From contig JACPWC010000118.1 of the NCBI GenBank assembly GCA_016197225.1, forward strand, positions 1-57,482: 57,482 nt of DNA, written 5' to 3'. Each line of letters starts with the position of its first letter. Position 1 is the stretch's first letter. This DNA is from Chloroflexota bacterium (GTDB lineage: Bacteria; Chloroflexota; Anaerolineae; Anaerolineales; VGOW01). Positions 1 through 57,482 of this stretch are shown here, one piece after another. The position numbers were made by a program, and so were the translations under genes. The notes below the pieces were generated by a model, which did no database searches, was not told the origin of the DNA, and was given only the letters and a program-made list of their open reading frames with translations.

Positions 1-256
1 AGAAAGCAATGTTACGCCGGAGGGTGCCAAGGTTAAGGTACGGCTCAGGCGTCGTCGTGGGAGTGAGGACTGGCGCGGTCGGCGTCGGTGGAACGGTAGG
101 CGTTTCGGTCGGCGGCTCAAGGGTTGGCGCCGCGGTTGTCGTGATTGGTGAAGGTGGGGCGGGCACGTTCGTTGCGGCGGTCGGGCTAAGGCTACAGCCA
201 GTGGTAATGACACTCAGGCTAACAATCAGCACCCGGAGAACGATTATCTTACGCAT
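1..256 (-). CDS. Lipoprotein, N-terminal part (runs off window)
   Basis: Partial gene; only the first 85 codons are in the window. The protein starts MRKIIVLRVLIVSLSVITTG followed by Cys, a signal peptide with a lipobox (TTGC), so it should be exported and lipid-anchored. After the Cys comes a long Pro/Thr/Ala-rich linker (residues about 22-72), as often seen in surface lipoproteins of Chloroflexota before a folded domain. The folded part lies outside the window, so function cannot be told. A clear ribosome binding site (AAAGGAGG) lies just upstream of the ATG. It is downstream of the ribokinase gene on the same strand, with a 12-base gap, so probably co-transcribed. Confidence 0.75.
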   Translation of the reverse strand, partial: MRKIIVLRVLIVSLSVITTGCSLSPTAATNVPAPPSPITTTAAPTLEPPTETPTVPPTPTAPVLTPTTTPEPYLNLGTLRRNIAF

Positions 257-268
257 TGCTGCCTCCTT

Positions 269-1210
269 TCACGAGACAGGTTCTCCACGCATCAACCGCT
301 CGACCTGCTCGGCGCGCGGCATGGACGGCTCTGCGCCCAACACGGTGACGGCCAGCGCGCCGGCGGCGTTAGCGTATTTCACGGCCTCCACCGGACTCGC
401 CCCGCGCGCCATCGCCACCGCCAGTCCGGCGCAGAATGCATCGCCCGCCGCCGTCGGATCCACGACCTTCACTTTGTAGGCGGGCGCTTCGGTCTCGCCT
501 TCCGGGCCAAACATCAACGCGCCGCGCGCGCCGAGGGTGAGGATAACTCGCTCCACGCCCATCTGGCGCAAACGCTTCGCCGCCGCGCGCGCGCCGGCGT
601 CGTCGCCTGTGGCGACCCCGCTCAGTTGCCCGGCCTCAACTTCGTTGGGGGTAATGACGCCGGCTAATTTGTAGATCACATCGGGGAGGGGGCGGGCCGG
701 GGCCGGGTTGAAGACGACGGCGGCCCCGTTGGCGCGGGCGATCTCCGCCGCGTGTATGGAGGTCTCCACTGGAATCTCAAGTTGAAGCATCAATACATCG
801 GCAGAAGCGATCATATCCTTAGCCGCGTCCACATCGGCGGGCGAGACGCGCATGTTGGCGCGCGGCATGAGGATGATGCTGTTGTCGTTCTCGGACTCGT
901 AGACGACGGGCGAGGCTACGCCCGTGCCAACTTCCGAGTCACGCACCACATATTTGGCGTCAATGCCCTCTTTCTCCAACGACCGCATGAACATGTCGCC
1001 GAAGATGTCTGTGCCCAAGCGGCCCACCATGCCGACTTGCGCGCCCATGCGGGCGGCGGCCACGGCCTGGTTGTAGCCCTTGCCGCCGGTAAACAGGCCA
1101 AACTCAAGGCCGATCAACGTCTCGCCGCGATTCGGGCGGCGCGGCGCGCGAAAGACCAGGTCGGTGACGAAACTGCCGACGACGACAATGTGAGGTTTGT
1201 CACCTTTCAT
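269..1210 (-). CDS. PfkB/ribokinase-family sugar kinase
   Basis: ATP-dependent sugar kinase of the PfkB family, 313 residues, close to normal for ribokinase. The N-terminal signature GGKGYNQA is at residues 42-49 and the C-terminal catalytic/anion-hole motif DPTAAGDAF is near residue 258; its Asp is the expected catalytic base. The start at MKGDKPHIVV is chosen because an upstream in-frame ATG would extend into repeat-like DNA and GGGAGAG precedes this ATG. It is cytoplasmic and most likely phosphorylates ribose or a related sugar; substrate cannot be fixed from sequence. It follows the VOC gene and belongs to the sugar-use block. Confidence 0.85.
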   Translation of the reverse strand: MKGDKPHIVVVGSFVTDLVFRAPRRPNRGETLIGLEFGLFTGGKGYNQAVAAARMGAQVGMVGRLGTDIFGDMFMRSLEKEGIDAKYVVRDSEVGTGVASPVVYESENDNSIILMPRANMRVSPADVDAAKDMIASADVLMLQLEIPVETSIHAAEIARANGAAVVFNPAPARPLPDVIYKLAGVITPNEVEAGQLSGVATGDDAGARAAAKRLRQMGVERVILTLGARGALMFGPEGETEAPAYKVKVVDPTAAGDAFCAGLAVAMARGASPVEAVKYANAAGALAVTVLGAEPSMPRAEQVERLMRGEPVS

Positions 1211-1225
1211 CGTGTGCTCTCCCTT

Positions 1226-1270
1226 AGTTTGGAAGTTGGAGGTTAGAGGTTGGAAGGGCGGCCTCCAACA
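1226..1270. repeat. Palindromic word repeat (GTTGGAGG type)
   Basis: Tandem variants of the word GGAAGTTGGAGGTTAGAGG end in a reverse complement copy (CCTCCAAC). It fills the gap between the ribokinase start and the VOC stop codon. It resembles the GTTTGGAGTTTGG element at 44471. Confidence 0.6.
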
Positions 1271-1271
1271 T

Positions 1272-1733
1272 CTACTTCGGCGGTTGTAGCAGTTCCAACG
1301 TAATCCCATCCGGGTCGGTGAAGTATATCGTATAGCCGCCTTTATTTACACCCGCTTCGATGGCAACGGGTTGATCGGCTTTGAACTTGACGCCCAACGC
1401 TTTGAGCCGCTTGAACTCTATGTGAATATCATCCACCATGAACGCCCAATGACCGACGCCGGTGCGGTTCGTGTCCAGCGGAATGTCTTCGCCGCGCGGG
1501 TGAACGTATTCGACCAACTCAATGTGATGGCGCGAGATCGGGATCGTCTCGCCGGGAACCCGCAACTGGGCCACGTTGAGGTGCGCGCCGGGGAAGCCGA
1601 CGAGCTTCGCCGTGTACTCGTTATGTTGCACCTGGCCGCGCACATATTCCAACCCCAGCACCTCGGTATACCACTTCACCGAAGCCTCGATGTTCCTCAC
1701 CGTGAATGAGACGTGCCAGAAACCTTGAATCAT
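1272..1733 (-). CDS. VOC-family (glyoxalase/dioxygenase fold) protein
   Basis: Protein of 153 residues with two beta-alpha-beta-beta-beta modules of the vicinal oxygen chelate fold. Likely metal ligands are visible: His7 (FWHVSF), Glu in HIELVEY, His in VGHWAF and Glu in ITLELLQ at the end. The family includes glyoxalase I, methylmalonyl-CoA epimerase and ring-cleaving dioxygenases; the sequence does not decide between them. Its place between the E1 beta gene and ribokinase suggests a role in the same carbohydrate pathway, perhaps handling an enolisable or aldehyde intermediate (inference). Confidence 0.8.
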   Translation of the reverse strand: MIQGFWHVSFTVRNIEASVKWYTEVLGLEYVRGQVQHNEYTAKLVGFPGAHLNVAQLRVPGETIPISRHHIELVEYVHPRGEDIPLDTNRTGVGHWAFMVDDIHIEFKRLKALGVKFKADQPVAIEAGVNKGGYTIYFTDPDGITLELLQPPK

Positions 1734-1780
1734 TTATCGAACTCCTTATCGCTAAATGCCGTGGTATGCCGAGTCTGCCA

Positions 1781-2752
1781 TCAGAACATTGCTTCCACGG
1801 CTTGCACAATATCCGAGGGTTGAGGCAGGACGGCGTTTTCAAGAGGCTCGGCCACGGGGATGGGCACATGCTTCGCGCCCAACCGCCGCGCCGGAGTGAC
1901 GAGCGCATCCGGCGCTTGCTCATAGATGCGGGCCACAATCTCCGCGCCCAGCCCACAATTGCTGTGCGACTCGTGAACGACCAGCAACCGCCCTGTGCCT
2001 TTCACCGACTCGATGATCGTCGCCATATCCAGCGGCTCAATCGTCCGCAGGTCAATCACTTCGGCTTCAATGCCGTTCTGTGAAAGAGTCTCCGCCGCTT
2101 CGAGCGCAAAAAGATGCGTGCGCGAAAATGAAACGACAGTGATGTCGCGCCCGGCGCGCTTCACCTCCGCTTTGCCAATCGGGATGGTGTATTCGCCTTC
2201 CGGCACATCGCCTTTGGTGTTGTAGAGCAGTTTGTGCTCGACGAAGAATACCGGATTGCCCGCCCGGATGCTACTCTTGAGCAAGCCCTTGGCGTCCGCC
2301 GGGGTGGCCGGGGCGACGATGATGAGGCCGGGGACCTGGGCCAGCCACGACTCGAAACTCTGCGAATGTTGTGCGCCGTTGCCACGCCCGCCGCCTTGTT
2401 GGGCGCGAATGACAATCGGAACCGACACCGTGCCCCCGGCCATGTACCGCAGTTTGGCCGCCTGATTCACAATCTGGTCGGCGGCGACGAGGGCGAAATC
2501 CATAAACAGCAATTCGACCACCGGGCGCATCCCGGCTATGGCCGCGCCAATGCCGAGGCCGACAAAGCCGGACTCGCTGATGGGCGTGTCACGCACCCGC
2601 TCCGGGCCGAACTCGTCAATCAAATCTTTGGTCACCCGGAAAATGCCGCCGTGATGACCGATGTCTTCGCCCATGAGGAAGACTCGCGGGTCGGCTTTCA
2701 TCTCTTCGCGCAGGGCATCGTTGAGGGCTTGAGCGTAGGTGAGAGTTGGCAT
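1781..2752 (-). CDS. 2-oxoacid (pyruvate/acetoin-type) dehydrogenase E1, beta subunit
   Basis: E1 beta subunit of a thiamine-diphosphate 2-oxoacid dehydrogenase, 323 residues, full length. It starts with the usual transketolase-pyrimidine domain (MGEDIG with the catalytic Glu, then the RVRDTPISE motif) and ends with the transketolase C-terminal domain. It pairs with the alpha subunit at 3044-4000, from which it is separated by a four-helix-bundle gene fragment. No E2 or E3 gene is in the window, so the electron and acyl acceptor are unknown. Pyruvate, acetoin or a branched 2-oxoacid are all possible substrates. Confidence 0.9.
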
Positions 2753-2786
2753 AGTCGTGGAGGGTGGAGAGTGAAGCGTAAAGCGA

Positions 2787-3047
2787 TTAATGTGTTTTTG
2801 GCGTCCATTTCTGAGGGTCGGACATCATCAAAGAGAGTTGGCTACAGATGTGGTCGTAACGATCACTCATCTCTTTGTGAAGTTCGGCAGGAATATAGCC
2901 GAAGTGTAACGCAAAATCTAACCAGACAAGTGTTTCAGCGGCTTCCGCATCTGCATCGCTGAGTTTGCTGACAAAGTTGTTCGGATAGCGGCGCTTGCGC
3001 CAAGCCTCGGCGATATTCGCGCAGACTGACCACGCTTCACATTTCAC
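2787..3047 (-). pseudogene. Four-helix bundle (23S rRNA IVP/S23-like) protein fragment
   Basis: Open frame of 86 codons starting with GTG that overlaps the E1 alpha stop (GTGA). From residue 7 it matches the later part of the four-helix bundle family typified by 23S rRNA intervening-sequence proteins: NIAEAWRKRRYPNNFVSKL followed by DAEAAETLVWLDFA. Members are usually about 115-130 residues; the first helix, about 35 residues, is absent here, so this is most likely a truncated gene. The frame is flanked on both sides by inverted copies of a GTGAAGCG-type word (near 2769 and 3033), one of which encodes the first residues. It may still be translated by coupling to E1 alpha. Confidence 0.65.
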
Positions 3048-4000
3048 GCAAACACATCCTCGAACGCCTCCTCCGGTTTCGGCGCAGGGCTGGCTTCGGC
3101 AAATTGCAGATCGTCGGCGATGACGGCCTCCGCTTCGGCGTCGAGTTTAGCCAAATCGGCGGCGGCGTGGCTGAGGGCTTGGAGGCGGCGGCCCAAGCGC
3201 ACAATCGGCTCGTTCTCGCGAGCCTTCGCCACTTCGTCTTTCGTCCGGTACACTTCCGGGTCGCCCATCATGTGGCCCCACAAGCGGTAAGTCATCGCTT
3301 CAATGTAAGTGGGGCCGCCACCTGCGCGCGCTTTTGCCGTCGCATCTTCCACGGTGGCATACATCAGTTCAACGTCGTTGCCGTCAACGCGGACAGCGGG
3401 CATTCCATACGCCGCCGCGCGTTTGTGAGTTTCCACCTCAGAGGTGGTTTCGTGTGACGGCGTCATCTCCGAATACAGGTTGTTCTCGCACACGAGAATC
3501 AGCGGCAGTTTCCAAATGACGGCCAGATTGAGGGTTTCGTGGAACACGCCCTGATTAACCGCCCCTTCGCCAAAGAGGGTGAGGGCGATAGTATCCTTCT
3601 TTTGCATTTGCGCCGCCAACGCGGCCCCGGCGGCGTGGGGGATGCCGGCGGCCACGATAGCATTCGCGCCGAGCAAACCCACCGATGGATCAGTGAAGTG
3701 CATCGAGCCGCCTTTGCCTTTGGAACAGCCTGCCGCCTTGCCCAGCATCTCGGCCATGGCCGCGCGGACATTGAGGCCTTTGGCCAGCGAGTGCCCGTGG
3801 CCGCGATAGGTGCAGGTCAGGTAATCGTCTTGGCGCAGTGCCCAGCAAGCGCCGACCGACACAGCTTCCTGCCCTACACACGGATGGAATGAGCCGCGTA
3901 TCTTGCCTTGCTGATATAAGTTGCGAATGGTTTCTTCGAACTTGCGAATGACGAGCATTTGCCGATATGCGTCCGGCAAGCGGTCGGGACTCAATGGCAT
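3044..4000 (-). CDS. 2-oxoacid (pyruvate/acetoin-type) dehydrogenase E1, alpha subunit
   Basis: Alpha subunit of the heterotetrameric E1, 318 residues, full length. The thiamine-diphosphate motif is clear at residues 144-174: GEGAVNQGVFHETLN, then VCENN. YRGHGH (about 66-71) and the conserved SMHFTD stretch near residue 100 also fit the family. It decarboxylates a 2-oxoacid and passes the acyl group to a lipoyl E2, which is not in the window. The ATG is preceded by AAGGAGA. It lies just downstream of the lactonase gene and begins a small set with E1 beta. Confidence 0.92.
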   Translation of the reverse strand: MPLSPDRLPDAYRQMLVIRKFEETIRNLYQQGKIRGSFHPCVGQEAVSVGACWALRQDDYLTCTYRGHGHSLAKGLNVRAAMAEMLGKAAGCSKGKGGSMHFTDPSVGLLGANAIVAAGIPHAAGAALAAQMQKKDTIALTLFGEGAVNQGVFHETLNLAVIWKLPLILVCENNLYSEMTPSHETTSEVETHKRAAAYGMPAVRVDGNDVELMYATVEDATAKARAGGGPTYIEAMTYRLWGHMMGDPEVYRTKDEVAKARENEPIVRLGRRLQALSHAAADLAKLDAEAEAVIADDLQFAEASPAPKPEEAFEDVFA

Positions 4001-4019
4001 TGTCTTTTCTCCTTATCCG

Positions 4020-4862
4020 TTACAACTTGTAAACTCGCTCCGCCGTGCCGCCCAAGATGGCCTCGATCTCCGACGGTGAACGCCCGGCCAGCGCCGCGTT
4101 CGTCTCCGCCCACACTTTGGCGTAATCGCCCGCCAGCAGGCACACCGGCCAATCACTGCCGAACATCAGCCGATCCGCGCCGAATTTTTCGATCACAAAA
4201 TCAATGTACGGTTTGAGATCGGTGGCAGACCAGTTGTCCCAGTCGGCGGCGGTGTTGAGGCCGGAGACTTTGGCGCAAACGTTGGGGTATTGGGCGGCGG
4301 CGGCCATCTGGTCGGCCCACGCCCCCATTTGCCTATCTTTGATCGGCGGCTTGGCCAGATGATCAATGATCAGCGTCAGGTTCGGAATCTTTTCGGCCAG
4401 CACCGGCACGTGCTTGAGGTGGTTCGGATACACTGCCACCACGTCGAACGACATGTTGAGTTCGGCCAGCACCTTTAGCCCCTCGACAGCGGTCGGCTGA
4501 ATCACCCAGTCCGGATCCGGCTCGTCGTGAATCAGATGACGAATGCCCCGGAACTTGGGATGCCGGCTGTACCGCTCCAACGCCTTGCGGGTGTTGTCCG
4601 GCTCCAACAGTGGAATCCATCCCACCACCGCGCCAATCCAGTCGTAATCTTCTGCCTGAGTGAGCATGGACACGGTATCTTCAAAAGAGTTGGCCGACTG
4701 TACCAGCACTGTCTTATCAATCCCGACCGCTTGGAGGTGGGGTTCGAGTTGGCGCGGCGCAAAGGTGTTGTAGATGACGCCGTGTTGCGGCCTCAGCCAC
4801 GGATATTCAACTTTGGCCAGATTCCAGAAGTGCTGGTGGGTGTCAATTCTTTTGGCGGTCAC
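4020..4862 (-). CDS. Amidohydrolase_2 family lactonase (L-fuconolactonase-like)
   Basis: TIM-barrel metal-dependent hydrolase of 280 residues. It starts with the family hallmark RIDTHQHFW (His9 and His11 as metal ligands) and has the conserved FGSDWPV near the C-terminus with the metal Asp. The closest functional group is L-fucono-1,5-lactonase/L-rhamnono-lactonase, which opens the lactone made by a sugar dehydrogenase. This fits with the SDR and the fucose mutarotase-like gene nearby. The start is GTG, chosen because AAGGTGA lies at correct spacing. The exact lactone is not proven. Confidence 0.8.
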   Translation of the reverse strand: MTAKRIDTHQHFWNLAKVEYPWLRPQHGVIYNTFAPRQLEPHLQAVGIDKTVLVQSANSFEDTVSMLTQAEDYDWIGAVVGWIPLLEPDNTRKALERYSRHPKFRGIRHLIHDEPDPDWVIQPTAVEGLKVLAELNMSFDVVAVYPNHLKHVPVLAEKIPNLTLIIDHLAKPPIKDRQMGAWADQMAAAAQYPNVCAKVSGLNTAADWDNWSATDLKPYIDFVIEKFGADRLMFGSDWPVCLLAGDYAKVWAETNAALAGRSPSEIEAILGGTAERVYKL

Positions 4863-4874
4863 AAAGTCACCTTT

Positions 4875-5234
4875 TCAAGTCAACGGCGGCGTGAAGAAGG
4901 TGAGCAGTTCCACCATTTCTGTTCCTTCGTTGCGTAAGGCATGTTCGAGCGCCATAGGAATAGCCGCCGCCTGCCCGACGTTGAAAGGCGCGTCGGTTTG
5001 GTCCAGGGTCAGGATACTCTGCCCGGCGAGGACGTAGACGGTCTCTACTTGCGTTGGGTGATGATGGCGGCTAATGACGCTGCCCGGCGGGACGCGCACC
5101 ACGTTGACGCTGGCCAACGCGTTGTCGGTTGAGGTGAGCAACCGTTTCACGTAGATGCCGCGAAAGCGAGAATGCGCCGCCCACTCTCCGGCATTGATAT
5201 CGGCGATCAGGACGGGCAAAGTATCTTGGGTCAT
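4875..5234 (-). CDS. Small cupin-domain protein
   Basis: Single-domain cupin of 119 residues. The metal-binding motif is seen as ISRHHHPTQVETVYVLAG (two His, Glu) with the later His in MALEHALRN. The start MTQDTLP shares a base with the stop of the SDR gene (TGATG), so translation is probably coupled. Small cupins of this kind act as sugar isomerases, sensors or stabilisers; no specific role can be assigned. The context is deoxy-sugar or uronate-type catabolism. Confidence 0.75.
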   Translation of the reverse strand: MTQDTLPVLIADINAGEWAAHSRFRGIYVKRLLTSTDNALASVNVVRVPPGSVISRHHHPTQVETVYVLAGQSILTLDQTDAPFNVGQAAAIPMALEHALRNEGTEMVELLTFFTPPLT

Positions 5235-6001
5235 CAGTCCATCTCCATTCCGCCGCACACGTTGAGCGCCTGGCCGGTGATGTAGGCGGCATCGGGCGAA
5301 CACAAAAACGAAACGGCGCCGGCAATATCGTCCGGCGATTCAATGCGGCCCAACGGGATGCGGGCGATCATCCGGGCCAGCGACTCTTCGGGAGTGATGC
5401 CGAGGGCCTGGGCGCGGTCTTCGTGAATCTTGCGCGTCAGCGGCGTATCCACCACGCCGGGGCAGACGGCGTTGACGGTGATACCGAAGGAGGCGAAGGC
5501 CAACGCCGCCGAGCGGGTGAGGCTGATCACACCCGCTTTGGCCGCCGCATACGGAGTTTGGTCGGGGCGGCCACCCCGGCCAGAGACGGAAGAAATGCTG
5601 ACGATGCGGCCCTTTACTCCAGAGTCGATCATGTGCCGGGCGGTGGCTTGCATGGCGAAGAAGACGGTTTTGAGATCGAGTTCCAACAAAGCATCCCAAT
5701 CAGCTTCGGTCACATCGAGAAAGGGCTTGGTGATCAGCCGTCCGGCGTTGTTGACCAGCGCATCCAATTGACCCAACTCGGCCACAGTCTGCTTGACCAG
5801 GCGTTGGATCTCGGCTACCTGCGAGAGATCAACTTCGACGCCAATGGCTTTACCGCCTGCCGACTCGATCTCGCCGCGCACCGTGCTGAGGGCGGCGGGG
5901 TTGATGTCGGCCAGAGCCACCGCGAATCCATCGCGGGCCAGCCGCAGGGCAATGGCCCGGCCAATGCCTTGACCGGCCCCGGTCACAATTGCTGTCTTCA
6001 T
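5234..6001 (-). CDS. Short-chain dehydrogenase/reductase (SDR), sugar dehydrogenase candidate
   Basis: Classical SDR, 255 residues. The cofactor motif TGAGQGIG is at residues 6-13, NNAG is near 87, and the catalytic YAAAK with an upstream Ser is near 150. C-terminal VCGGMEMD is typical of FabG-like enzymes. The acidic residue at the end of strand 2 (ALADIN) favours NAD. Next to a fuconolactonase-type gene and a mutarotase, an L-fucose- or similar aldose-1-dehydrogenase role is reasonable. FabG or another alcohol dehydrogenase remains possible. The next gene (cupin) overlaps its stop by one base. Confidence 0.85.
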   Translation of the reverse strand: MKTAIVTGAGQGIGRAIALRLARDGFAVALADINPAALSTVRGEIESAGGKAIGVEVDLSQVAEIQRLVKQTVAELGQLDALVNNAGRLITKPFLDVTEADWDALLELDLKTVFFAMQATARHMIDSGVKGRIVSISSVSGRGGRPDQTPYAAAKAGVISLTRSAALAFASFGITVNAVCPGVVDTPLTRKIHEDRAQALGITPEESLARMIARIPLGRIESPDDIAGAVSFLCSPDAAYITGQALNVCGGMEMD

Positions 6002-6010
6002 AATTTTTTC

Positions 6011-6070
6011 ACCGCAAAGACGCGAAGAGCGCAAAGTTTTTAATTTTCTTAGCGTCCTTCGCGTCTTTGC
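6011..6070. repeat. Palindromic word repeat (CGCAAAGACGCGAAG type)
   Basis: Inverted repeat with 14-base perfect arms GCAAAGACGCGAAG (6014-6027) and its complement (6057-6070), around an AT-rich centre. It sits between the Gfo/Idh/MocA stop and the SDR start. The same word, in single orientation, forms the 3' end of the murJ gene at 56128. Confidence 0.9.
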
Positions 6071-6076
6071 AGTTCG

Positions 6077-7174
6077 TCAGTTTCCTAATGTAATTTCTGA
6101 TGGCTTCACACTGCGCCGCTCGGCCATTGAGCGGTACGAGGCTTCGACGACGCGCAAAGTGCCGAGGTTGTTTTCGCCCGAAGTCACCGGCTCGCCGCCG
6201 GTTTGAATGGCTTCCATCAGCGAGGCCATTGGGCCGTAAAAGGCATCGGGGATCCAGCGGCCCGGCAGGGCCGCTTCAAAGTTGCGTTCGGGGTTGTGGC
6301 GGCTGGTGAATTTGATCGTGTCACTGCGGCCATGAGGATAATCGTAGTTGGTGCCAATTGTGCCTTCGATCAACCCTTCTGTGCCGAGCACGCGGAAGAT
6401 CGAATACAGCCCCGGCGACCAATCATAGTGGCAGACGGCGACGAGAATTTGCAAGCCGCTTTCGTATTCCCAAACGGTGACGGTTTTGGTTTCGCCTTTG
6501 GCTTTTTGGGCCGGGTTCTTCGTGTGGCGGCTGGTGACCAGAGCCGGGTCGCCAAAGAGAAAGCGCAGGGCGTCGAGGTAGTGAATCGAGTGATAGCGCA
6601 CTTCGAGACCCGGCTGGCTGGCGAGCCAGGGCCACATATCCCAGGGTGTGCTGATGCTCACCTGCACCTGCACGTCGAGCAAGTCGCCCAGCCAGTCCGC
6701 AGCCAAGAGGGCGCGAGTGGCGCGGATGATTTGCCCCCAACGGAACTGTTGATGGACGGCGATCTTCAAGCCCGCCGCTCGCGCTAGTTCCACCATCTGC
6801 ACCGCTTCGGCGTATTTGTCCGCGAACGGCTTTTGGCACAGCATATGTTTTTTGGCGGCCACGACTTTTTCGACCAGGCCGAGTTGAACCCAGGGCAAAG
6901 CGGCAATATCCACAATCTGCACCGCCGGGTCAGCCAGCACTTCGTCGAGTGAGCCGTAGACTTTGCTCAGGCCGTGCGTCTTCACCGTTTGCTCGGCGGC
7001 TTCACGGTTGATGTCGTAGCCGCCGAGCATATTGAAGCCGCTGGCTTTGTAGGCCGGGATGTGGCCGTAGTTGACGATGCCGCCGCAACCGACGAACGCG
7101 ATGCCGTAATCGGTCTTGGGGGGCAGTTGGCGTTCGAGGGCCGAGGCAACGAGGGGAGGAAGGGAATCGGACAT
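6077..7174 (-). CDS. Gfo/Idh/MocA-family oxidoreductase
   Basis: NAD(P)-dependent sugar or cyclitol dehydrogenase, 365 residues. The N-terminal Rossmann motif is FVGCGGIVNYGHIPAY. The family EKP motif appears as QKPFA near residue 120, a common variation, and the C-terminal alpha/beta domain is complete. Typical substrates are myo-inositol, glucose-type sugars or biliverdin-like compounds. In this block it is likely to oxidise or reduce a sugar intermediate. It is transcribed with the SDR downstream, from which it is separated by a 75-base gap holding a palindromic repeat. Confidence 0.85.
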   Translation of the reverse strand: MSDSLPPLVASALERQLPPKTDYGIAFVGCGGIVNYGHIPAYKASGFNMLGGYDINREAAEQTVKTHGLSKVYGSLDEVLADPAVQIVDIAALPWVQLGLVEKVVAAKKHMLCQKPFADKYAEAVQMVELARAAGLKIAVHQQFRWGQIIRATRALLAADWLGDLLDVQVQVSISTPWDMWPWLASQPGLEVRYHSIHYLDALRFLFGDPALVTSRHTKNPAQKAKGETKTVTVWEYESGLQILVAVCHYDWSPGLYSIFRVLGTEGLIEGTIGTNYDYPHGRSDTIKFTSRHNPERNFEAALPGRWIPDAFYGPMASLMEAIQTGGEPVTSGENNLGTLRVVEASYRSMAERRSVKPSEITLGN

Positions 7175-7229
7175 TCGTATAGGGACGACGGCGATGGATG
7201 ACGGACGACCGCTTCCCCGTCGTCTATCG

Positions 7230-7667
7230 TTAGAATTTCGCCGCCCCTTCCGGCGTCACCACCCCAACCACCAACAGCAAGTTGGCATACAGCCGCTGTT
7301 CGCCGGTAGCGATCACCAAAAGGGTATCCGGTGATTTCACCGCGTCGTAATAGGCGAAGCGTTCCAGCGTTTTGAATTCGACGCCTTTGGGGAGCATGGC
7401 GCGAAACTCGGCTGCGATTGGCGCTTCCTGCCCGTCGGCCATCAGCATTGCGTACGCGGTTTCGACCGGGATGGCATCTAGCAGAACTTTGAGAATGTCG
7501 GTGGCCGAGATCAGGCCGGGGGCCAGGTTTAGAAAAACTCGCTCTGCCGCAGGCGGCGCGCCGGTGACGTGCGGATAGTTGGAGTCGGCGATGAGGATGC
7601 GACTGCCGTGCCCGGCCCGGCCCAACGCGCCTAACAGTTGCGGGTGAATGAGGCGATATTTCATCAT
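7230..7667 (-). CDS. RbsD/FucU-family mutarotase (fucose mutarotase-like)
   Basis: Protein of 145 residues of the RbsD/FucU fold, a small decameric sugar mutarotase/pyranase. The conserved active-site region GHGSRILIADSNYP is at about residues 19-32, and the C-terminal TGEQRLYANLLLVVGVV contains the family Tyr. The position after GHG carries Ser rather than the frequent Asp. FucU interconverts alpha and beta anomers of L-fucose, RbsD those of ribose; overall this looks more FucU-like. With an SDR and lactonase nearby it would supply the right anomer to the dehydrogenase. The start may be the first or the second of two adjacent ATGs. Confidence 0.82.
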   Translation of the reverse strand: MMKYRLIHPQLLGALGRAGHGSRILIADSNYPHVTGAPPAAERVFLNLAPGLISATDILKVLLDAIPVETAYAMLMADGQEAPIAAEFRAMLPKGVEFKTLERFAYYDAVKSPDTLLVIATGEQRLYANLLLVVGVVTPEGAAKF

Positions 7668-7700
7668 AGGCTAAACTCTCCTTTTACTTTTTCACCTTCC

Positions 7701-8564
7701 CTATTTCAACACCCCGCGCATGAACATCAGGGCTTTGCGCGCCTCTTCGTCCAGATCCAAGTTGGCGCCGAGGTCGCGGTACACCTTGATGTCCCGCCCG
7801 ACCTCGCCGCCGGGCATCAAGAACGGTTCCATGGTCACGTCCCCCTGGTAATTGATCTTGCGCAACGCGGCGCTCACTTCAGTCCAGGGGATGTGACCAT
7901 ATCCGGGTGGCATGCGATTGTTCTCGCCGACGTGGAAGTGCCCGAGCCTTTCCCCGGCCCGCAGAATCGCCTCGCCGACGAAATCCTCCTCGATGTTCAG
8001 ATGGAAGGTGTCCAACATGATCTTGGCGTTTGGGCTACCCACCGAGTCCACGTACCCGATGGCTTCCGCGCACGTGTTCAGCAAGTAGTGCTCGAAGCGA
8101 TTAACGACCTCCATGTTGAACGTGACGTTGTGGGCTTCGGCGGCCTTGACGGCCTCCTTCATGCTAGCGACCGAGCGGTCGAAGTATGGCCGCCGATCGG
8201 TCTCGCCGGCAGGCAGGCTGGCCGGCCAGCAACTGTAGATGATGCCGCCCAGTTTGCCCCCGCCCATCTCGCCGATGGCCTCGGCCATGGTCTGGAGAAA
8301 CGCCACCCCTCTGTGGCGCGTGGCGGCGTCTTCCGAGGCCAGGTCGTACTTCGTCGGCAGACCAATGCAATACGTCAGGCCGATGTTCCTGTCGTCCGCA
8401 TGTGCCTTGAGCCGCCGGCGCTCTGCCGGCGGCATATGAGCAATCGTGCCGGCGTTCACCTCCAGGATGTCGAATCCCAGATCGGCCACCTTGTCCACGA
8501 ACGGGTGGAAGTCGGCATCCCAATCGTGTGTCCAGTAGGCGTAGTAGATTCCGATCCGGTTCAT
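7701..8564 (-). CDS. Sugar phosphate isomerase/epimerase (D-tagatose 3-epimerase-like)
   Basis: TIM-barrel protein of the AP-endonuclease-2/xylose isomerase-like family, 287 residues. It starts MNRIGIYYAYWTHDWDADF and has IMLDTFHLNIEE (metal Asp/His), VGENNRMPPGYGHIPW and the C-terminal MEPFL Glu. These are the metal and substrate elements of ketose 3-epimerases such as D-tagatose or D-allulose 3-epimerase. It overlaps the stop of the SIS gene by four bases (ATGA), so the two are translationally coupled. The substrate is not certain. Confidence 0.85.
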   Translation of the reverse strand: MNRIGIYYAYWTHDWDADFHPFVDKVADLGFDILEVNAGTIAHMPPAERRRLKAHADDRNIGLTYCIGLPTKYDLASEDAATRHRGVAFLQTMAEAIGEMGGGKLGGIIYSCWPASLPAGETDRRPYFDRSVASMKEAVKAAEAHNVTFNMEVVNRFEHYLLNTCAEAIGYVDSVGSPNAKIMLDTFHLNIEEDFVGEAILRAGERLGHFHVGENNRMPPGYGHIPWTEVSAALRKINYQGDVTMEPFLMPGGEVGRDIKVYRDLGANLDLDEEARKALMFMRGVLK

Positions 8565-9196
8565 TTGCTTCGTCCGTTGACGATCTTCAACTTCCCTAAG
8601 GCGCCTCCCGGATGGAAGCGCAGGAAATCTTCGCGGGTGAAGCCACGGGCCACAGAAACGGCCATCGCTAAAGCATCGCCCAGAGCCAGCATAGCCACGG
8701 CGCTTGACGTGGGCGCCAGCCCGCGCGGGTCGGCCTCCTGGGTGACGCCGGTGAGCAGAACCACTTCGCTGGCTTGGGCCAGCGGCGAGTCCGGCTTGCT
8801 GGTGATAGCAATCAGGCGCGCGCCCATGTCGCGGATAATGGGCAGGATATGCACCACCTCGTCACTCGCGCCCGAGTGCGAGAGGGCGATGACGACGTCG
8901 CCATTTTTCATCATGCCTAGATCGCCATGCGCGGCTTCGGCGGCGCTGACAAATAAGGCGTGGGTTCCTGTGCTGGCGAGCGTGGCGGCGAGTTTGCGGC
9001 CAATGTGCCCGGCCTTGCCGATGCCGGTGACGACGACCCGGCCCTGGCACTGCAACAGCATCTCGGCGGCCCGTTCGAATTCCGGCCCGATGAAGGTGCA
9101 GAGATTTTCGATCGCTTGCGCTTCGTCTTTCAATACCTGAATTGCAATTTCTTTGATCGTGCTTTTCGTCTGAGATTCCACTTTGCTTTGTAACAC
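8561..9196 (-). CDS. SIS-domain sugar isomerase (KpsF/GutQ-like, no CBS domains)
   Basis: Protein of 211 residues consisting of one SIS (sugar isomerase) domain. Visible elements are VVTGIGKAGHIGRKLAATL (residues about 54-72), SAAEAAHGDLGM, and SHSGASDEV in the phosphosugar-binding loop. It ends FHPGGALGKLK, as KdsD/GutQ arabinose-5-phosphate isomerases do just before their CBS pair. The CBS domains are missing, so it is a short, probably unregulated aldose-ketose phosphate isomerase. It uses a GTG start and is coupled to the epimerase gene. Confidence 0.85.
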   Translation of the reverse strand: MLQSKVESQTKSTIKEIAIQVLKDEAQAIENLCTFIGPEFERAAEMLLQCQGRVVVTGIGKAGHIGRKLAATLASTGTHALFVSAAEAAHGDLGMMKNGDVVIALSHSGASDEVVHILPIIRDMGARLIAITSKPDSPLAQASEVVLLTGVTQEADPRGLAPTSSAVAMLALGDALAMAVSVARGFTREDFLRFHPGGALGKLKIVNGRSK

Positions 9197-9241
9197 TCCA
9201 GGTTGGGGATGCCGAGACCAATAGCAAGGGTTTATGTGGGC

Positions 9242-10081
9242 CTAAAGTTGCGCCACGCAATCCGTGAGGGCCTTTTCAAAGGGGCGCATAAAATCTTGCC
9301 CAATGAGTTCGAGGCGGTAGTTGCGCAGGGCGGTAAAGGCCGGGCGCGGGGCGAATCGCTTGACTTCGGCGGCGTTGACTGGCTGGGCTAGCGACTCGTC
9401 CAGCCTGGCGGCGCGGCAGATGGCTTGAGCCATTTCGTAACGTGAAAGTATGCCGGGGTTGGCAAGATGATACACGCCATAATCTGACTGCGCCACTAGC
9501 CGCACAATCGCCTCCGCCAAGTCAATCGCCGAGGTGGGCGAACTGTATTGGTCGCTCACGGCGCGCACCGTGTCGCCACGCCTCAGGCGGGCCAGGGTAT
9601 CCATCACAAAGTTTTTCCCCCAGGGCGCAAACAACCAGGCGCTACGGATAATGTAATGCTTGCGGCAGAATGTTCGCACTGCATTCTCGGCCGCAATCTT
9701 GGCCCGGCCATAGATGTTGAGCGCGCGCGTTTCGTCAAACTCGGTGTAAGGTATTCGCTGAGCGCCGTCGAATACGTAATCGGTGCTGATGAACACTAAA
9801 GGTATATCGCCTTCGCCGCAGGCCAGCGCCACATGTTGTGCGCCCAGGGCGTTCACTCGATAGGCCGCGTCCGGGTCTTGTTCGCAACGATCCACATCAG
9901 GGGTAGCGGCGGCGTGGATCACCCGATCGGGCTGAAACTCTTCGATCACCTCGCGCACGCGCCGGGGGTCGGTGATGTCCATTTCGGCGTGGGCGGGGCT
10001 GGCGATGGAATGATCGCGGGAAAAAACGCCAACGAGGGCGCGGCCCAGCAGTCCACTGCCACCGGTGATTAAGACTCTCAT
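9242..10081 (-). CDS. dTDP-4-dehydrorhamnose reductase-like extended SDR (RmlD family)
   Basis: Extended SDR of 279 residues of the RmlD/RfbD family. The Rossmann motif GGSGLLG is at residues 7-13, FISTDYVFDG is around 95, the catalytic YGRAK near 128, and RSAWLFAPWGKNFV follows. The family reduces dTDP-4-keto-rhamnose to dTDP-rhamnose. No rmlA/B/C gene is near; instead it overlaps the stop of a sugar ABC permease gene by one base (TAATG). It may therefore act on a free or transported sugar, or have been recruited. The fold assignment is firm, the substrate is not. Confidence 0.8.
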   Translation of the reverse strand: MRVLITGGSGLLGRALVGVFSRDHSIASPAHAEMDITDPRRVREVIEEFQPDRVIHAAATPDVDRCEQDPDAAYRVNALGAQHVALACGEGDIPLVFISTDYVFDGAQRIPYTEFDETRALNIYGRAKIAAENAVRTFCRKHYIIRSAWLFAPWGKNFVMDTLARLRRGDTVRAVSDQYSSPTSAIDLAEAIVRLVAQSDYGVYHLANPGILSRYEMAQAICRAARLDESLAQPVNAAEVKRFAPRPAFTALRNYRLELIGQDFMRPFEKALTDCVAQL

Positions 10082-11121
10082 TAACCCTTAATCGCCCCAA
10101 TCAACAACCCCTTCGCAATATACCGCTCCAGCGCGATTGCCATGCCGATGACCGGGATGATCATGATCAAGATGAGCACCGACATGTACCACCACTGCGG
10201 GCCGCGCGTGGCGTTCTGCGCGGCGACCGAGAGCGGCATCGTTTGAGCATTGGCGCTCGATAAGAAAAGCGCAAACAGGTACTCGTTCCACGTAAAGACG
10301 AGCACGAATAAAGACGTTGCCACCAGTCCTGGCAGTGAGAGCGGAAGCACGATAGACCAAAAGATGCGGTAATGCGACGCGCCGTCAATAGCCGCGCACT
10401 CTTCCAATTCAATCGGCACCGTCTGGAAATAATCGCGCATCAACCAGACGACGATGGGCACGTTGGCGGCCACGTAACTGATGATCAACGCCCCCCAGGT
10501 GTCGAGCATGCCTAGTTGCTGGAATAAAACGTATATAGGGATGACGACGGCCACTGGCGGCAACATGCGCTGAGAGATCAGCCAGAACGCAATATCGTTG
10601 TTGCTCAGCGAACGCTGGAAGCGGCGGCCAAGGGTTTGCAGAAGAATGACGAAGAGCGCAAGCGCGGAAACAACCGCTATCTGCCACGGCGTGTGAAAGA
10701 CGACGGCGACAATTGCCAAGATCACGCAGCCGACGAACGTAAGAATCGCGCCGACGCGGGGCCGATAGTCGAACCGCGCGAGCGCATACGCCGCTGCCGA
10801 ACCGACGACCACTGCCAGCGCCGTGCTGGTCAGCGAGACGACAATTGTGTTCCGATAGACGCGGATGGTGTCGTTGCTCAAATCACCGACCAGAATGTAT
10901 TTCCAGGCGTGGAGCGAGGGCTGAAAATCAACGAATGGAATATAGACCGGCCCCTGCGCCACTTGGATCGGGAGTTTGAAAGAAGTGACTAACAGCCAAT
11001 AGAGCGGAAACAGAATGAGAAACGTCCACCCGATGAGGACGACGTAAGAGAGAGCCATGCTTATCGGGGTCGGTGTGTAGATTGAGCGGTATTGATATCG
11101 TCGTTTCGCTAATGTTGCCAT
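10081..11121 (-). CDS. Sugar ABC transporter permease (MalG/CUT1-type)
   Basis: Inner-membrane permease, 346 residues, of the carbohydrate uptake CUT1 class. The EAA loop that contacts the ATPase appears as EECAAIDGASHYRIFWSIVL, and the C-terminus has the usual GLLIGAIKG. It is longer than most MalG proteins: an extra hydrophobic pair (VGCVILAIVAVVF, IAVVSALALFVILL) lies between the first helices and the main domain. The start MATLAKRRYQ is chosen because upstream residues in the frame are low-complexity Arg/His, a shadow of the neighbouring permease gene. No ATPase gene is in this operon, so a shared MsmK/MalK-type ATPase is expected. Confidence 0.88.
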   Translation of the reverse strand: MATLAKRRYQYRSIYTPTPISMALSYVVLIGWTFLILFPLYWLLVTSFKLPIQVAQGPVYIPFVDFQPSLHAWKYILVGDLSNDTIRVYRNTIVVSLTSTALAVVVGSAAAYALARFDYRPRVGAILTFVGCVILAIVAVVFHTPWQIAVVSALALFVILLQTLGRRFQRSLSNNDIAFWLISQRMLPPVAVVIPIYVLFQQLGMLDTWGALIISYVAANVPIVVWLMRDYFQTVPIELEECAAIDGASHYRIFWSIVLPLSLPGLVATSLFVLVFTWNEYLFALFLSSANAQTMPLSVAAQNATRGPQWWYMSVLILIMIIPVIGMAIALERYIAKGLLIGAIKG

Positions 11122-11180
11122 TGTAGTTCCCCGTGCCTCTCGGAAAGACTCCAGTTCGCGCGGAAAGCCCGCCGCTACGA

Positions 11181-12338
11181 TTACGCTTCGGCCATTCGGC
11201 GGCGGACAAAATTCGCGTACGACACGCCGATAAACGTGACGACGAATAACAGCATGTAGGCCACCGCCGCCGAGCCGCCGATGTCGAGCGTGCGCCAGAT
11301 GGAGTAAGCGTGCAGTGTGAGTGATTCGGTGGCCGTGCCTGGCCCGCCGCTGGTCAACACGTTCGGCAAGTCCACGATCTTGAACGCTTCGATCAAGCGA
11401 ATCAGAATGAGCGTACTGCTCACCGACAGAATGGAAGGCAGAGTGATCTCCCAAAATATCTGCCAACGGTTCGCGCCATCTACTACAGCGGCTTCAATGG
11501 GTTCGGTCGGCTGGCTTTCAAGCGCGGCCAACAACACGATGAACATGAACGGCGTCCACTGCCAAATGTCGCTGATCATCACCGCCCACCGCGCGCCCCA
11601 CGGGTTGGTCACCCACGAGGTGTTCGCCAGCCCGACCGCATTCCAGATTGGATAGAAAGGGCCTTTGCTGGTGTCGGTGAGCATGCGGAAGAGGTAGGCC
11701 ACGCCCACCGGCGTGATCATCATCGGCAGAAGAAAGACGACGCGGAAGAATCGGCGTCCCGGAATATGCTGGACGCATAACAGGGCCAGGCCCAATCCGA
11801 TCACGTATTGAAAGATAATGCCGACGAGCACGTAGATCAATGTGACGACCACTGTGCCAGGCCTGCCCTCCGGACTCAGCGTATGGGCAATGAGCCATGC
11901 GCCGGCGGCGGCGATGCCGGCGCTGATCAGCCGCCCGATTAATCCCCCCAACGAAAATTCTGCGCTGCGGAGGTAGCGGACGATTGACACAGCCAGCCAC
12001 GCGGCGACGACGCCAAACGCCAGCCAGCCAATTAGCGAAGGAGTCGCGAACACGCCGAGGAAATGGTCGCGGTCAATGCCCACGACCAATTTGGCGTAGT
12101 TGCTGAAGCCGACAAAAGTGAGTTGAAACCCGCCTTTGGCAAACGTGAGGCGAGCCATCGAAATGTAGAGAGAAACAATGAGCGGAAAAACCGAAAGGAA
12201 AAGCACGACCAACACGGCCGGCATGAGGAAGGCCGAGATCGCGATGCCATCCAGCCGCGCTTGGATGCGAGTGACGAGGGAGGGGGGTTCAAGGCCCGGC
12301 TCACGGGCCGGGCCTTGAGTTCTTGCAGAGAGTGACAT
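11181..12338 (-). CDS. Sugar ABC transporter permease (MalF/CUT1-type)
   Basis: Inner-membrane permease of 385 residues, MalF-like partner of the MalG-type gene downstream. It has multiple hydrophobic segments, the EAA loop as EAAVVDGANRWQIFWEITLP, and C-terminal VSYANFVRRRMAEA. As in the MalG partner, an extra hydrophobic region (VVAAWLAVSIVRYL, LISAGIAAAGAWLIAH) lengthens the N-terminal half. The ATG lies four bases after the binding-protein stop codon, so the three genes form one transcription unit. A longer upstream frame overlaps the binding-protein gene and is rejected. Confidence 0.88.
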   Translation of the reverse strand: MSLSARTQGPAREPGLEPPSLVTRIQARLDGIAISAFLMPAVLVVLFLSVFPLIVSLYISMARLTFAKGGFQLTFVGFSNYAKLVVGIDRDHFLGVFATPSLIGWLAFGVVAAWLAVSIVRYLRSAEFSLGGLIGRLISAGIAAAGAWLIAHTLSPEGRPGTVVVTLIYVLVGIIFQYVIGLGLALLCVQHIPGRRFFRVVFLLPMMITPVGVAYLFRMLTDTSKGPFYPIWNAVGLANTSWVTNPWGARWAVMISDIWQWTPFMFIVLLAALESQPTEPIEAAVVDGANRWQIFWEITLPSILSVSSTLILIRLIEAFKIVDLPNVLTSGGPGTATESLTLHAYSIWRTLDIGGSAAVAYMLLFVVTFIGVSYANFVRRRMAEA

Positions 12339-12342
12339 GACT

Positions 12343-13920
12343 CTACTTCGTGATGCCGAGTGTGGCTTGGTAAGCGGCCAGCTGGGCATCGCGGCCAAGC
12401 TCATCCGTCTTCGTATTCCAACCGTCGGCGATCTGCTTCGCGGTTGCCTTCGCGTCAATTTCACCCGCGAGGAATTGAGCCAGGGCCGTGTCGAGAACAG
12501 TGCCCTGATAGTACGCGTTCTGCGGGATGCGCAGATCGAGCGCCATGTTGGGGCTGGCTAGGCTGGCTTCGATGGCGCCCAGGTAGTTGCTGGCCGCCGC
12601 CGGGCTCATACCGGCCTTCACCCACTGCTCGCGGTTGAGGAACTGTGACGCGCGATAGGGGTTGAAACCGGTCTGGCCGATGGTCACGTCCGCGTTCGAC
12701 TGCGCCGGGGCGCTGACGTAGGCGAGGTACGCAAAGGCCGCATCCTTCACTTCCGGTTTGGAGGCGGCGTTGATCGCGCCCGACCATCCGCCGAAGGCGG
12801 CGAAGGGCGCGTGATTCACGCCCTGAGCATCCGCATATGGGCAGGTGGTGGCGTCGCACGCGACGAGCGTGCCGGTTGCCCGGTCGAGCACTTTGGCGCT
12901 GCCAGGCAGGATCACTGCGCCTACCTTATCCTGCACCACCGAGGTGGCCGGGTCAATCGCCAGAGTGCCGATGTCGCCCCAATCAATGGAGAGCGCGCAC
13001 CGGCCAGAGGTGAAGAGGCCGCGTGTGTCGCCCACATCCAGGTTCAACTGATCTGGCGGGCCGAGCGTGGAGAGTTGCTTGTAAACATCCAGCGCTTTAG
13101 CCATGGCTTCATTGTCGCCGTAAAGGGGCTGCATGTTGCCGGTGTCGAAGAACGCGCCCTGGCCGGTGCCCTGGCTCTGGAGATAAGCGGACGCGATGGA
13201 GGTGAACATCCAGTACGACTGCGCGCTGCGCTTCATGGCGAGGCACACGCCGTAATCGCCCTGGCCGTCACCATTCAAGTCTTTGCCTTGATACTCCCCG
13301 GCGGTGGTAATGAGATCATCCCACGTGTTCGGCGGGGTCTTGATGAAATCACTGCGGTAATACACCATCTGGAAGTCGCCGTCGAGCGGGACGGTGTACG
13401 CCTTGCCCTGATAGGTGGCGCTGAAGTCGCGGAAGAACGGGCCGATGTCGTCCCACGCCAATTCTTCGCTGGCCTTGACGCGGTCGGTCAGGTCTTCCAG
13501 ATAACCGCCGGCGACGTAGTCGCCCATCCACTGCGGGTCGAACACGACCAGGTCGTAGCTGTTCGTGCCGGTGGAGAAGTCAGTCAGCGCTTTCTGGTAG
13601 AGGTCGCCGAACGGCACGGTGATGACGTTGATGGTTGCGCCGGTCAATGCGGTGAATTCGGGGCCGTGGCGCTGAAGCGGCTCGGCGATTTGCGGGCCGG
13701 TGAAGGTGAGGACGTTCACCGTCACTCCGGCATACATCGGGGGCGCTTCGGTGGGCGCCGGGGCGGTGACTTCGACGATTGTCTCTACGGGAGTGCCGGC
13801 GACGATTTGGGTGACCACTTGGGTTTGAACAACCGTCTGGGGGGTGGGGGTGGCGCAAGCCGCCAACACCACGGTAAGGGCCGTCAACACGGCCAGAGTC
13901 CTGGCAACGTACTGTTTCAT
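12343..13920 (-). CDS. Sugar ABC transporter substrate-binding lipoprotein (family 1)
   Basis: Extracellular solute-binding protein, 525 residues. The signal peptide ends at the lipobox LAAC (Cys22), then a Thr/Val/Gln-rich linker (TVVQTQVVTQIVAG) of the kind very common in Chloroflexota binding proteins. The mature part has the family 1 fold with DLVVFDPQWMGDYVAGGYLE and VPLDGDFQMVYYRSD. Cys pairs around VACDATTCPYADAQG may form a disulfide. A GGAGAAG sequence precedes the ATG. It is the first gene of the importer unit, directly downstream of the LacI-type regulator, which probably controls it. Confidence 0.92.
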   Translation of the reverse strand: MKQYVARTLAVLTALTVVLAACATPTPQTVVQTQVVTQIVAGTPVETIVEVTAPAPTEAPPMYAGVTVNVLTFTGPQIAEPLQRHGPEFTALTGATINVITVPFGDLYQKALTDFSTGTNSYDLVVFDPQWMGDYVAGGYLEDLTDRVKASEELAWDDIGPFFRDFSATYQGKAYTVPLDGDFQMVYYRSDFIKTPPNTWDDLITTAGEYQGKDLNGDGQGDYGVCLAMKRSAQSYWMFTSIASAYLQSQGTGQGAFFDTGNMQPLYGDNEAMAKALDVYKQLSTLGPPDQLNLDVGDTRGLFTSGRCALSIDWGDIGTLAIDPATSVVQDKVGAVILPGSAKVLDRATGTLVACDATTCPYADAQGVNHAPFAAFGGWSGAINAASKPEVKDAAFAYLAYVSAPAQSNADVTIGQTGFNPYRASQFLNREQWVKAGMSPAAASNYLGAIEASLASPNMALDLRIPQNAYYQGTVLDTALAQFLAGEIDAKATAKQIADGWNTKTDELGRDAQLAAYQATLGITK

Positions 13921-14006
13921 CTTTTTCTTCTCCTTTTCAAAATATGAGAAAAGTTGCGCCGATTTCCGACTGGGTGACTACGGTTCAAAGCCGCGGCAAT
14001 TTAGGG

Positions 14007-15110
14007 CTAACGGACCACCTCCTTTTCTTGTGACTGATTAGGCAATATAGTAGCGGCCAACCGGCCAGCCTGCCGCGCCCCGCACGATTCCCGGATCACC
14101 AATTGCAGATCGAGGCGAACCTGGGTTGGCGGACGGTCTGGTTCGGCGAGGCGGGCCAGCAACATGTTGGCGGCAGTGGTGCCAATTTCGTAAGTGGGTT
14201 GCGGAACAGCCGTCAGCGGCGGATTGAGCAGGGCGGACCACGGGATGTCGTCGAAAGAGACGAGAGCAATATCATCCGGGATGCGAAGCCCTATTTCATG
14301 AATGGCCGTCAGCGTCCCGAGGGTGATCATGGTATTCGCAGTAAACAGTGCGGTCGGGCGCTCTGGCGATGCTAACAGGTCAAGGGTTTGTTGGCGGCTG
14401 CGTTCTGGCAATGCCAACAGGTCAAGCGCCTGTTGGCGGCTGTCGGCCACTTGCCTTAAATCGGCCTGACGAATAAGAGCCGGATCAATCGGCAGGCCAT
14501 ATTCTTTCAGGGCTTGCTCGTAGCCCGCTTGCCGCTCGAGGCTGGTGGTGATCTCTTGTTGGCCGCGGATGAGGCCGATGCGACGGTGGCCCAGTGACAA
14601 CAAGTGGGACACCGCTTTCTTGGCCCCGCCAACGTTGTCCACCAATACCGTATCCACTTTTACGTCCGTTATCAAACGATCTAACGCCACAACCGGAATA
14701 TGGCCGTTGAGCAATTTAGGATCGTGGCCCGTTTCGGTGGCTGAGGCCAGAATGATGCCGGCCACGTTCTCGTCGTGCATCACTTCGAGATACAGCCGTT
14801 CGCGGTCGGCGTCTTCGTCGGTGTTGCAGAGGATGAGGGAGTAGCCATTGCGCGAGGCAACATCCTCGATGCCCCGTGTGACCGAGGTATAAAAAAGATT
14901 TTGAATATCGGTGATGATCAAACCGATGACGTGCGTGCTTTTCGTCCGCAGGCGGCGGGCCACGCGGCTGGGGCGATAGTCAAGCGCCTGAACTGCGGCC
15001 ATCACTTTGGCTCGCGCGTCGGCTGTGACATTAGGCTGATCGTTCAATACTCGCGACACGGTGGCGATAGATACACCGGCGCGCTTGGCGACTTCTTTGA
15101 TAGTAGTCAT
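14007..15110 (-). CDS. LacI-family transcriptional regulator
   Basis: Repressor of 367 residues. The DNA-binding helix-turn-helix MTTIKEVAKRAGVSIATVSR is at residues 1-20 and the hinge helix RPSRVARRLR follows near residue 50. The rest is a periplasmic-binding-protein-like sugar sensor (IGLIITDIQN, ALFTANTMITLG, DDIALVSFDDIPW). An upstream in-frame start would read through the operator palindrome and is rejected. An internal 14-residue tandem duplication (SRQQALDLLALPER / SRQQTLDLLASPER) makes it longer than the usual 335-345 residues. It probably binds the palindrome at 15167-15207 and regulates itself and the importer. Confidence 0.92.
   Translation of the reverse strand: MTTIKEVAKRAGVSIATVSRVLNDQPNVTADARAKVMAAVQALDYRPSRVARRLRTKSTHVIGLIITDIQNLFYTSVTRGIEDVASRNGYSLILCNTDEDADRERLYLEVMHDENVAGIILASATETGHDPKLLNGHIPVVALDRLITDVKVDTVLVDNVGGAKKAVSHLLSLGHRRIGLIRGQQEITTSLERQAGYEQALKEYGLPIDPALIRQADLRQVADSRQQALDLLALPERSRQQTLDLLASPERPTALFTANTMITLGTLTAIHEIGLRIPDDIALVSFDDIPWSALLNPPLTAVPQPTYEIGTTAANMLLARLAEPDRPPTQVRLDLQLVIRESCGARQAGRLAATILPNQSQEKEVVR
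14359..14442. repeat. 42-base in-frame tandem duplication in the LacI-type gene
   Basis: Two adjacent 42-base units (14359-14400 and 14401-14442) are identical at 36 of 42 positions by my reading. They encode 14 residues twice in the effector-binding domain. Since 42 is a multiple of three the frame is kept. Confidence 0.9.
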
Positions 15111-15166
15111 TCGCCGAGCCACTGAGTTGCCTGCTATTGGGTCTAAATTTTGTTTAGGAGTACGTG

Positions 15167-15207
15167 AAAAGAAATCGTTTACAACCCAATTGTAAACGAT
15201 TTCTTTT
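15167..15207. promoter_or_regulatory. LacI-family operator pair or hairpin upstream of the regulator
   Basis: Perfect inverted repeat with 18-base arms (15167-15184 and 15190-15207) and a five-base centre. Each arm contains TGTAAACGATTTCT, close to the cre/LacI-family operator consensus TGWAANCGNTNWCA, so two operator-like sites face each other. The location, 57 bases upstream of the regulator ATG, fits autoregulation. The plus-strand copy is followed by a T-run, so a terminator function in that direction cannot be excluded. The rest of the 15111-15343 gap holds short GC-rich hairpins (for example GCCACCCTGTGGCGGC) with no gene. Confidence 0.7.
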
Positions 15208-15343
15208 TTAGAGTCAAGACCTTTGCAAGGAATGTATCCACAAAACACAAAGCCACCCTGTGGCGGCTCAATGGAGTCCGCGAAGGCAGACTTCGTGCTT
15301 TTTGTTGACGCCGTGAAGCCTCCAGTCGCCGGAGTGTTGGAAC

Positions 15344-17128
15344 TTACTTCTGTATCTCTCTCAAATAAGCCACAATGTTATACAAATCCTGCTCACTCAG
15401 CGCCGGGTTGCCGCCGTTAGGCGGCATGGTCACGCCGGTCGTGTTCCGTGGGTCGTTTTCGGGGCGGCCTACTTTGATGAACTCAACCAGTTCTTTGTCG
15501 CTCTTGCCCGCCACCCATTCACTTGTCGTCAAATCCTTGCCCAGGCTAGGCACGCCCTCGCCGGTCGGGCCGTGGCAGGCCGAGCAGGTAGCCGCGAACA
15601 AAGCTTGACCTTTGGTTGCGTCGCCGGGCAGGAGCGGAGCGGGCGTGGCGCTTGCGGCTGGAACCGCTTCATTTGCCACCGGGCCAATGTGGTAAATGGT
15701 GTTACTGCTGAAGCTGGCAACGTACAGGCCGCCGTCAGGTGAATTGAGCAAGGCCGACGGACCGAGAATGCCGCTGATGAAGAGCCGGCTTGCGCCCACA
15801 AAGTGTTCAGAATCAATGCGAAACACGCGCACGCTGTGAATCTCGTTTCGCGCCCACAGCGACACAAACAATTGCCCTTTGTATTTTGTCGGAAAGGCAT
15901 CGCCGGCATAAAAATCGATCCCGGCTGGGGCGGAGTGATCGACAAACGTTACCACCGGCGGCTGTGTGCCGGAGTCCTGCGGCGGGATTCCGAAGTAATT
16001 CGGGAAGCCGTAATCCTTGCCTTCGACGATGTAGTTCAACTCTTCCGGCACGTCAATCTTGTTGGAGCAGTCGTCCACCTGGGTGGCGGTGTCAATGCAC
16101 CCCGACGAGCCGTTGTCAATGGCAAAGAAGCCGCCGCCCGGCGCCGGGATGATGCCAAATGGATTGCGCAGGCCGGTGGCATACACTTTGAGATCGGAGC
16201 CGTCGGGATTCACCGACAGGATGCGGGCGGCCAGCGGATGCGTTTCGGGGCGGTGATCGGTGGTGCTGCCGACGCCGATGTATAAACGACCGTCCGGCCC
16301 GAACGTCAGCCCGTTGCTTTGATGAAAGGCGTATTCTTCGCCGGGGAAGCCGTCAACGATCACCTGCGACTCGTCGGCGACTCCATCGCCGTTGGTGTCT
16401 TTGAGCAACACCAGCTTGTCAATCTCCGTCACGTAGAGTCCGGCTTCACTCCAGGCCAGGCCTTCAGGTTGCTTGAGGCCGCTGGCGAACTCGGCCACCG
16501 AGTCGGCGGCCCCGTTAAGGTCGTCGTCCCGCATGATCCAGATCGAGCCGCCGATCCCGGCCACGTACAATTCGTTGTCCGGCCCAATCTCCAGCGCCGT
16601 CGGTTGTTGAACGACTGCATTCTCGAACACCTGAATCGGAATATTGTCGGCGACGACGATTTTCTCGATAGGCGTGGCAACGACGCTAACCTCGTCGAGG
16701 TCGGGAGTAAATGTGGTGAGGTACAACCCGTAACCCACGACGGCGAACAACACGGCAATGCTGAACGAAGCCGTCAGCCCGAAGCGCAAATCGGAGTTGC
16801 CGCCAAGCCGCTCCGCCAGTTTGTAAACGCCAAAGGCAAGGGCGGCGGCAACGATGGCGCTTGCCGCTATCAGCCCAACGCCGATCGCCAGTTCGCGCAT
16901 GGGCAGGTTGATGTAAGCCCGGCGCGCCGCCGTGCTGGCGGTGAGATACAAAAAGATTCCGGTCCCGGCCAGCGCCGTGACGAATACCAAAACGCCGGAG
17001 ACTCGCGCCCGCTTTTTGCCGAAACGATAAACAGCCGCCAGCATCCACGCCGCCGCAAAGAACAAAAGGCTCAGGCCGAAGAGGCTGGCGATGAGCGGGG
17101 CCAATAAAGAAAGTAGTCGTTGCATCAT
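15344..17128 (-). CDS. Membrane-anchored glucose/sorbosone dehydrogenase-like propeller with C-terminal cytochrome c
   Basis: Three-part protein, 594 residues. Residues 1-150 hold about four transmembrane helices. Residues about 160-470 form a six-bladed propeller of the soluble aldose (PQQ) dehydrogenase/sorbosone dehydrogenase type (ALEIGPDNELYVAGIGGSIW, TGLRNPFGI, LNYIVEGKDYGFPNYFG). Residues about 505-594 are a class I cytochrome c with the haem motif CSACH and an axial Met in GVTMPPNGG. It should oxidise sugars or alcohols outside the membrane and pass electrons to its own haem. Its ATG is four bases after the helicase stop codon, so it may be read from that operon. Confidence 0.88.
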   Translation of the reverse strand: MMQRLLSLLAPLIASLFGLSLLFFAAAWMLAAVYRFGKKRARVSGVLVFVTALAGTGIFLYLTASTAARRAYINLPMRELAIGVGLIAASAIVAAALAFGVYKLAERLGGNSDLRFGLTASFSIAVLFAVVGYGLYLTTFTPDLDEVSVVATPIEKIVVADNIPIQVFENAVVQQPTALEIGPDNELYVAGIGGSIWIMRDDDLNGAADSVAEFASGLKQPEGLAWSEAGLYVTEIDKLVLLKDTNGDGVADESQVIVDGFPGEEYAFHQSNGLTFGPDGRLYIGVGSTTDHRPETHPLAARILSVNPDGSDLKVYATGLRNPFGIIPAPGGGFFAIDNGSSGCIDTATQVDDCSNKIDVPEELNYIVEGKDYGFPNYFGIPPQDSGTQPPVVTFVDHSAPAGIDFYAGDAFPTKYKGQLFVSLWARNEIHSVRVFRIDSEHFVGASRLFISGILGPSALLNSPDGGLYVASFSSNTIYHIGPVANEAVPAASATPAPLLPGDATKGQALFAATCSACHGPTGEGVPSLGKDLTTSEWVAGKSDKELVEFIKVGRPENDPRNTTGVTMPPNGGNPALSEQDLYNIVAYLREIQK

Positions 17129-17132
17129 TGGA

Positions 17133-19262
17133 TTAGCTTACCATGAGTTGCGCCAGCACCGACTGAGCTTCAGTCATATCAAGCCACGCCTCGGCGGCGT
17201 GGACGCGCAAAAGGGATTCTGGTAGAAACTCGTCGAACTTGCGAGTCTGGATTTCGGCGAGGGGCAGGCCGGCGGCCAGTTCGGCGGCGGTGGGCGGCGA
17301 CTCGCCTAGCCGCCGCAGAGCCGCTCGCAAGTCGCCGTTCACCTTCATCATCCACGGAAACGAAATGAAGTCCACTTCCAGGCCAACGTTCTCCAACATG
17401 GCCCTCAACGTCTGCGCCGCCCGCGTGCCAGTCCAGAGAAAAACGACGCCGTCGCCGAGCACTTGCCGTTCATCCAACTTCAATGCTTTGCTAAACTGTC
17501 GCGCCTCGGCCAGCGCAACCTGCCCCGGCGGCGAAAGATAACCCGGCACAGACTCGCCCAGCAAAATCTCTCGCGCCTTCCGGGCCAGGCGCGGATGAAG
17601 TTCCGGTCCGCCGCTCGGCGCAAACCGGGCCGGCTGTGCGCTGGCGGCTGGCGTGACTAACACTTCCTTTCGCGCCGGAGCAACCTCCGTCACTTCCCAC
17701 ATTTCCCCGGCCAGCCGCAAACACAGCCCCGGCTTCAACCCTGGCGAGTTGCTGATCCGCCCCAACACGCGCTCGCCGTGTCGTACTTCCAATTCTTCTG
17801 CCGACTCAAACACGGCATAGAAATCGCGCGAGCGGGCGACCCTCTCGCCACTCAACCCAAGAATCAAATTGCCATCGGACAATTGTTGAAGGTGATCGAT
17901 CTTCGCCAGATGCTTGAGCAGAGTAGCGTAATCATCCGCGCTCACGCCGGGGAAGACGCTCGACTTCATGAAGAAACCGACCAGGTCACGCGGCGAACTG
18001 CCGTGCCGCTCGACCAGCCGCGAGAGCAACTGCTGATACAACACGTTGTAAGGCCGCGCACTCGCAGTTGGCGGCTCGATCCAACCTTCGGCGAACAATT
18101 CAGACACGGCCAATGCCTTGAGCAGGTTGAACGGGATGCGGTCGTAGGAGGACCGGGCCGACGGCTCGACGGTGTAAACCTGCATAATGCGTTGCGCGCC
18201 GGGGCGGCGGCCACTACGCCCCAGCCGTTGGACGAACGACATCACCGAGTGCGTGCTGTTGACCTGCGCCACCAAATCGAGCCGCCCGATGTCAATGCCC
18301 AACTCCAGGGTGCTGGTGCAAACGACCGAAGCCAGATGATGCTTGTCTTGCATCCGCGCTTCGGCTTCCTCGCGAACTTCCTTGCTGATCGAGCCGTGAT
18401 GCGGCAGGTAGCGCTCTTCGCGCTTGTCGCGTCTGCAAAGCGCATTCAGATCGGCAGTGATCGTTTCAACCTCAGCCCGGCTGTTGCAGAAGATGAGCGT
18501 CTTGCGGTCGCGGGTGAGGGTGTAGAGATCGGCTACCAGTTCGGGCGGGATTTCGTCGGCGGCAAAATGGAGATGGCTGAACTTGATCGAGGCGGCCACA
18601 CCCGGCGGATTGATCAGTTGCACCTGATCCGGTTGAATCGGATTCAGCCAGCGTTTGGCCGCCTCAAAGTCGCCCACTGTCGCCGAAAGGCCGACTCGCC
18701 GGGGGCGGCTTTGGGCGTACTCCGACAATCGCTCCAACTGGCAACGCAACTGCGCGCCGCGATCCGACTCTAAGAATGAGTGAACTTCGTCCACGACGAT
18801 GAAGCGCAGGCCGCCGAACAAGGCCGCCAGCTTGCCGCTCTTGTTGACGAACAGGCTCTCGATGGACTCGGGTGTGATTTGCAAAACGCCGCCAGGGGTT
18901 TCGAGCAGATCGGACTTGCGCGAGGCGGCTACGTCGCCGTGCCAGCGATGAACGGGGATGCCGCCCTGCTGGCAAAGCAATTCGAGCCGCTCGAACTGAT
19001 CGTTGATTAGCGCCTTGAGCGGCCCAACGTACAAGGCGCGCACCGACCCAAACGGCTCGGCGTGAAGGAGGCTGAGGATGGGCAGGAAGGCGGCTTCGGT
19101 CTTGCCGCTGGCCGTGCCGGCGGCGATCAGCACATCGCCGTTGCCGTCGAAGATCGCCTCAATCGCTTCAATTTGAATGGGCCTCAGATCGTCCCAGGCT
19201 TCGGCGTAAACGAACTCGCGGAGGAACGGTGCGAGACGAGAGAAGGGTTGTAATTCACTCAA
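17133..19262 (-). CDS. Lhr-like SF2 DEAD/DEAH-box helicase of the TerB/BrxD-like island
   Basis: Superfamily 2 helicase, 709 residues. Q-motif LRPIQIEAI (27-35), Walker A AGTASGKTE (48-56), DEVH box (158-161), SAT (193-195), and motif VI FVQRLGRSGRRPG are present. After the RecA pair there is a winged-helix-like and Lhr-type C-terminal region but not the full Lhr extension. Helicases of this type accompany BrxD ATPases (as BrxHI in type 2 BREX) and TerB-N/TerB-C proteins. The neighbours here are exactly those, so a joint DNA-processing role is likely. Cytoplasmic. Confidence 0.88.
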   Translation of the reverse strand: MSELQPFSRLAPFLREFVYAEAWDDLRPIQIEAIEAIFDGNGDVLIAAGTASGKTEAAFLPILSLLHAEPFGSVRALYVGPLKALINDQFERLELLCQQGGIPVHRWHGDVAASRKSDLLETPGGVLQITPESIESLFVNKSGKLAALFGGLRFIVVDEVHSFLESDRGAQLRCQLERLSEYAQSRPRRVGLSATVGDFEAAKRWLNPIQPDQVQLINPPGVAASIKFSHLHFAADEIPPELVADLYTLTRDRKTLIFCNSRAEVETITADLNALCRRDKREERYLPHHGSISKEVREEAEARMQDKHHLASVVCTSTLELGIDIGRLDLVAQVNSTHSVMSFVQRLGRSGRRPGAQRIMQVYTVEPSARSSYDRIPFNLLKALAVSELFAEGWIEPPTASARPYNVLYQQLLSRLVERHGSSPRDLVGFFMKSSVFPGVSADDYATLLKHLAKIDHLQQLSDGNLILGLSGERVARSRDFYAVFESAEELEVRHGERVLGRISNSPGLKPGLCLRLAGEMWEVTEVAPARKEVLVTPAASAQPARFAPSGGPELHPRLARKAREILLGESVPGYLSPPGQVALAEARQFSKALKLDERQVLGDGVVFLWTGTRAAQTLRAMLENVGLEVDFISFPWMMKVNGDLRAALRRLGESPPTAAELAAGLPLAEIQTRKFDEFLPESLLRVHAAEAWLDMTEAQSVLAQLMVS

Positions 19263-19286
19263 TTTCTTCTGGTGGGTGTTCGCCCA

Positions 19287-19688
19287 TCAAGTACAGAATC
19301 CGGCGTAAGTTACAACGCCTTCTCGATTCAGTTGAAGCGATTCAACTGTAGCCCGACCAGTTGGCGTCAACCCGATGATCAACGCGAAATCATCGTTCCA
19401 GGCAAAATGATCGCGCCAACGGTGTTGTCGAGGATGGTAGAGCGGGATGTTTTCGCCGCTCACCGGATCGTGGCCCTCGGTTTTGGTGTACTTGTGATTG
19501 TTGCAACCCTGACAGGCGAGCGCCAGGTTGTTGAGAGTAGTTTCGCCACCACGACCGCGAGGCTCAATATGTTCGATGGAGAAAGGCTGGATAGCAAAAC
19601 GCGCCTGACTGCGACAGTATTCGCAACAGCCCCTGGCGCGTTCAAAGACAGTTTGTTTGTGCTGGGCGGAGACCCGCATTTCAGGCAT
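19287..19688 (-). CDS. HNH endonuclease
   Basis: Small nuclease of 133 residues. Zinc-knuckle cysteines are C22 and C25 (GCCEYC) and C59 and C62 (ACQGCNNHK). The catalytic His is H40 in IEHIEPRGRGG, with Asn53/54 and His65 completing the HNH site. The C-terminal 60 residues (DHFAWNDDFALIIGLTPTGR) are typical of a standalone HNH family common in Cyanobacteria and Chloroflexota. It overlaps the upstream partner gene by eight bases, so expression is coupled. Target unknown; it could be part of the neighbouring DNA-processing set or an independent mobile pair. Confidence 0.88.
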   Translation of the reverse strand: MPEMRVSAQHKQTVFERARGCCEYCRSQARFAIQPFSIEHIEPRGRGGETTLNNLALACQGCNNHKYTKTEGHDPVSGENIPLYHPRQHRWRDHFAWNDDFALIIGLTPTGRATVESLQLNREGVVTYAGFCT

Positions 19689-20082
19689 AGGTCGGCGACT
19701 GAATGCCCAGGTCTTTCATCAACACGGTGAGCGTTGTCTGGCGCAGACGCGCCAGTTCCACCATGTATTTAATGCGTTTTGCTTCTATCTTTTCAACCTG
19801 ATCAGTCAGCCGGAGAAGTTCATCGTGTTCATCAACGGTCAGAGTTTCCGCCTGCCGTTTGCCAACCAGTTCATCATGTCGTTTCTGAACATCGCCTGGC
19901 ACGCCCTGATTAATTTTGAGCAAAAGATCGGTTTCGGCAGGCGGCAAGCTGGGGGCCTTGCGTTGCGCTTGCAGAGAGAGCAACTGAAACACGAACTGCT
20001 CTAGTTCGCCAGGACTCAGCTGCCCGGCGGCTTTGAGCAGATCGGCAGACGATAACTGCGCTTCAACTTGAACGGTTGGCAT
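19681..20082 (-). CDS. Small helical protein paired with HNH nuclease
   Basis: Hypothetical protein of 133 residues, charged and almost wholly alpha-helical by composition, with a coiled-coil-like stretch DEHDELLRLTDQVEKIEAKR (residues about 83-102). No catalytic motif is visible. Similar proteins with STDLLKAVEQL-like starts precede HNH genes in many genomes, so it may be a partner, specificity factor or antidote of the nuclease (inference from arrangement). The ribosome binding site AGGAGGTCAAT is strong, and the nuclease start lies within its last codons. Confidence 0.6.
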   Translation of the reverse strand: MPTVQVEAQLSSADLLKAAGQLSPGELEQFVFQLLSLQAQRKAPSLPPAETDLLLKINQGVPGDVQKRHDELVGKRQAETLTVDEHDELLRLTDQVEKIEAKRIKYMVELARLRQTTLTVLMKDLGIQSPTYA

Positions 20083-20191
20083 ATTGACCTCCTGGGGCCA
20101 GACTGGTCAGCACTGGCTTTATTTTAGCCTGATCGCCAGCCGGCGCAATAGACACCTTACCGACGAACAGGGCAACGCCGCTAAGTTGGCT

Positions 20192-20464
20192 TCAGATGCC
20201 GATCCGGTTCAGCCCGTCAATGGCTTGCGCGATGCTGGCCGTCAGCGCCGGATGCGAAAGCTCGAAACGCAACAGGGCCGCGCTGAGCCGCTCGCCGAGC
20301 GAGTGATATTGATGAGCAGAGGCGTCACCCGGGCGGTCAAGCAATTCTTGAATGTCTTTCATCAGGCTTCGCAACAGTTCGCGTTCACCGGCGTCAACGG
20401 TCTGGGCCTGCTGCAATTCGGCGTGAAGCTGCTCCAGCTTTTCGTGAAGTTGTTGTTTGTTCAT
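20192..20464 (-). CDS. DUF4404-family small protein
   Basis: Protein of 90 residues, helical, with KQQLHEKLEQLHAELQQ at the start and LLRSLMKDIQELLDRPG in the middle, matching the DUF4404 family. The function of this family is unknown. It lies 27 bases from the ATPase gene upstream, so it is likely co-transcribed with the TerB/ATPase pair. The 109-base gap on its other side holds no recognisable feature except the strong ribosome binding site of the HNH partner gene. Confidence 0.75.
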   Translation of the reverse strand: MNKQQLHEKLEQLHAELQQAQTVDAGERELLRSLMKDIQELLDRPGDASAHQYHSLGERLSAALLRFELSHPALTASIAQAIDGLNRIGI

Positions 20465-20491
20465 AGCCTGACAGCCTTTCTTGAAAAAATT

Positions 20492-21829
20492 TCACTGCAC
20501 TTTGAAATCGGTAAATCGATCCAGCGGGTCGCCGTCGCTTGCCGGGGCGGCTTGTTCCGCCAGTGTCGTTGTCACCGGCGTGGGCAACGTTCCCAAAATC
20601 TCCTGCCACGTCTTGTCGGGATACTGCCCCAGCAGGTTGAGCAGGTTGACGAACTCGCGCACCAGGTCGCGCGGCGTGGCAAACTCTTTGGCCCCGATTC
20701 GCTTCAGCGACTCTTCCATATACTTCACAATGGCCTCGTCTTCCAGCCCTTTGCTGTTCGCCGCGCTCTCGCGGTGAATGTCGCGCACCTTTTGCAGAAG
20801 CACGTAAATCTCCTCGGCGGTCAACGGCGGCAGAGAGAGCACCGGCCCGGAGAAGTCGCGCAGGTCGTCGGTGGCAAAGCGGCTCCCGGCCAACCGCGTG
20901 CGCAGAGCTTCGTAGCTGAACAGCCCGCGCCGCGCATCTTCGAGAAACTCCGGCGTGCCGCTGAACATGAAGCCGACGTAACCAGCCCGCCCCTGCAAGC
21001 AGTCGTTGACGACGCTGAGAATCTTTTCGTAGTTGGCATTGCGGGCCACACTGTGCGTAATCTTGTAAAGGTTCACCGCCTCGTCCAGGCAGATGAGCAA
21101 ACCGGCGTAACCCACGTCGTGGGCGAAGCGGGCGATGACCTTGAGATAGTCGTAAAAATTGTCGTCGTCAATAATCGAACGAACGCCCAGCGCCTCGCGG
21201 GCCTCGGTCTTGGTGCTAAACTCACCCCTCAGCCAGCGGATGGCATTGCTCTTCAAGTCGTCGTTGTTCTCGACGTAGCCCTGATAATACTTGCTCACCA
21301 CCGTGCCGAAGTCGAAACCGTGCACCAGCTCGTGCATGTCGTTGACGATGGCGACGATGCTGGCCTGCACTGTCGCCGCAAACTCCGGGGAACCCGCCGA
21401 CAAATTCTGTTTGGCCGCTACCTCGGCCTGAACGTTTGAAATCCAGCGCTCGATGATGGCCGGCAGGGCGTTGCCGTCGGGCCGGGTCTGCGTCGAAAGG
21501 TTCTTCATCAGTTCGCGGTAGAGGGCCAGCGCCTGCCCGCCCGATCCTTGCAGGCGGCGCTCCGGCGAAAAGTCGGCATCGGCTACCACGAACTTGTTGT
21601 CGAAAGCGTTGGCGCGCGCTAACTGCAACAAAAAGCTCTTGCCACTGCCGAACCGCCCGACGATGAACCGCACCGTCGCCCCGCCTTCGCGAATGTGCTC
21701 CAGGTCGCCCTTGAGGGCCGTGATTTCGCGCAAGCGCCCGACGGCGATGTGGCGCAAACCGGCGCGCGGCACCACGCCCGCGCCCAGCGCATTCAAAACT
21801 GCAACCGCTTCACGTTTTGGAATCGGCAT
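20492..21829 (-). CDS. BrxC/BrxD-type ATP-binding protein (former DUF2791)
   Basis: P-loop ATPase, 445 residues. Walker A GRFGSGKSFLLQLA is at about residues 58-71 and Walker B GLLICLDEAVNLYKI near 245. The N-terminal PKREAVAVLNALGAGVVPR and the later FSGTPEFLEDARRGLFSY match the BREX ATP-binding family seen as BrxD in type 2 BREX and in TerB-linked operons. In known systems it works with an SF2 helicase. PglX methylase and PglZ, which define BREX, are absent from the window. Probably cytoplasmic, acting on DNA. The 99-base upstream gap contains a palindromic repeat. Confidence 0.88.
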   Translation of the reverse strand: MPIPKREAVAVLNALGAGVVPRAGLRHIAVGRLREITALKGDLEHIREGGATVRFIVGRFGSGKSFLLQLARANAFDNKFVVADADFSPERRLQGSGGQALALYRELMKNLSTQTRPDGNALPAIIERWISNVQAEVAAKQNLSAGSPEFAATVQASIVAIVNDMHELVHGFDFGTVVSKYYQGYVENNDDLKSNAIRWLRGEFSTKTEAREALGVRSIIDDDNFYDYLKVIARFAHDVGYAGLLICLDEAVNLYKITHSVARNANYEKILSVVNDCLQGRAGYVGFMFSGTPEFLEDARRGLFSYEALRTRLAGSRFATDDLRDFSGPVLSLPPLTAEEIYVLLQKVRDIHRESAANSKGLEDEAIVKYMEESLKRIGAKEFATPRDLVREFVNLLNLLGQYPDKTWQEILGTLPTPVTTTLAEQAAPASDGDPLDRFTDFKVQ

Positions 21830-21852
21830 TTTGTTTATCCTGAGACAGTTTT

Positions 21853-21930
21853 ACCACGAAGACACCAAGACACAAGGGCACAAAGGAAAACAGCTTTCTT
21901 GGTGTCTTTGGGCCTTCGAGCTTTGTGTTT
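21853..21930. repeat. Palindromic word repeat (CACGAAGACACCAAGA type)
   Basis: Tandem words (AAGACACCAAGACACAAGG) are followed by their complement (TCTTGGTGTCTT at 21897-21908). It lies between the TerB-N/TerB-C gene stop and the ATPase start, and carries on into the TerB-C stop region. Related words occur at 48536. Confidence 0.85.
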
Positions 21931-23641
21931 AGCTGAAAAAGTGTTGGCGAAGAGACGGCAGATCATCTTCCTCAACTGCCCATTGCTCGCCATCAAGATA
22001 CAGCGGTGGATGGCCCAGCGCCTCGGTTGCCTTCTCGTTGAGCGAGTCCAGGACGGCGTTGCCCATGAGGTGAAAGGGCCGGGCCGCCGACTCGATCTCG
22101 GATTCGGCCAGCGCGCCGCGCCCGGCAAACAACTTGAGCAGGGCCCCCTCTGCCGGGGTGAGTTGGTTCAGCAGTTGCCCCCACAGGCCGTCGGCGGCTT
22201 CTGCTTTTGTTGGCGGCGTCTCGCCGATCACAATTTGCAGTTCATCCAAAAAATCTTCGGCCAGAGTCAGCGCGCCATCGGCTTCAACATAAATCAATCG
22301 GTCGCCCAACACTGGCAAAGCCTGCTCGTTCACCCGCTCGATGACGACGTTTGGCAGTTGAGCCTGTTGCGCCAATTGCTCAACCGTTGAAACGGATTTG
22401 TCGAAAATGGCGGTGACGGTTGCCCGGCCCGCGCCCTCCAGCGCCGCCCACAGTTGGCGCACTTCGGCCAAATCGGTATAGGCGGCTTCGGGCGAGTCCA
22501 ACGTTGCTTCTTCAGGCGGCGGCTCCAACATTGCGCCCACGCGCTCGCTCTCAAGATGCAGTGCGGCCACGCGCGACTGGTCAATCTTGATCTGCAAAGG
22601 TCTCTCGACAGGCGCAAAGGCTTTTTCAAGCGCGGCGGCTATACCTGAGTCAAGCGTGATGCCAGAGAGGCGATGCCACACTCCGGCCTGCGCCCGCAAA
22701 ATATTTTCGGCATGTTTCACGACTGAGGTGAGGTGCTCTTTCAGCGCCGCGCTGTCTTCGTAGTTCCGGCTGGCCCCGAAGTCAACCATCATCGGGTATG
22801 CGTAGCCGACAAGGGCATCTTCAAACACGCGCTTGAAGTTTGGCCTGGCGTCGGTTTCGGTGAATTTTTCCAGCAACGATTGGCCGTTGGCCTTTTGCCA
22901 GTAATCTGCCGCCACGCGAATCGCTTTTTCGTAAGCCTGGTCGAGCCGGCCATCGGTATTGTGAGCCAGATAAAACTTGTTGCGCGGGCGGTAGTCGGTG
23001 AGCGAGGCCCAGAGTGTGTAAGGCATCTCGTTTGATTTTCGGCGGGCGACGAAGCGCTCGATGAGGGCGTTTGCCACCGATTTGGGCGGCTGAATGTTCA
23101 TGGCGGCAAACTTCTCCCACCAGTCGAGGGCCGCCGCCGGACCGACTTTTACCGCCAGCAAATCGCCGTGCCACTCCGGCAGAACGTCGTCAAGCTCAGG
23201 ATGCCCTTTGCGATACGCTTCCCACACTGACCGCAAACGGCCAGCCGCTTGATTGGGATCGGTTAGTTCGACAAGGTTTAACAACTCGTAAGCATAAAGG
23301 CCGATGTAGCCGCGCTCGGTTGGCAAATAAGTTCCGCGCCGCACCTGTGAGCGCCAGTAGAAATACCAGTTGGACTGCGCCGCGCTCAACTGCCACCAAG
23401 TGAGCAGATAAGGCGGGTGAGGTGCAGGGTTGCACGGCCTGCCCTCGCGCTCGTGGAAACGTTTCGCATCGTCGAGAAACGCGGTTGCGTCGGGGTAGCC
23501 GCCGCTGGCCGCTCCTGCCGTTTTCTTTGCGGGGCGGGCGACGGGCGGCGGTGACGGCGTCCCCGTGAGTTGACGGATGAGCCAGACGAGTCCATCGAAT
23601 ATCAAAGTCAAACAGCCGCGTGGCCGGCGTCGCTTCGCCAC
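21929..23641 (-). CDS. TerB-N/TerB-C domain protein
   Basis: Protein of 570 residues starting with GTG. A hydrophobic patch at about 11-25 may be a membrane-associated segment. TerB-N spans about 75-220 (NWYFYWRSQVRRGTYLPTER then GLYAYELLNL). A long helical linker follows, and the TerB-C-like region is about 430-569 (VEADGALTLAEDFLDELQ, ALGHPPLYLDGEQWAVEEDD). Proteins with these two domains occur with BrxD-like ATPases and SF2 helicases and were proposed from comparative genomics to belong to DNA-processing or stress systems. Its GTG shares one base with the stop of the upstream oxidoreductase gene (TAGTG). Confidence 0.85.
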   Translation of the reverse strand: MAKRRRPRGCLTLIFDGLVWLIRQLTGTPSPPPVARPAKKTAGAASGGYPDATAFLDDAKRFHEREGRPCNPAPHPPYLLTWWQLSAAQSNWYFYWRSQVRRGTYLPTERGYIGLYAYELLNLVELTDPNQAAGRLRSVWEAYRKGHPELDDVLPEWHGDLLAVKVGPAAALDWWEKFAAMNIQPPKSVANALIERFVARRKSNEMPYTLWASLTDYRPRNKFYLAHNTDGRLDQAYEKAIRVAADYWQKANGQSLLEKFTETDARPNFKRVFEDALVGYAYPMMVDFGASRNYEDSAALKEHLTSVVKHAENILRAQAGVWHRLSGITLDSGIAAALEKAFAPVERPLQIKIDQSRVAALHLESERVGAMLEPPPEEATLDSPEAAYTDLAEVRQLWAALEGAGRATVTAIFDKSVSTVEQLAQQAQLPNVVIERVNEQALPVLGDRLIYVEADGALTLAEDFLDELQIVIGETPPTKAEAADGLWGQLLNQLTPAEGALLKLFAGRGALAESEIESAARPFHLMGNAVLDSLNEKATEALGHPPLYLDGEQWAVEEDDLPSLRQHFFS

Positions 23642-24561
23642 TACTTCACCTGAGGCAGAACGCTTTGCGCCATCGCCGCCAGGCCATCGAGATCATCCAG
23701 GTCGAGCCACTGCAACATGATGCGCCCGACTCCGGCCTCGGCGAACTTGCCAAGCTGATCCACAACCTCAGACGCAGTGCCGAAAACCACGCCGTGTTCG
23801 CGCAGTTTGGCCGGGTCGCGCGCGCCGAGTTTGCGTTGAAGCGTTGCCTCGTCTTTGCCGAAATAACAGCCGTGCATGAGCGAGCGGCGCACACTGTTTG
23901 GCTGGCGATGGTTGGCCGCCAACAACTCGTCCAGCATTTTGTTGAGTTCGACGAACTTTTGCGGCGTGAGGTAGACCGCGTTCCACTCGGAAGCGTAGCG
24001 GGCGGCGAGCGGCAGGGTGAGCTTGCGCCCGTTGCCGCCGATGAGGATGGGCGGCCCGCCGGGCCGGGCAGGGCGTGGCAGGAGCACCGCCTCTTTCAGA
24101 TGATAAAACTTGCCGTCGAAGTCGAGCGGTGACTCGTTTTGAAGCAAGTGCGAGATGATCTTCAGGCCTTCTTCGAATCGCTCGAAGCGTCCCGCGATGT
24201 TGAGCAAGTCCCAGCCGTAATTGGTGTGCTCGCGCTCCTGCCAGCCTGCGCCCAGGCCAAGCGTCAGCCGCCCGCCTGAAAGATCGTCAACGGCGCTTGC
24301 CATGCGGGCCGTTATCGTCGGCTGGCGAAACGAGACGGGCGAGACCAGCGGCCCAAATTCGATACGCCTGGTGTGGCTCGCCAGCCACGTCAGCGAGACC
24401 CACAGTTCGAGCGACTCAATGTCAGGCGGGTTGGAGTTGGTGTAATGGTCGGAGCGGTAGAGGCCGCTGAAGCCGAGCATTTCGACGGCGGCGGCGATCT
24501 TCTGCCAGCGCGGCCAGTTCAACCCATTCTGGCCTTCGATCATGATGGCGACTTCGAGCAT
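23641..24561 (-). CDS. LLM-class F420/FMN-dependent oxidoreductase
   Basis: Luciferase-like TIM-barrel oxidoreductase of 306 residues. It starts MLEVAIMIEGQNGLNWPRW, has GLYRSDHY, LASHTRRIEFGPLVSPVSFR, and the typical LGLGAGWQEREH at about 110-121. TIGR-type F420-dependent enzymes share this layout; flavin use cannot be excluded. The start follows the repeat region 24577-24705 and a longer frame through the repeats is rejected. The stop overlaps the TerB-N/TerB-C GTG by one base, so the two are coupled. Substrate unknown; it may be an accidental leader gene of the island. Confidence 0.88.
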   Translation of the reverse strand: MLEVAIMIEGQNGLNWPRWQKIAAAVEMLGFSGLYRSDHYTNSNPPDIESLELWVSLTWLASHTRRIEFGPLVSPVSFRQPTITARMASAVDDLSGGRLTLGLGAGWQEREHTNYGWDLLNIAGRFERFEEGLKIISHLLQNESPLDFDGKFYHLKEAVLLPRPARPGGPPILIGGNGRKLTLPLAARYASEWNAVYLTPQKFVELNKMLDELLAANHRQPNSVRRSLMHGCYFGKDEATLQRKLGARDPAKLREHGVVFGTASEVVDQLGKFAEAGVGRIMLQWLDLDDLDGLAAMAQSVLPQVK

Positions 24562-24576
24562 GGATGGTCTCCTTCG

Positions 24577-24705
24577 GAACGCTGATGAACGCAGAGCCTT
24601 TTCAAAGAGTTCGTAACTACACAGGCCTGGTTTCATCCGCAGATTTTCGCAGATTAGCACAGATTACTAAAACAAATCTGCGGCAATCTGTGTAAATCTG
24701 CGGAT
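24577..24705. repeat. Two abutting word repeats (GAACGCTGATGAACGC; ATCCGCAGATT)
   Basis: The left part (24577-24600) carries GAACGCTGATGAACGCAGA, nearly the same as 49986. The right part (24635-24705) is a long palindrome of ATCCGCAGATT words and their complement, the same family as 36681. Together they fill most of the 199-base gap upstream of the oxidoreductase start; I see nothing else there. Confidence 0.9.
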
Positions 24706-24760
24706 AAACAATGGCGTTTTTCAAGCGTATGCCTGGGCAATTACAAGCGATCGGCGAAAA

Positions 24761-25180
24761 TCAGCGCGACGCGTCAGCGCGCTTCGCGTCTGCGTTCTCA
24801 ATATATGCCTCGGCTTCAATCTCCACCAGCATCGCCGAGTCAATCAACCGTCTCACCTCGACCATCGCCGTCGCCGGGCGGATGTCGCCAAAGAACTCGC
24901 CGTGCGCTTTTGCCACTTTCTCCCACTCGTCAATGTTCGTCACATACATCCGGGTGCGAATCACGTCGGTCAGGCCGGCTCCGGCTTTGGTCAGCGCGGC
25001 TTCGATGTTCTTCAATGTTTGCACAGTTTGGGCGTAAGCGTCGTCAACGCCGACGATGTCCCCGTTCGCGTCGGTGGCCGTCGTGCCGGAGACGTGAACG
25101 TGCGGCCCGATGCGAACGGCGCGCGAGTAACCGGCAATGGATTCCCATTTTGCGCCGCTGGCGATGTTTTGACGTTGCAT
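24761..25180 (-). CDS. RidA-family (YjgF/UK114) protein
   Basis: Enamine/imine deaminase family, 139 residues. It has [44 protein letters not shown] with the conserved Arg, and [23 protein letters not shown]. RidA hydrolyses reactive 2-aminoacrylate. The last dozen residues ([12 protein letters not shown]) extend past the family end and are encoded by a GCGCTTCGCGTCTGCGTT repeat word that also supplies the stop codon. GAGGAG precedes the ATG. Confidence 0.88.
24764..24796. repeat. Repeat word encoding the RidA tail
   Basis: Contains GCGCTTCGCGTCTGCGTTC, identical over that stretch to the intergenic element at 50049. Read on the minus strand it encodes the last residues of RidA. Confidence 0.8.
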
Positions 25181-25266
25181 GTGCCCGGTTCTCCTCTTGC
25201 GTGATTTTACTTCACATTGGGAGATGTTAGGCAGAGGCGGTTAATTGTAAAAAGAAAGTTGAGGAG

Positions 25267-25923
25267 TTATATCAGCCCTAGCTCGCGGGCACGAAGGGCG
25301 GCCTGAGTGCGGTCGCGCACGTCAAGTTTTTGCAGGATGTTGGTGACGTAGTTCTTCACCGTGCCTTCAGCCAGGCTCAACTGGTCGGCAATTTCACCGT
25401 TGCTCAGGCCTTGCGCCAGCAGTCGCAGAATCTCGCTCTCGCGCTCGGAAAGCGGCTCGGGCAGAGCCGACTCGGCAGGGCGGGCGGCGGGGGCCAGGCG
25501 GGCAAATTCGGCCAGCACTTTGCGGGCGACGGATGGCTCGATCAATGCGCCCCCGGCGGCCACGGTGCGGACTGCCGCCGCCAACTCTTGCCCCGATACG
25601 TCCTTCAGCAAATAGCCGGACGCTCCGGCACGCAACCCTTCAAACACGTAGGTGTCGTCGTCGAAGGTGGTGAGGATGATGACACGGGCCTCAGGCCACG
25701 CGGCGCGCAGGCGGCGGGTGGCCTCCACGCCGTCCATGCCGGGCATACGCACGTCCATCAACACTACGTCCGGTTTGAGGTTGGCGTAATCGTCGAGGGC
25801 GGCCTGGCCGTCCCCGGCTTCGCCGATCACTTCGATGTCGGCTTCAAGCTCAAGCAGGGTGCGCAAGCCTTCGCGCATCAGGCGTTGATCGTCTACGAGC
25901 AGGATACGAATCGGGTTGGTCAT
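25267..25923 (-). CDS. NarL/LuxR-family response regulator
   Basis: Two-component output protein, 218 residues. The receiver domain has Asp11-Asp12 and phospho-acceptor Asp57 in VVLMDVRMPGMDG, then ILTTFDDDTYVFEGL and LLKDVSG with the conserved Lys. The C-terminal LuxR helix-turn-helix (residues about 155-215) reads SEREIEILRLLAQGLSNGEI. A Pro/Ala-rich linker joins them. It is partner to the histidine kinase immediately upstream. Target genes are unknown; the cytochrome operon and the dyad sites from 30.7 kb on are candidates, though those dyads look more CRP-like. Confidence 0.92.
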   Translation of the reverse strand: MTNPIRILLVDDQRLMREGLRTLLELEADIEVIGEAGDGQAALDDYANLKPDVVLMDVRMPGMDGVEATRRLRAAWPEARVIILTTFDDDTYVFEGLRAGASGYLLKDVSGQELAAAVRTVAAGGALIEPSVARKVLAEFARLAPAARPAESALPEPLSERESEILRLLAQGLSNGEIADQLSLAEGTVKNYVTNILQKLDVRDRTQAALRARELGLI

Positions 25924-25930
25924 TTTGAAT

Positions 25931-26004
25931 GGGACGCGGACGCTTCGCGCGCAGATGCACGCGGATTTTTATATTGATCTGCGTTCTTCCGCGTTTATCT
26001 GCGT
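25931..26004. repeat. Palindromic word repeat (ACGCGGAC/ATCTGCG type)
   Basis: ACGCGGACGCTTCGCGCGC, then a second ACGCGGAT word, an AT-rich centre, and complementary ATCTGCG/CCGCGT words. It lies between the response regulator start and the kinase stop; the kinase stop codon is at its right edge. It includes the CGCTTCGCG core. Confidence 0.85.
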
Positions 26005-27170
26005 ACCAATAAAGGCAGGCGGAAGCAGAGTTGCGCGCCGCCGCCGGGCCGGGATTCTAAGTGGAGTTCGCCGCCAAGCTGGGTTGCCCGCTCGCGCAGG
26101 CCGCGCAGGCCAAAGCCCACGCCGTTCATAGATGCTGGAAAACCGATGCCATCATCTGCGACGGTCAGTGAAATATTGTCGTCTGACGTTTGCAGGCTCA
26201 ACCAGATGTTTTTTGCCCCGGCATGCCGCTGGGCGTTGGTGAGCGATTCTTGCGCGGCGCGGTAGAGGGCCAGCCGTCCGGCTTCGGGAACAGAAGAAAG
26301 GTCTTCCGGTAGAGTCAGGTGAACGTTGAGGCCGGTCGCTTCCTGAAAGGCGGTTGCCAGCCGCGCCAGCGATTGAGTCAGCGGCAGGTCAACTTCCAGC
26401 GGGGCGCGCAGAGTCGCCACAGTGCGGCGCAGTTCGGCCAGGGCTAGTTTCACCTCGTCACGCATCGTTCCAATCATTCGCGCGGCGCGGTCGGGATCGG
26501 TTGGGATGAGGCGTTGCGCGCCCTCAAGTTGAACGGCGGTGACGGTAAGGCGGTGGCCCACCGCGTCGTGCATTTCGCGAGCCAGGCGGTTGCGCTCTTC
26601 GGCAATCGTCAACTGCTCCACTTGCGAGGCATAGTCTTGCAGTTGGCGGTGCGCCGTTTGCAGTTCTTCGAGCAGGCGCTGGCTTTCCTGGCGAGCCGCT
26701 TCGGCGTCGCGCATGGCCTTGCCAAACGTGCCGAAGAACACGAATCCGCCGGCGTAAGGCAGGACGTAGATCAAGGCGCTCAACCAGCCGGCGACGAAGG
26801 CGAAGTTGAAATAGGTGGCGACGGTGAAAATGCTGATCCAGAGCGTTGCCTGGCGTAGCGGCAGAACAGTCATTGCCTCGGCGCTGAGGACAAAGAACAA
26901 AACCCCGGCGGCGAAGGTGTTGGGCTGGAGCAGGATCAGGCTGACGGCCAGCGTGGTTTGGAGGGCAAAATAGAAGTGAACCCGGATGCTGTGATGGAAA
27001 AGGAACAGAGCGCCAAAAGCTAACGTGAGACCCAACGCAATCCAGCGGGTGCTGTTGTTCTCAATAGTCACAAAGCTGATGACGGCCACTGCGCCAACGG
27101 TGAACAGGCCGGCGAATTCAAGAAGCCAGTCCTTGCTGTGTTTTTGCGGCATGTTCACATTGTACTTCAT
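25995..27170 (-). CDS. Sensor histidine kinase (NarX/DesK-like, HisKA_3)
   Basis: Membrane histidine kinase of about 391 residues. The N-terminal third has about six hydrophobic segments with almost no soluble sensor domain (DesK-like layout). A coiled-coil linker follows, then the HisKA_3 motif LAREMHDAVGHRLTVTAVQL with the phospho-His, and a HATPase domain ending GFGLRGLRERATQLGG. It signals to the response regulator at 25267-25923. The start at the MKYNVNMPQ ATG is chosen; the first methionine in the frame lies closer to a repeat. Confidence 0.9.
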   Translation of the reverse strand: MKYNVNMPQKHSKDWLLEFAGLFTVGAVAVISFVTIENNSTRWIALGLTLAFGALFLFHHSIRVHFYFALQTTLAVSLILLQPNTFAAGVLFFVLSAEAMTVLPLRQATLWISIFTVATYFNFAFVAGWLSALIYVLPYAGGFVFFGTFGKAMRDAEAARQESQRLLEELQTAHRQLQDYASQVEQLTIAEERNRLAREMHDAVGHRLTVTAVQLEGAQRLIPTDPDRAARMIGTMRDEVKLALAELRRTVATLRAPLEVDLPLTQSLARLATAFQEATGLNVHLTLPEDLSSVPEAGRLALYRAAQESLTNAQRHAGAKNIWLSLQTSDDNISLTVADDGIGFPASMNGVGFGLRGLRERATQLGGELHLESRPGGGAQLCFRLPLLVRR

Positions 27171-27197
27171 GGTTTGCAGCAAGGGGAGGTTGAGCAA

Positions 27198-27228
27198 TTG
27201 TAGAGCGAGTTGTCAACTCGCTCTACAA
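27198..27228. repeat. Palindromic word repeat (GAGCGAGTTG type), copy 1
   Basis: Fifteen-base perfect arms TTGTAGAGCGAGTTG and complement around a single T. It sits between the cytochrome stop and the kinase start on the minus strand. Two more copies of the same word lie at 36340 and 36409. Confidence 0.92.
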
Positions 27229-27237
27229 TCGTTTAAC

Positions 27238-29286
27238 TTACTTGCACCCCGGCGCAAAGTCGTTCTGCGAAAGGAAGAAGGTGTAAGTCTCGCAGTCGCC
27301 GGGGGCCGGAGGCCGGTAGGCCGGAATCTGCTTGGCAACCGGCGGCAAAACCCTCAGATAAACCACCAGCGCCTGCACGTCCTCTTCATCCAAATTCGCA
27401 AAGTGATCCCAGGGCATGGCCTGCCAGTGCAGTTGACGGCCATCTTTGCTAATGCCACTGCGAATGGCGCGAGCGATCTCGGCGTCGCTCCACGAACCGA
27501 TTCCGGTTTGGCCGTCCTGTGAAATGTTGCGCACCCAGATCGTGCCCATGCCCAGCCCGCTGAGTTTTGCCCCGCCGTCGCCAGTGTTGCCGTGACAGAA
27601 AGCGCACGAGATGCTGGAGAAGACGTACTTGCCGCGCTCGGCCAGCGCGGACTGTTCCGGGCTGTCGAACGAGGCCGGGTCGGGTTCGGGCAGGCCGCTC
27701 AACACTTGTTCGGCGACAATATCAGGCGGCAGGGCGGGCGTGGCCGGGATGTCATAGATCACGGACGTGATCAGGCCACACAAGGCCAGGCCGATGACGG
27801 CGATTCCGGCCAGCAACCAGCCGCCGACTTTCCGGGGAAGCCGCCTCTCGCGGGGAGCGGCCACTACCCACATCACCGCCCCGCCGATCAAAATGATCCA
27901 CTGCGCCCACACCAGAACCCGGCGCGGCCAGTCTGCCGGAAGCGGGCCGGCGTTGATGTTGCCATAGGAACCGGCGGCGTAAGTGAGCACTTTGGGCGAA
28001 GCGACCGGCAGGCCGCTGGCAATCTTCATGATCACGGTTTCGATCACACCATATTCCATGACCGGCGGAATTTGATTTTTTACCGGCGGCAGAGTCTTGA
28101 GGTAGGAGGCGACTGCGGTTGCGTCTTCTTCGCTCATGCTGTGCAGGAACGCCCAGGGCATGCCCCAGACGTTGACGGAGCGATCCGAGGCCTGGCCGTT
28201 GCGAATGATGTTGGCGATCTCTTCGACCGATTTGTTGCCCAGCCCGGTTTCGGCGTCAGAGGTGAGATTGCGGCTGACGAAAGTGCCTTGCGGGTACGCA
28301 CCCACTTGCATGCCGCCGGCGAGGTAACGATCGTCGCCGCGATAAATGCCGGTCGGGTTGACCTGGGTGTGGCACAAGCCGCAGATTTCTGTGTGGGTGA
28401 TGTACTCGCCGCGCTTGACGAGGTTGGATTCGGTGCGAGGGCCATCCAGCTTGCCGCCGGGTTCCCAGGGAGCCGGGCGGGCGATGGAAAGAACGTAGTT
28501 CACCACGTCCCATCTTTGCTCGTCAGTCAGCGTCTCGGCAAACGAAGGCATGGGGCTGGGCGCAAGGCCGGTGGTGAGGCGCAACCAAATCTGCTCCGGC
28601 TCGCTCCCGCCCCGGAACGTCCAGGGCGCAGTCAGGTCGCGGGTGTAGACGGTGAAGCCGTCGGCGTCTTTGAGTTCGGCCCGCGCCCGGCCATCCGCGC
28701 CGTGACACGAGGCGCAGTTGGCGGCGAACAACTCTTTCCCGCGTGCAAGGCCGGCATCGTCGGGAGTGGGGCGGTCGGGGATAGAAATCGGTTCGGGTGC
28801 AGTGGCGGCGAAAACCGGGGAGAAGTCTTTGACGTATTGCACGACCGACGTGATTTCTTCGTCAGTCAGAATATCTTTGAAGTAAGGCATCGGGCTGGCG
28901 TGAAGGCCGTTCGACACGGTGTTGATCAGGTCGGCGTCACTCGGCGGCAGGCCGGGGGCCGTCGTCTTGTATTTGAACTGGCCGAGGGTGAAATCCCGGG
29001 GCCGGGGATAAATGGATGGAGCCGCCACACCTTTTCCATCTCCATCCGTGCCATGACAGACGGCGCAACGTTCGACGTACACCTTTTCGCCAATCGAAGC
29101 ATTGGCTGAAACGTTGCTGGCGGGCGGCCATACGGCCAGCTTGAGATCGTAGGGTTCGCCCTGCCATTCTTCGGAGGGCGTGTTGTAGGCGACGCGGGCG
29201 TAGAGTGAGCGCCCGAGGTCGAGCACTAACAAGAGAGCAAGTGCTATGAAAAATACACGGCGGCGGGAAGTGAGTAGCCAGGTCAT
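27238..29286 (-). CDS. Membrane-anchored tetrahaem c-type cytochrome
   Basis: Protein of about 682 residues with one N-terminal anchor (FFIALALLLVLDLG) and one internal helix near residue 450-470. Four CxxCH haem motifs: CAVCH (about 74), CASCH, CGLCH and CAFCH, each in a separate cytochrome c module, so two modules lie on each side of the internal segment. MPYF, MPSF, MPWAF and MPWDHF supply likely axial Met ligands. It should carry electrons outside the cytoplasm. Of two adjacent ATGs the second has the better spacing from AGGAG. No terminal oxidase is in the window, so the electron partners are not known. Confidence 0.88.
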   Translation of the reverse strand: MTWLLTSRRRVFFIALALLLVLDLGRSLYARVAYNTPSEEWQGEPYDLKLAVWPPASNVSANASIGEKVYVERCAVCHGTDGDGKGVAAPSIYPRPRDFTLGQFKYKTTAPGLPPSDADLINTVSNGLHASPMPYFKDILTDEEITSVVQYVKDFSPVFAATAPEPISIPDRPTPDDAGLARGKELFAANCASCHGADGRARAELKDADGFTVYTRDLTAPWTFRGGSEPEQIWLRLTTGLAPSPMPSFAETLTDEQRWDVVNYVLSIARPAPWEPGGKLDGPRTESNLVKRGEYITHTEICGLCHTQVNPTGIYRGDDRYLAGGMQVGAYPQGTFVSRNLTSDAETGLGNKSVEEIANIIRNGQASDRSVNVWGMPWAFLHSMSEEDATAVASYLKTLPPVKNQIPPVMEYGVIETVIMKIASGLPVASPKVLTYAAGSYGNINAGPLPADWPRRVLVWAQWIILIGGAVMWVVAAPRERRLPRKVGGWLLAGIAVIGLALCGLITSVIYDIPATPALPPDIVAEQVLSGLPEPDPASFDSPEQSALAERGKYVFSSISCAFCHGNTGDGGAKLSGLGMGTIWVRNISQDGQTGIGSWSDAEIARAIRSGISKDGRQLHWQAMPWDHFANLDEEDVQALVVYLRVLPPVAKQIPAYRPPAPGDCETYTFFLSQNDFAPGCK

Positions 29287-29294
29287 CATGTCTC

Positions 29295-30023
29295 CTAATT
29301 TGAAATTACAAGCCACACATACAAAAATTCAACGAGATTCAAAGTGAAGTGCGCAGCAAAAGCGGCGATGATGTTTTTGCGCCACGCAAACAGTCCGGCA
29401 AGGAGGCCGCCGGCCACGATACCGGTCAACAGCATGTACCAGAAGCCGCCCGCCCAGTGAAGCAGGCCAAAGAAGAAGCACGAAATGAGGATGGCGGCAG
29501 GAACGCCGAAGCGTTTTTGCAGGTGGGTCAGGCCGTAACCACGATAGATGTTTTCTTCCACGAATGGCGCAAGCGCGACGTTAGCCAGAAAGAACGGAAG
29601 CGCCGACGTTCCCAGCGAAGAGAGCAGTTCGCCCGGCGGGATGTAGTCGCCGATGAGGCGTTGGGCAGTTGTCATCAGCGGCGACAGCACCGAGAAGTAA
29701 AGCACGGCGAGGATCAGACCCGGCACAGCGCCGGTGACGATCTCCTGCCAGAGCTTTTGCCCCGAGGCAAGTTGCCAGCCGATGGCCGGCAGGGTCAGCC
29801 GATCAGCCCTCATCACGATCCAGAAAACCAACAGCAAGCTGAGTTGAACGATCAGCAAAATCTGGGGTGTGGAGTCGGCAACGCTGTCCGCAATGGCTTG
29901 AGGGTCATTGCCCAGCATGGCCCCAAAGTAAACGGACATGGCGATAATGGCGATGAGAAACAGGAAGGGCGGAATGGCGAGAAGAGTCCAGGCGCGCCAC
30001 ATTGTTTCGGGTTTTGATTGCAT
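29295..30023 (-). CDS. CPBP-family intramembrane protease (CAAX-like)
   Basis: Polytopic membrane protein of 242 residues. The CPBP motifs are visible: EENIYRGYG with the two catalytic Glu and Arg, FFGLLHWAGG with a His, and AHFTLNLVEF with the last His. Members cleave prenylated or membrane peptides, or act in bacteriocin immunity. The ATG at MQSKPET is preceded by AAGGAGG at ideal spacing. It lies nine bases upstream of the cytochrome gene, so these two are co-transcribed. Confidence 0.9.
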   Translation of the reverse strand: MQSKPETMWRAWTLLAIPPFLFLIAIIAMSVYFGAMLGNDPQAIADSVADSTPQILLIVQLSLLLVFWIVMRADRLTLPAIGWQLASGQKLWQEIVTGAVPGLILAVLYFSVLSPLMTTAQRLIGDYIPPGELLSSLGTSALPFFLANVALAPFVEENIYRGYGLTHLQKRFGVPAAILISCFFFGLLHWAGGFWYMLLTGIVAGGLLAGLFAWRKNIIAAFAAHFTLNLVEFLYVWLVISN

Positions 30024-30044
30024 GTAATGTCCTCCTTGATATGA

Positions 30045-30111
30045 CACCTGTCAGGGGGCGCTTCGCGTCGAGAGCTTGCGCAGCTTTCGAGCGCCCACCT
30101 GACAGGCGTGT
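30045..30111. repeat. Palindromic word repeat (CACCTGTCAGG type)
   Basis: Imperfect inverted repeat CACCTGTCAGG...CCTGACAGG with inner GGCGCTTCGCGTC, giving the CGCTTCGCG core. It occupies the gap upstream of the CPBP protease gene. The CTGTCAGG word is shared with the element at 43297. Confidence 0.85.
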
Positions 30112-30116
30112 GCAAT

Positions 30117-30641
30117 TTATTTGCGCCGCAGAAGCATGGCCGCGCCAATGACCACCAATACTACCGGCCACAACTTGCCCAGCCACTCCAGCACTTGCAT
30201 CCACGCACCGCCGGCCAGCAAGGCAACGCCGATGACGGTCATGATGCCGCCGGGGATGAGCGGCCACCACTGGGCGCGGTTGATTGCGAACGAGAGAAGC
30301 ACGATGAGCGCCCAGCCGGCGGCGAAGGCCAGCATGAAGACGCCGCCCTGTGTTTGCTCGCCTGCCTCTACAAACGGGCCGCTGGTGAGGTATGCGCCCA
30401 GGCCAATGCCGCCCAGAATGCCGCCCGGCACGAGGAGGCCGGAGTTGCGGGCAAACAGGCCCCACAGCAAAAAGCCGGCGCTCAACAGCGGCAGAATGAG
30501 CAGGCCCATCCATTGCGCCTGAATGAATTGCGCGGCCAGGAAGAGCAGGCCGAGGCCGATGAGAAAGAGTCCGCCAAAGAGCCGGTTGGAGTTGCAGGCC
30601 GGCGCGGTTTCGATCGGGTTGAGGGGAGTTTGAGTTGACAT
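30117..30641 (-). CDS. Small multi-pass membrane protein, unknown
   Basis: Hypothetical protein of 174 residues with about five hydrophobic segments (for example LFGGLFLIGLGLLFLAAQFI and WPVVLVVIGAAMLLRRK). It has no catalytic motif. Repeating GLG/GG-rich helices resemble LiaF/YvlD-type or DUF5668-like small membrane proteins, but I cannot name the family. The start MSTQTPLN follows AAAGG. Its upstream region carries the three-half-site regulatory module at 30709-30748. It may be read with the protease and cytochrome downstream. Confidence 0.6.
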   Translation of the reverse strand: MSTQTPLNPIETAPACNSNRLFGGLFLIGLGLLFLAAQFIQAQWMGLLILPLLSAGFLLWGLFARNSGLLVPGGILGGIGLGAYLTSGPFVEAGEQTQGGVFMLAFAAGWALIVLLSFAINRAQWWPLIPGGIMTVIGVALLAGGAWMQVLEWLGKLWPVVLVVIGAAMLLRRK

Positions 30642-30666
30642 GAGGTTAGCCTTTCTGATATGAAGC

Positions 30667-30697
30667 AAAACGTGAAGCTGTTTACGCTTCACGTTTT
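30667..30697. repeat. Palindromic word repeat (CGTGAAGC type)
   Basis: Twelve-base perfect arms AAAACGTGAAGC and complement with a seven-base loop, directly upstream of the membrane protein start. The CGTGAAGC word also flanks the four-helix-bundle fragment near 2769 and 3033. Confidence 0.85.
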
Positions 30698-30708
30698 ACT
30701 CCCAAAGT

Positions 30709-30748
30709 GGTCATGCCCGGCAGTGCTGGAAGTCACGTATCAGGTCAT
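30709..30748. promoter_or_regulatory. CRP-like dyad with three GTCA half-sites (module 1)
   Basis: The central dyad is AGTGCTGGAAGTCACG (30722-30737). Outer GGTCAT half-sites start at 30709 and 30743, so the three half-sites are 22 and 12 bases apart. The same layout with the same spacing is found at 34738-34777. It lies upstream of the 30117-30641 gene on the minus strand, in a gap that starts just after the NTF2-like stop. The binding factor is unknown. Confidence 0.6.
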
Positions 30749-30769
30749 ATCTGTTTTTAGGCTTGTGGG

Positions 30770-31222
30770 CTACCCCACAAGCGGCTCGTAAGCGGCATCG
30801 GCAATGCCGCCGCGCTCCTGAATGGCGAGGTTTTCGAGCAGCAAGTGTGTATCGCAGTAGATTCGCACTGAAACACCTTTGCCCCAACAAAGGCGAATCA
30901 GATGGACACCGCAATTCGTTCTTTTCTCGCCATTCAGCAATGTATAGTGGTCTGTCCATTCGACGGCAACAAGCGTGTTCCAGGGCCGGCCTGTAATCAG
31001 GATGTTGCACAAATCGAAGTGAATGTTGGGGAATATCTTGAACAATCGTTCATACCATGCGCGAGTGACAGCCAGTGAGTTTCGACGGCCAGAGAGCGCA
31101 TGATTTCCGACAAACCAATGCTCAAAATCTTTGGCGAGGCCATTCAAGATCGGCTCGTAGTTGCCTTTGTTCAGTTCGTCAAACAGTTTTGTGACTTGCG
31201 CCCGGACTATTGTGTTGTACAT
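30770..31222 (-). CDS. NTF2/SnoaL-fold protein
   Basis: Protein of 150 residues with the cone-shaped NTF2-like fold seen in SnoaL-like proteins: RAQVTKLFDELNKGNYEPIL, ARAWYERLFKIFPNIHFDL-type helix and sheet, and VEWTDHYTLLNGEKRTNCGVHLI. Such proteins are small enzymes or binding proteins of very mixed function. The ATG at MYNTIVRA is chosen because GAGG lies seven bases before it. It follows the ABC-2 permease gene directly and is likely in that operon. Confidence 0.75.
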   Translation of the reverse strand: MYNTIVRAQVTKLFDELNKGNYEPILNGLAKDFEHWFVGNHALSGRRNSLAVTRAWYERLFKIFPNIHFDLCNILITGRPWNTLVAVEWTDHYTLLNGEKRTNCGVHLIRLCWGKGVSVRIYCDTHLLLENLAIQERGGIADAAYEPLVG

Positions 31223-31234
31223 ATAATGCCTCAA

Positions 31235-32419
31235 CTATTCGTATTTGAATCGCCACACGCCAACGGCGAAAAAGACGACGGCAAACCCGGTCAACACCGT
31301 CGCTTCGAGCATAATGCCGGCCACATCCTGGCCGCGCAGAACAATATCCATCAGGCCCTGCATGGCCCAGGTGGTCGGTAGAATCTGCACGGCGGTTCGC
31401 ACCGCCTGGGGAAACAGTTCGAGCGGATACCAACAGCCGCCCATCAGGGCAAAACTCATGCCAAGCATTACACTCAACCCGCTGGCCTGCCCTTCAGACT
31501 TGATAAACGTGCCGAGCGTTGCCCCCAACGCGCTGGCGGCCAACCCGAAGGTGACCAGCATCAAGGCCAAAGCCAGCGGCGACTGACCCCAGTTCAATCC
31601 CATGGCAAAGACGCCAAAAATAACCAATAACGCCATCTGTATCAGCGCGATCACCAACTGCCCACTGATGGTTCCCAACAAGTAAGTAGCTTTTTGCGTC
31701 GGCGTGGTAAGCAGGCGGCGAAGTGTGCCTTGCGAACGTTCGTAAGCGAAGAGGCCGGAGATGCCCAACAGCGGGATGAAGACCCAGGTGATCAGTTGAC
31801 CGGCTGAGGCTTGCGCCGCCGGATCGTAGGGTTGACCCGCCGACGTGGCCTCCGTCACCTCCACCCGCTCCGGGGCCGACTCGAACAGAGCCTGCGCCTG
31901 CTCCAAACTTGCGTTGAAGTAGGTCGCGCGATCCGCGTTGCTCGCAAACGGCTGGAGTCGTTCTGCTTCGACCACGCTGTTGTTCGCAACCGAGAGCGCG
32001 CTCCCTACGCGGCTGATCACGGCCAGCACGGCCCGCTCGGCAACTTGAGCGTTCAAGTTGTTGGGCGCTTGCAACAGTTCGAGTTCCGTCTGGCCGCCGA
32101 CCTCAAAGCCGGTCGGAATGATCAACAGTGCCGGAGCGCCGTCGTCGGCAAATGCGGCTTCGGCCTCGGCCAGCGGCATTACTTCGGCGCGCACCGTTTT
32201 GGATTTTGATAGCGCGTCCAACACTTCGGCGGAGAGCGTTGAGTTGGCGTTGTCGGCCACCAGCAGGCGCACCCGGTTGTCCGTTTCCTGGTTCCGGCTA
32301 AACCCGCCGCCGATGATGAAGGTGAAGGTTAGAGGCAGGATGACGAAGAAGAGAAGCTCGGAGCGGCTTGAAAATCGAATCAGCGCGTCTTTCCAGGCGA
32401 TGGCGAAAATTTTGTTCAT
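31235..32419 (-). CDS. ABC-2 type exporter permease
   Basis: Membrane permease of 394 residues: one N-terminal helix (ELLFFVILPLTFTFIIGGG), a large extracytoplasmic domain (about 45-200), then five helices, the YhgE/NatB-like layout. SFALMGGCWYPLELFPQAVRT is the usual loop before the last helices. It works with the second permease and the ATPase upstream to export an unknown substrate. The stop codon is nine bases or fewer from the next gene. The M at 32419 follows the second permease by nine bases. Confidence 0.88.
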   Translation of the reverse strand: MNKIFAIAWKDALIRFSSRSELLFFVILPLTFTFIIGGGFSRNQETDNRVRLLVADNANSTLSAEVLDALSKSKTVRAEVMPLAEAEAAFADDGAPALLIIPTGFEVGGQTELELLQAPNNLNAQVAERAVLAVISRVGSALSVANNSVVEAERLQPFASNADRATYFNASLEQAQALFESAPERVEVTEATSAGQPYDPAAQASAGQLITWVFIPLLGISGLFAYERSQGTLRRLLTTPTQKATYLLGTISGQLVIALIQMALLVIFGVFAMGLNWGQSPLALALMLVTFGLAASALGATLGTFIKSEGQASGLSVMLGMSFALMGGCWYPLELFPQAVRTAVQILPTTWAMQGLMDIVLRGQDVAGIMLEATVLTGFAVVFFAVGVWRFKYE

Positions 32420-32428
32420 GATAAATTC

Positions 32429-33670
32429 CTAACGTCCCGCCCAACCCTGGCGGCGGAATAAGGCAACGGCAATGGTGAAAAGCACGGCGGCCATGATGAG
32501 TAGAGCGATAATGGGTGTAACAACGTCGGCCAGTGCCCCGCCAGTGCCCAGCGCCGTAAAGCCCTCCAGCCCCCACGAGTTTGGCGTGAGTTTGCCGGCG
32601 ATTTGCAACCAACCGGGCAGGGGGAAGTTGAAGCCGAAACTGCCACCCAGCACGCCGAACATCAACATCATGGCCGTGCCGGCGCTGGACACTTGCGCCG
32701 GCGTCTTGGCGATGGCGGCCAGCAGGCTCCCCCAGCCGGTGGCCCCGGCGGCCACGGCGGCCACGAGCAGAAACACGGCCAGCGGGTCGCCCCATTTCAA
32801 ACCAAAGAGCAGTGTGCTGGCGAGGATCAAAATTCCAACCTGGGCCAGGCCGGTGAAGAAGATGCCGAGCAGTTTGCCGCCCAGCACTTGCGCCGCTGTG
32901 GTGGGCGTGGTGAGCAGGCGTGGCAGAGTTCCCTCGTGGCGCTCGGCCAGAATCGTGCGCCCGCCGTTGCTCACGGTGTACATCAGGAACAGCAGGGCCA
33001 TGCCCGGCGCGAGATAAGCCAGAATGTCGAACTCCACCGATTCTGAATCGGCTGAGGGGCTGGCACGTTTGAGGGTGATGAGCGAATTCTCTGCGCCGGC
33101 CTCGGCCTGGCGCTGGCCGATGGCTTCGCCGACGGCTTGCGCGTTTTGAGGCGCGACCAGGCCGCTGGCGACCAACTGGGTGACGGCCACCTGGCCGCTC
33201 ACCCGGCCTACTTCCAACCGGCTCACAAATGCGTCCACGATGGATTGCACAACTCCGGCGCTGACAGGCCGGGCCGGGTTGACGTACACTTCGATCTTCA
33301 CGGGTTCACCGTCGGCGGTGAGGCTGTCGGAGAATCCGGCTGGGATGATGACGGCGGCGGCCACGTCGTCCTCTTCCACCTGGCTTCGGGCGGCGGCCAC
33401 ATTGTTGGCAAATGCCGGTTCGAGTAGCTCGTCCAGGTCTTCGGAGTTGAAAACGTCAACCATTATTTCGCCGATCTCGCCTTCATCCTGATTCACGATG
33501 ATGACCGGGATGTTGCTCAGGCCGCTGTTGGTGTCGCCGGAAAAGCGGCCAGTGACGGCCCCGAGGCCGAGCGTGAGCACGAACGGCGCGACCAGCATCA
33601 GGATCAGCGCCGCCCGGTCGCGAAAGGCGAGGGTGACATCTTTAATGGCGATGGTGAGAATCTTGTTCAT
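32429..33670 (-). CDS. ABC-2 type exporter permease
   Basis: Permease of 413 residues with the same organisation as its downstream neighbour: helix 1 (ALILMLVAPFVLTLGLG), a long extracytoplasmic domain, then FLMYTVSNGGRTILAERHEGTLPRLL before the last five helices. It forms the second half of a heterodimeric exporter. The start MNKILTIA is chosen because AAGGAAG precedes it; the longer frame reads through a repeat. Together with the ATPase it makes a three-gene exporter. Confidence 0.88.
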   Translation of the reverse strand: MNKILTIAIKDVTLAFRDRAALILMLVAPFVLTLGLGAVTGRFSGDTNSGLSNIPVIIVNQDEGEIGEIMVDVFNSEDLDELLEPAFANNVAAARSQVEEDDVAAAVIIPAGFSDSLTADGEPVKIEVYVNPARPVSAGVVQSIVDAFVSRLEVGRVSGQVAVTQLVASGLVAPQNAQAVGEAIGQRQAEAGAENSLITLKRASPSADSESVEFDILAYLAPGMALLFLMYTVSNGGRTILAERHEGTLPRLLTTPTTAAQVLGGKLLGIFFTGLAQVGILILASTLLFGLKWGDPLAVFLLVAAVAAGATGWGSLLAAIAKTPAQVSSAGTAMMLMFGVLGGSFGFNFPLPGWLQIAGKLTPNSWGLEGFTALGTGGALADVVTPIIALLIMAAVLFTIAVALFRRQGWAGR

Positions 33671-33696
33671 GATTACTTCCTTGAGAAGCTGGACAA

Positions 33697-33744
33697 GCGT
33701 CCTGAGCGGAGCGGCGTGTTGTTCGCCGCGTAGTCGAAGGATGC
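33697..33744. repeat. Palindromic word repeat (CCTGAGCGGAG...GTCGAAGG type)
   Basis: GCGTCCTGAGCGGAGCGGCG, a short loop, then complementary CGCCGCGTAGTCGAAGGATGC words. It fills the gap between the ATPase stop and the permease start. A second copy of the family lies at 57407. Similar elements are widespread in environmental bacterial genomes. Confidence 0.85.
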
Positions 33745-33750
33745 TGGTTT

Positions 33751-34695
33751 TCAATCCCGCAAAGCTCGGCCCGTAAGTTGCAGAAACACCGCTTCCAGGT
33801 TCGGCTCTTGAATGTCCACCGACCGAATCTTGATGCCAAGCTCATTGGCTTTGGCGACGACCGGGGCCAGGGCGTCGGCGGCAGAGGGAACCATGAGGGC
33901 CACTTCGTGATCGACGGCTGAAGATTGCAGAATGCCGGGCAGGGCGCGCAGGGCCTCGGCCAGTTTGGCCGCCTCGCCGCCTTCGCCGATGTGCAAGCGC
34001 AGAACGTCGCGCTCGCCCACCTGCCGCGTCAGTTCCTTTTGCGTGCCAAGCGCAATCACCTGGCCGTGATCAATGATGCCCACCCGATCCGAAAGCTCTT
34101 CCGCTTCTTCCATGTAGTGCGTGGTGTAAAGCACCGTCATGCCCTGCTTGTTCAGGTCTTTCACTGTGTCGAGGATGTTGCGGCGGCTCTGCGGGTCAAT
34201 GCCCACCGTCGGCTCGTCCATATACAAAATGCGCGGGTTGTGCAGAAGCCCCACGCCGATGTTCACCCGGCGCTTCATGCCGCCCGAATACGTTTTGACT
34301 CGCTGGTTGGCTTTATCGCTCAGGCCGATCTGGGCCAGCACTTCGTCGGCGCGCTTTTTGAGCGATGCGCCACCCATGCCGTACATACGACCCCAGAAAA
34401 TCAGGTTCTCGCGGGCGGTAAGCTCCTCATACAAAGCGATTTCCTGCGGCACGACGCCGATGATGTTGCGCACGGCCATCGGGTCTTTGCTCACCGAGTG
34501 GCCGCCGATGACGGCGTCGCCGCCCGAAGGTTCGAGAAGCGACGAGAGCATGGAGATGGTGGTGGTTTTGCCGGCACCGTTCGGACCGAGCAGGCTGAAG
34601 ATTTCGCCGGCCTCAATGGCAAAGCTGATGCCGTTGACGGCGGTGAAGTCGCCAAATTTTTTGGCGAGATTGTTGACTTCGAGAATGGGTGCCAT
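33751..34695 (-). CDS. ABC exporter ATP-binding protein
   Basis: ATPase of 314 residues. Walker A LGPNGAGKTT (36-45), Q-loop VVPQEIALYEEL, signature YSGGMKRRVN (about 140), Walker B ILYMDEPTVGIDP, and the switch His in YTTHYMEEAEE are present. The C-terminal extension is like that of DrrA/NatA-type exporters. It powers the two ABC-2 permeases downstream. GGAGG precedes the ATG at MAPILEV. A TATTAT -10 box (34722-34727) and the dyad centred at 34758.5, about 43 bases upstream of the expected start site, form a likely class II-type activated promoter. Confidence 0.92.
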   Translation of the reverse strand: MAPILEVNNLAKKFGDFTAVNGISFAIEAGEIFSLLGPNGAGKTTTISMLSSLLEPSGGDAVIGGHSVSKDPMAVRNIIGVVPQEIALYEELTARENLIFWGRMYGMGGASLKKRADEVLAQIGLSDKANQRVKTYSGGMKRRVNIGVGLLHNPRILYMDEPTVGIDPQSRRNILDTVKDLNKQGMTVLYTTHYMEEAEELSDRVGIIDHGQVIALGTQKELTRQVGERDVLRLHIGEGGEAAKLAEALRALPGILQSSAVDHEVALMVPSAADALAPVVAKANELGIKIRSVDIQEPNLEAVFLQLTGRALRD

Positions 34696-34737
34696 GAGAT
34701 GCCTCCAAAGGTGATGGGACGATAATAGGCCGGTGCA

Positions 34738-34777
34738 GGTCATATTGCGAAGTGCCGGAAGTCATGAGGCGGGTCAT
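34738..34777. promoter_or_regulatory. CRP-like dyad with three GTCA half-sites (module 2)
   Basis: The central dyad AGTGCCGGAAGTCATG is at 34751-34766. GGTCAT half-sites begin at 34738 and 34772, again 22 and 12 bases from the central AGTCAT. The minus-strand -10 box TATTAT is at 34722-34727. The layout matches 30709-30748 base for base in spacing. Confidence 0.65.
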
Positions 34778-34787
34778 ATCAGGAGAA

Positions 34788-34825
34788 TTAAAAAGCGCCG
34801 GGGCGGTTCACCAAACCGCCCCGGC
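34788..34825 (-). terminator. Rho-independent terminator of the universal stress gene
   Basis: Hairpin with 12-base perfect arms GCCGGGGCGGTT (34797-34808) and complement (34814-34825), loop of five. On the minus strand the stem is followed by a T-run (complement of 34789-34794). It closes the universal stress protein transcript. The 34826-34904 stretch holds two weaker hairpins and no gene. Confidence 0.88.
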
Positions 34826-34904
34826 TAAACCCGAGGAGCACCTGTTGCTCAGCACGCCGGTTTATGTTGCTCAACCGGGCCGGCCAGGTCCGCCGTCCTT
34901 CAAC

Positions 34905-35804
34905 TCATTTGGGCCGGATTACCAGCATTGAGCCGCCGAAGCCACGCAACACTTTTTCAGTGACACTGCCATATACCCAGCGCCGCAAACCAGTGCGACC
35001 ATGAGTAGCCATCACGATCAGCCCTGCCTGGTGGGTTTCGGCAAATTCGAGAATCTGGCCGGTCGGCGCGCCGATCCGCACCAGTGTTTGCATCGTCAGC
35101 TCGTCGTAGAGATTGGCTTCGGCCACACTTTGCAGGTAGGTATCGGCTTCCCGGTAAAGCTCTTCCTGCAACCGCGCGCCCAGGCCATGCTCGGCAATTT
35201 CCAGTTGAGTCAGTTCGTCAAAATGCACTTCTTCAGCCACACGCAACAGAGTCACTTCGCGCGAGAGGGCCATGGCCACATCCAGGCCGGGCTTGATGGC
35301 GCTTTCGGCCACTTCCGAGCCGTCGAGCGTGATTAGGGCTTTGTCCATAGATTGAGTCGAGCGGACAATGAGCACCGGACAAGGCGCGTTACCCAGCACC
35401 TTCTCGGCCACACTGCCCAGCACCCAGCGGGTGATGCCAGAATAGCCGTGCGATGACATGACGATCAGTTCAACGTGTTCTTCAATGGCGGTTTCCATGA
35501 TCGCTTCGGCCACATTGCCTTCCGGCGTTTTGATTCGGGCGTTCAAGCCAAACCGGGCCGCGGCCTGTTGTGCCTGGTCCAAATAATCTTTCACTTCCTG
35601 TCGCGCTTTGTTGAGCGCCTGGCTTGGGTACATCAGGTCGTAGCCGCCGTACAGGTGAGGCGCGGCTATCAGCATCGTCTCCGGCAGTGGAACACGCAAG
35701 AGTATGATTTCTGCCTCGGAGTGTTGGGCAATTTTCAGGGCGGGCTTGAGCGCTCGTTCGGCCAGTTCCGAGCCGTCCAGTGGGACAAGGATTTTATTAA
35801 ACAT
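34905..35804 (-). CDS. Tandem universal stress protein (two UspA domains)
   Basis: Protein of 299 residues made of two UspA domains (about 1-145 and 150-299). Each ends with an ATP-type nucleotide loop: MSSHGYSGITRWVLGSVAEKV and MATHGRTGLRRWVYGSVTEK (the GxxG-9x-GS/T pattern). MFNKILVPLDGSELAERA starts the first domain. Such proteins respond to starvation, redox or hypoxic stress. The start is the MFNKILV ATG with GGAGG upstream. A CRP-like dyad sits at 35871-35886, 67 bases upstream; a strong terminator follows the gene. Confidence 0.92.
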   Translation of the reverse strand: MFNKILVPLDGSELAERALKPALKIAQHSEAEIILLRVPLPETMLIAAPHLYGGYDLMYPSQALNKARQEVKDYLDQAQQAAARFGLNARIKTPEGNVAEAIMETAIEEHVELIVMSSHGYSGITRWVLGSVAEKVLGNAPCPVLIVRSTQSMDKALITLDGSEVAESAIKPGLDVAMALSREVTLLRVAEEVHFDELTQLEIAEHGLGARLQEELYREADTYLQSVAEANLYDELTMQTLVRIGAPTGQILEFAETHQAGLIVMATHGRTGLRRWVYGSVTEKVLRGFGGSMLVIRPK

Positions 35805-35870
35805 GGCGGCCTCCACAACAAATGATACGGTTTCTTGGGGCAATCATCTAACCAACCGGCTTGTGCTTCT

Positions 35871-35886
35871 AGTGCCGGATGTCATT
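35871..35886. promoter_or_regulatory. CRP-like dyad upstream of the universal stress gene
   Basis: AGTGCCGGATGTCATT differs at only two positions from the central dyad of the exporter ATPase module. The outer GGTCAT half-sites are not conserved here. The rest of the 245-base gap up to 36049 has a weaker similar site (CGTGACTATTCTCCG, near 35950) but no gene. Confidence 0.55.
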
Positions 35887-36049
35887 GAATCTACGTGAAG
35901 TCTGTTGATTTTGCGGACTGTTTTCAGGCGCGATCATAGTTGGAGAACTGCGTGACTATTCTCCGACTGCTTCGCCGTTACACGACAGGATTTCCCCAGG
36001 TTGAATTGCCAAAGCGGGTGTAAACTGGAGTGAGCCAGGAGGCGCTGAC

Positions 36050-36331
36050 ATGAACAAATTTCCGTCCAAGACATTCCCCGAAACCCCCAGCCTGCCCGTG
36101 GATGCCACCGACGAGGAACGAATGCAGGCGCTGATTGAATCGCTCAGCGCCTACATTGAATACTTTCATGGCGGAGCGGTGGAGATGGCGGGGTTCGACG
36201 GTGAGACGTTGAAGATCAGGATGCGGGGCGCGTGCATCGGTTGCCCCTTGTCGCCCGTCACTCTGCACGGCTGGGTGGAAGGCACGGCGCGGCAATTCTT
36301 CCCCGGCCTCAAGGCGGTCGAGTCGGTGTAG
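36050..36331 (+). CDS. NifU-like C-terminal domain protein
   Basis: Iron-sulfur scaffold-type protein of 93 residues. The Cys pair C62-C65 is in GACIGCPLSPVTLHGWVEG, the NifU C-terminal (Nfu) motif, and RMQALIESLSAYIEYFHGGAVEM is the usual N-terminal helix. It is the only plus-strand gene between 1 and 42.8 kb. AGGAGG is seven bases before the ATG. It could supply Fe-S clusters to the ferredoxin oxidoreductase subunits encoded on the opposite strand. Confidence 0.88.
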   Translation: MNKFPSKTFPETPSLPVDATDEERMQALIESLSAYIEYFHGGAVEMAGFDGETLKIRMRGACIGCPLSPVTLHGWVEGTARQFFPGLKAVESV

Positions 36332-36339
36332 CTTTTGTG

Positions 36340-36370
36340 GAGCGAGTTGCCAACTCGCTCTACGGGCTTT
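36340..36370. repeat. Palindromic word repeat (GAGCGAGTTG type), copy 2
   Basis: GAGCGAGTTGCCAACTCGCTC followed by TACGGGCTTTT just after the NifU-like stop. It can act as a hairpin with a T-run for that gene. The same word and tail are repeated 69 bases on. Confidence 0.9.
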
Positions 36371-36408
36371 TGTGTTCACGCCGCAGTTGCACTGCCGCCC
36401 CATCAAGA

Positions 36409-36440
36409 GTGCGAGTTGCCAACTCGCTCTACGGGCTTTC
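36409..36440. repeat. Palindromic word repeat (GAGCGAGTTG type), copy 3
   Basis: GTGCGAGTTGCCAACTCGCTC and the same TACGGGCTTTC tail as copy 2. It holds the stop codon (complement of 36429-36431) of the small four-Cys protein gene. Confidence 0.88.
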
Positions 36441-36662
36441 GAGAAACGGGTCGTAGTTGGGGTTGAGGCCCGACCAGCGGCAGGCGAATCCTTCGAGGTT
36501 GCACTCGACGCCCTGCGAGCATTTGCGGGCGTGAACCTGGAAGGGCGCGCCAACATCCGGCACCGGCTCGTCGGGGTAAACCCGTTCTTCGAGCAGGTCT
36601 ACTTCCTCCTTGACCCGCTCACACCAAATCTTCTTTGTCACTTCCCAGATAATTTTGGGCAT
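36429..36662 (-). CDS. Small four-cysteine protein, unknown
   Basis: Protein of 77 residues with Cys at 14, 48, 54 and 61 (KKIWCERVKEE, ARKCSQGVECNLEGFACRW). The spacing suggests a metal or Fe-S site or disulfides, but I do not recognise the family. GACAGGAGG seven bases upstream gives a strong ribosome binding site, so it is likely real. It lies between the NifU-like gene and the ferredoxin oxidoreductase operon, on the strand of the latter. Its last residues (LESP) and stop are within a GAGCGAGTTG repeat. Confidence 0.6.
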   Translation of the reverse strand: MPKIIWEVTKKIWCERVKEEVDLLEERVYPDEPVPDVGAPFQVHARKCSQGVECNLEGFACRWSGLNPNYDPFLESP

Positions 36663-36680
36663 GGCAACCTCCTGTCTTTC

Positions 36681-36748
36681 ATCCGCAGATTTACACAGAT
36701 GACCGCAGATTAGAAAAAAAATCTGCGTCAGTCTGCGTAATCTGCGGA
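36681..36748. repeat. Palindromic word repeat (ATCCGCAGATT type)
   Basis: ATCCGCAGATTTACACAGAT words, an A-run, then complement words ending ATCTGCGGA. Same family as 24635. The stop and last six codons of the korC-type gene lie within it. Confidence 0.92.
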
Positions 36749-37309
36749 CAACTTTTCTGCCGATGCAATCTCGGCCAGCGCCGCGCCCCGGCGCAGGGCT
36801 TCCCTGTTGGCTCCCAATAATTTGCGATGTCGCTCCGGCAGGTGCGCTTCCAGCGCCTGCTCCACGGCCTCCAACGGCAGGGCGTTCGTGGCGGCCAGCA
36901 TTGCACCCGCCAGCACGAGGTTCGCTACGCTTCGCGTGGCGCTCCCCAGTTCTTCGGCGATGGCGTTGGCCGGAACTTCAATCACATGAATATCAGTTCG
37001 GGCCGCCGCGTGTGCCGTGAGCGATGAATTGATCACCAGCACGCCGCCGGGCGCGACCAGCGATTCGTACTTGTCGAGCGAAGGCATGTTCATGGCAATG
37101 ACGGCGGCGGGGTTGCGCACCAGCGGCGAGCCGATCTCGTCGTCGGAGATGATGACTGTGCAGTGGGCGGTGCCGCCGCGCATTTCGGGGCCGTACGATG
37201 GAATCCAGGTGACGTGCTTGCCTTCGTCCATGGCTGCATACGCCAGCAGTTGCCCCGCGAACAACGCGCCCTGACCGCCAAAGCCGGAGATGATGATTTC
37301 GGTTTGCAT
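36728..37309 (-). CDS. 2-oxoacid:ferredoxin oxidoreductase, gamma subunit
   Basis: Gamma (KorC/PorG-type) subunit of 193 residues: [22 protein letters not shown] (glycine-rich start), [20 protein letters not shown] (conserved) and [16 protein letters not shown]. It helps form the catalytic core with the alpha and beta subunits. Its C-terminal SADYAD and stop lie inside an ATCCGCAGATT-family repeat, so the original tail was probably different. It is the last gene of the operon 41109 to 36728. Confidence 0.9.
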
Positions 37310-37325
37310 GTCTCAACTCTTCAAA

Positions 37326-37388
37326 GCGTATTGCGTATTTCGTATTGCGTGGTCGTCACGCTCAAACGGAATACGCAACACGCAATAT
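37326..37388. repeat. Palindromic word repeat (GCGTATTGCGTATT type)
   Basis: GCGTATTGCGTATTTCGTATT and complementary ATACGCAACACGCAATAT words with a short centre. It lies directly upstream of the gamma subunit start. The same word is found in frame inside rsmG at 51901. Confidence 0.9.
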
Positions 37389-37393
37389 CGTCT

Positions 37394-38182
37394 TTATCGC
37401 AACGCTTCCACTTCCGGCCTCACCTTGTAATCGCCAAGCGGGTAATAGGGGATCATGTGTTCTTCGATCCACTTCAGCGAGTCTATGGCGCTGATGCCCC
37501 AGTTGGTGGGACAGCTTGAGAGCAGTTCGACCATCGAGAAGCCCATCCCGGCAATCTGCACCTCAAACGCCTTCTTGATCGCCTTCTTAGCCCGGTTGAT
37601 CTCTTTGACGTTGTGCAGGCTTCGCCGGACGACGTAGGCCGTGCCGGGCAGAACCGAGAGCAGTTCCGACATTTGCAGAGGCATGCCCATCGTTTCCACG
37701 TCGCGCCCACACGGTGATGACGTGGTCTTCTGGCCGGGCAGGGTGGTGGGAGCCATTTGCCCGCCGGTCATGCCGTAGATGGCGTTGTTGATGAAGATGA
37801 CGGTGATGTTCTCGCCCCGGGCCGCGGCGTGCATGATCTCGGCCATGCCGATGGAGGCCAGATCGCCGTCGCCCTGATAGGTGAAGACGACGTTGTCAGG
37901 CCGCACGCGCTTGATGCCGGTGGCCATGGCCGGGGCGCGGCCATGCGCCGCCTCGGCGAAGTCCACGTTGAAGTAGTTGTAGGCGAACACCGCGCACCCG
38001 ACCGGGGCCACGCCAATCGTCTTCTTGCGGATGCCGAGTTCGTCAATCACCTCGGCCACCAGCCGGTGGGCCACGCCGTGGGTGCAACCGGGGCAGTAAT
38101 GGGTGAAGGTCTCGGCCAGCGAGGCGGGGTAGGTGTAGACGAGGTCGTCGGTGGTTTTAGTCTGCAGTTCAAATGTGGTCAT
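37394..38182 (-). CDS. 2-oxoacid:ferredoxin oxidoreductase, beta subunit
   Basis: Beta subunit of 262 residues with thiamine-diphosphate binding. It has [18 protein letters not shown], the TPP motif [17 protein letters not shown] with downstream [17 protein letters not shown], and [13 protein letters not shown]. These fit KorB/VorA-type enzymes for 2-oxoglutarate or branched-chain 2-oxoacids rather than pyruvate specifically. The start MTTFELQ is chosen because GGAG lies seven bases upstream, within the end of the kinase gene; the two frames overlap by 14 bases. Confidence 0.9.
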
Positions 38183-39638
38183 TAAGGACTCCATGAGCAA
38201 GTGCCGTTGATGTGGCGTCAGGTTTTGGGGCCAACGGCAAAGTAAACCAAAAGGTTGCTCCCTGTCCTGGTTGGCTCTCTACGCTGATTTGCCCGCCGTG
38301 CGCTTCGACCATGCGCCGGGTGATGGCCAGCCCCAAACCGGTGCTTTTTTCATCAGCAGTGGGCCGGGCGGAGAGAGGCTCGAAGTTTTTGAAGAGGCGG
38401 CGCTGGTCTTCCTGGGTGAGGCCGGGGCCTTGATCGCGCACCCGGATAATCACGGTCGCCGCATCACGCAGTTCAGCCGTCACCACGACCGTGCTGCCGG
38501 GCGGCGAGAATTTCACCGCATTGCCGATCAGGTTATCCAGCACTTGCCGCAGCCGGCGGGCATCGGCCCACACTTCTACCTCTGCTATGTTCTCGGCTAC
38601 GACCTGCGTCTGCTTGGCCGCCGCCAGCGTGTGGTTGATGCGGCTAATCTCGGCCAGGAAATCAGCCAGTGACAACCGGGTGCGGGAAAGCTTCAACTTT
38701 CCGGCTTCGATAACCGAAACGTCCAGCAGGTTATTAATCAGGTCGAGCATGTACTCTGTTTGCTTGCAGACTTCTCTCAACAATTCCTGTCCCCTGTCGG
38801 CGTTGATGTTGAAATTGCTATGGACGAGGAACGCCGCCGTCCCGTAAATCACATTGAGCGGGTTGCGCAAGTCGTGGGCGGCTATGCCAAGAAATTCGTT
38901 CTTGAGGTCATTCAACGCTTTAAGCTCGGCGTTCCGAGTTTCAATGGCTTGCTTCTGCACGGCGAGTTCGCTGACCAGCCGCCCTTTTTCCACGATGACT
39001 GCCAATTGCCCGGCGACCTGCTGAAAGAGTTCGACATGCGCTTCGGCGTAGGTGTGGGGGTGAATGCTGGAAAAGAACATGAAGCCGATGGGGATGCCGT
39101 TGGCGATTAGCGGGCACGTCAAGCTGGAGCGCATTCCTTCGGCGACAACCCGCCTTGTCGAGTTCGATTGAGGGTGCTCGGCTAGATAGGCAACCAGATC
39201 GTTCAGGATACGCGGTTGCCCGGTCTCCAGAATACGCTGCAGGCTACTGCCTTGCAGAGGTGCTTGAAATCCACTTTTCAGGCGCATTTCTGGTTGGTCG
39301 GTGCGTGCCCATCTGGCGCGGACGGTCTGGCCGTCGTCAGTCAACAAGGAAACGCCAATCCGGTTGTAGGGGATGACGGAGCGGAAATTGCGGTATACAT
39401 TGTCCAGCACTTCGTCGAGCAAAAGCCCGGCGTTAACCTGGCTGGTGAGTTGAACCAATTGCTCAAACTCATGATACCGGTGTTCCAACTTCTCGCTCAA
39501 TTGGAGCAACGCCTGCCCCAACTGGCCTACTTCGTCAGGCGGGGCGAGCGGCACCTCAATGGTGAACCTGCCGTGAATTAGTTGCTCGGCGGCGGCAACA
39601 TACTGGGAAATACGTGGGTCGTGATAATTGTTTTCCAT
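38169..39638 (-). CDS. Cytoplasmic HAMP/GAF histidine kinase inside the ferredoxin oxidoreductase operon
   Basis: Histidine kinase of 489 residues without transmembrane segments. A HAMP-like helix pair is at about 1-60 and a GAF domain at about 75-215 ([20 protein letters not shown]). The HisKA box is [15 protein letters not shown] with the phospho-His near 248. A full HATPase domain follows (N-box [12 protein letters not shown]-boxes RDQGPGL and [18 protein letters not shown]). No receiver domain or response regulator is adjacent. It lies between the alpha and beta subunit genes and overlaps the latter, so it is made with the enzyme. It may sense a ligand or redox state (inference). Confidence 0.88.
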
Positions 39639-39712
39639 GATGCACCTCGGGGTTTAGACAATGGGTGCGTTCGGGTTTCATTGCACTCACTCTTACTCGC
39701 TCGATTGCGGCT

Positions 39713-40768
39713 TTAGTTCACCATCTTCCTAATCTCATCTAACACCTCATCCGGCAAAGGCACCACCCCGCCCATGCGGCCATAGAATTGCACGGGCACT
39801 TTGCCATTCACCGCCAGCCGCACATCGTCCACCATTTGCCCGGCGTTCATCTCGACGACTAGCACGCCGCGAACTTGTTTGGCTAACTCGGCCAGGCGCT
39901 GTTCGGGGAAGGGCCAGAGGCTGATGGGTCTCAGCAGACCAACCTTGAGGCCCTGCGCCCGCGCCTGTTTCACCGCCGTTTGGGCCACGCGCCCCGAGGT
40001 GCCAAAGCCAACCACCAGATACTCAGCATCTGCCGTTTCGTATTCGACGAAGCGCACTTCGCTCTCGCGAATGCGGGCGTACTTCTCTTGCAGTTTGCGG
40101 TTGAAGGCCTCTTCGTTTTCGGGGACAAGGTAGATTGAGGTGATGATGTTCTTTGGGCGGCCTCCGACCGCGCCGGTGAGCGCCCACGCCGGGTGACAGT
40201 GGCTGTTCGCCGGTTTCATCGGCGGCAGTTCTGCCGGTTCCATCATCTGGCCGATGTTGCCGTCGAGCAGGATGACGACCAGGGTGCGATATTTTTCGGC
40301 CAGGTCGAAGGCGATGTAGGTCAGGTCAATCGCTTCTTGGACGGTGGCCGGGGCGAGGACGAGCATTTTGAAGTCGCCGTGGCCGCCGCCTTTGACGATC
40401 TGGTTGTAGTCGGCTTGCGAGGGGGCGATGTTGCCCAGGCCCGGCCCGCCGCGCATCACGTCCACCAGCACACACGGCACTTCCGAGCCGGCGATGTAAG
40501 AGAGGCCTTCCATCATCAGGCTCATGCCGGGGCTGGAGGAGGAGGTCATGACCCGCGCTCCGGTGCAGGCCGCGCCGTAGACCATGTTGATGGCGGCCAC
40601 TTCGCTTTCGGCCTGGAGGAAGGCGCGATGCAGTTCCGGCATGCGCCGGGCCATGTATTCGAGCAGTTCGGTCTGAGGGGTGATGGGGTAGCCGAAGTAG
40701 GCTTCCACTCCGGCCCGGACGGCGGCTTCGGCGATGGCTTCGTTGCCTTTGAGAAGGTGTTTGGTCAT
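39713..40768 (-). CDS. 2-oxoacid:ferredoxin oxidoreductase, alpha subunit (VorB/KorA type)
   Basis: Alpha subunit, 351 residues. [20 protein letters not shown] and [14 protein letters not shown] at the N-terminus, then [20 protein letters not shown] and [11 protein letters not shown]. The C-terminal transketolase-like domain ends [14 protein letters not shown]. Its length and motifs fit VorB/KorA, acting on 2-oxoisovalerate or 2-oxoglutarate with CoA and ferredoxin. No clear Shine-Dalgarno is seen; the upstream bases belong to an ACAACGGAT-type repeat. It is the second gene of the operon, after the ferredoxin. Confidence 0.9.
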
Positions 40769-40776
40769 GGGTTTTT

Positions 40777-40840
40777 GACAACGGATGAAGCGGATATATC
40801 GGATTTTTTTCTATCCGTTGTGTCTGTTCAATCCGTTGTC
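40777..40840. repeat. Palindromic word repeat (GACAACGGAT type)
   Basis: Arms GACAACGGAT (40777) and ATCCGTTGTC (40831-40840) with extra half-words between. It fills the gap between the ferredoxin stop and the alpha subunit start, where a ribosome binding site would be expected. Same family as 43375 and the in-gene element at 55039. Confidence 0.9.
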
Positions 40841-40845
40841 CTTAA

Positions 40846-41109
40846 TCAGACTGTGACAGGGGTGTGTTGAAAGCTCGGCTGAGGGAAGCGTTTTTGACGG
40901 TAGACGGCGATGCACACGTCGGGGCAGATGACGGCGCACAGGGTACAGCCGGTGCATTTGCCTTGCGGGTCGTCGTAGCGGGCGGGGTGGTAGCCTTTAG
41001 CGTTGAGCGCCTCGTCGGCCATGACGATGACATCTTGCGGGCAAATGGTGGTGCACAGGGCGCATCCTTTGCACCGCCCTTCGTCTATAACAATGTGACC
41101 TTTGGCCAT
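40846..41109 (-). CDS. 2x[4Fe-4S] ferredoxin, delta subunit of the 2-oxoacid oxidoreductase
   Basis: Protein of 87 residues with two [4Fe-4S] motifs: CKGCALCTTICP and CTGCTLCAVICP. It carries electrons from the thiamine centre to free ferredoxin. It is the first gene of the operon ferredoxin-alpha-kinase-beta-gamma. GGAG precedes the ATG. Two CRP-like dyads (41220-41258) and a hairpin (41138-41174) lie upstream and may control the operon. Confidence 0.92.
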   Translation of the reverse strand: MAKGHIVIDEGRCKGCALCTTICPQDVIVMADEALNAKGYHPARYDDPQGKCTGCTLCAVICPDVCIAVYRQKRFPQPSFQHTPVTV

Positions 41110-41137
41110 GGGTAAACTCCTTAATTCCGCGGCTTTT

Positions 41138-41174
41138 AGACCCTAAAGGTTGCTTCGCAAGACTTTTAGGGTCT
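41138..41174. repeat. Palindromic element AGACCCTAAA in the operon leader
   Basis: Ten-base perfect arms AGACCCTAAA and complement with an inner TGCTTCGCA, a TTC-loop hairpin like the CGCTTCGCG core of other elements. It lies between the dyad sites and the ferredoxin start. Confidence 0.85.
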
Positions 41175-41219
41175 CGCCCGCCGGGAGCCAGAGTAATTGG
41201 AGCGACTTTGCTTTAGTGT

Positions 41220-41235
41220 AGGCGGGATGTCACTT
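41220..41235. promoter_or_regulatory. CRP-like dyad, ferredoxin oxidoreductase operon (site a)
   Basis: AGGCGGGATGTCACTT: the GTCAC half is strong, the other half weak. It is the proximal of two sites upstream of the operon. Confidence 0.45.
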
Positions 41236-41242
41236 GCGCCGT

Positions 41243-41258
41243 AGTGACTATCGTCACC
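41243..41258. promoter_or_regulatory. CRP-like dyad, ferredoxin oxidoreductase operon (site b)
   Basis: AGTGACTATCGTCACC contains the perfect palindrome GTGA-N6-TCAC, the core of CRP/FNR-family sites. It is 23 bases from site a, about two helical turns, and lies 134 bases upstream of the ferredoxin ATG, close behind the aminotransferase stop. Confidence 0.6.
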
Positions 41259-41281
41259 GGGAGCGGCGACAAAGTTCGGCA

Positions 41282-42568
41282 TTAACCGCAAATGGCGTCG
41301 GCGCGAAGCTGGCTGGGCACAGAGCCGCCGCCCGCCATTTGCTCTTTGACGACCGTTCCCAGGCGGCGAATGCCTTCCACGATCATGTCCGGTTTGGCGT
41401 TGGAGAAGTTGAGGCGCAGGTAGCGGTTGCTCTCGGCAGAGTCGGCTGAACCGGCGAAGAAGGCGTTGCCGGGAACGAAGGCCACTTTTTGCCGCAGGGC
41501 GGCTTCCAGGAGTCGAGTCGAGTCCATTCCTCCCGGCAGTCGCGCCCACAGGAAGAGTCCGCCCGCCGGGCGAGTCCAACTGACTTCGGAGGGGAAGAAT
41601 TCGGTCAGGGCGTCGAGCATCACGTCGCGCCGCTCGTGGTAGACCTGGCGCAGTTTCTTGATGTGTTCGTCGAGGAAGCCGCCGCGCGCCGCTTCGTAGG
41701 CCACCATTTGGGTGAAGGTGCTGGTGTGCAGGTCGGCGCCCTGTTTGAGTTGGACGAGCTTGGCGATGACTTCGGGCGGGGCGACGATCCAGCCCAGGCG
41801 CAGGCCGGGGGCGAGCGTCTTGGAGAAGGTGCTCATGTAGATGACGTTGCCCAGTTTGTAGCCGTTGTCGAGCCGGATGCCGCGCGTTTCGCGGTCGAGG
41901 ACGATGAGAGGCGGCAGGTGGTCGCCTTCATAACGCAGTTGGCCGTAGGGGTCGTCTTCGACGAGGGGGATGCCGTACTTGTCGGCCAGTTCCACCAGTG
42001 CCCGCCGCCGTTCGAGGGAGAGGGTGACGCCGGACGGGTTCTGGAAGTTGGGGAGGATATACATAAACTTGGGGCCGGAGCGCAGGGCTTCGTCGAGGCG
42101 ACCCACGATGAGGCCGTCGTCGTCGGTGGGAACGCCGACGTAGTCCGCCCCGAAAACGTTGAAGGCCTGGAGCGCGCCGAGGTAGGTAGGGGCCTCGACG
42201 AGCAGGCGGTCGCCGGGGTTGATAAGCAGTTTGGCGATCAAGTCGAGGGCTTGTTGCGATCCAGCGGTGATGAGGACGTTGTCGGCCTCGGCCAGGATTC
42301 CGTAGCGGGCCAGGTGGCGGGCGATCATTTCGCGCAGGGGCGGGTAGCCTTCGGTGGTGCTGTATTGCAGGGCGGCCTGACCTTGCTGGCTCAGCACCCG
42401 GTGGCAGGCGTCTTCAAACTGCTCGGTTGGGAATAATTCGGGGGCGGGCATGCCGCCGCCGAAGGAGATAATGTCCGGTTGCTGGGTGAGCTTGAGCAGT
42501 TCACGGATGGTGGAGCTGGTGAGGCTTTGGGTGCGTTGGGCGTAACGGTGAGACCAGGGGGTTGACAT
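41282..42568 (-). CDS. PLP-dependent aminotransferase (class I/II, 2-aminoadipate type)
   Basis: Fold-type I aminotransferase, 428 residues, without a MocR-type DNA-binding domain. IISFGGGMPAPELFP and LQYSTTEGYPPLREMIARHL are typical of the LysN/KAT-II group. The PLP Lys is in STFSKTLAPGLRLGW, and VEDDPYGQLRY includes the PLP Asp and Tyr. Probable substrates are branched-chain, aromatic or 2-aminoadipate amino acids, giving 2-oxoacids for the neighbouring ferredoxin oxidoreductase. The start MSTPWSHR has AGAGGA upstream. Confidence 0.9.
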   Translation of the reverse strand: MSTPWSHRYAQRTQSLTSSTIRELLKLTQQPDIISFGGGMPAPELFPTEQFEDACHRVLSQQGQAALQYSTTEGYPPLREMIARHLARYGILAEADNVLITAGSQQALDLIAKLLINPGDRLLVEAPTYLGALQAFNVFGADYVGVPTDDDGLIVGRLDEALRSGPKFMYILPNFQNPSGVTLSLERRRALVELADKYGIPLVEDDPYGQLRYEGDHLPPLIVLDRETRGIRLDNGYKLGNVIYMSTFSKTLAPGLRLGWIVAPPEVIAKLVQLKQGADLHTSTFTQMVAYEAARGGFLDEHIKKLRQVYHERRDVMLDALTEFFPSEVSWTRPAGGLFLWARLPGGMDSTRLLEAALRQKVAFVPGNAFFAGSADSAESNRYLRLNFSNAKPDMIVEGIRRLGTVVKEQMAGGGSVPSQLRADAICG

Positions 42569-42597
42569 GAGGGTTCCTCTAAATTTGAAAAGTTGTC

Positions 42598-42662
42598 TCA
42601 GACCTGCCGGGTCTGGCCGAAAGTTAGACAAACTTCAAGATGATCAGACCCGGCAGGTCTGA
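42598..42662. repeat. Palindromic word repeat (CAGACCTGCCGGGTCTG type)
   Basis: Perfect 18-base arms (TCAGACCTGCCGGGTCTG, 42598-42615, and complement, 42645-42662) around a 29-base loop. Each arm is itself partly palindromic. It lies in the leader of the aminotransferase gene. Confidence 0.92.
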
Positions 42663-42699
42663 TTCTACGAGGAGTGTAACCCTCTACCCGTCTGGGCGT

Positions 42700-42715
42700 A
42701 GTGTCATTTGTGGTC
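42700..42715. promoter_or_regulatory. Weak CRP-like dyad near the aminotransferase
   Basis: AGTGTCATTTGTGGTC has one good half and one poor half. It is the weakest of the seven candidates. It could serve the aminotransferase on the minus strand. Confidence 0.3.
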
Positions 42716-42756
42716 TGGGGCGGCTGATCTTCTTCTGGACTTATCCTGTGGGGTTA

Positions 42757-42772
42757 AGTGACTTTTGTCGCC
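42757..42772. promoter_or_regulatory. CRP-like dyad upstream of the PH-like gene
   Basis: AGTGACTTTTGTCGCC, one mismatch from GTGA-N6-TCAC. It lies about 92 bases upstream of the plus-strand gene at 42864, which it may control. The rest of the 295-base divergent gap holds the repeat at 42598 and no gene. Confidence 0.5.
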
Positions 42773-42863
42773 GGAGAGATGGTGGAATAGCACTTATTTC
42801 GACAGCGCAGGGGTGGCAAGATCGAAAAAATCAACCCCGTTCACCAAAACCGAGGAGGACTTC

Positions 42864-43289
42864 ATGACCAGCAAACTTCTTGAAAACGAAAAACTGCTCT
42901 ACGACGAAGAGCGCGTGGATTTTGCGGTATACAAATCTCTGCCCACCATTCATGCCGCTGGCACGGTTCCCGGCCTGCACACCATCAAGCTGATGATCAC
43001 CGACCGGCGGGTCATCATCCAGGGCGCTATCCTGGGCGGCGTGCAAGTCACCGAGTTCGATCTGTGGTATCAGGGGCAAAGCCCGACGCACGACTGTGAT
43101 GTGCTGGAAGTGGCCTCGTCGGGCAAGGGCCAGACCGGCGGCGAGTATTTGCGGCTGGTAGCCCGGGCGCGCGAGCATGGGCCACTGCGTTCGGATGTGG
43201 CAGAAATGTACTTGTATCTGAACGACGCCAAACGCCTGGCGCAAATGCTGAACGAGGCCATGCGGCCTCAACCGGCTGAGTGGCGGTAA
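42864..43289 (+). CDS. Small PH-like (GRAM/bPH) domain protein, unknown
   Basis: Protein of 141 residues. HTIKLMITDRRVIIQGAILG followed by a beta-rich segment is typical of GRAM/bacterial PH-like domains, and the end is helical (AKRLAQMLNEAMR). No catalytic motif is seen; these domains usually bind lipids or proteins. GAGGAGG precedes the ATG. It is divergent from the aminotransferase and followed by two back-to-back palindromic repeats that may end its transcript. Confidence 0.6.
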   Translation: MTSKLLENEKLLYDEERVDFAVYKSLPTIHAAGTVPGLHTIKLMITDRRVIIQGAILGGVQVTEFDLWYQGQSPTHDCDVLEVASSGKGQTGGEYLRLVARAREHGPLRSDVAEMYLYLNDAKRLAQMLNEAMRPQPAEWR

Positions 43290-43296
43290 CCTGCGG

Positions 43297-43363
43297 TCAG
43301 ACCTGACAGGTTCGCTTCGCACCCTTCGCTACGGGGTGCTACGCAAAAACCTGTCAGGTCTGA
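43297..43363. repeat. Palindromic word repeat (TCAGACCTGACAGGTT type)
   Basis: Sixteen-base perfect arms (43297-43312 and 43348-43363) with a nested CGCTTCGC hairpin and a CACCC/GGGTG pair in the loop. A CTTTT tail follows, so it may terminate the PH-like gene. Its word is kin to 45322 and 42598. Confidence 0.92.
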
Positions 43364-43374
43364 TCGTCTCTTTT

Positions 43375-43438
43375 AGAACAACGGATTTACCGAATTGAGC
43401 GGATCGCGATCCGTCCATTTCGGTAAATCCGTTGTTCT
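43375..43438. repeat. Palindromic word repeat (AACAACGGAT type)
   Basis: Twenty-base perfect arms AGAACAACGGATTTACCGAA and complement, with a nested perfect palindrome GGATCGCGATCC at the centre. Only eleven bases separate it from the preceding element. The ATG at 43442 lies at its edge. Confidence 0.95.
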
Positions 43439-43489
43439 TTTATGGTACGATTGCAACTCCCATCCGCGTTTCGCGAAAGGAGAGTTGCC

Positions 43490-44470
43490 TTGCCTGCCAT
43501 CTTCATCGAAAACCTGATCCGCGTTTTCAAGACCACCACTGGCATTGTCCGCCGCAAGCAAAAAGAGATCGTCGCCCTCGACGGCGTTAGCCTCTCGGTA
43601 GAGTCCGGCGAACTGTTTGGCCTGCTCGGCCCTAACGGCGCCGGCAAAACCACCATCACCAAAATCCTGGCCACTATTTTGCTCCCCACCTCGGGGCGGG
43701 CCGAAGTGCTGGGCCTCGACGTGGTGCGCGACACCGCCAAACTGCGCCCGCGCATCGGCATTGTCTTCGGCGGCGACCGCGGGTTGTACTGGCGGCTCTC
43801 CGGGCGCGACAACATCCAGTACTTCGCCGACCTCTATCACGTCCCGCCCGATGTTGCCAAAAAGCGAATTCCCGAATTGCTCGAACTCGTCGGTCTCAAG
43901 GATCGCGCCGACGAGCGGGTGGAGGGCTACTCGCGCGGCATGAAGCAACGCCTGCACATCGCCCGCGGCCTGATCAGCGATCCCGAAATCCTTTTCCTCG
44001 ACGAGCCGACGATTGGCCTCGACCCGGTGGCCGCCCGCGAACTGCGTCAGGTCATTCACGGATTGAAGGAGGCCGGGAAGACCGTCTTTTTGACCTCCCA
44101 CTACATGTTTGAAATTGACGCTTTGTGTGACCGGGTAGCCGTCCTCAGCAAGGGGAAGATTTTGACTGTAGACACCCCTTCGGCCCTCAAGCGGCTGGTC
44201 GCCGATCTCGAAGTGGTGGAGATCGAATGCCTCGGCGCGCCCTCGGCCCTCATCGCCAAACTGCGCGAACACCCTGGCGTCGAAGCAGTCAACGTCGAAG
44301 CGCGCGAGCAGACTCAAGTCCTGCAAATTCAAGCCCCGGCCGGCGCAGAACTGGTGCAGGACTTTCTGCGCCTCCTCGACGGGGTGCGCGTGCAAAAAGT
44401 TGTTACCCGCCAGCCCACGCTGGAAGATGCGTATGTGAAGCTGGTGGGGAAAGAAGCGCTGAACACATAA
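43490..44470 (+). CDS. ABC exporter ATP-binding protein (second exporter)
   Basis: ATPase of about 326 residues from the TTG start. Walker A LGPNGAGKTT, signature YSRGMKQRLH, Walker B ILFLDEPTIGLDP and switch His (LTSHYMFEID) are complete. The C-terminal part is like DrrA/NatA exporters. I prefer TTG at 43490 because AAAGGAGAG sits seven bases upstream and the family alignment begins there. An in-frame ATG at 43442 would add 16 residues read from the repeat edge. It powers the two permeases that follow. Confidence 0.88.
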   Translation: MPAIFIENLIRVFKTTTGIVRRKQKEIVALDGVSLSVESGELFGLLGPNGAGKTTITKILATILLPTSGRAEVLGLDVVRDTAKLRPRIGIVFGGDRGLYWRLSGRDNIQYFADLYHVPPDVAKKRIPELLELVGLKDRADERVEGYSRGMKQRLHIARGLISDPEILFLDEPTIGLDPVAARELRQVIHGLKEAGKTVFLTSHYMFEIDALCDRVAVLSKGKILTVDTPSALKRLVADLEVVEIECLGAPSALIAKLREHPGVEAVNVEAREQTQVLQIQAPAGAELVQDFLRLLDGVRVQKVVTRQPTLEDAYVKLVGKEALNT

Positions 44471-44529
44471 CTTCAAACTTCAAACGACAAACTTCAAAGG
44501 TGTTTGAGGTTTGGAGTTTGGAGTTTGAA
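44471..44529. repeat. Palindromic word repeat (CTTCAAACTTCAAAC type)
   Basis: CTTCAAACTTCAAACGACAA words, then the complement as GTTTGGAGTTTGGAGTTTGAA. It fills the gap between the ATPase stop and the first permease. The upstream in-frame ATG of the permease lies inside it. Confidence 0.88.
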
Positions 44530-44536
44530 TTTGCCT

Positions 44537-45313
44537 ATGACCACCCTCCGCGTCATCTACAGCTCCTTCATGCTTCAGGCAAAGGATCGGGCGACGAACA
44601 ATTTCTTCATCGGCACGCTCTTCGTTCTGCCCGTCATCTTCACCCTGCTCTCGGTCGGCACGTATCTCTACGGCGGCAAGCCCGACTTCGGGCTGTACGC
44701 CGTCGTCGGCGCGGGCATGATCGGCATCTGGAATTCCAACTTGTGGACCTCGGGCCGCATCGTGGACGACGAGCGGCGGTCGGGGACGATGCCTATGCTC
44801 ATCGCCTCGCCGACTCCGTTTGCCCTGGTGCTGGTGGGCAAGAGTCTGTCCAACGCCGTTACCTCACTCGTCGCCATGGTTATGACGTTCGGCACCGGCC
44901 TGATCGCCTTTCGCCTGCCGATTGACATTGACGATCCGTTGGGCTTTGTCGCCAGCCTGCTCCTCACCATCGTCGCCATGACCTGCCTGGGGTTGATCCT
45001 CGGCTCGTTCTTTGTCCTTACCCGCAACGCCGGCCAGTTCATCACCGTCGCCAACTATCCGATCTTCGTGCTGGCCGGCCTGACGTTTCCGATCACCCTC
45101 CTGCCCGCGTGGACGCGGCCGCTCTCGGCGATCCTGGCTCCGATGTGGGGAAATTTGGCGATGAACACTGCCGCTGGTTTAGTGGCGGGCAACCCCTGGC
45201 TCATTGACTTGTGGCTGATCGGTTTGTCCGTCGTCTATCTGATCATCGCCCGCTTCCTCTATGCCCGCGTCGAATACATGGTGCGCGAAGCGGGGTCGCT
45301 GGAGGCGTGGTAG
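44537..45313 (+). CDS. ABC-2 exporter permease
   Basis: Permease of 258 residues with six predicted helices (for example FFIGTLFVLPVIFTLLSVG, and LTIVAMTCLGLILGSFFVL). DDERRSGTMPMLIASPTPFALVLVG is the usual cytoplasmic coupling loop. MTTLRVIYSS is taken as the start; a longer frame translates the upstream repeat. It forms the exporter with the ATPase before and the permease after it. Confidence 0.85.
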   Translation: MTTLRVIYSSFMLQAKDRATNNFFIGTLFVLPVIFTLLSVGTYLYGGKPDFGLYAVVGAGMIGIWNSNLWTSGRIVDDERRSGTMPMLIASPTPFALVLVGKSLSNAVTSLVAMVMTFGTGLIAFRLPIDIDDPLGFVASLLLTIVAMTCLGLILGSFFVLTRNAGQFITVANYPIFVLAGLTFPITLLPAWTRPLSAILAPMWGNLAMNTAAGLVAGNPWLIDLWLIGLSVVYLIIARFLYARVEYMVREAGSLEAW

Positions 45314-45321
45314 GTTGCTAC

Positions 45322-45362
45322 CAGACCTCACAGGTTCGCTTCGCGGAAACCTGTGAGGTCTG
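45322..45362. repeat. Palindromic word repeat (CAGACCTCACAGGTT type)
   Basis: Fifteen-base perfect arms and an 11-base loop holding CGCTTCGCG (45337-45345). It sits between the two permease genes of the second exporter. Same family as 43297. Confidence 0.92.
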
Positions 45363-45378
45363 CACTGGAGGATCAACG

Positions 45379-46170
45379 ATGCAAAACGCCTTACGTTTAT
45401 TCTGGAGCGGCACGCGCGTTTCATTCGCGGTGTACTCGGTGGAACTCACACCGGCAGTTGTCCTCGGTTCCAAAATTCCGCGCTGGGTTCTGCAAGCCCT
45501 GTTCTTCGTGCTGATTGCCAAAGCCGCCGGCGGCAATGAACTGGCGAAGTTTGCCCTGATCGGCAACGCCGTGCATGCGGCAGTGTTCCCGGCGATTGTC
45601 GAACTGGCGATTGTGATCGAAGTGGAAAAATGGGCCGGCACTCTGCCGCACCTGATCGCCGCTCCGGCCAACTGGCTGCCGATGATGATCGGGCGAAGCA
45701 TGGCCGGATTCTTCGACGCCCTGCTCAGCACGGCGCTGGTGCTAATCGTCCTCGTGCCCGTCATCGCGCCCGACCTTGCCGTCGTCAACCTGTTGCGCGC
45801 CGCGCCCCTGCTCGTGATCACGCTGATCACGACCGGCGGCCTGGGCTGGCTGTCCGGCTCGATCTCACTGCCCACCCGCTGGGGAATGTTGCTCTGCAAC
45901 ATGATTGGCTACATTATGATGTTGACCGGCGCCGTCAACTTCCCACTCTCGGCTCTGCCGCCCGCCGTGCAAGTGTTGAGCCGCTCGCTGCCGATGACCC
46001 ACGGCCTGCTGGCGATTCGGGCTGTTGTGGACGGCGCTCCTTATTCTGAGGTGATGGGGTTGATGGGCTTGGAAGTTCTGCTCGGCCTGGTTTACGGGGC
46101 GGCGGCCTGGCTGATGTTCCGCCATCGCCTGAATACGGCGCGATCGAACGGAAACATCGAACTGATTTGA
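45379..46170 (+). CDS. ABC-2 exporter permease
   Basis: Permease of 263 residues with six hydrophobic segments, such as LLNLLRAAPLLVI-like region and WGMLLCNMIGYIMMLTG. EKWAGTLPHLIAAPANWLPMM is the coupling loop, as in the partner permease. GGAGG is eight bases before the ATG at MQNALRLF. The stop overlaps the next start (TTGA), which suggests that the M48 protease is part of the same operon. Confidence 0.85.
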   Translation: MQNALRLFWSGTRVSFAVYSVELTPAVVLGSKIPRWVLQALFFVLIAKAAGGNELAKFALIGNAVHAAVFPAIVELAIVIEVEKWAGTLPHLIAAPANWLPMMIGRSMAGFFDALLSTALVLIVLVPVIAPDLAVVNLLRAAPLLVITLITTGGLGWLSGSISLPTRWGMLLCNMIGYIMMLTGAVNFPLSALPPAVQVLSRSLPMTHGLLAIRAVVDGAPYSEVMGLMGLEVLLGLVYGAAAWLMFRHRLNTARSNGNIELI

Positions 46171-46976
46171 ACGCCTCCTACCGTTACCCCAACGAACAAC
46201 TTGTTCTGACGCTGACGCTGTTTCTGGTGTTCGTCGTCATCGCTGTCACGGCCACGGCCACGTTGTGCGGTAGCCTGCTGTTTGTGCTGGCGATGCTGGC
46301 CTTCTCGTACTTTGCGAGTCAATCCAGGCATGAAACGCTTATAAAACAAGCACATCAGGTGACGCCTGAATCGTCGCCCAACCTGGCGGCGCTGGCCCGT
46401 GATTGTGTGAGGCGGTTGCAACCGGGGCGGGTGAACTTCTTCGTCGTCCCGGCGGATGTCCTCAACGCTTACACCTTCGGCCTCTCCGACCCGAAAGTGG
46501 TGGTGTTGTACTCGCCTATCTTGCAAGTGATGGACACGGACGAGATTCAGTTTGTGTTGGGCCACGAACTCGGCCACGTCCGACTCGGCCACACCTGGCT
46601 CAACTCCCTCGTCGGCGGCATGGCCGGAATCCCCAGCCCCCTCTTCGCCGCCGTCATCCTGCAAATTGCTTTCCGGTGGTGGAACAGGATGTGCGAATAT
46701 TCAGCCGACCGGGCCGGATTGCTGGCCTGCGGCAAACCCAACAAGGCCATCTCGGCGCTGGTCAAGCTGGCAACGGGCGGCGCGGCCCAGACCTCGGCTG
46801 ACTTGCAAAAGGCGCTGGCCCTGATCGAGAAGGAAGACGACGACCTTGCCAACAACATCGGCGAATTGCTCGGCACGCATCCGATGATCATCAAGCGCAT
46901 CGAAGAATTGCGCCGCTACATTGCCTCGGCTGAATATAGTCGCTTGCAGGCGGTGGTGAACAAAAACACGGAATAG
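46167..46976 (+). CDS. M48-family metalloprotease
   Basis: Membrane protease of 269 residues. Two N-terminal hydrophobic segments (about 12-50), then the zinc motif HELGH at 133-137 and a downstream CEYSADRAG carrying the third zinc ligand Glu. The family includes HtpX and Ste24-like enzymes that trim membrane or exported proteins. The start is TTG overlapping the permease stop by four bases. It may process the exported substrate or act in quality control. Confidence 0.88.
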   Translation: MNASYRYPNEQLVLTLTLFLVFVVIAVTATATLCGSLLFVLAMLAFSYFASQSRHETLIKQAHQVTPESSPNLAALARDCVRRLQPGRVNFFVVPADVLNAYTFGLSDPKVVVLYSPILQVMDTDEIQFVLGHELGHVRLGHTWLNSLVGGMAGIPSPLFAAVILQIAFRWWNRMCEYSADRAGLLACGKPNKAISALVKLATGGAAQTSADLQKALALIEKEDDDLANNIGELLGTHPMIIKRIEELRRYIASAEYSRLQAVVNKNTE

Positions 46977-46983
46977 GAGAACC

Positions 46984-48480
46984 ATGTCTCGTCAACGAAT
47001 CATTGCTCTCACCCTGGGCATCATGCTCAGCATCTTCATGGCCTCAATGGAAGCCACCGTCGTAGCCACGGCCATGCCCACCATCGTCAGCCAACTCGGC
47101 GGTTTGGCGTCGTACAGTTGGGTGTTCTCGGCCTACATGCTGGCCTCGACAACCACCGTGCCGCTCTTCGGCAAGTTTTCCGATTTGTACGGGCGGCGGC
47201 CAGTCTACGCCGTCTCCATGACTCTGTTTCTCGCCGGCTCGCTCTTGTGCGGCCTGGCCGGAAGCATGGAGCAGTTGATCTTCTTCCGCGTCGTGCAGGG
47301 ACTGGGCGCGGGCGGTATTCTGCCGCTGGCCTTCATCATCATCGGCGACACCTTCAGCTTTGAACAACGCGCCCGCATGCAGGGCGTGTTCTCCGGCGTG
47401 TGGGGCGTGTCGTCCGTCGTCGGCCCGTTGCTCGGCGGCTTCCTGGTGGATACCGTCTCGTGGCACTGGGTCTTTTACATCAACCTCATCCCCGGCTTGC
47501 TGGCCGGAACGTTGGTGATGCTCTCGTTGGCGGACGGCGCCCGCAAGACGGCGGGCGTGGCGCAAGTGGACTTCCTCGGCGCGGGCGTGATGAGTGCCGG
47601 TGTTGTTGCGTTGTTGTTGGGGCTGTTTGAACTGGGCACGCCCGTCGGTTGGGGATTGCTGGCGACAGCGGCACTGCTCTTCGCCGCCTTGATCTGGATC
47701 GAGCGGCGAGCCGCCGATCCCATCCTGCCCCTGCTCATGTTCCGTGATCGTTTGTTTGCCGTCGCCTGCGGGCACGGCCTGTTGACCGGGTTCGCCATGT
47801 TCGGTAGCCTGGCCTTTGTGCCGCTGTTCGTGCAGGCCGTGCTGGGAACCAGCGCCACCGTCGCCGGTTCCACCTTGACCCCAATGCTGATCAGTTGGGT
47901 CATCGCCAGCATCGTCAGTAGCCGTCTCTTGCTGGCGGTGAGCTACCGCTCGTTGGCTCTGTTCGGCATGTGCCTGCTCACGTTGGGCACGTTCCTGATG
48001 ACCCGGATCGGCGTCGCCGTCTCTCAGATCAACCTGATCATCTATTTGGGCATGATGGGCGTCGGCATGGGCTTTTCGATCCCGTCATTCCTCATCGCCG
48101 TGCAGAGCACGGTCGAAAAGCGCTCGATGGGCGTTGCCACGTCCACCTTGCAGTTCAGCCGCAGTATCGGCGGCACGCTGGGGGTGAGCATGATGGGAGC
48201 CGCCCTCGGTGGCTGGCTGATTTCCAATCTCAAGGCCGCCGGTTTGGAGTCGGCGGCTGTTTCGGTGGACAGCCTGCTCGATCCGATTGCCCGGTCTGCC
48301 TCCAGCGCCTTGTTGAATGAGGCGTTGAAGAACGCGCTGGCCGGGGCGATTCAAGGCGTGTTCGTCATCGCTTTCATCGCCGCCGCGCTGGGCCTGGCGA
48401 TAACGGCCCTCACGCCCAAAGGCAACATTGCCCAGTTGGCGACCCGGCAAGCCGAGAAAGTCGAACAACCTGCGCTCTGA
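46984..48480 (+). CDS. MFS drug exporter, DHA2 (14-helix) family
   Basis: Membrane transporter of 498 residues. LGIMLSIFMASMEATVVATAMP in helix 1 and the motif GKFSDLYGRRPVY between helices 2 and 3 are typical of EmrB/QacA exporters. FRVVQGLGAGGILPLAF is motif B and GVWGVSSVVGPLLGG motif C of antiporters. AGGAGAACC precedes the ATG eight bases after the protease stop. A role in multidrug or metabolite export by proton antiport is likely. Confidence 0.9.
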   Translation: MSRQRIIALTLGIMLSIFMASMEATVVATAMPTIVSQLGGLASYSWVFSAYMLASTTTVPLFGKFSDLYGRRPVYAVSMTLFLAGSLLCGLAGSMEQLIFFRVVQGLGAGGILPLAFIIIGDTFSFEQRARMQGVFSGVWGVSSVVGPLLGGFLVDTVSWHWVFYINLIPGLLAGTLVMLSLADGARKTAGVAQVDFLGAGVMSAGVVALLLGLFELGTPVGWGLLATAALLFAALIWIERRAADPILPLLMFRDRLFAVACGHGLLTGFAMFGSLAFVPLFVQAVLGTSATVAGSTLTPMLISWVIASIVSSRLLLAVSYRSLALFGMCLLTLGTFLMTRIGVAVSQINLIIYLGMMGVGMGFSIPSFLIAVQSTVEKRSMGVATSTLQFSRSIGGTLGVSMMGAALGGWLISNLKAAGLESAAVSVDSLLDPIARSASSALLNEALKNALAGAIQGVFVIAFIAAALGLAITALTPKGNIAQLATRQAEKVEQPAL

Positions 48481-48535
48481 CGCGAAGATGTTTTTGCATT
48501 CCCCTTGAAAAACTATCACGACCGCGAAGATTCTG

Positions 48536-48598
48536 ATCCGCGAAGGGCCACGAAGGAGCACGAAGAATCCTTCGTGTAACTTCGTGTCCTTCGTGGAT
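48536..48598. repeat. Palindromic word repeat (CCACGAAGG type)
   Basis: CCACGAAGGAGCACGAAG words, then complement (CCTTCGTGG at 48588-48596). It is between the MFS exporter and the GMC oxidoreductase. Related to 21853. The rest of the 146-base gap is featureless. Confidence 0.88.
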
Positions 48599-48626
48599 TC
48601 CTTTGGTTGCGGCTGGAGGCCGTGCT

Positions 48627-49946
48627 ATGAAAAAAGAAGGAGATGTCATCGTGATCGGCTCCGGGCCGGGCGGGGCCACAATGGCTCGCGGCCTGGCCCG
48701 CGCGGGCAAGCGCGTGCTTCTGCTCGAACGCGGCAAGGACTGGCGGCGCTCGCCGCTCTACGGCACGTACCCCGGCGCGCTCATGTACGCTGACCGCAAC
48801 GCTCTGCTCTTCACCCGCGAAGGCCTCAACATCATCCGCCCGCTCATGGCCGGTGGCGCGACGAGCATGTACTGCGGTTGCGCCGCCCCGCCGCCCGCCT
48901 GGTTCAAAGATAAATACAAGATCGATCTCGATAAGTACGTGACCGAGACGATTGACGAATTGAAGATTGCGCCCCTGCCGCCCGAACTCAGGGGAACCGC
49001 CTCCACCCGTTTAGCCGACTCGGCCAATGCGCTTGGCTACGACTGGCAACCCCTGCCCAAATTCATGAGTCCGGCGCGCACGAAGCATTTCGACTGCGGC
49101 GCAAAGTGCATGTTAGGCTGTCGTTGCGGCGCAAAGTGGAACGCGGCGGAGTGGGTGGATGAGGCGACGGCCACCGGCTGTTGCGAGTTCATCGCCGAAG
49201 CACGGGTGGACGAACTGATCGTTGAGAATAGAAAAGTGGTTGGGGTGCGAGGGAGAATTAGAGATAAGAGATTGGAGATTGTGGCCCCGATCGTCGTTTT
49301 GGCCGCCGGTGGCATTGGGTCGCCGCTCCTCCTCAAACGCGCCGGACTGAGTCGCGCCGGTCAGGGAATCGGCATGGACACGACGGTGATGGTCTACGGC
49401 GCGTCGCGCTTCGCAGGCAACGGCAACGAGCCGCCGATGACTTACGAGTGGGCGAACGATGAAGTGGGATACTTGCTCAGCACCCTGATTGACCCCTGGC
49501 TCAACTACCCGATTGTGATGGCGTTGAAAGGGCCGGGCGCGCTCGCCACCTGGCCGCGCTGGAATCACACTCTCGGAATCATGATCAAACTCAAAGATGA
49601 TATTTCGGGTGTCGTCGAGTCCGAACGCAATATCAGCAAGCCGTTCACGGCCAATGACCGGAAGAAGCTCGACCACGCCTCGGCAGTTGCCAAACAGATT
49701 CTCGTCAAGGCCGGGGCCGACCCCGAGTCACTCCTCATGACTCCCCTGCGCGGCACGCACCCCTGCGCCACCGTCCGCATCGGCCCCGAAGGGGTGCTCG
49801 ACCAGAACTTGCAGACCGAAATTGAGAACTTGTACGTCTGCGACGCCAGCGCCTTCCCCGAATCGCTTGCCCGACCGACGGTGCTGACGATTATTGGGTT
49901 GGGGAAGAGGTTGGTGGAGCATCTGCTGAGAGAAGAGGGCCACTGA
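48627..49946 (+). CDS. GMC-type FAD-dependent oxidoreductase
   Basis: Flavoprotein of 439 residues. The FAD-binding motif VIVIGSGPGGATMARGLA is at 8-25, the second dinucleotide-region motif is VLAAGGIGSPLLL, and the C-terminal segment VCDASAFPESLARPTVLTI is typical of the GMC_oxred_C fold. CGAKCMLGCRCGAKW near residue 160 is a Cys-rich stretch found in a group of prokaryotic members. Substrates are likely alcohols or sugars. A word-like run at 49251-49281 encodes GRIRDKRLEIVA between two strands. The start has GGAGG upstream. Confidence 0.85.
   Translation: MKKEGDVIVIGSGPGGATMARGLARAGKRVLLLERGKDWRRSPLYGTYPGALMYADRNALLFTREGLNIIRPLMAGGATSMYCGCAAPPPAWFKDKYKIDLDKYVTETIDELKIAPLPPELRGTASTRLADSANALGYDWQPLPKFMSPARTKHFDCGAKCMLGCRCGAKWNAAEWVDEATATGCCEFIAEARVDELIVENRKVVGVRGRIRDKRLEIVAPIVVLAAGGIGSPLLLKRAGLSRAGQGIGMDTTVMVYGASRFAGNGNEPPMTYEWANDEVGYLLSTLIDPWLNYPIVMALKGPGALATWPRWNHTLGIMIKLKDDISGVVESERNISKPFTANDRKKLDHASAVAKQILVKAGADPESLLMTPLRGTHPCATVRIGPEGVLDQNLQTEIENLYVCDASAFPESLARPTVLTIIGLGKRLVEHLLREEGH
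49251..49281. repeat. Possible word repeat inside the oxidoreductase gene
   Basis: AGAATTAGAGATAAGAGATT followed by GGAGATT resembles the AGATTGGAGATT-type words of this genome but has no complement half. It is in frame. It could be simple AG-rich coding, so confidence is modest. Confidence 0.4.
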
Positions 49947-49982
49947 TCGCTTCGAATGATCGTAACTGCTCACGGGCTTCTA

Positions 49983-50072
49983 TTAGAACGCTGATAAACG
50001 CGGACGCTTTGTGCGCTGATCGTCGCTGATTTTTTCAAAAATATCTGCGCGCTTCGCGTCTGCGTTCCAATA
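49983..50072. repeat. Palindromic word repeat (GAACGCTGATAAACGCGGAC type)
   Basis: GAACGCTGATAAACGCGGAC, a GCGCTGAT word, an A/T centre, then complement words including CGCTTCGCGTCTGCGTTC. The right half matches the RidA tail word at 24780. It fills the gap upstream of recF. Confidence 0.88.
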
Positions 50073-50152
50073 AAGTTTTTCGTGAAGCGTGACTTCGGCG
50101 TTCTCAAAACTAATTATCTTGCCGACTGCTCTCATGTTAGAATCCGACTCCA

Positions 50153-51370
50153 ATGCGCGTCGCCCACCTCTCCCTCACCAACTTCCGCAACTACACCCGC
50201 CTCGAGGCCGATCTTCCCGCCGGGCCGCTCATCCTGATAGGCAACAACGCGCAAGGCAAGACCAGCTTACTTGAGGCCATCTATTATCTTGCCACCGCCA
50301 GTTCGCCGCACGCCACCACCGACCGCCAACTGATCCACTGGCTGGCCCTGCGCAACGACCCGCGCCCCTTCTTCAAGATTGTAGCCGAAGTTCACACCGC
50401 GCGCGAAATTCGCCGGGTGGATATTCGCCTTGAAGTTGAGGATGTGGGCGCGGCCCGCGAGCAACGCTTGAAGAAGACGGTGCTCATCAACGGCCTCAAG
50501 CGGCGGGCCGGCGACCTGCACGGCGCGGTCAACGTGGTGCTGTTCCTGCCGCAGGACATGGCCTTAGTGGAAGGCTCCCCCGGCGACCGGCGGCGATACC
50601 TGGATTCCACGCTCTGCCAGGTTGATCCGGTTTATGCGCTGGCGCTGGGCGAGTACGGAAAAATCCTTTCGCAGAGAAACGCCCTGCTCAAGCAACTGCA
50701 AGAGCGCAACGGAAATAGCAACGGCGTCGAGTTGGAGTTTTGGGATGGGGAGCTTTGTCGTCATGGGGCAACATTGATCGCGGCCCGGGCGCGGGCGCTG
50801 GAAGAAATTGGGCGCTTCGCCGCTTCCATTCATCGCGAGTTGACCGAGGGCGCAGAGCACTTGCGGCTGGCCTATCAACCGGCCTTCGACCCGCTGGCCG
50901 ACGACACCCCTCAAATTGGCCTCGGCCTCGACGTGCCGGTCACGCGCTCCGGCGTCGGCCCGGAGTCCATCGCCCAAAGTTTGCGCGAGAAGCTGGAGGC
51001 TACGCGGCGGCAGGAGATCGAGCGCGGCATGACGCTCACCGGCCCGCACCGCGACGACGTGCGTTTTCTCGCCAGCGGCATTGACCTCGGCATCTACGGC
51101 TCGCGCGGGCAGGGGCGCACGGCGGTGCTTGCGCTCAAACTGGCCGAGCTGGCGTGGATGACCGACAAAGCCGGCGAGCCGCCTATCCTTCTGCTCGACG
51201 AAGTGCTGGCCGAGCTTGACCCGCAGCGGCGGCGCGACCTGCTCAAGCGACTCGGCGGCGTGGAGCAGTCGGTGATGACGACGACCGATTTGAATTTGTT
51301 CGAGCCGGAGTTTGTGGGGACGGTTGAAAAGTGGCGGGTGGTGAGCGGAACGATCCAGAATAACCAATAA
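50153..51370 (+). CDS. recF: DNA replication and repair protein RecF
   Basis: ABC-type ATPase of the SMC/RecF family, 405 residues. Walker A GNNAQGKTSLLEAIYYLA (about 31-48), signature GSRGQGRTAVLALKLAE and Walker B PILLLDEVLAELDPQRR match RecF. It loads RecA with RecO/RecR at single-stranded gaps. It lies away from dnaN and gyrB, which are not in the window. The last residues (NNQ) and stop codon are within an AATAACCAATAAC repeat, so the tail has been replaced. Confidence 0.95.
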   Translation: MRVAHLSLTNFRNYTRLEADLPAGPLILIGNNAQGKTSLLEAIYYLATASSPHATTDRQLIHWLALRNDPRPFFKIVAEVHTAREIRRVDIRLEVEDVGAAREQRLKKTVLINGLKRRAGDLHGAVNVVLFLPQDMALVEGSPGDRRRYLDSTLCQVDPVYALALGEYGKILSQRNALLKQLQERNGNSNGVELEFWDGELCRHGATLIAARARALEEIGRFAASIHRELTEGAEHLRLAYQPAFDPLADDTPQIGLGLDVPVTRSGVGPESIAQSLREKLEATRRQEIERGMTLTGPHRDDVRFLASGIDLGIYGSRGQGRTAVLALKLAELAWMTDKAGEPPILLLDEVLAELDPQRRRDLLKRLGGVEQSVMTTTDLNLFEPEFVGTVEKWRVVSGTIQNNQ

Positions 51371-51398
51371 CGAATATCGTTAGTAGTTATTGGTTATT
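51359..51398. repeat. Palindromic repeat between recF and rsmG
   Basis: Thirteen-base perfect arms AATAACCAATAAC (51359-51371) and complement (51386-51398). It contains the stop codon of recF on one strand and that of rsmG on the other. It could form a bidirectional terminator for the convergent pair. Confidence 0.92.
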
Positions 51399-52116
51399 TC
51401 AACGGCTCCTTACCCGGCACTCCCGCCCGGCGCGGATACTTCCCCGGTGTGGCCGCCACTTTATCAAAGACGACCAGGTAGCGCGGCTCGACCACGCCCG
51501 GCAGTTCAACCGACGTGATCTGAGCCAGGCTCCCGCCCAAAATTTTCGCCGCCCGCTCTGCACCGTGAGTCTCGGCCGGGGCGCTTTCCCCTTTTTGCGC
51601 CAGCGCCTTGCCGCCCATCTTCACCAGCGGCAATAAATACTCCAGCAAGATCGGCATTTCGGCCACTGCCCGCGCGGCGGCCCAATCGTATTTTTCGCGG
51701 TGTGCCCCATCCTGCCCGACTTCCTCGGCCCGGCCCTTGATCACCATCACGTCCTTCAACTCCAACCTGCCGACGACGTGCTCGAGAAACGTCACCTTCT
51801 TGCCCACCGACTCCACCAGCGTCAGCTTCAACTCCGGGCAAATGATCTTCAGCGGCAGGCCGGGGAAACCGGCCCCGGTGCCGATGTCAATCAGCGAAGC
51901 GCGTGTTGCATATTGCGTATTGCGTATTGCCAGAAGACACGACAGCGAATCGGCGAAGTGTTTGATTTCAACGTCCGCCGGGCTTTTGATGGCGGTAAGG
52001 TTGAACTTCTCGTTCCATTCGGCAAGTTCGGCGGCGTAAATGCGAAAGGCGGCGAGTTGGGCGGGGGTAAGGTCGAGACCAAGCAGTTGTTTGACGGCAG
52101 AGGAGAGACGGTTCAT
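51394..52116 (-). CDS. rsmG: 16S rRNA (guanine-N7)-methyltransferase RsmG
   Basis: SAM-dependent methyltransferase of 240 residues that modifies G527 of 16S rRNA (RsmG/GidB). It has LTAIKSPADVEIKHFADSLS, SAM motif I IDIGTGAGFPGLPLKI, KKVTFLEHVV, and AAARAVAEMPILLEYLLPL. Between DSLSCLL and the SAM motif, where others have only a short link, about ten residues (AIRNTQYATRAS) are encoded by a GCGTATTGCGTATT-type repeat in frame. Its stop is within the repeat at 51359. It is convergent with recF and divergent from the PBP gene. Confidence 0.92.
   Translation of the reverse strand: MNRLSSAVKQLLGLDLTPAQLAAFRIYAAELAEWNEKFNLTAIKSPADVEIKHFADSLSCLLAIRNTQYATRASLIDIGTGAGFPGLPLKIICPELKLTLVESVGKKVTFLEHVVGRLELKDVMVIKGRAEEVGQDGAHREKYDWAAARAVAEMPILLEYLLPLVKMGGKALAQKGESAPAETHGAERAAKILGGSLAQITSVELPGVVEPRYLVVFDKVAATPGKYPRRAGVPGKEPLK
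51901..51931. repeat. Word repeat inserted in frame in rsmG
   Basis: GCGTGTTGCATATTGCGTAT and following copies, the word of the intergenic palindrome at 37326. Read on the minus strand it gives AIRNTQYATR. Confidence 0.88.
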
Positions 52117-52172
52117 TGGTGGAAATTATAACTGGAGTAAGCCGCAATTGATCACTAATCATCCCAACCACC

Positions 52173-52266
52173 CGCCCAAAAAAGATGACGGGCGTTTCCT
52201 GTAAACCTCTGCAACACGCCCTTGCGCAAAAACGTTTACAATTGGCGCACGGGCGTGTTTTGTTTT
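52173..52266 (+). promoter_or_regulatory. Possible attenuator in the PBP leader
   Basis: Four segments can pair in two exclusive ways. Segment 1 CGCCC (52173-52177), 2 GGGCGT (52190-52195), 3 ACACGCCC (about 52214-52221), 4 GGGCGTGTT (52251-52259). Pairs 1:2 and 3:4 (with inner GCGC/GCGC) put a TTTTGTTTT run after the 3:4 stem, a terminator form; 2:3 would prevent it. The PBP ATG follows about 21 bases after the run. A regulatory role is inferred only. Confidence 0.4.
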
Positions 52267-52287
52267 CTGCTTCCTGCTCTTACCTCC

Positions 52288-54795
52288 ATGCGTCGCCGTC
52301 TCTTTCTCTCCTCGTTTGCACTATTGCTTGTGCTCGTCTCACTGATCACGCACTCACTGTTCACCGATTTACCCTCCCTCGACCGCCTCACCGAAGCCCT
52401 CACCGTCCCCTCCACCAAAATTCTCGCCCGCGACGGGCGACTGCTCTACGAAATCACCGACCCGGCCGGAGTGCGCCACACCACCCTGCCACTCGACGAA
52501 ATTCCGCTTGCCTGCCAGCAAGCCACCGTCGCCGTCGAAGACGCCAGCTTCTACACCAACCCCGGCGTGGACATCGTCGGCATCGTTCGCGCCCTGTGGA
52601 TCAACATCCAGGGCGGTGAGGTGCTGGCCGGCGGCTCCACCATCACCCAGCAGGTGGCCCGCAACATGTTGCTCGATCCGCAGGAGCGCGCCGAGCGCAC
52701 CCTCCTCCGCAAAATGCGCGAGAGCATCCTCGCCTGGCGGCTGTCGCAGGCTTACACCAAAGACCAAACCCTCGAACTCTACCTCAACCAGACTTACTAC
52801 GGCTACCTTGCCTACGGCCTCGACTCTGCCGCTCAAGCCTACTTCGGCAAGAGCGCCCGCGACCTCGACCTGGCCGAGTGCGCCCTGCTGGCCGGCCTGC
52901 CGCAAGCGCCCGCCCTCTTCGACCCGCTCACCGACCCGCAGGCCGCCGACGACAAGCAGATCATTGTGCTCGACCTCATGGTCAAGAACAACTTCATCGC
53001 CGAAGACGAAGCCAAACTTGCCAAAGACGAAGTCCTGCAATTCGCGCCCTCGCCTTTTCCGATCACCGCCCCGCATTTTATCTTTTACGTCTGGAGTCAG
53101 CTTGAAGCGACTTACCCGCCCGACGTTTTGTACTCAGGGTTGACCGTCACCACCACCCTCGACCTTGATCTCACCATCACCGCCGAGCAAATCATCACCC
53201 GCCGGCTCCAATTGTTGGCCGACTCCAGCGAAGTCCCGGGGAGCGTCACCGACGCCGCCCTTGTCGCCCTGGATCCTCACACCGGCCAAATCTTAGCAAT
53301 GGTCGGCTCCCCCGACTACTTCAACGCCGAAATCTCCGGCGCGATCAACATGGCCGTCGCCCCCCGCCAGCCCGGCTCGGCCATCAAACCCATCACCTAC
53401 GCCGCCGCGTTTGATCCGGCCCTGTGCTCCCAATTACCAATAACTAATAACCAATTACAAAATTCTGGCAATTCGTTATTAGTTACTGGTTATTGCCCCT
53501 GGACTCCCGCCACCCTCATCCTCGACGTGCGCACTGCCTTCGTCACCAAAGAAGGTTTTTCGTACGTCCCGCAAAACTACGACCGCAACTTTCACGGGCC
53601 GGTGCTGGCCCGCGAGGCGCTAGGCGGCTCACTCAACATTCCGGCAGTCAAGGCGCTTGATCACATTGGCATCAACAACATGCTGGCCCTGGCCGGCAAG
53701 ATGGGCCTGACGACGCTCTCGGATGCGGATCGTTTCGGCCTGGCCCTCACCCTCGGCGGCGGCGAAGTCCGCCTGGTTGACCTCACCTCCGCCTTCGGCG
53801 TCTTCGCAACCGGCGGCAATTACCAATTACCAATTACTATTCTCAAAATTACTGACGCAGAGAACAACATTGTTTACCAATGGCAACCCCGCCCCGCCGA
53901 GCGCGTTCTTGACGAGCGCGTGGCCTACCTCATCACCGACATCCTCTCCGACAACAACGCCCGCCTCGCCACCTTCGGCCCGAACAGCATCCTGCAAATT
54001 GGCCGCCCGGCCGCCGTCAAAACCGGAACCACCACCGATTTCCGCGACAACTGGACGGTGGGCTACACGCCCGAACTCGCCATCGGCGCCTGGGTGGGCA
54101 ACGCCGACAACAGTCCAATGGTCAACATCAGTGGCGTTGCCGGGGCAGGGCCGATCTGGCACGACTTCATGCGCGCCGCCCTCACCGGCAAGCCCGAAAC
54201 GCCATTCGCCGAGCCGCCCGGCCTCGTCCGCGTCGAAGTCTGCGCCCTCTCCGGCCTGTTGCCAACCGACTACTGCCCGCTCCGCAAAGTTGATCTTTTC
54301 ATTGACGGGACTCAACCGACTCAACCCGACACCTTCTACCAACCCTTCCAAATTGACGCCGCCACCGGCGGTTTAGCCGACGAGAACACCCCGCCCGAAC
54401 GCATCGCTACTCAAGTCTTCCTCGTTCTCCCACCCGAAGCCCAGGAATGGGCGCGGCAAAAAGGCTTGCCGCAAATCCCAAATCCCAATTTCCAAAATCC
54501 CAACTCTAACTCCCAACTCCTCACTCTAACTTCGCCCGACGACTCCACCCTCTACGCCATCTCGCCTCGCCTGCCTCTGGCAAGCCAGCAGATCGTCTTC
54601 AGCGCCGTGAGCGGTGAGGCGATGAAAGGAGTCTCGTTTGTGCTGGACGGGCAAGTCGTGGCAACGCTGACCGAGTCGCCCTATCAACACTTCTGGCAAC
54701 TCGCGCCGGGGCGGCACACCCTGGAGGCGGCGGGGGTGACGGTGAGCGGGGAAACACTGAGAAGCGAACCGATCACGTTTGTCGTGAATCCCTGA
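52288..54795 (+). CDS. Class A penicillin-binding protein (transglycosylase/transpeptidase)
   Basis: Bifunctional cell-wall synthase of 835 residues. N-terminal anchor (SSFALLLVLVSLITHSLF), GT51 domain with EDASFYTNPGVDIVGIVRAL and GGSTITQQVARNML, and the transpeptidase with S364 in PGSAIKP, SLN in GGSLNIPAVKAL and K578 in KTGTTTDFRDNW. The C-terminal part resembles the BiPBP-type tail of PBP1C (SGLLPTDYCP, then a beta-rich domain). Three repeat-derived stretches occur in frame: after residue 382, near 511 and near 729. The start ATG is preferred to an upstream TTG since the signal anchor starts there. Confidence 0.92.
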   Translation: MRRRLFLSSFALLLVLVSLITHSLFTDLPSLDRLTEALTVPSTKILARDGRLLYEITDPAGVRHTTLPLDEIPLACQQATVAVEDASFYTNPGVDIVGIVRALWINIQGGEVLAGGSTITQQVARNMLLDPQERAERTLLRKMRESILAWRLSQAYTKDQTLELYLNQTYYGYLAYGLDSAAQAYFGKSARDLDLAECALLAGLPQAPALFDPLTDPQAADDKQIIVLDLMVKNNFIAEDEAKLAKDEVLQFAPSPFPITAPHFIFYVWSQLEATYPPDVLYSGLTVTTTLDLDLTITAEQIITRRLQLLADSSEVPGSVTDAALVALDPHTGQILAMVGSPDYFNAEISGAINMAVAPRQPGSAIKPITYAAAFDPALCSQLPITNNQLQNSGNSLLVTGYCPWTPATLILDVRTAFVTKEGFSYVPQNYDRNFHGPVLAREALGGSLNIPAVKALDHIGINNMLALAGKMGLTTLSDADRFGLALTLGGGEVRLVDLTSAFGVFATGGNYQLPITILKITDAENNIVYQWQPRPAERVLDERVAYLITDILSDNNARLATFGPNSILQIGRPAAVKTGTTTDFRDNWTVGYTPELAIGAWVGNADNSPMVNISGVAGAGPIWHDFMRAALTGKPETPFAEPPGLVRVEVCALSGLLPTDYCPLRKVDLFIDGTQPTQPDTFYQPFQIDAATGGLADENTPPERIATQVFLVLPPEAQEWARQKGLPQIPNPNFQNPNSNSQLLTLTSPDDSTLYAISPRLPLASQQIVFSAVSGEAMKGVSFVLDGQVVATLTESPYQHFWQLAPGRHTLEAAGVTVSGETLRSEPITFVVNP
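53431..53497. repeat. Palindromic word repeat in frame in the PBP gene
   Basis: CAATTACCAATAACTAATAA words and their complement (GTTATTAGTTACTGGTTATT) with a 15-base centre. It encodes QLPITNNQLQNSGNSLLVTG, a stretch absent from other class A PBPs at this place. Same family as 51359. Confidence 0.92.
53817..53839. repeat. Half word repeat in the PBP gene
   Basis: Three tandem copies of CAATTAC, encoding NYQLPIT in the segment after FATGG. It has no complement half. Confidence 0.6.
54471..54531. repeat. Tandem words in the PBP C-terminal region
   Basis: Copies of CAAATCCCAAATCCCAATTT and CAACTCTAACTCCCAACTC. They encode an Asn/Pro-rich linker, PQIPNPNFQNPNSNSQL, between the transpeptidase and the C-terminal domain. 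Confidence 0.65.
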
Positions 54796-54818
54796 CTTCC
54801 CAATGATACAATCCTCGC

Positions 54819-56186
54819 GTGTCGCGCCTCGTCCGAACCGGCCTCATCCTTGCCGCCCTGCGACTCCTCGGCGGCCTCGTCGCCTTTCTTGCCACACCCA
54901 TCATCGCCGCCCGCTTCGGGCTTGACCCCGCCCTCGACGCCTTCTACGTCGCCTCTTCGATTCCATTCGTGCTCAGTTCCGTCGCCCTCGTCGGCGGGCT
55001 GGAGACGGCAGTGCCGCCTTTGTTTCGACGGTTTTTGACAACGGACGCTTCGCGAGCGAATTTAGCGGATGATGAAACTGAATCTTGGGGATTTGTAAAC
55101 TCACTGTGGTCGCTGGCGTTGATTGGGGTGGCCGTCGTTGCCGTGTTGAGCTTTATTCTGATGCCGGCCCTCTTGCCGCGACTCGCGCCGGGGCTGGACC
55201 TTCGGCGTCAGGCCGTCGCCGTTTCCATGGCCCGGACTCTGCTCATTGGCCCCACCATCGCCGCGCCGGTTGGCGTTTGGCGCGGAACGTTGACGGCCAA
55301 GAATTTGCTCGTCGGCCCGGCGGCCATTTTGTTTGCGGGCAGTGTTGCCTACTTCCTCGTCGTTGCCGTCGCGCCCTCGACGCTCGGCGCTTGGACGTTG
55401 GTGGCGGCCACGCTCTCGGCCAGCCTCGTCGCCCTCGTCGCCCTGCCGCTCTCGTTTCCAAAGGCGCTCACAGCCAATCTCAAGTTCACGCTCGACTTTC
55501 GCCATCCCGGCCTGCCTGCCGCACTGGCCCTGCTCGTGCCGTTTGCCATCAGCGACTTGATCTATCACTCGGACTTTGTGATCATGCGCGGCTTTGCCAG
55601 CGGGGTGAGCCTGGGCGCAGTGGCGGCCTACGAATTTGCCATGCGGCCCATTGCCGCCGCCAGCACCCTGTTGCTGGCCGGAGTTGTCACACCTGCCTTC
55701 CCCGAACTGGCCCGCACCGCCAACAACCTGCCCGCCTTTCGCGCCGCCCTCGACCGGACGTTGAAGCTCATGCTCGTCGTCGCCCTGCCGCTGACGATTG
55801 CCTTCCTGTTTTTGCGCGAGCCGATAGTAGCCGTGCTTTATCAACGTGGCAACTTCACGGCTGAGGATGCCAGGCAAGTATCGGCGACATTGGCAACGCT
55901 TGCGCCGTACTTCTTCCTCACCGCCCTCAGCCAGCCGTTGGCCTATGCCACTTACGCCCGCCAGCAACCCTGGTGGACGGTGACTGCCTCTGTAATTGGC
56001 CTGGCCTTCAGCGCCGGCGGTGCTTATTTGCTCACGCCGACTCTAGGGTTGATTGGAATTGCGATTGGAGATGGGTTGGGGGCCGTGCCGATGGTGGGGT
56101 TACTGCTATTGTGGAGGTGGAGGTTGAACCGCGAAGGCGCGAAGAACGCAAAGAAAAGCTTAGAAGAAGTGAGTAGGCGGAGCTAA
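54819..56186 (+). CDS. MurJ/MviN-type lipid II flippase-like membrane protein
   Basis: Polytopic membrane protein of 455 residues with about twelve helices. LVAFLATPIIAARFGLDPALDAFYVASSIP is the typical N-terminal half of MurJ, and FALGAVAAYEFAMRPIAAAS-like and FLREPIVAVLYQRGNFTAEDA (the GxFtaedt motif) confirm it. It should flip lipid-linked cell-wall precursors, matching the PBP just upstream (24-base gap). The start is GTG. An insertion encoded by an ACAACGGA word lies near residue 75 (TTDASRANLADDE). The last 20 residues come from a CGCGAAGAACGCAAAG word, and the stop overlaps the next gene by 27 bases. Confidence 0.85.
   Translation: MSRLVRTGLILAALRLLGGLVAFLATPIIAARFGLDPALDAFYVASSIPFVLSSVALVGGLETAVPPLFRRFLTTDASRANLADDETESWGFVNSLWSLALIGVAVVAVLSFILMPALLPRLAPGLDLRRQAVAVSMARTLLIGPTIAAPVGVWRGTLTAKNLLVGPAAILFAGSVAYFLVVAVAPSTLGAWTLVAATLSASLVALVALPLSFPKALTANLKFTLDFRHPGLPAALALLVPFAISDLIYHSDFVIMRGFASGVSLGAVAAYEFAMRPIAAASTLLLAGVVTPAFPELARTANNLPAFRAALDRTLKLMLVVALPLTIAFLFLREPIVAVLYQRGNFTAEDARQVSATLATLAPYFFLTALSQPLAYATYARQQPWWTVTASVIGLAFSAGGAYLLTPTLGLIGIAIGDGLGAVPMVGLLLLWRWRLNREGAKNAKKSLEEVSRRS
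55039..55075. repeat. Word repeat in frame in the murJ-like gene
   Basis: GACAACGGACGCTTCGCGAG and an AGCGGATGA word, the family of 40777, including the CGCTTCGCG core at 55048-55056. It encodes TTDASRANLADDE. Confidence 0.82.
56128..56160. repeat. Word repeat at the 3' end of the murJ-like gene
   Basis: AACCGCGAAGGCGCGAAGAA then CGCAAAGAAAAG, the word of the palindrome at 6011. It encodes the NREGAKNAKKS tail. Confidence 0.85.
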
Positions 56187-56879
56187 AAATGTTGCCGGAG
56201 TCGCCTGCGGCAAATGCCAAACCAATGAATGCCCGGTTTCGGCGTCCTCAGAAACCCAGTCTTCAGTAATCGGTCTGCCAGCAATTTGCTGAACTTTGGT
56301 ATTGAAAAAAGAACCGCCGTGAAACATGATGTTGATGCTGTTGACTTTGGCGTTTGGCTTCAACTGCTGGATGCGAGCGGCAAAGGAAGGCCAGAAGTGA
56401 GCGAATCCTTTTGGCAAAGGCGCAAGCCGCGAATGCAGGTTTCCGCAAAGACAGACCACCTTACAGTCCGGTCCCAGGCGCTCCCACTCCGCAACCAAAT
56501 TCTCCGCCATCCCGTTATCTCGTTCGGCCCACACGAAACCAGGCGCAACTGAATTAACGTCAAAGCAAATGACGTGCCAGCCTTTGCGAATTGCTTCGCG
56601 GGCAAGGGCCAGAGCTTGTTCATTTCCCCTTCCATCTGCGAAAGGGCGCGCAAAGAACGACGGGGCTTCTGTTGTTTCCCCTTTGGCCCAGTTGGCAAGC
56701 GCATTCTGCTCGGAAAGAGGCGCTTCAAGGCCCAGGGCGCAAAAGCCTGTCGCTCTGAAGTCGTCGAGCATCGCCGCTAGAACCTGCGGCACTTCTTGCG
56801 TCCCATGAGTCTCGCCAAAAATAAGTATGTCGCTTTGCTGGGCAAGCGATAAGATGGCTTGAGCCGATTTGGCGTTCAT
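56160..56879 (-). CDS. ChaN/Tiki-superfamily-like protein
   Basis: Protein of 239 residues starting MNAKSAQAILSLAQQSDILI followed by FGETHGTQEVP. The GExHG motif near residue 22, GLEAPLSEQN and CLCGNLHSR (HSR) fit the ChaN/TIKI/erythromycin-esterase-like group, which binds haem or hydrolyses peptides or esters. No signal peptide is seen, so it is probably cytoplasmic. It is convergent with the murJ-like gene and its 3' end is overlapped by 27 bases. It follows the GTPase gene by six bases. Confidence 0.55.
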   Translation of the reverse strand: MNAKSAQAILSLAQQSDILIFGETHGTQEVPQVLAAMLDDFRATGFCALGLEAPLSEQNALANWAKGETTEAPSFFARPFADGRGNEQALALAREAIRKGWHVICFDVNSVAPGFVWAERDNGMAENLVAEWERLGPDCKVVCLCGNLHSRLAPLPKGFAHFWPSFAARIQQLKPNAKVNSINIMFHGGSFFNTKVQQIAGRPITEDWVSEDAETGHSLVWHLPQATPATFLAPPTHFF

Positions 56880-56885
56880 CCGGCC

Positions 56886-57392
56886 TCACCCGATCGCCAG
56901 TCTCGCCAGCGCCTCAAACAACTTTGGCACGCCGTCACCAGTGGCGGCGCTGGTTTCCACGTACTCGGCCCCGATTTGGGCGGCGAAGTTGGCGGCGTCT
57001 TGAGTCGCCTCGTCACGCGGCAGGTCAATCTTGTTGCCAACGACCACGAACTTTTGGTCGGGCATCACTTTGAGAATTTCGGCCCGCCAGGTTTCGAGGT
57101 TGGTAAGCGAGGCGGCCTGAGTCACGTCAAAGACCAGGGCTGCCGCCCGGCTTCCCCGATAGAACCCGGATCGCATGACGGCAAATCGCTCCTGTCCGGC
57201 CATGTCCCAAATGGAGAGTTTCACTTCGCCTTCGGGCAAGGCCACCCGCTTGGTCTGAAAGTCCACGCCAATCGTCATCACCCGCGACGATTCAAATTTG
57301 CCTTCACAGTACTGGCGGATGAGCGACGTTTTGCCGACGTTGCCGTCGCCGGCCACCACGACTTTGATGGCGAGTTGAGAAGTCGGCTTCAT
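56886..57392 (-). CDS. Rab-like small GTPase
   Basis: Ras-superfamily GTPase, 168 residues. G1 GDGNVGKTS (15-23), TIGVDF (40-45, as in Rab switch I), G3 WDMAGQE (62-68), G4 NKID (120-123), G5 ETSA (146-149). The core is complete. The C-terminus ends at residue 168 without prenyl cysteines. Bacterial members usually work with Roadblock/LC7 proteins, none of which is in the window. MKPTSQL is taken as the start; the frame upstream covers a repeat. Confidence 0.9.
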   Translation of the reverse strand: MKPTSQLAIKVVVAGDGNVGKTSLIRQYCEGKFESSRVMTIGVDFQTKRVALPEGEVKLSIWDMAGQERFAVMRSGFYRGSRAAALVFDVTQAASLTNLETWRAEILKVMPDQKFVVVGNKIDLPRDEATQDAANFAAQIGAEYVETSAATGDGVPKLFEALARLAIG

Positions 57393-57406
57393 GGTTGAAC
57401 GGTATA

Positions 57407-57458
57407 GCACCCTGAGCGGAGGCCTGCGTGTTCTTTGCGGGCCGCAGTCGAAGGGTGC
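57407..57458. repeat. Palindromic word repeat (CCTGAGCGGAG...GTCGAAGGGTGC type)
   Basis: GCACCCTGAGCGGAGGCC, a GTGTTCTTT loop, then complementary words ending GTCGAAGGGTGC. Second copy of the family at 33697. It lies upstream of the GTPase start. Confidence 0.88.
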
Positions 57459-57482
57459 GGGTCTCGCAGTGAGGGGCCGCAC

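Follow-up and report, generated by a model that had tools for sequence, protein, structure and literature searches.

The stretch of DNA analysed here (the window; 57,482 nucleotides of a Chloroflexota genome) carries a predicted Shango anti-phage system, whose operon is interrupted by what appears to be an independent two-gene cassette encoding a small helical protein and an HNH nuclease. We place the probability of this reading, which comprises both the identity of the core genes and the separate nature of the cassette, at about 0.87. An ORF check recovered every gene listed in the preliminary description at its position, all on the minus strand, and the Pfam scores of the encoded proteins, with the exception of a 133-aa helical protein, are far beyond chance. 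In the region 17000-24900 no sigma-70-like sites were found, compared with 2.0 in shuffled sequences, an uninformative difference.

Three genes, arranged in the order sngA-sngB-sngC on one strand, form the core of the locus. The first of them (sngA; 21929-23641) encodes a 570-aa protein with TerB_N and TerB_C domains (Pfam E values of 4e-20 and 1.5e-18, respectively; 192.6 bits with the PADLOC model SngA). The second (sngB; 20492-21829) encodes a 445-aa ORC/Cdc6-like AAA+ ATPase of the BrxC_BrxD family (PF10923, 534 bits; PADLOC SngB, 593.6 bits), in which alignment revealed the motifs GRFGSGKSF (GxxGSGKS) and LDEAVNLY (LDE). The third (sngC; 17133-19262) encodes a 709-aa Lhr-like SF2 helicase with DEAD and Helicase_C domains (PADLOC SngC, 741 bits), whose nearest NCBIfam models are Lhr-like, though it scores far below their cut-offs. 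Its translation contains GTASGKT, DEVH, SAT and QRLGRSGR, which we take to be intact helicase motifs. For all three proteins the respective Shango models were the best in PADLOC. The preliminary description had seen here a compact DNA-processing or anti-phage module composed of a TerB_N/TerB_C protein, a BrxD-like ATPase and an Lhr-like helicase; the module stands and, judged by homology, is Shango (SngABC), a published anti-phage system. As such, the core is an ordinary, fresh member of an already known system.

The original E. coli report of Shango is said to be that of Millman in 2022. According to the available text of a later study, Shango of Pseudomonas consists of TerB, ATPase and helicase genes and, in P. 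aeruginosa PAO1, modestly reduces the plating of many, but not all, phages (10-100 fold; PMC10250203); the same text cites an E. coli report of its anti-phage activity. The earlier view that the function of this gene set is little described is not supported, since its effect on phages is published (PMC10250203, as far as the text was available). The helicase SngC has been grouped with BrxHI, DruE and DpdJ into a clade of defence helicases that is potentially distinct, in the portion of the source at hand (PMC12278908). A literature search, which cannot prove that none exists, yielded no mechanistic study of Shango. We know of no phage assay of a Chloroflexota Shango, within a limited search of the literature. 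The locus places a known, mechanistically open system in an environmental Chloroflexota genome.

SngB and SngC are homologous to BrxD and BrxHI, so the same genes might be read as what remains of a type 2 BREX (Pgl) locus that was reduced or has degenerated and kept this pair. Both proteins, however, score much higher as SngB (593.6 bits vs. 172.5 for BrxD) and SngC (741 vs. 466 for BrxHI), and SngA is not named among the type 2 BREX components in the available part of the relevant source (PMC12839542). Moreover, the PglZ domain (PF08665) had 0 matches in the approximately 98% complete genome to which the window belongs (G000), in agreement with the preliminary description of a module devoid of PglZ; a control search matched in 2 of 14 genomes. 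On the PADLOC scores and the missing PglZ we rejected a BREX remnant, regarding it as extremely improbable.

A profile scan of GTDB genomes gave more than 80 SngB loci, and the best 80, from many phyla, were analysed. Homologues of SngA and SngC were present in 71 and 72 of these best 80 loci, respectively, and both flanked SngB in 64 of them. To these is to be added L105, the SngA of which was missed by the position rule of the script. SngC is missing from eight loci, five of which have less than 1 kb of sequence downstream; in the other three (L077, L081 and L117) at least 3 kb is available. In L060 and L096, sngB is followed by a tandem of two ORFs for SngC-like helicases. In four others (L072, L078, L090 and L091) the SngA frames span 1231 to 1509 codons between stops, compared with 570 aa in the window, and possibly include long N-terminal extensions.

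The occurrence of the system is patchy: an SngB match was found in 3 of 61 genomes, i.e., the window's own and 2 of 60 relatives. The nearest relatives, G014 (SngB identity of 65%) and L056, whose DNA is 97% identical to that of G014, have the A-B-C arrangement without inserts. SngB was also matched by 692 of 72,556 plasmid records, some of which may encode BrxD. On all six plasmids that were read, the hosts of which are bacteria of four genera and one archaeon, the A-B-C order was found, and sngB either overlaps sngC or is separated from it by no more than 10 nt. Relatives of SngB (43-47% identity) are encoded on eight viral contigs of IMG/VR (L185-L192). The 80 loci of the scan, the six plasmids and the two relatives make up the 88 other SngB loci used for comparison below; many of them are cut by contig ends, and they are not all independent, L049 being nearly identical to L056.

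The initial discussion of TerB domains was in the context of tellurite and stress genes. This early link, together with one archaeal Shango adjoining genes for a metallophosphoesterase, an SMC-family ATPase and NurA, would suit a module serving DNA repair or a stress response (Ter-type) instead of defence against phages. We consider such a role very unlikely for the window locus, given the patchy occurrence and the plasmid-borne SngB-like genes described above (BrxD possibly counted among the latter), and given that homologous systems act against phages by experiment, according to the available text of PMC10250203.

The Shango operon of the window is not contiguous: sngA and sngB are separated by 99 nt, and sngB and sngC by 1229 nt. 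In 65 of 72 other loci the distance between the SngB stop and a possible SngC start (chosen mechanically) is at most 55 nt, with a 4-base overlap in 41 of the 72. The sngB-sngC gap exceeds 100 nt in the remaining 7, and sngA and sngB are 322 nt apart in L042. Contiguity is usual in Shango, not defining. In the window, a usually tight operon is split twice: a repeat separates sngA from sngB, and a DUF4404 gene plus the cassette separate sngB from sngC. The repeat (21830-21928) is palindromic and dispersed, a 104-base query giving at least 34 matches in its own genome, itself included, when 40 of 60 candidates were scored. Another, imperfect inverted repeat (24632-24708; 34-nt arms, 82% complementary) lies at the start of the oxidoreductase gene upstream of sngA. 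Elsewhere, two genes with ABC transporter-like translations, as judged by reading, occur between sngB and sngC (L094:10481-13672), and a long sngB-sngC gap of another locus (L131:10344-12780) holds only unassigned minus-strand ORFs.

Splitting at both gene junctions might mean that this Shango locus no longer works. The repeat, the 1229-nt gap and a frame shift in the HNH gene (see below) all point that way, and two separate insertions combined with the frame-shifted nuclease gene could mark a decaying locus. Against this, the three core ORFs are all open, with intact ATPase and helicase motifs, and genes also occur at the sngB-sngC junction of other Shango loci such as L094, so this junction tolerates passengers. 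Loss of function is on balance rather unlikely, and we retain the reading of a Shango system with insertions.

The first insert encountered downstream of sngB is a DUF4404 gene (20192-20464, minus strand; PF14357, 74.9 bits). No homologue of its product was detected in the 88 other SngB loci (phmmer, single sequence, E 1e-5). Only one other genome, G014, contains both DUF4404 and Shango, located at 2.59 and 3.19 Mb, respectively, and thus approximately 0.6 Mb apart. Because of this distance and the absence of matches in the 88 loci, DUF4404 was rejected as a Shango component, and its gene is probably a passenger. In G004 it is situated between peptidase-like and methyltransferase-like genes, as judged from their translations, and the literature searched did not mention DUF4404. 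On the other side of the core lies a gene of a luciferase-like (LLM) oxidoreductase (23641-24660, minus strand; PF00296, TIGR03560), also without homologues in the 88 other SngB loci (phmmer, E 1e-5); the gene is therefore seen as adjoining the system on the chromosome and not as belonging to it. Close homologues (67-72%) are encoded in 3 of 4 genomes of the same genus. The gene order around these homologues varies, which prevented a reconstruction of the insertion site.

The second insert (19265-20093, minus strand) was delimited by its DNA similarity to a stand-alone copy of the cassette, L051 (blastn; 66% over 833 columns), and ends at the sngC start. It contains the gene of a 133-aa protein (19681-20082, minus strand) located directly upstream of the HNH nuclease gene (19287-19688, minus strand; Pfam HNH, 48.3 bits), which it overlaps by 8 nt. 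The 133-aa partner protein is helical (single-sequence model, pLDDT 76) and had no Pfam match above its cut-off and no PADLOC match at E 0.01. Ribbon-helix-helix Pfam matches in its family are weak (Arc in 2 of 32 members and FitA-like in 2 of 32; best E 0.001). When 38 distinct HNH genes were sampled, non-exhaustively and after three duplicate loci and one distant HNH had been set aside, a partner-family ORF was directly upstream of 35, including that of the window. The exceptions comprise (i) a Rippkaea plasmid (L047), where the two genes are separated by an IS4-family transposase gene, (ii) L207, where the HNH gene is at the edge of the stretch and the partner was found beyond it, and (iii) L208, with an HNH gene lacking a recognisable partner. 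Remote partners are to be viewed with more caution, because these very loci were used to iterate the partner profile.

HNH-partner sites were found in Chloroflexota genomes and on cyanobacterial plasmids, on several of which the partner gene is near integrase, partition or cas1-cas2 genes. Of 400 genomes of the order, at least 22 encode members of the partner family (E 1e-10); that of the window is among them, with at least four copies, and G006 has at least ten; as ten candidates were scored per genome, these copy numbers are lower bounds. The partner was not found in phage and viral records. It stands without an HNH gene in 4 of 16 newly fetched loci (L263:6005-7032, L265:5998-6429, L266:5725-6063 and L267:5602-6024), in the first of which the subsequent genes resemble an AbrB-type antitoxin and a PIN toxin, judging from their translations.

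Profile searches (E 0.001) detected neither the partner nor the HNH protein in the 88 other SngB loci. The suggestion of the preliminary description that a nuclease in the middle belongs to the module is not supported, nor is membership of DUF4404, which likewise had no match in these loci. We regard the partner and HNH genes as a separate two-gene cassette, independent of Shango to judge by their distribution. The layout of two abutting or overlapping genes, present in multiple copies, suggests that it may be a hitherto undescribed toxin-antitoxin-like pair; a literature search, which cannot prove that no report exists, found nothing on it. Most likely, the HNH pair is a passenger working by itself, toxin-antitoxin-like or selfish.

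The HNH protein of the window keeps the cysteine, H and N residues conserved in its family, as revealed by alignment, and lacks the C-terminal tail common to the family, its gene being frame-shifted near the 3' end. A simple tail pattern is present in 31 of 38 members, and most of those that fail to match it, apart from the window's, have a variant of it. The tail can be read in another frame (5.7 bits with the profile; E 0.0024 for three frames), the stop of which falls at the sngC start. In this draft genome of 126 contigs, the frame shift may be real or an assembly error; intact copies of the gene exist elsewhere, and the nuclease encoded in the window may be impaired. All 34 aligned HNH members, the window's among them, match PtuB models at E 0.001. 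The pair does not have the make-up of Septu, the gene next to HNH encoding the 133-aa helical protein and not a PtuA ATPase.

Another possibility is that the HNH protein and its partner are effectors, the locus then being a Shango variant with a dedicated nuclease. The pair indeed shares the strand of sngB and sngC and lies between them, with its DNA reaching to the sngC start, and an auxiliary effector role in BREX and related operons has been proposed for HNH nucleases (PMC12839542, in its available part). A further argument comes from genome G205 (L210:2341-10115), where the same cassette lies between hmaA and hmaB, on the same strand as these genes (PADLOC HmaA, 1652 bits; HmaB, 1243 bits); no HmaC was identified in the part that was read. 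This Hma copy is the strongest result against a pure passenger reading, and the cassette may be associated with defence operons. Its other surroundings are different. Pfam matches were obtained for 21 of 30 flanking proteins scanned, which, apart from HmaA and HmaB, belong mostly to metabolic or transport families; the families include a protein methyltransferase, a P-type ATPase, a molybdopterin enzyme, glycosyltransferases, RuvB, transaldolase and dehydrogenases. Among 20 proteins near 11 cassette sites other than the window (out of roughly 45 sites), only HmaA and HmaB were matched by PADLOC. One Hma case in 11 sites is suggestive at most of a link to defence, and the window itself was chosen for its context. 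Given also the loss of the conserved tail and the 88 SngB loci without the cassette, a dedicated nuclease seems unlikely, and the lead of a built-in HNH effector, which had been misleading, is weakened.

A further, equally unlikely idea is that the cassette represents a hitherto undescribed killing pair, dispersed among Chloroflexota and Cyanobacteriota and taken up as a back-up by two or more mutually unrelated, helicase-based defence operons (Shango in the window and Hma in G205). The upstream helical, sometimes ribbon-helix-helix-like protein would act as an inhibitor restraining the PtuB-like HNH nuclease, which would be released as a back-up suicide nuclease once the primary system is attacked.

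Returning to the Shango core, an AlphaFold2 model of SngA (34-sequence alignment; mean pLDDT 86.8, pTM 0.57) shows an N-terminal helical array followed by two tandem winged-helix domains, matched at about residues 382-477 and 482-570. A Foldseek search gave no match at E 0.001 or better; SngA resembles common winged-helix arrangements (Z up to 9.1), in a search that probed little beyond winged helices. No nuclease domain was recognised in SngA, SngB or SngC, and a missing structure match is no proof of absence. In type 2 BREX, BrxD is proposed to load BrxHI on DNA, according to the available text of PMC12839542. By analogy, we tentatively suggest, as a scheme with somewhat less than even chances, that SngA, forming a helical scaffold and binding DNA through its two winged-helix domains, would hold or recognise foreign DNA, on which the ORC/Cdc6-like ATPase SngB would load the SngC helicase. 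The latter, as an ATP-driven translocase, would disrupt phage DNA replication or open the DNA to other nucleases. Since no nuclease domain was recognised in the core proteins, any cutting of the DNA would probably be performed by a host enzyme.

Among known systems, the locus is closest to Shango, with which it shares three homologous proteins, their order, strand and domain types; it differs in the DUF4404 gene and partner-HNH cassette between sngB and sngC and in the dispersed repeat between sngA and sngB. With the BrxD-BrxHI pair of type 2 BREX it has in common an ORC/Cdc6-like ATPase paired with an Lhr-like helicase, whereas the lower BREX scores, the lack of a PglZ match in the genome and the presence of SngA instead set it apart. 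The HNH protein of the window belongs to the same HNH group as PtuB, the HNH effector of Septu and retron Ec78, but its partner is a small helical protein and not the PtuA ATPase. Hma, a DUF499-centred, BREX-related system, carries in G205 a partner-HNH cassette of the identical type between two of its core genes, although this core, with the SNF2 helicase HmaA and the adenine methylase HmaB, is unrelated to that of Shango. The analysis has brought to light a widespread partner-HNH pair, which can be compared in two natural settings, within Shango and within Hma.
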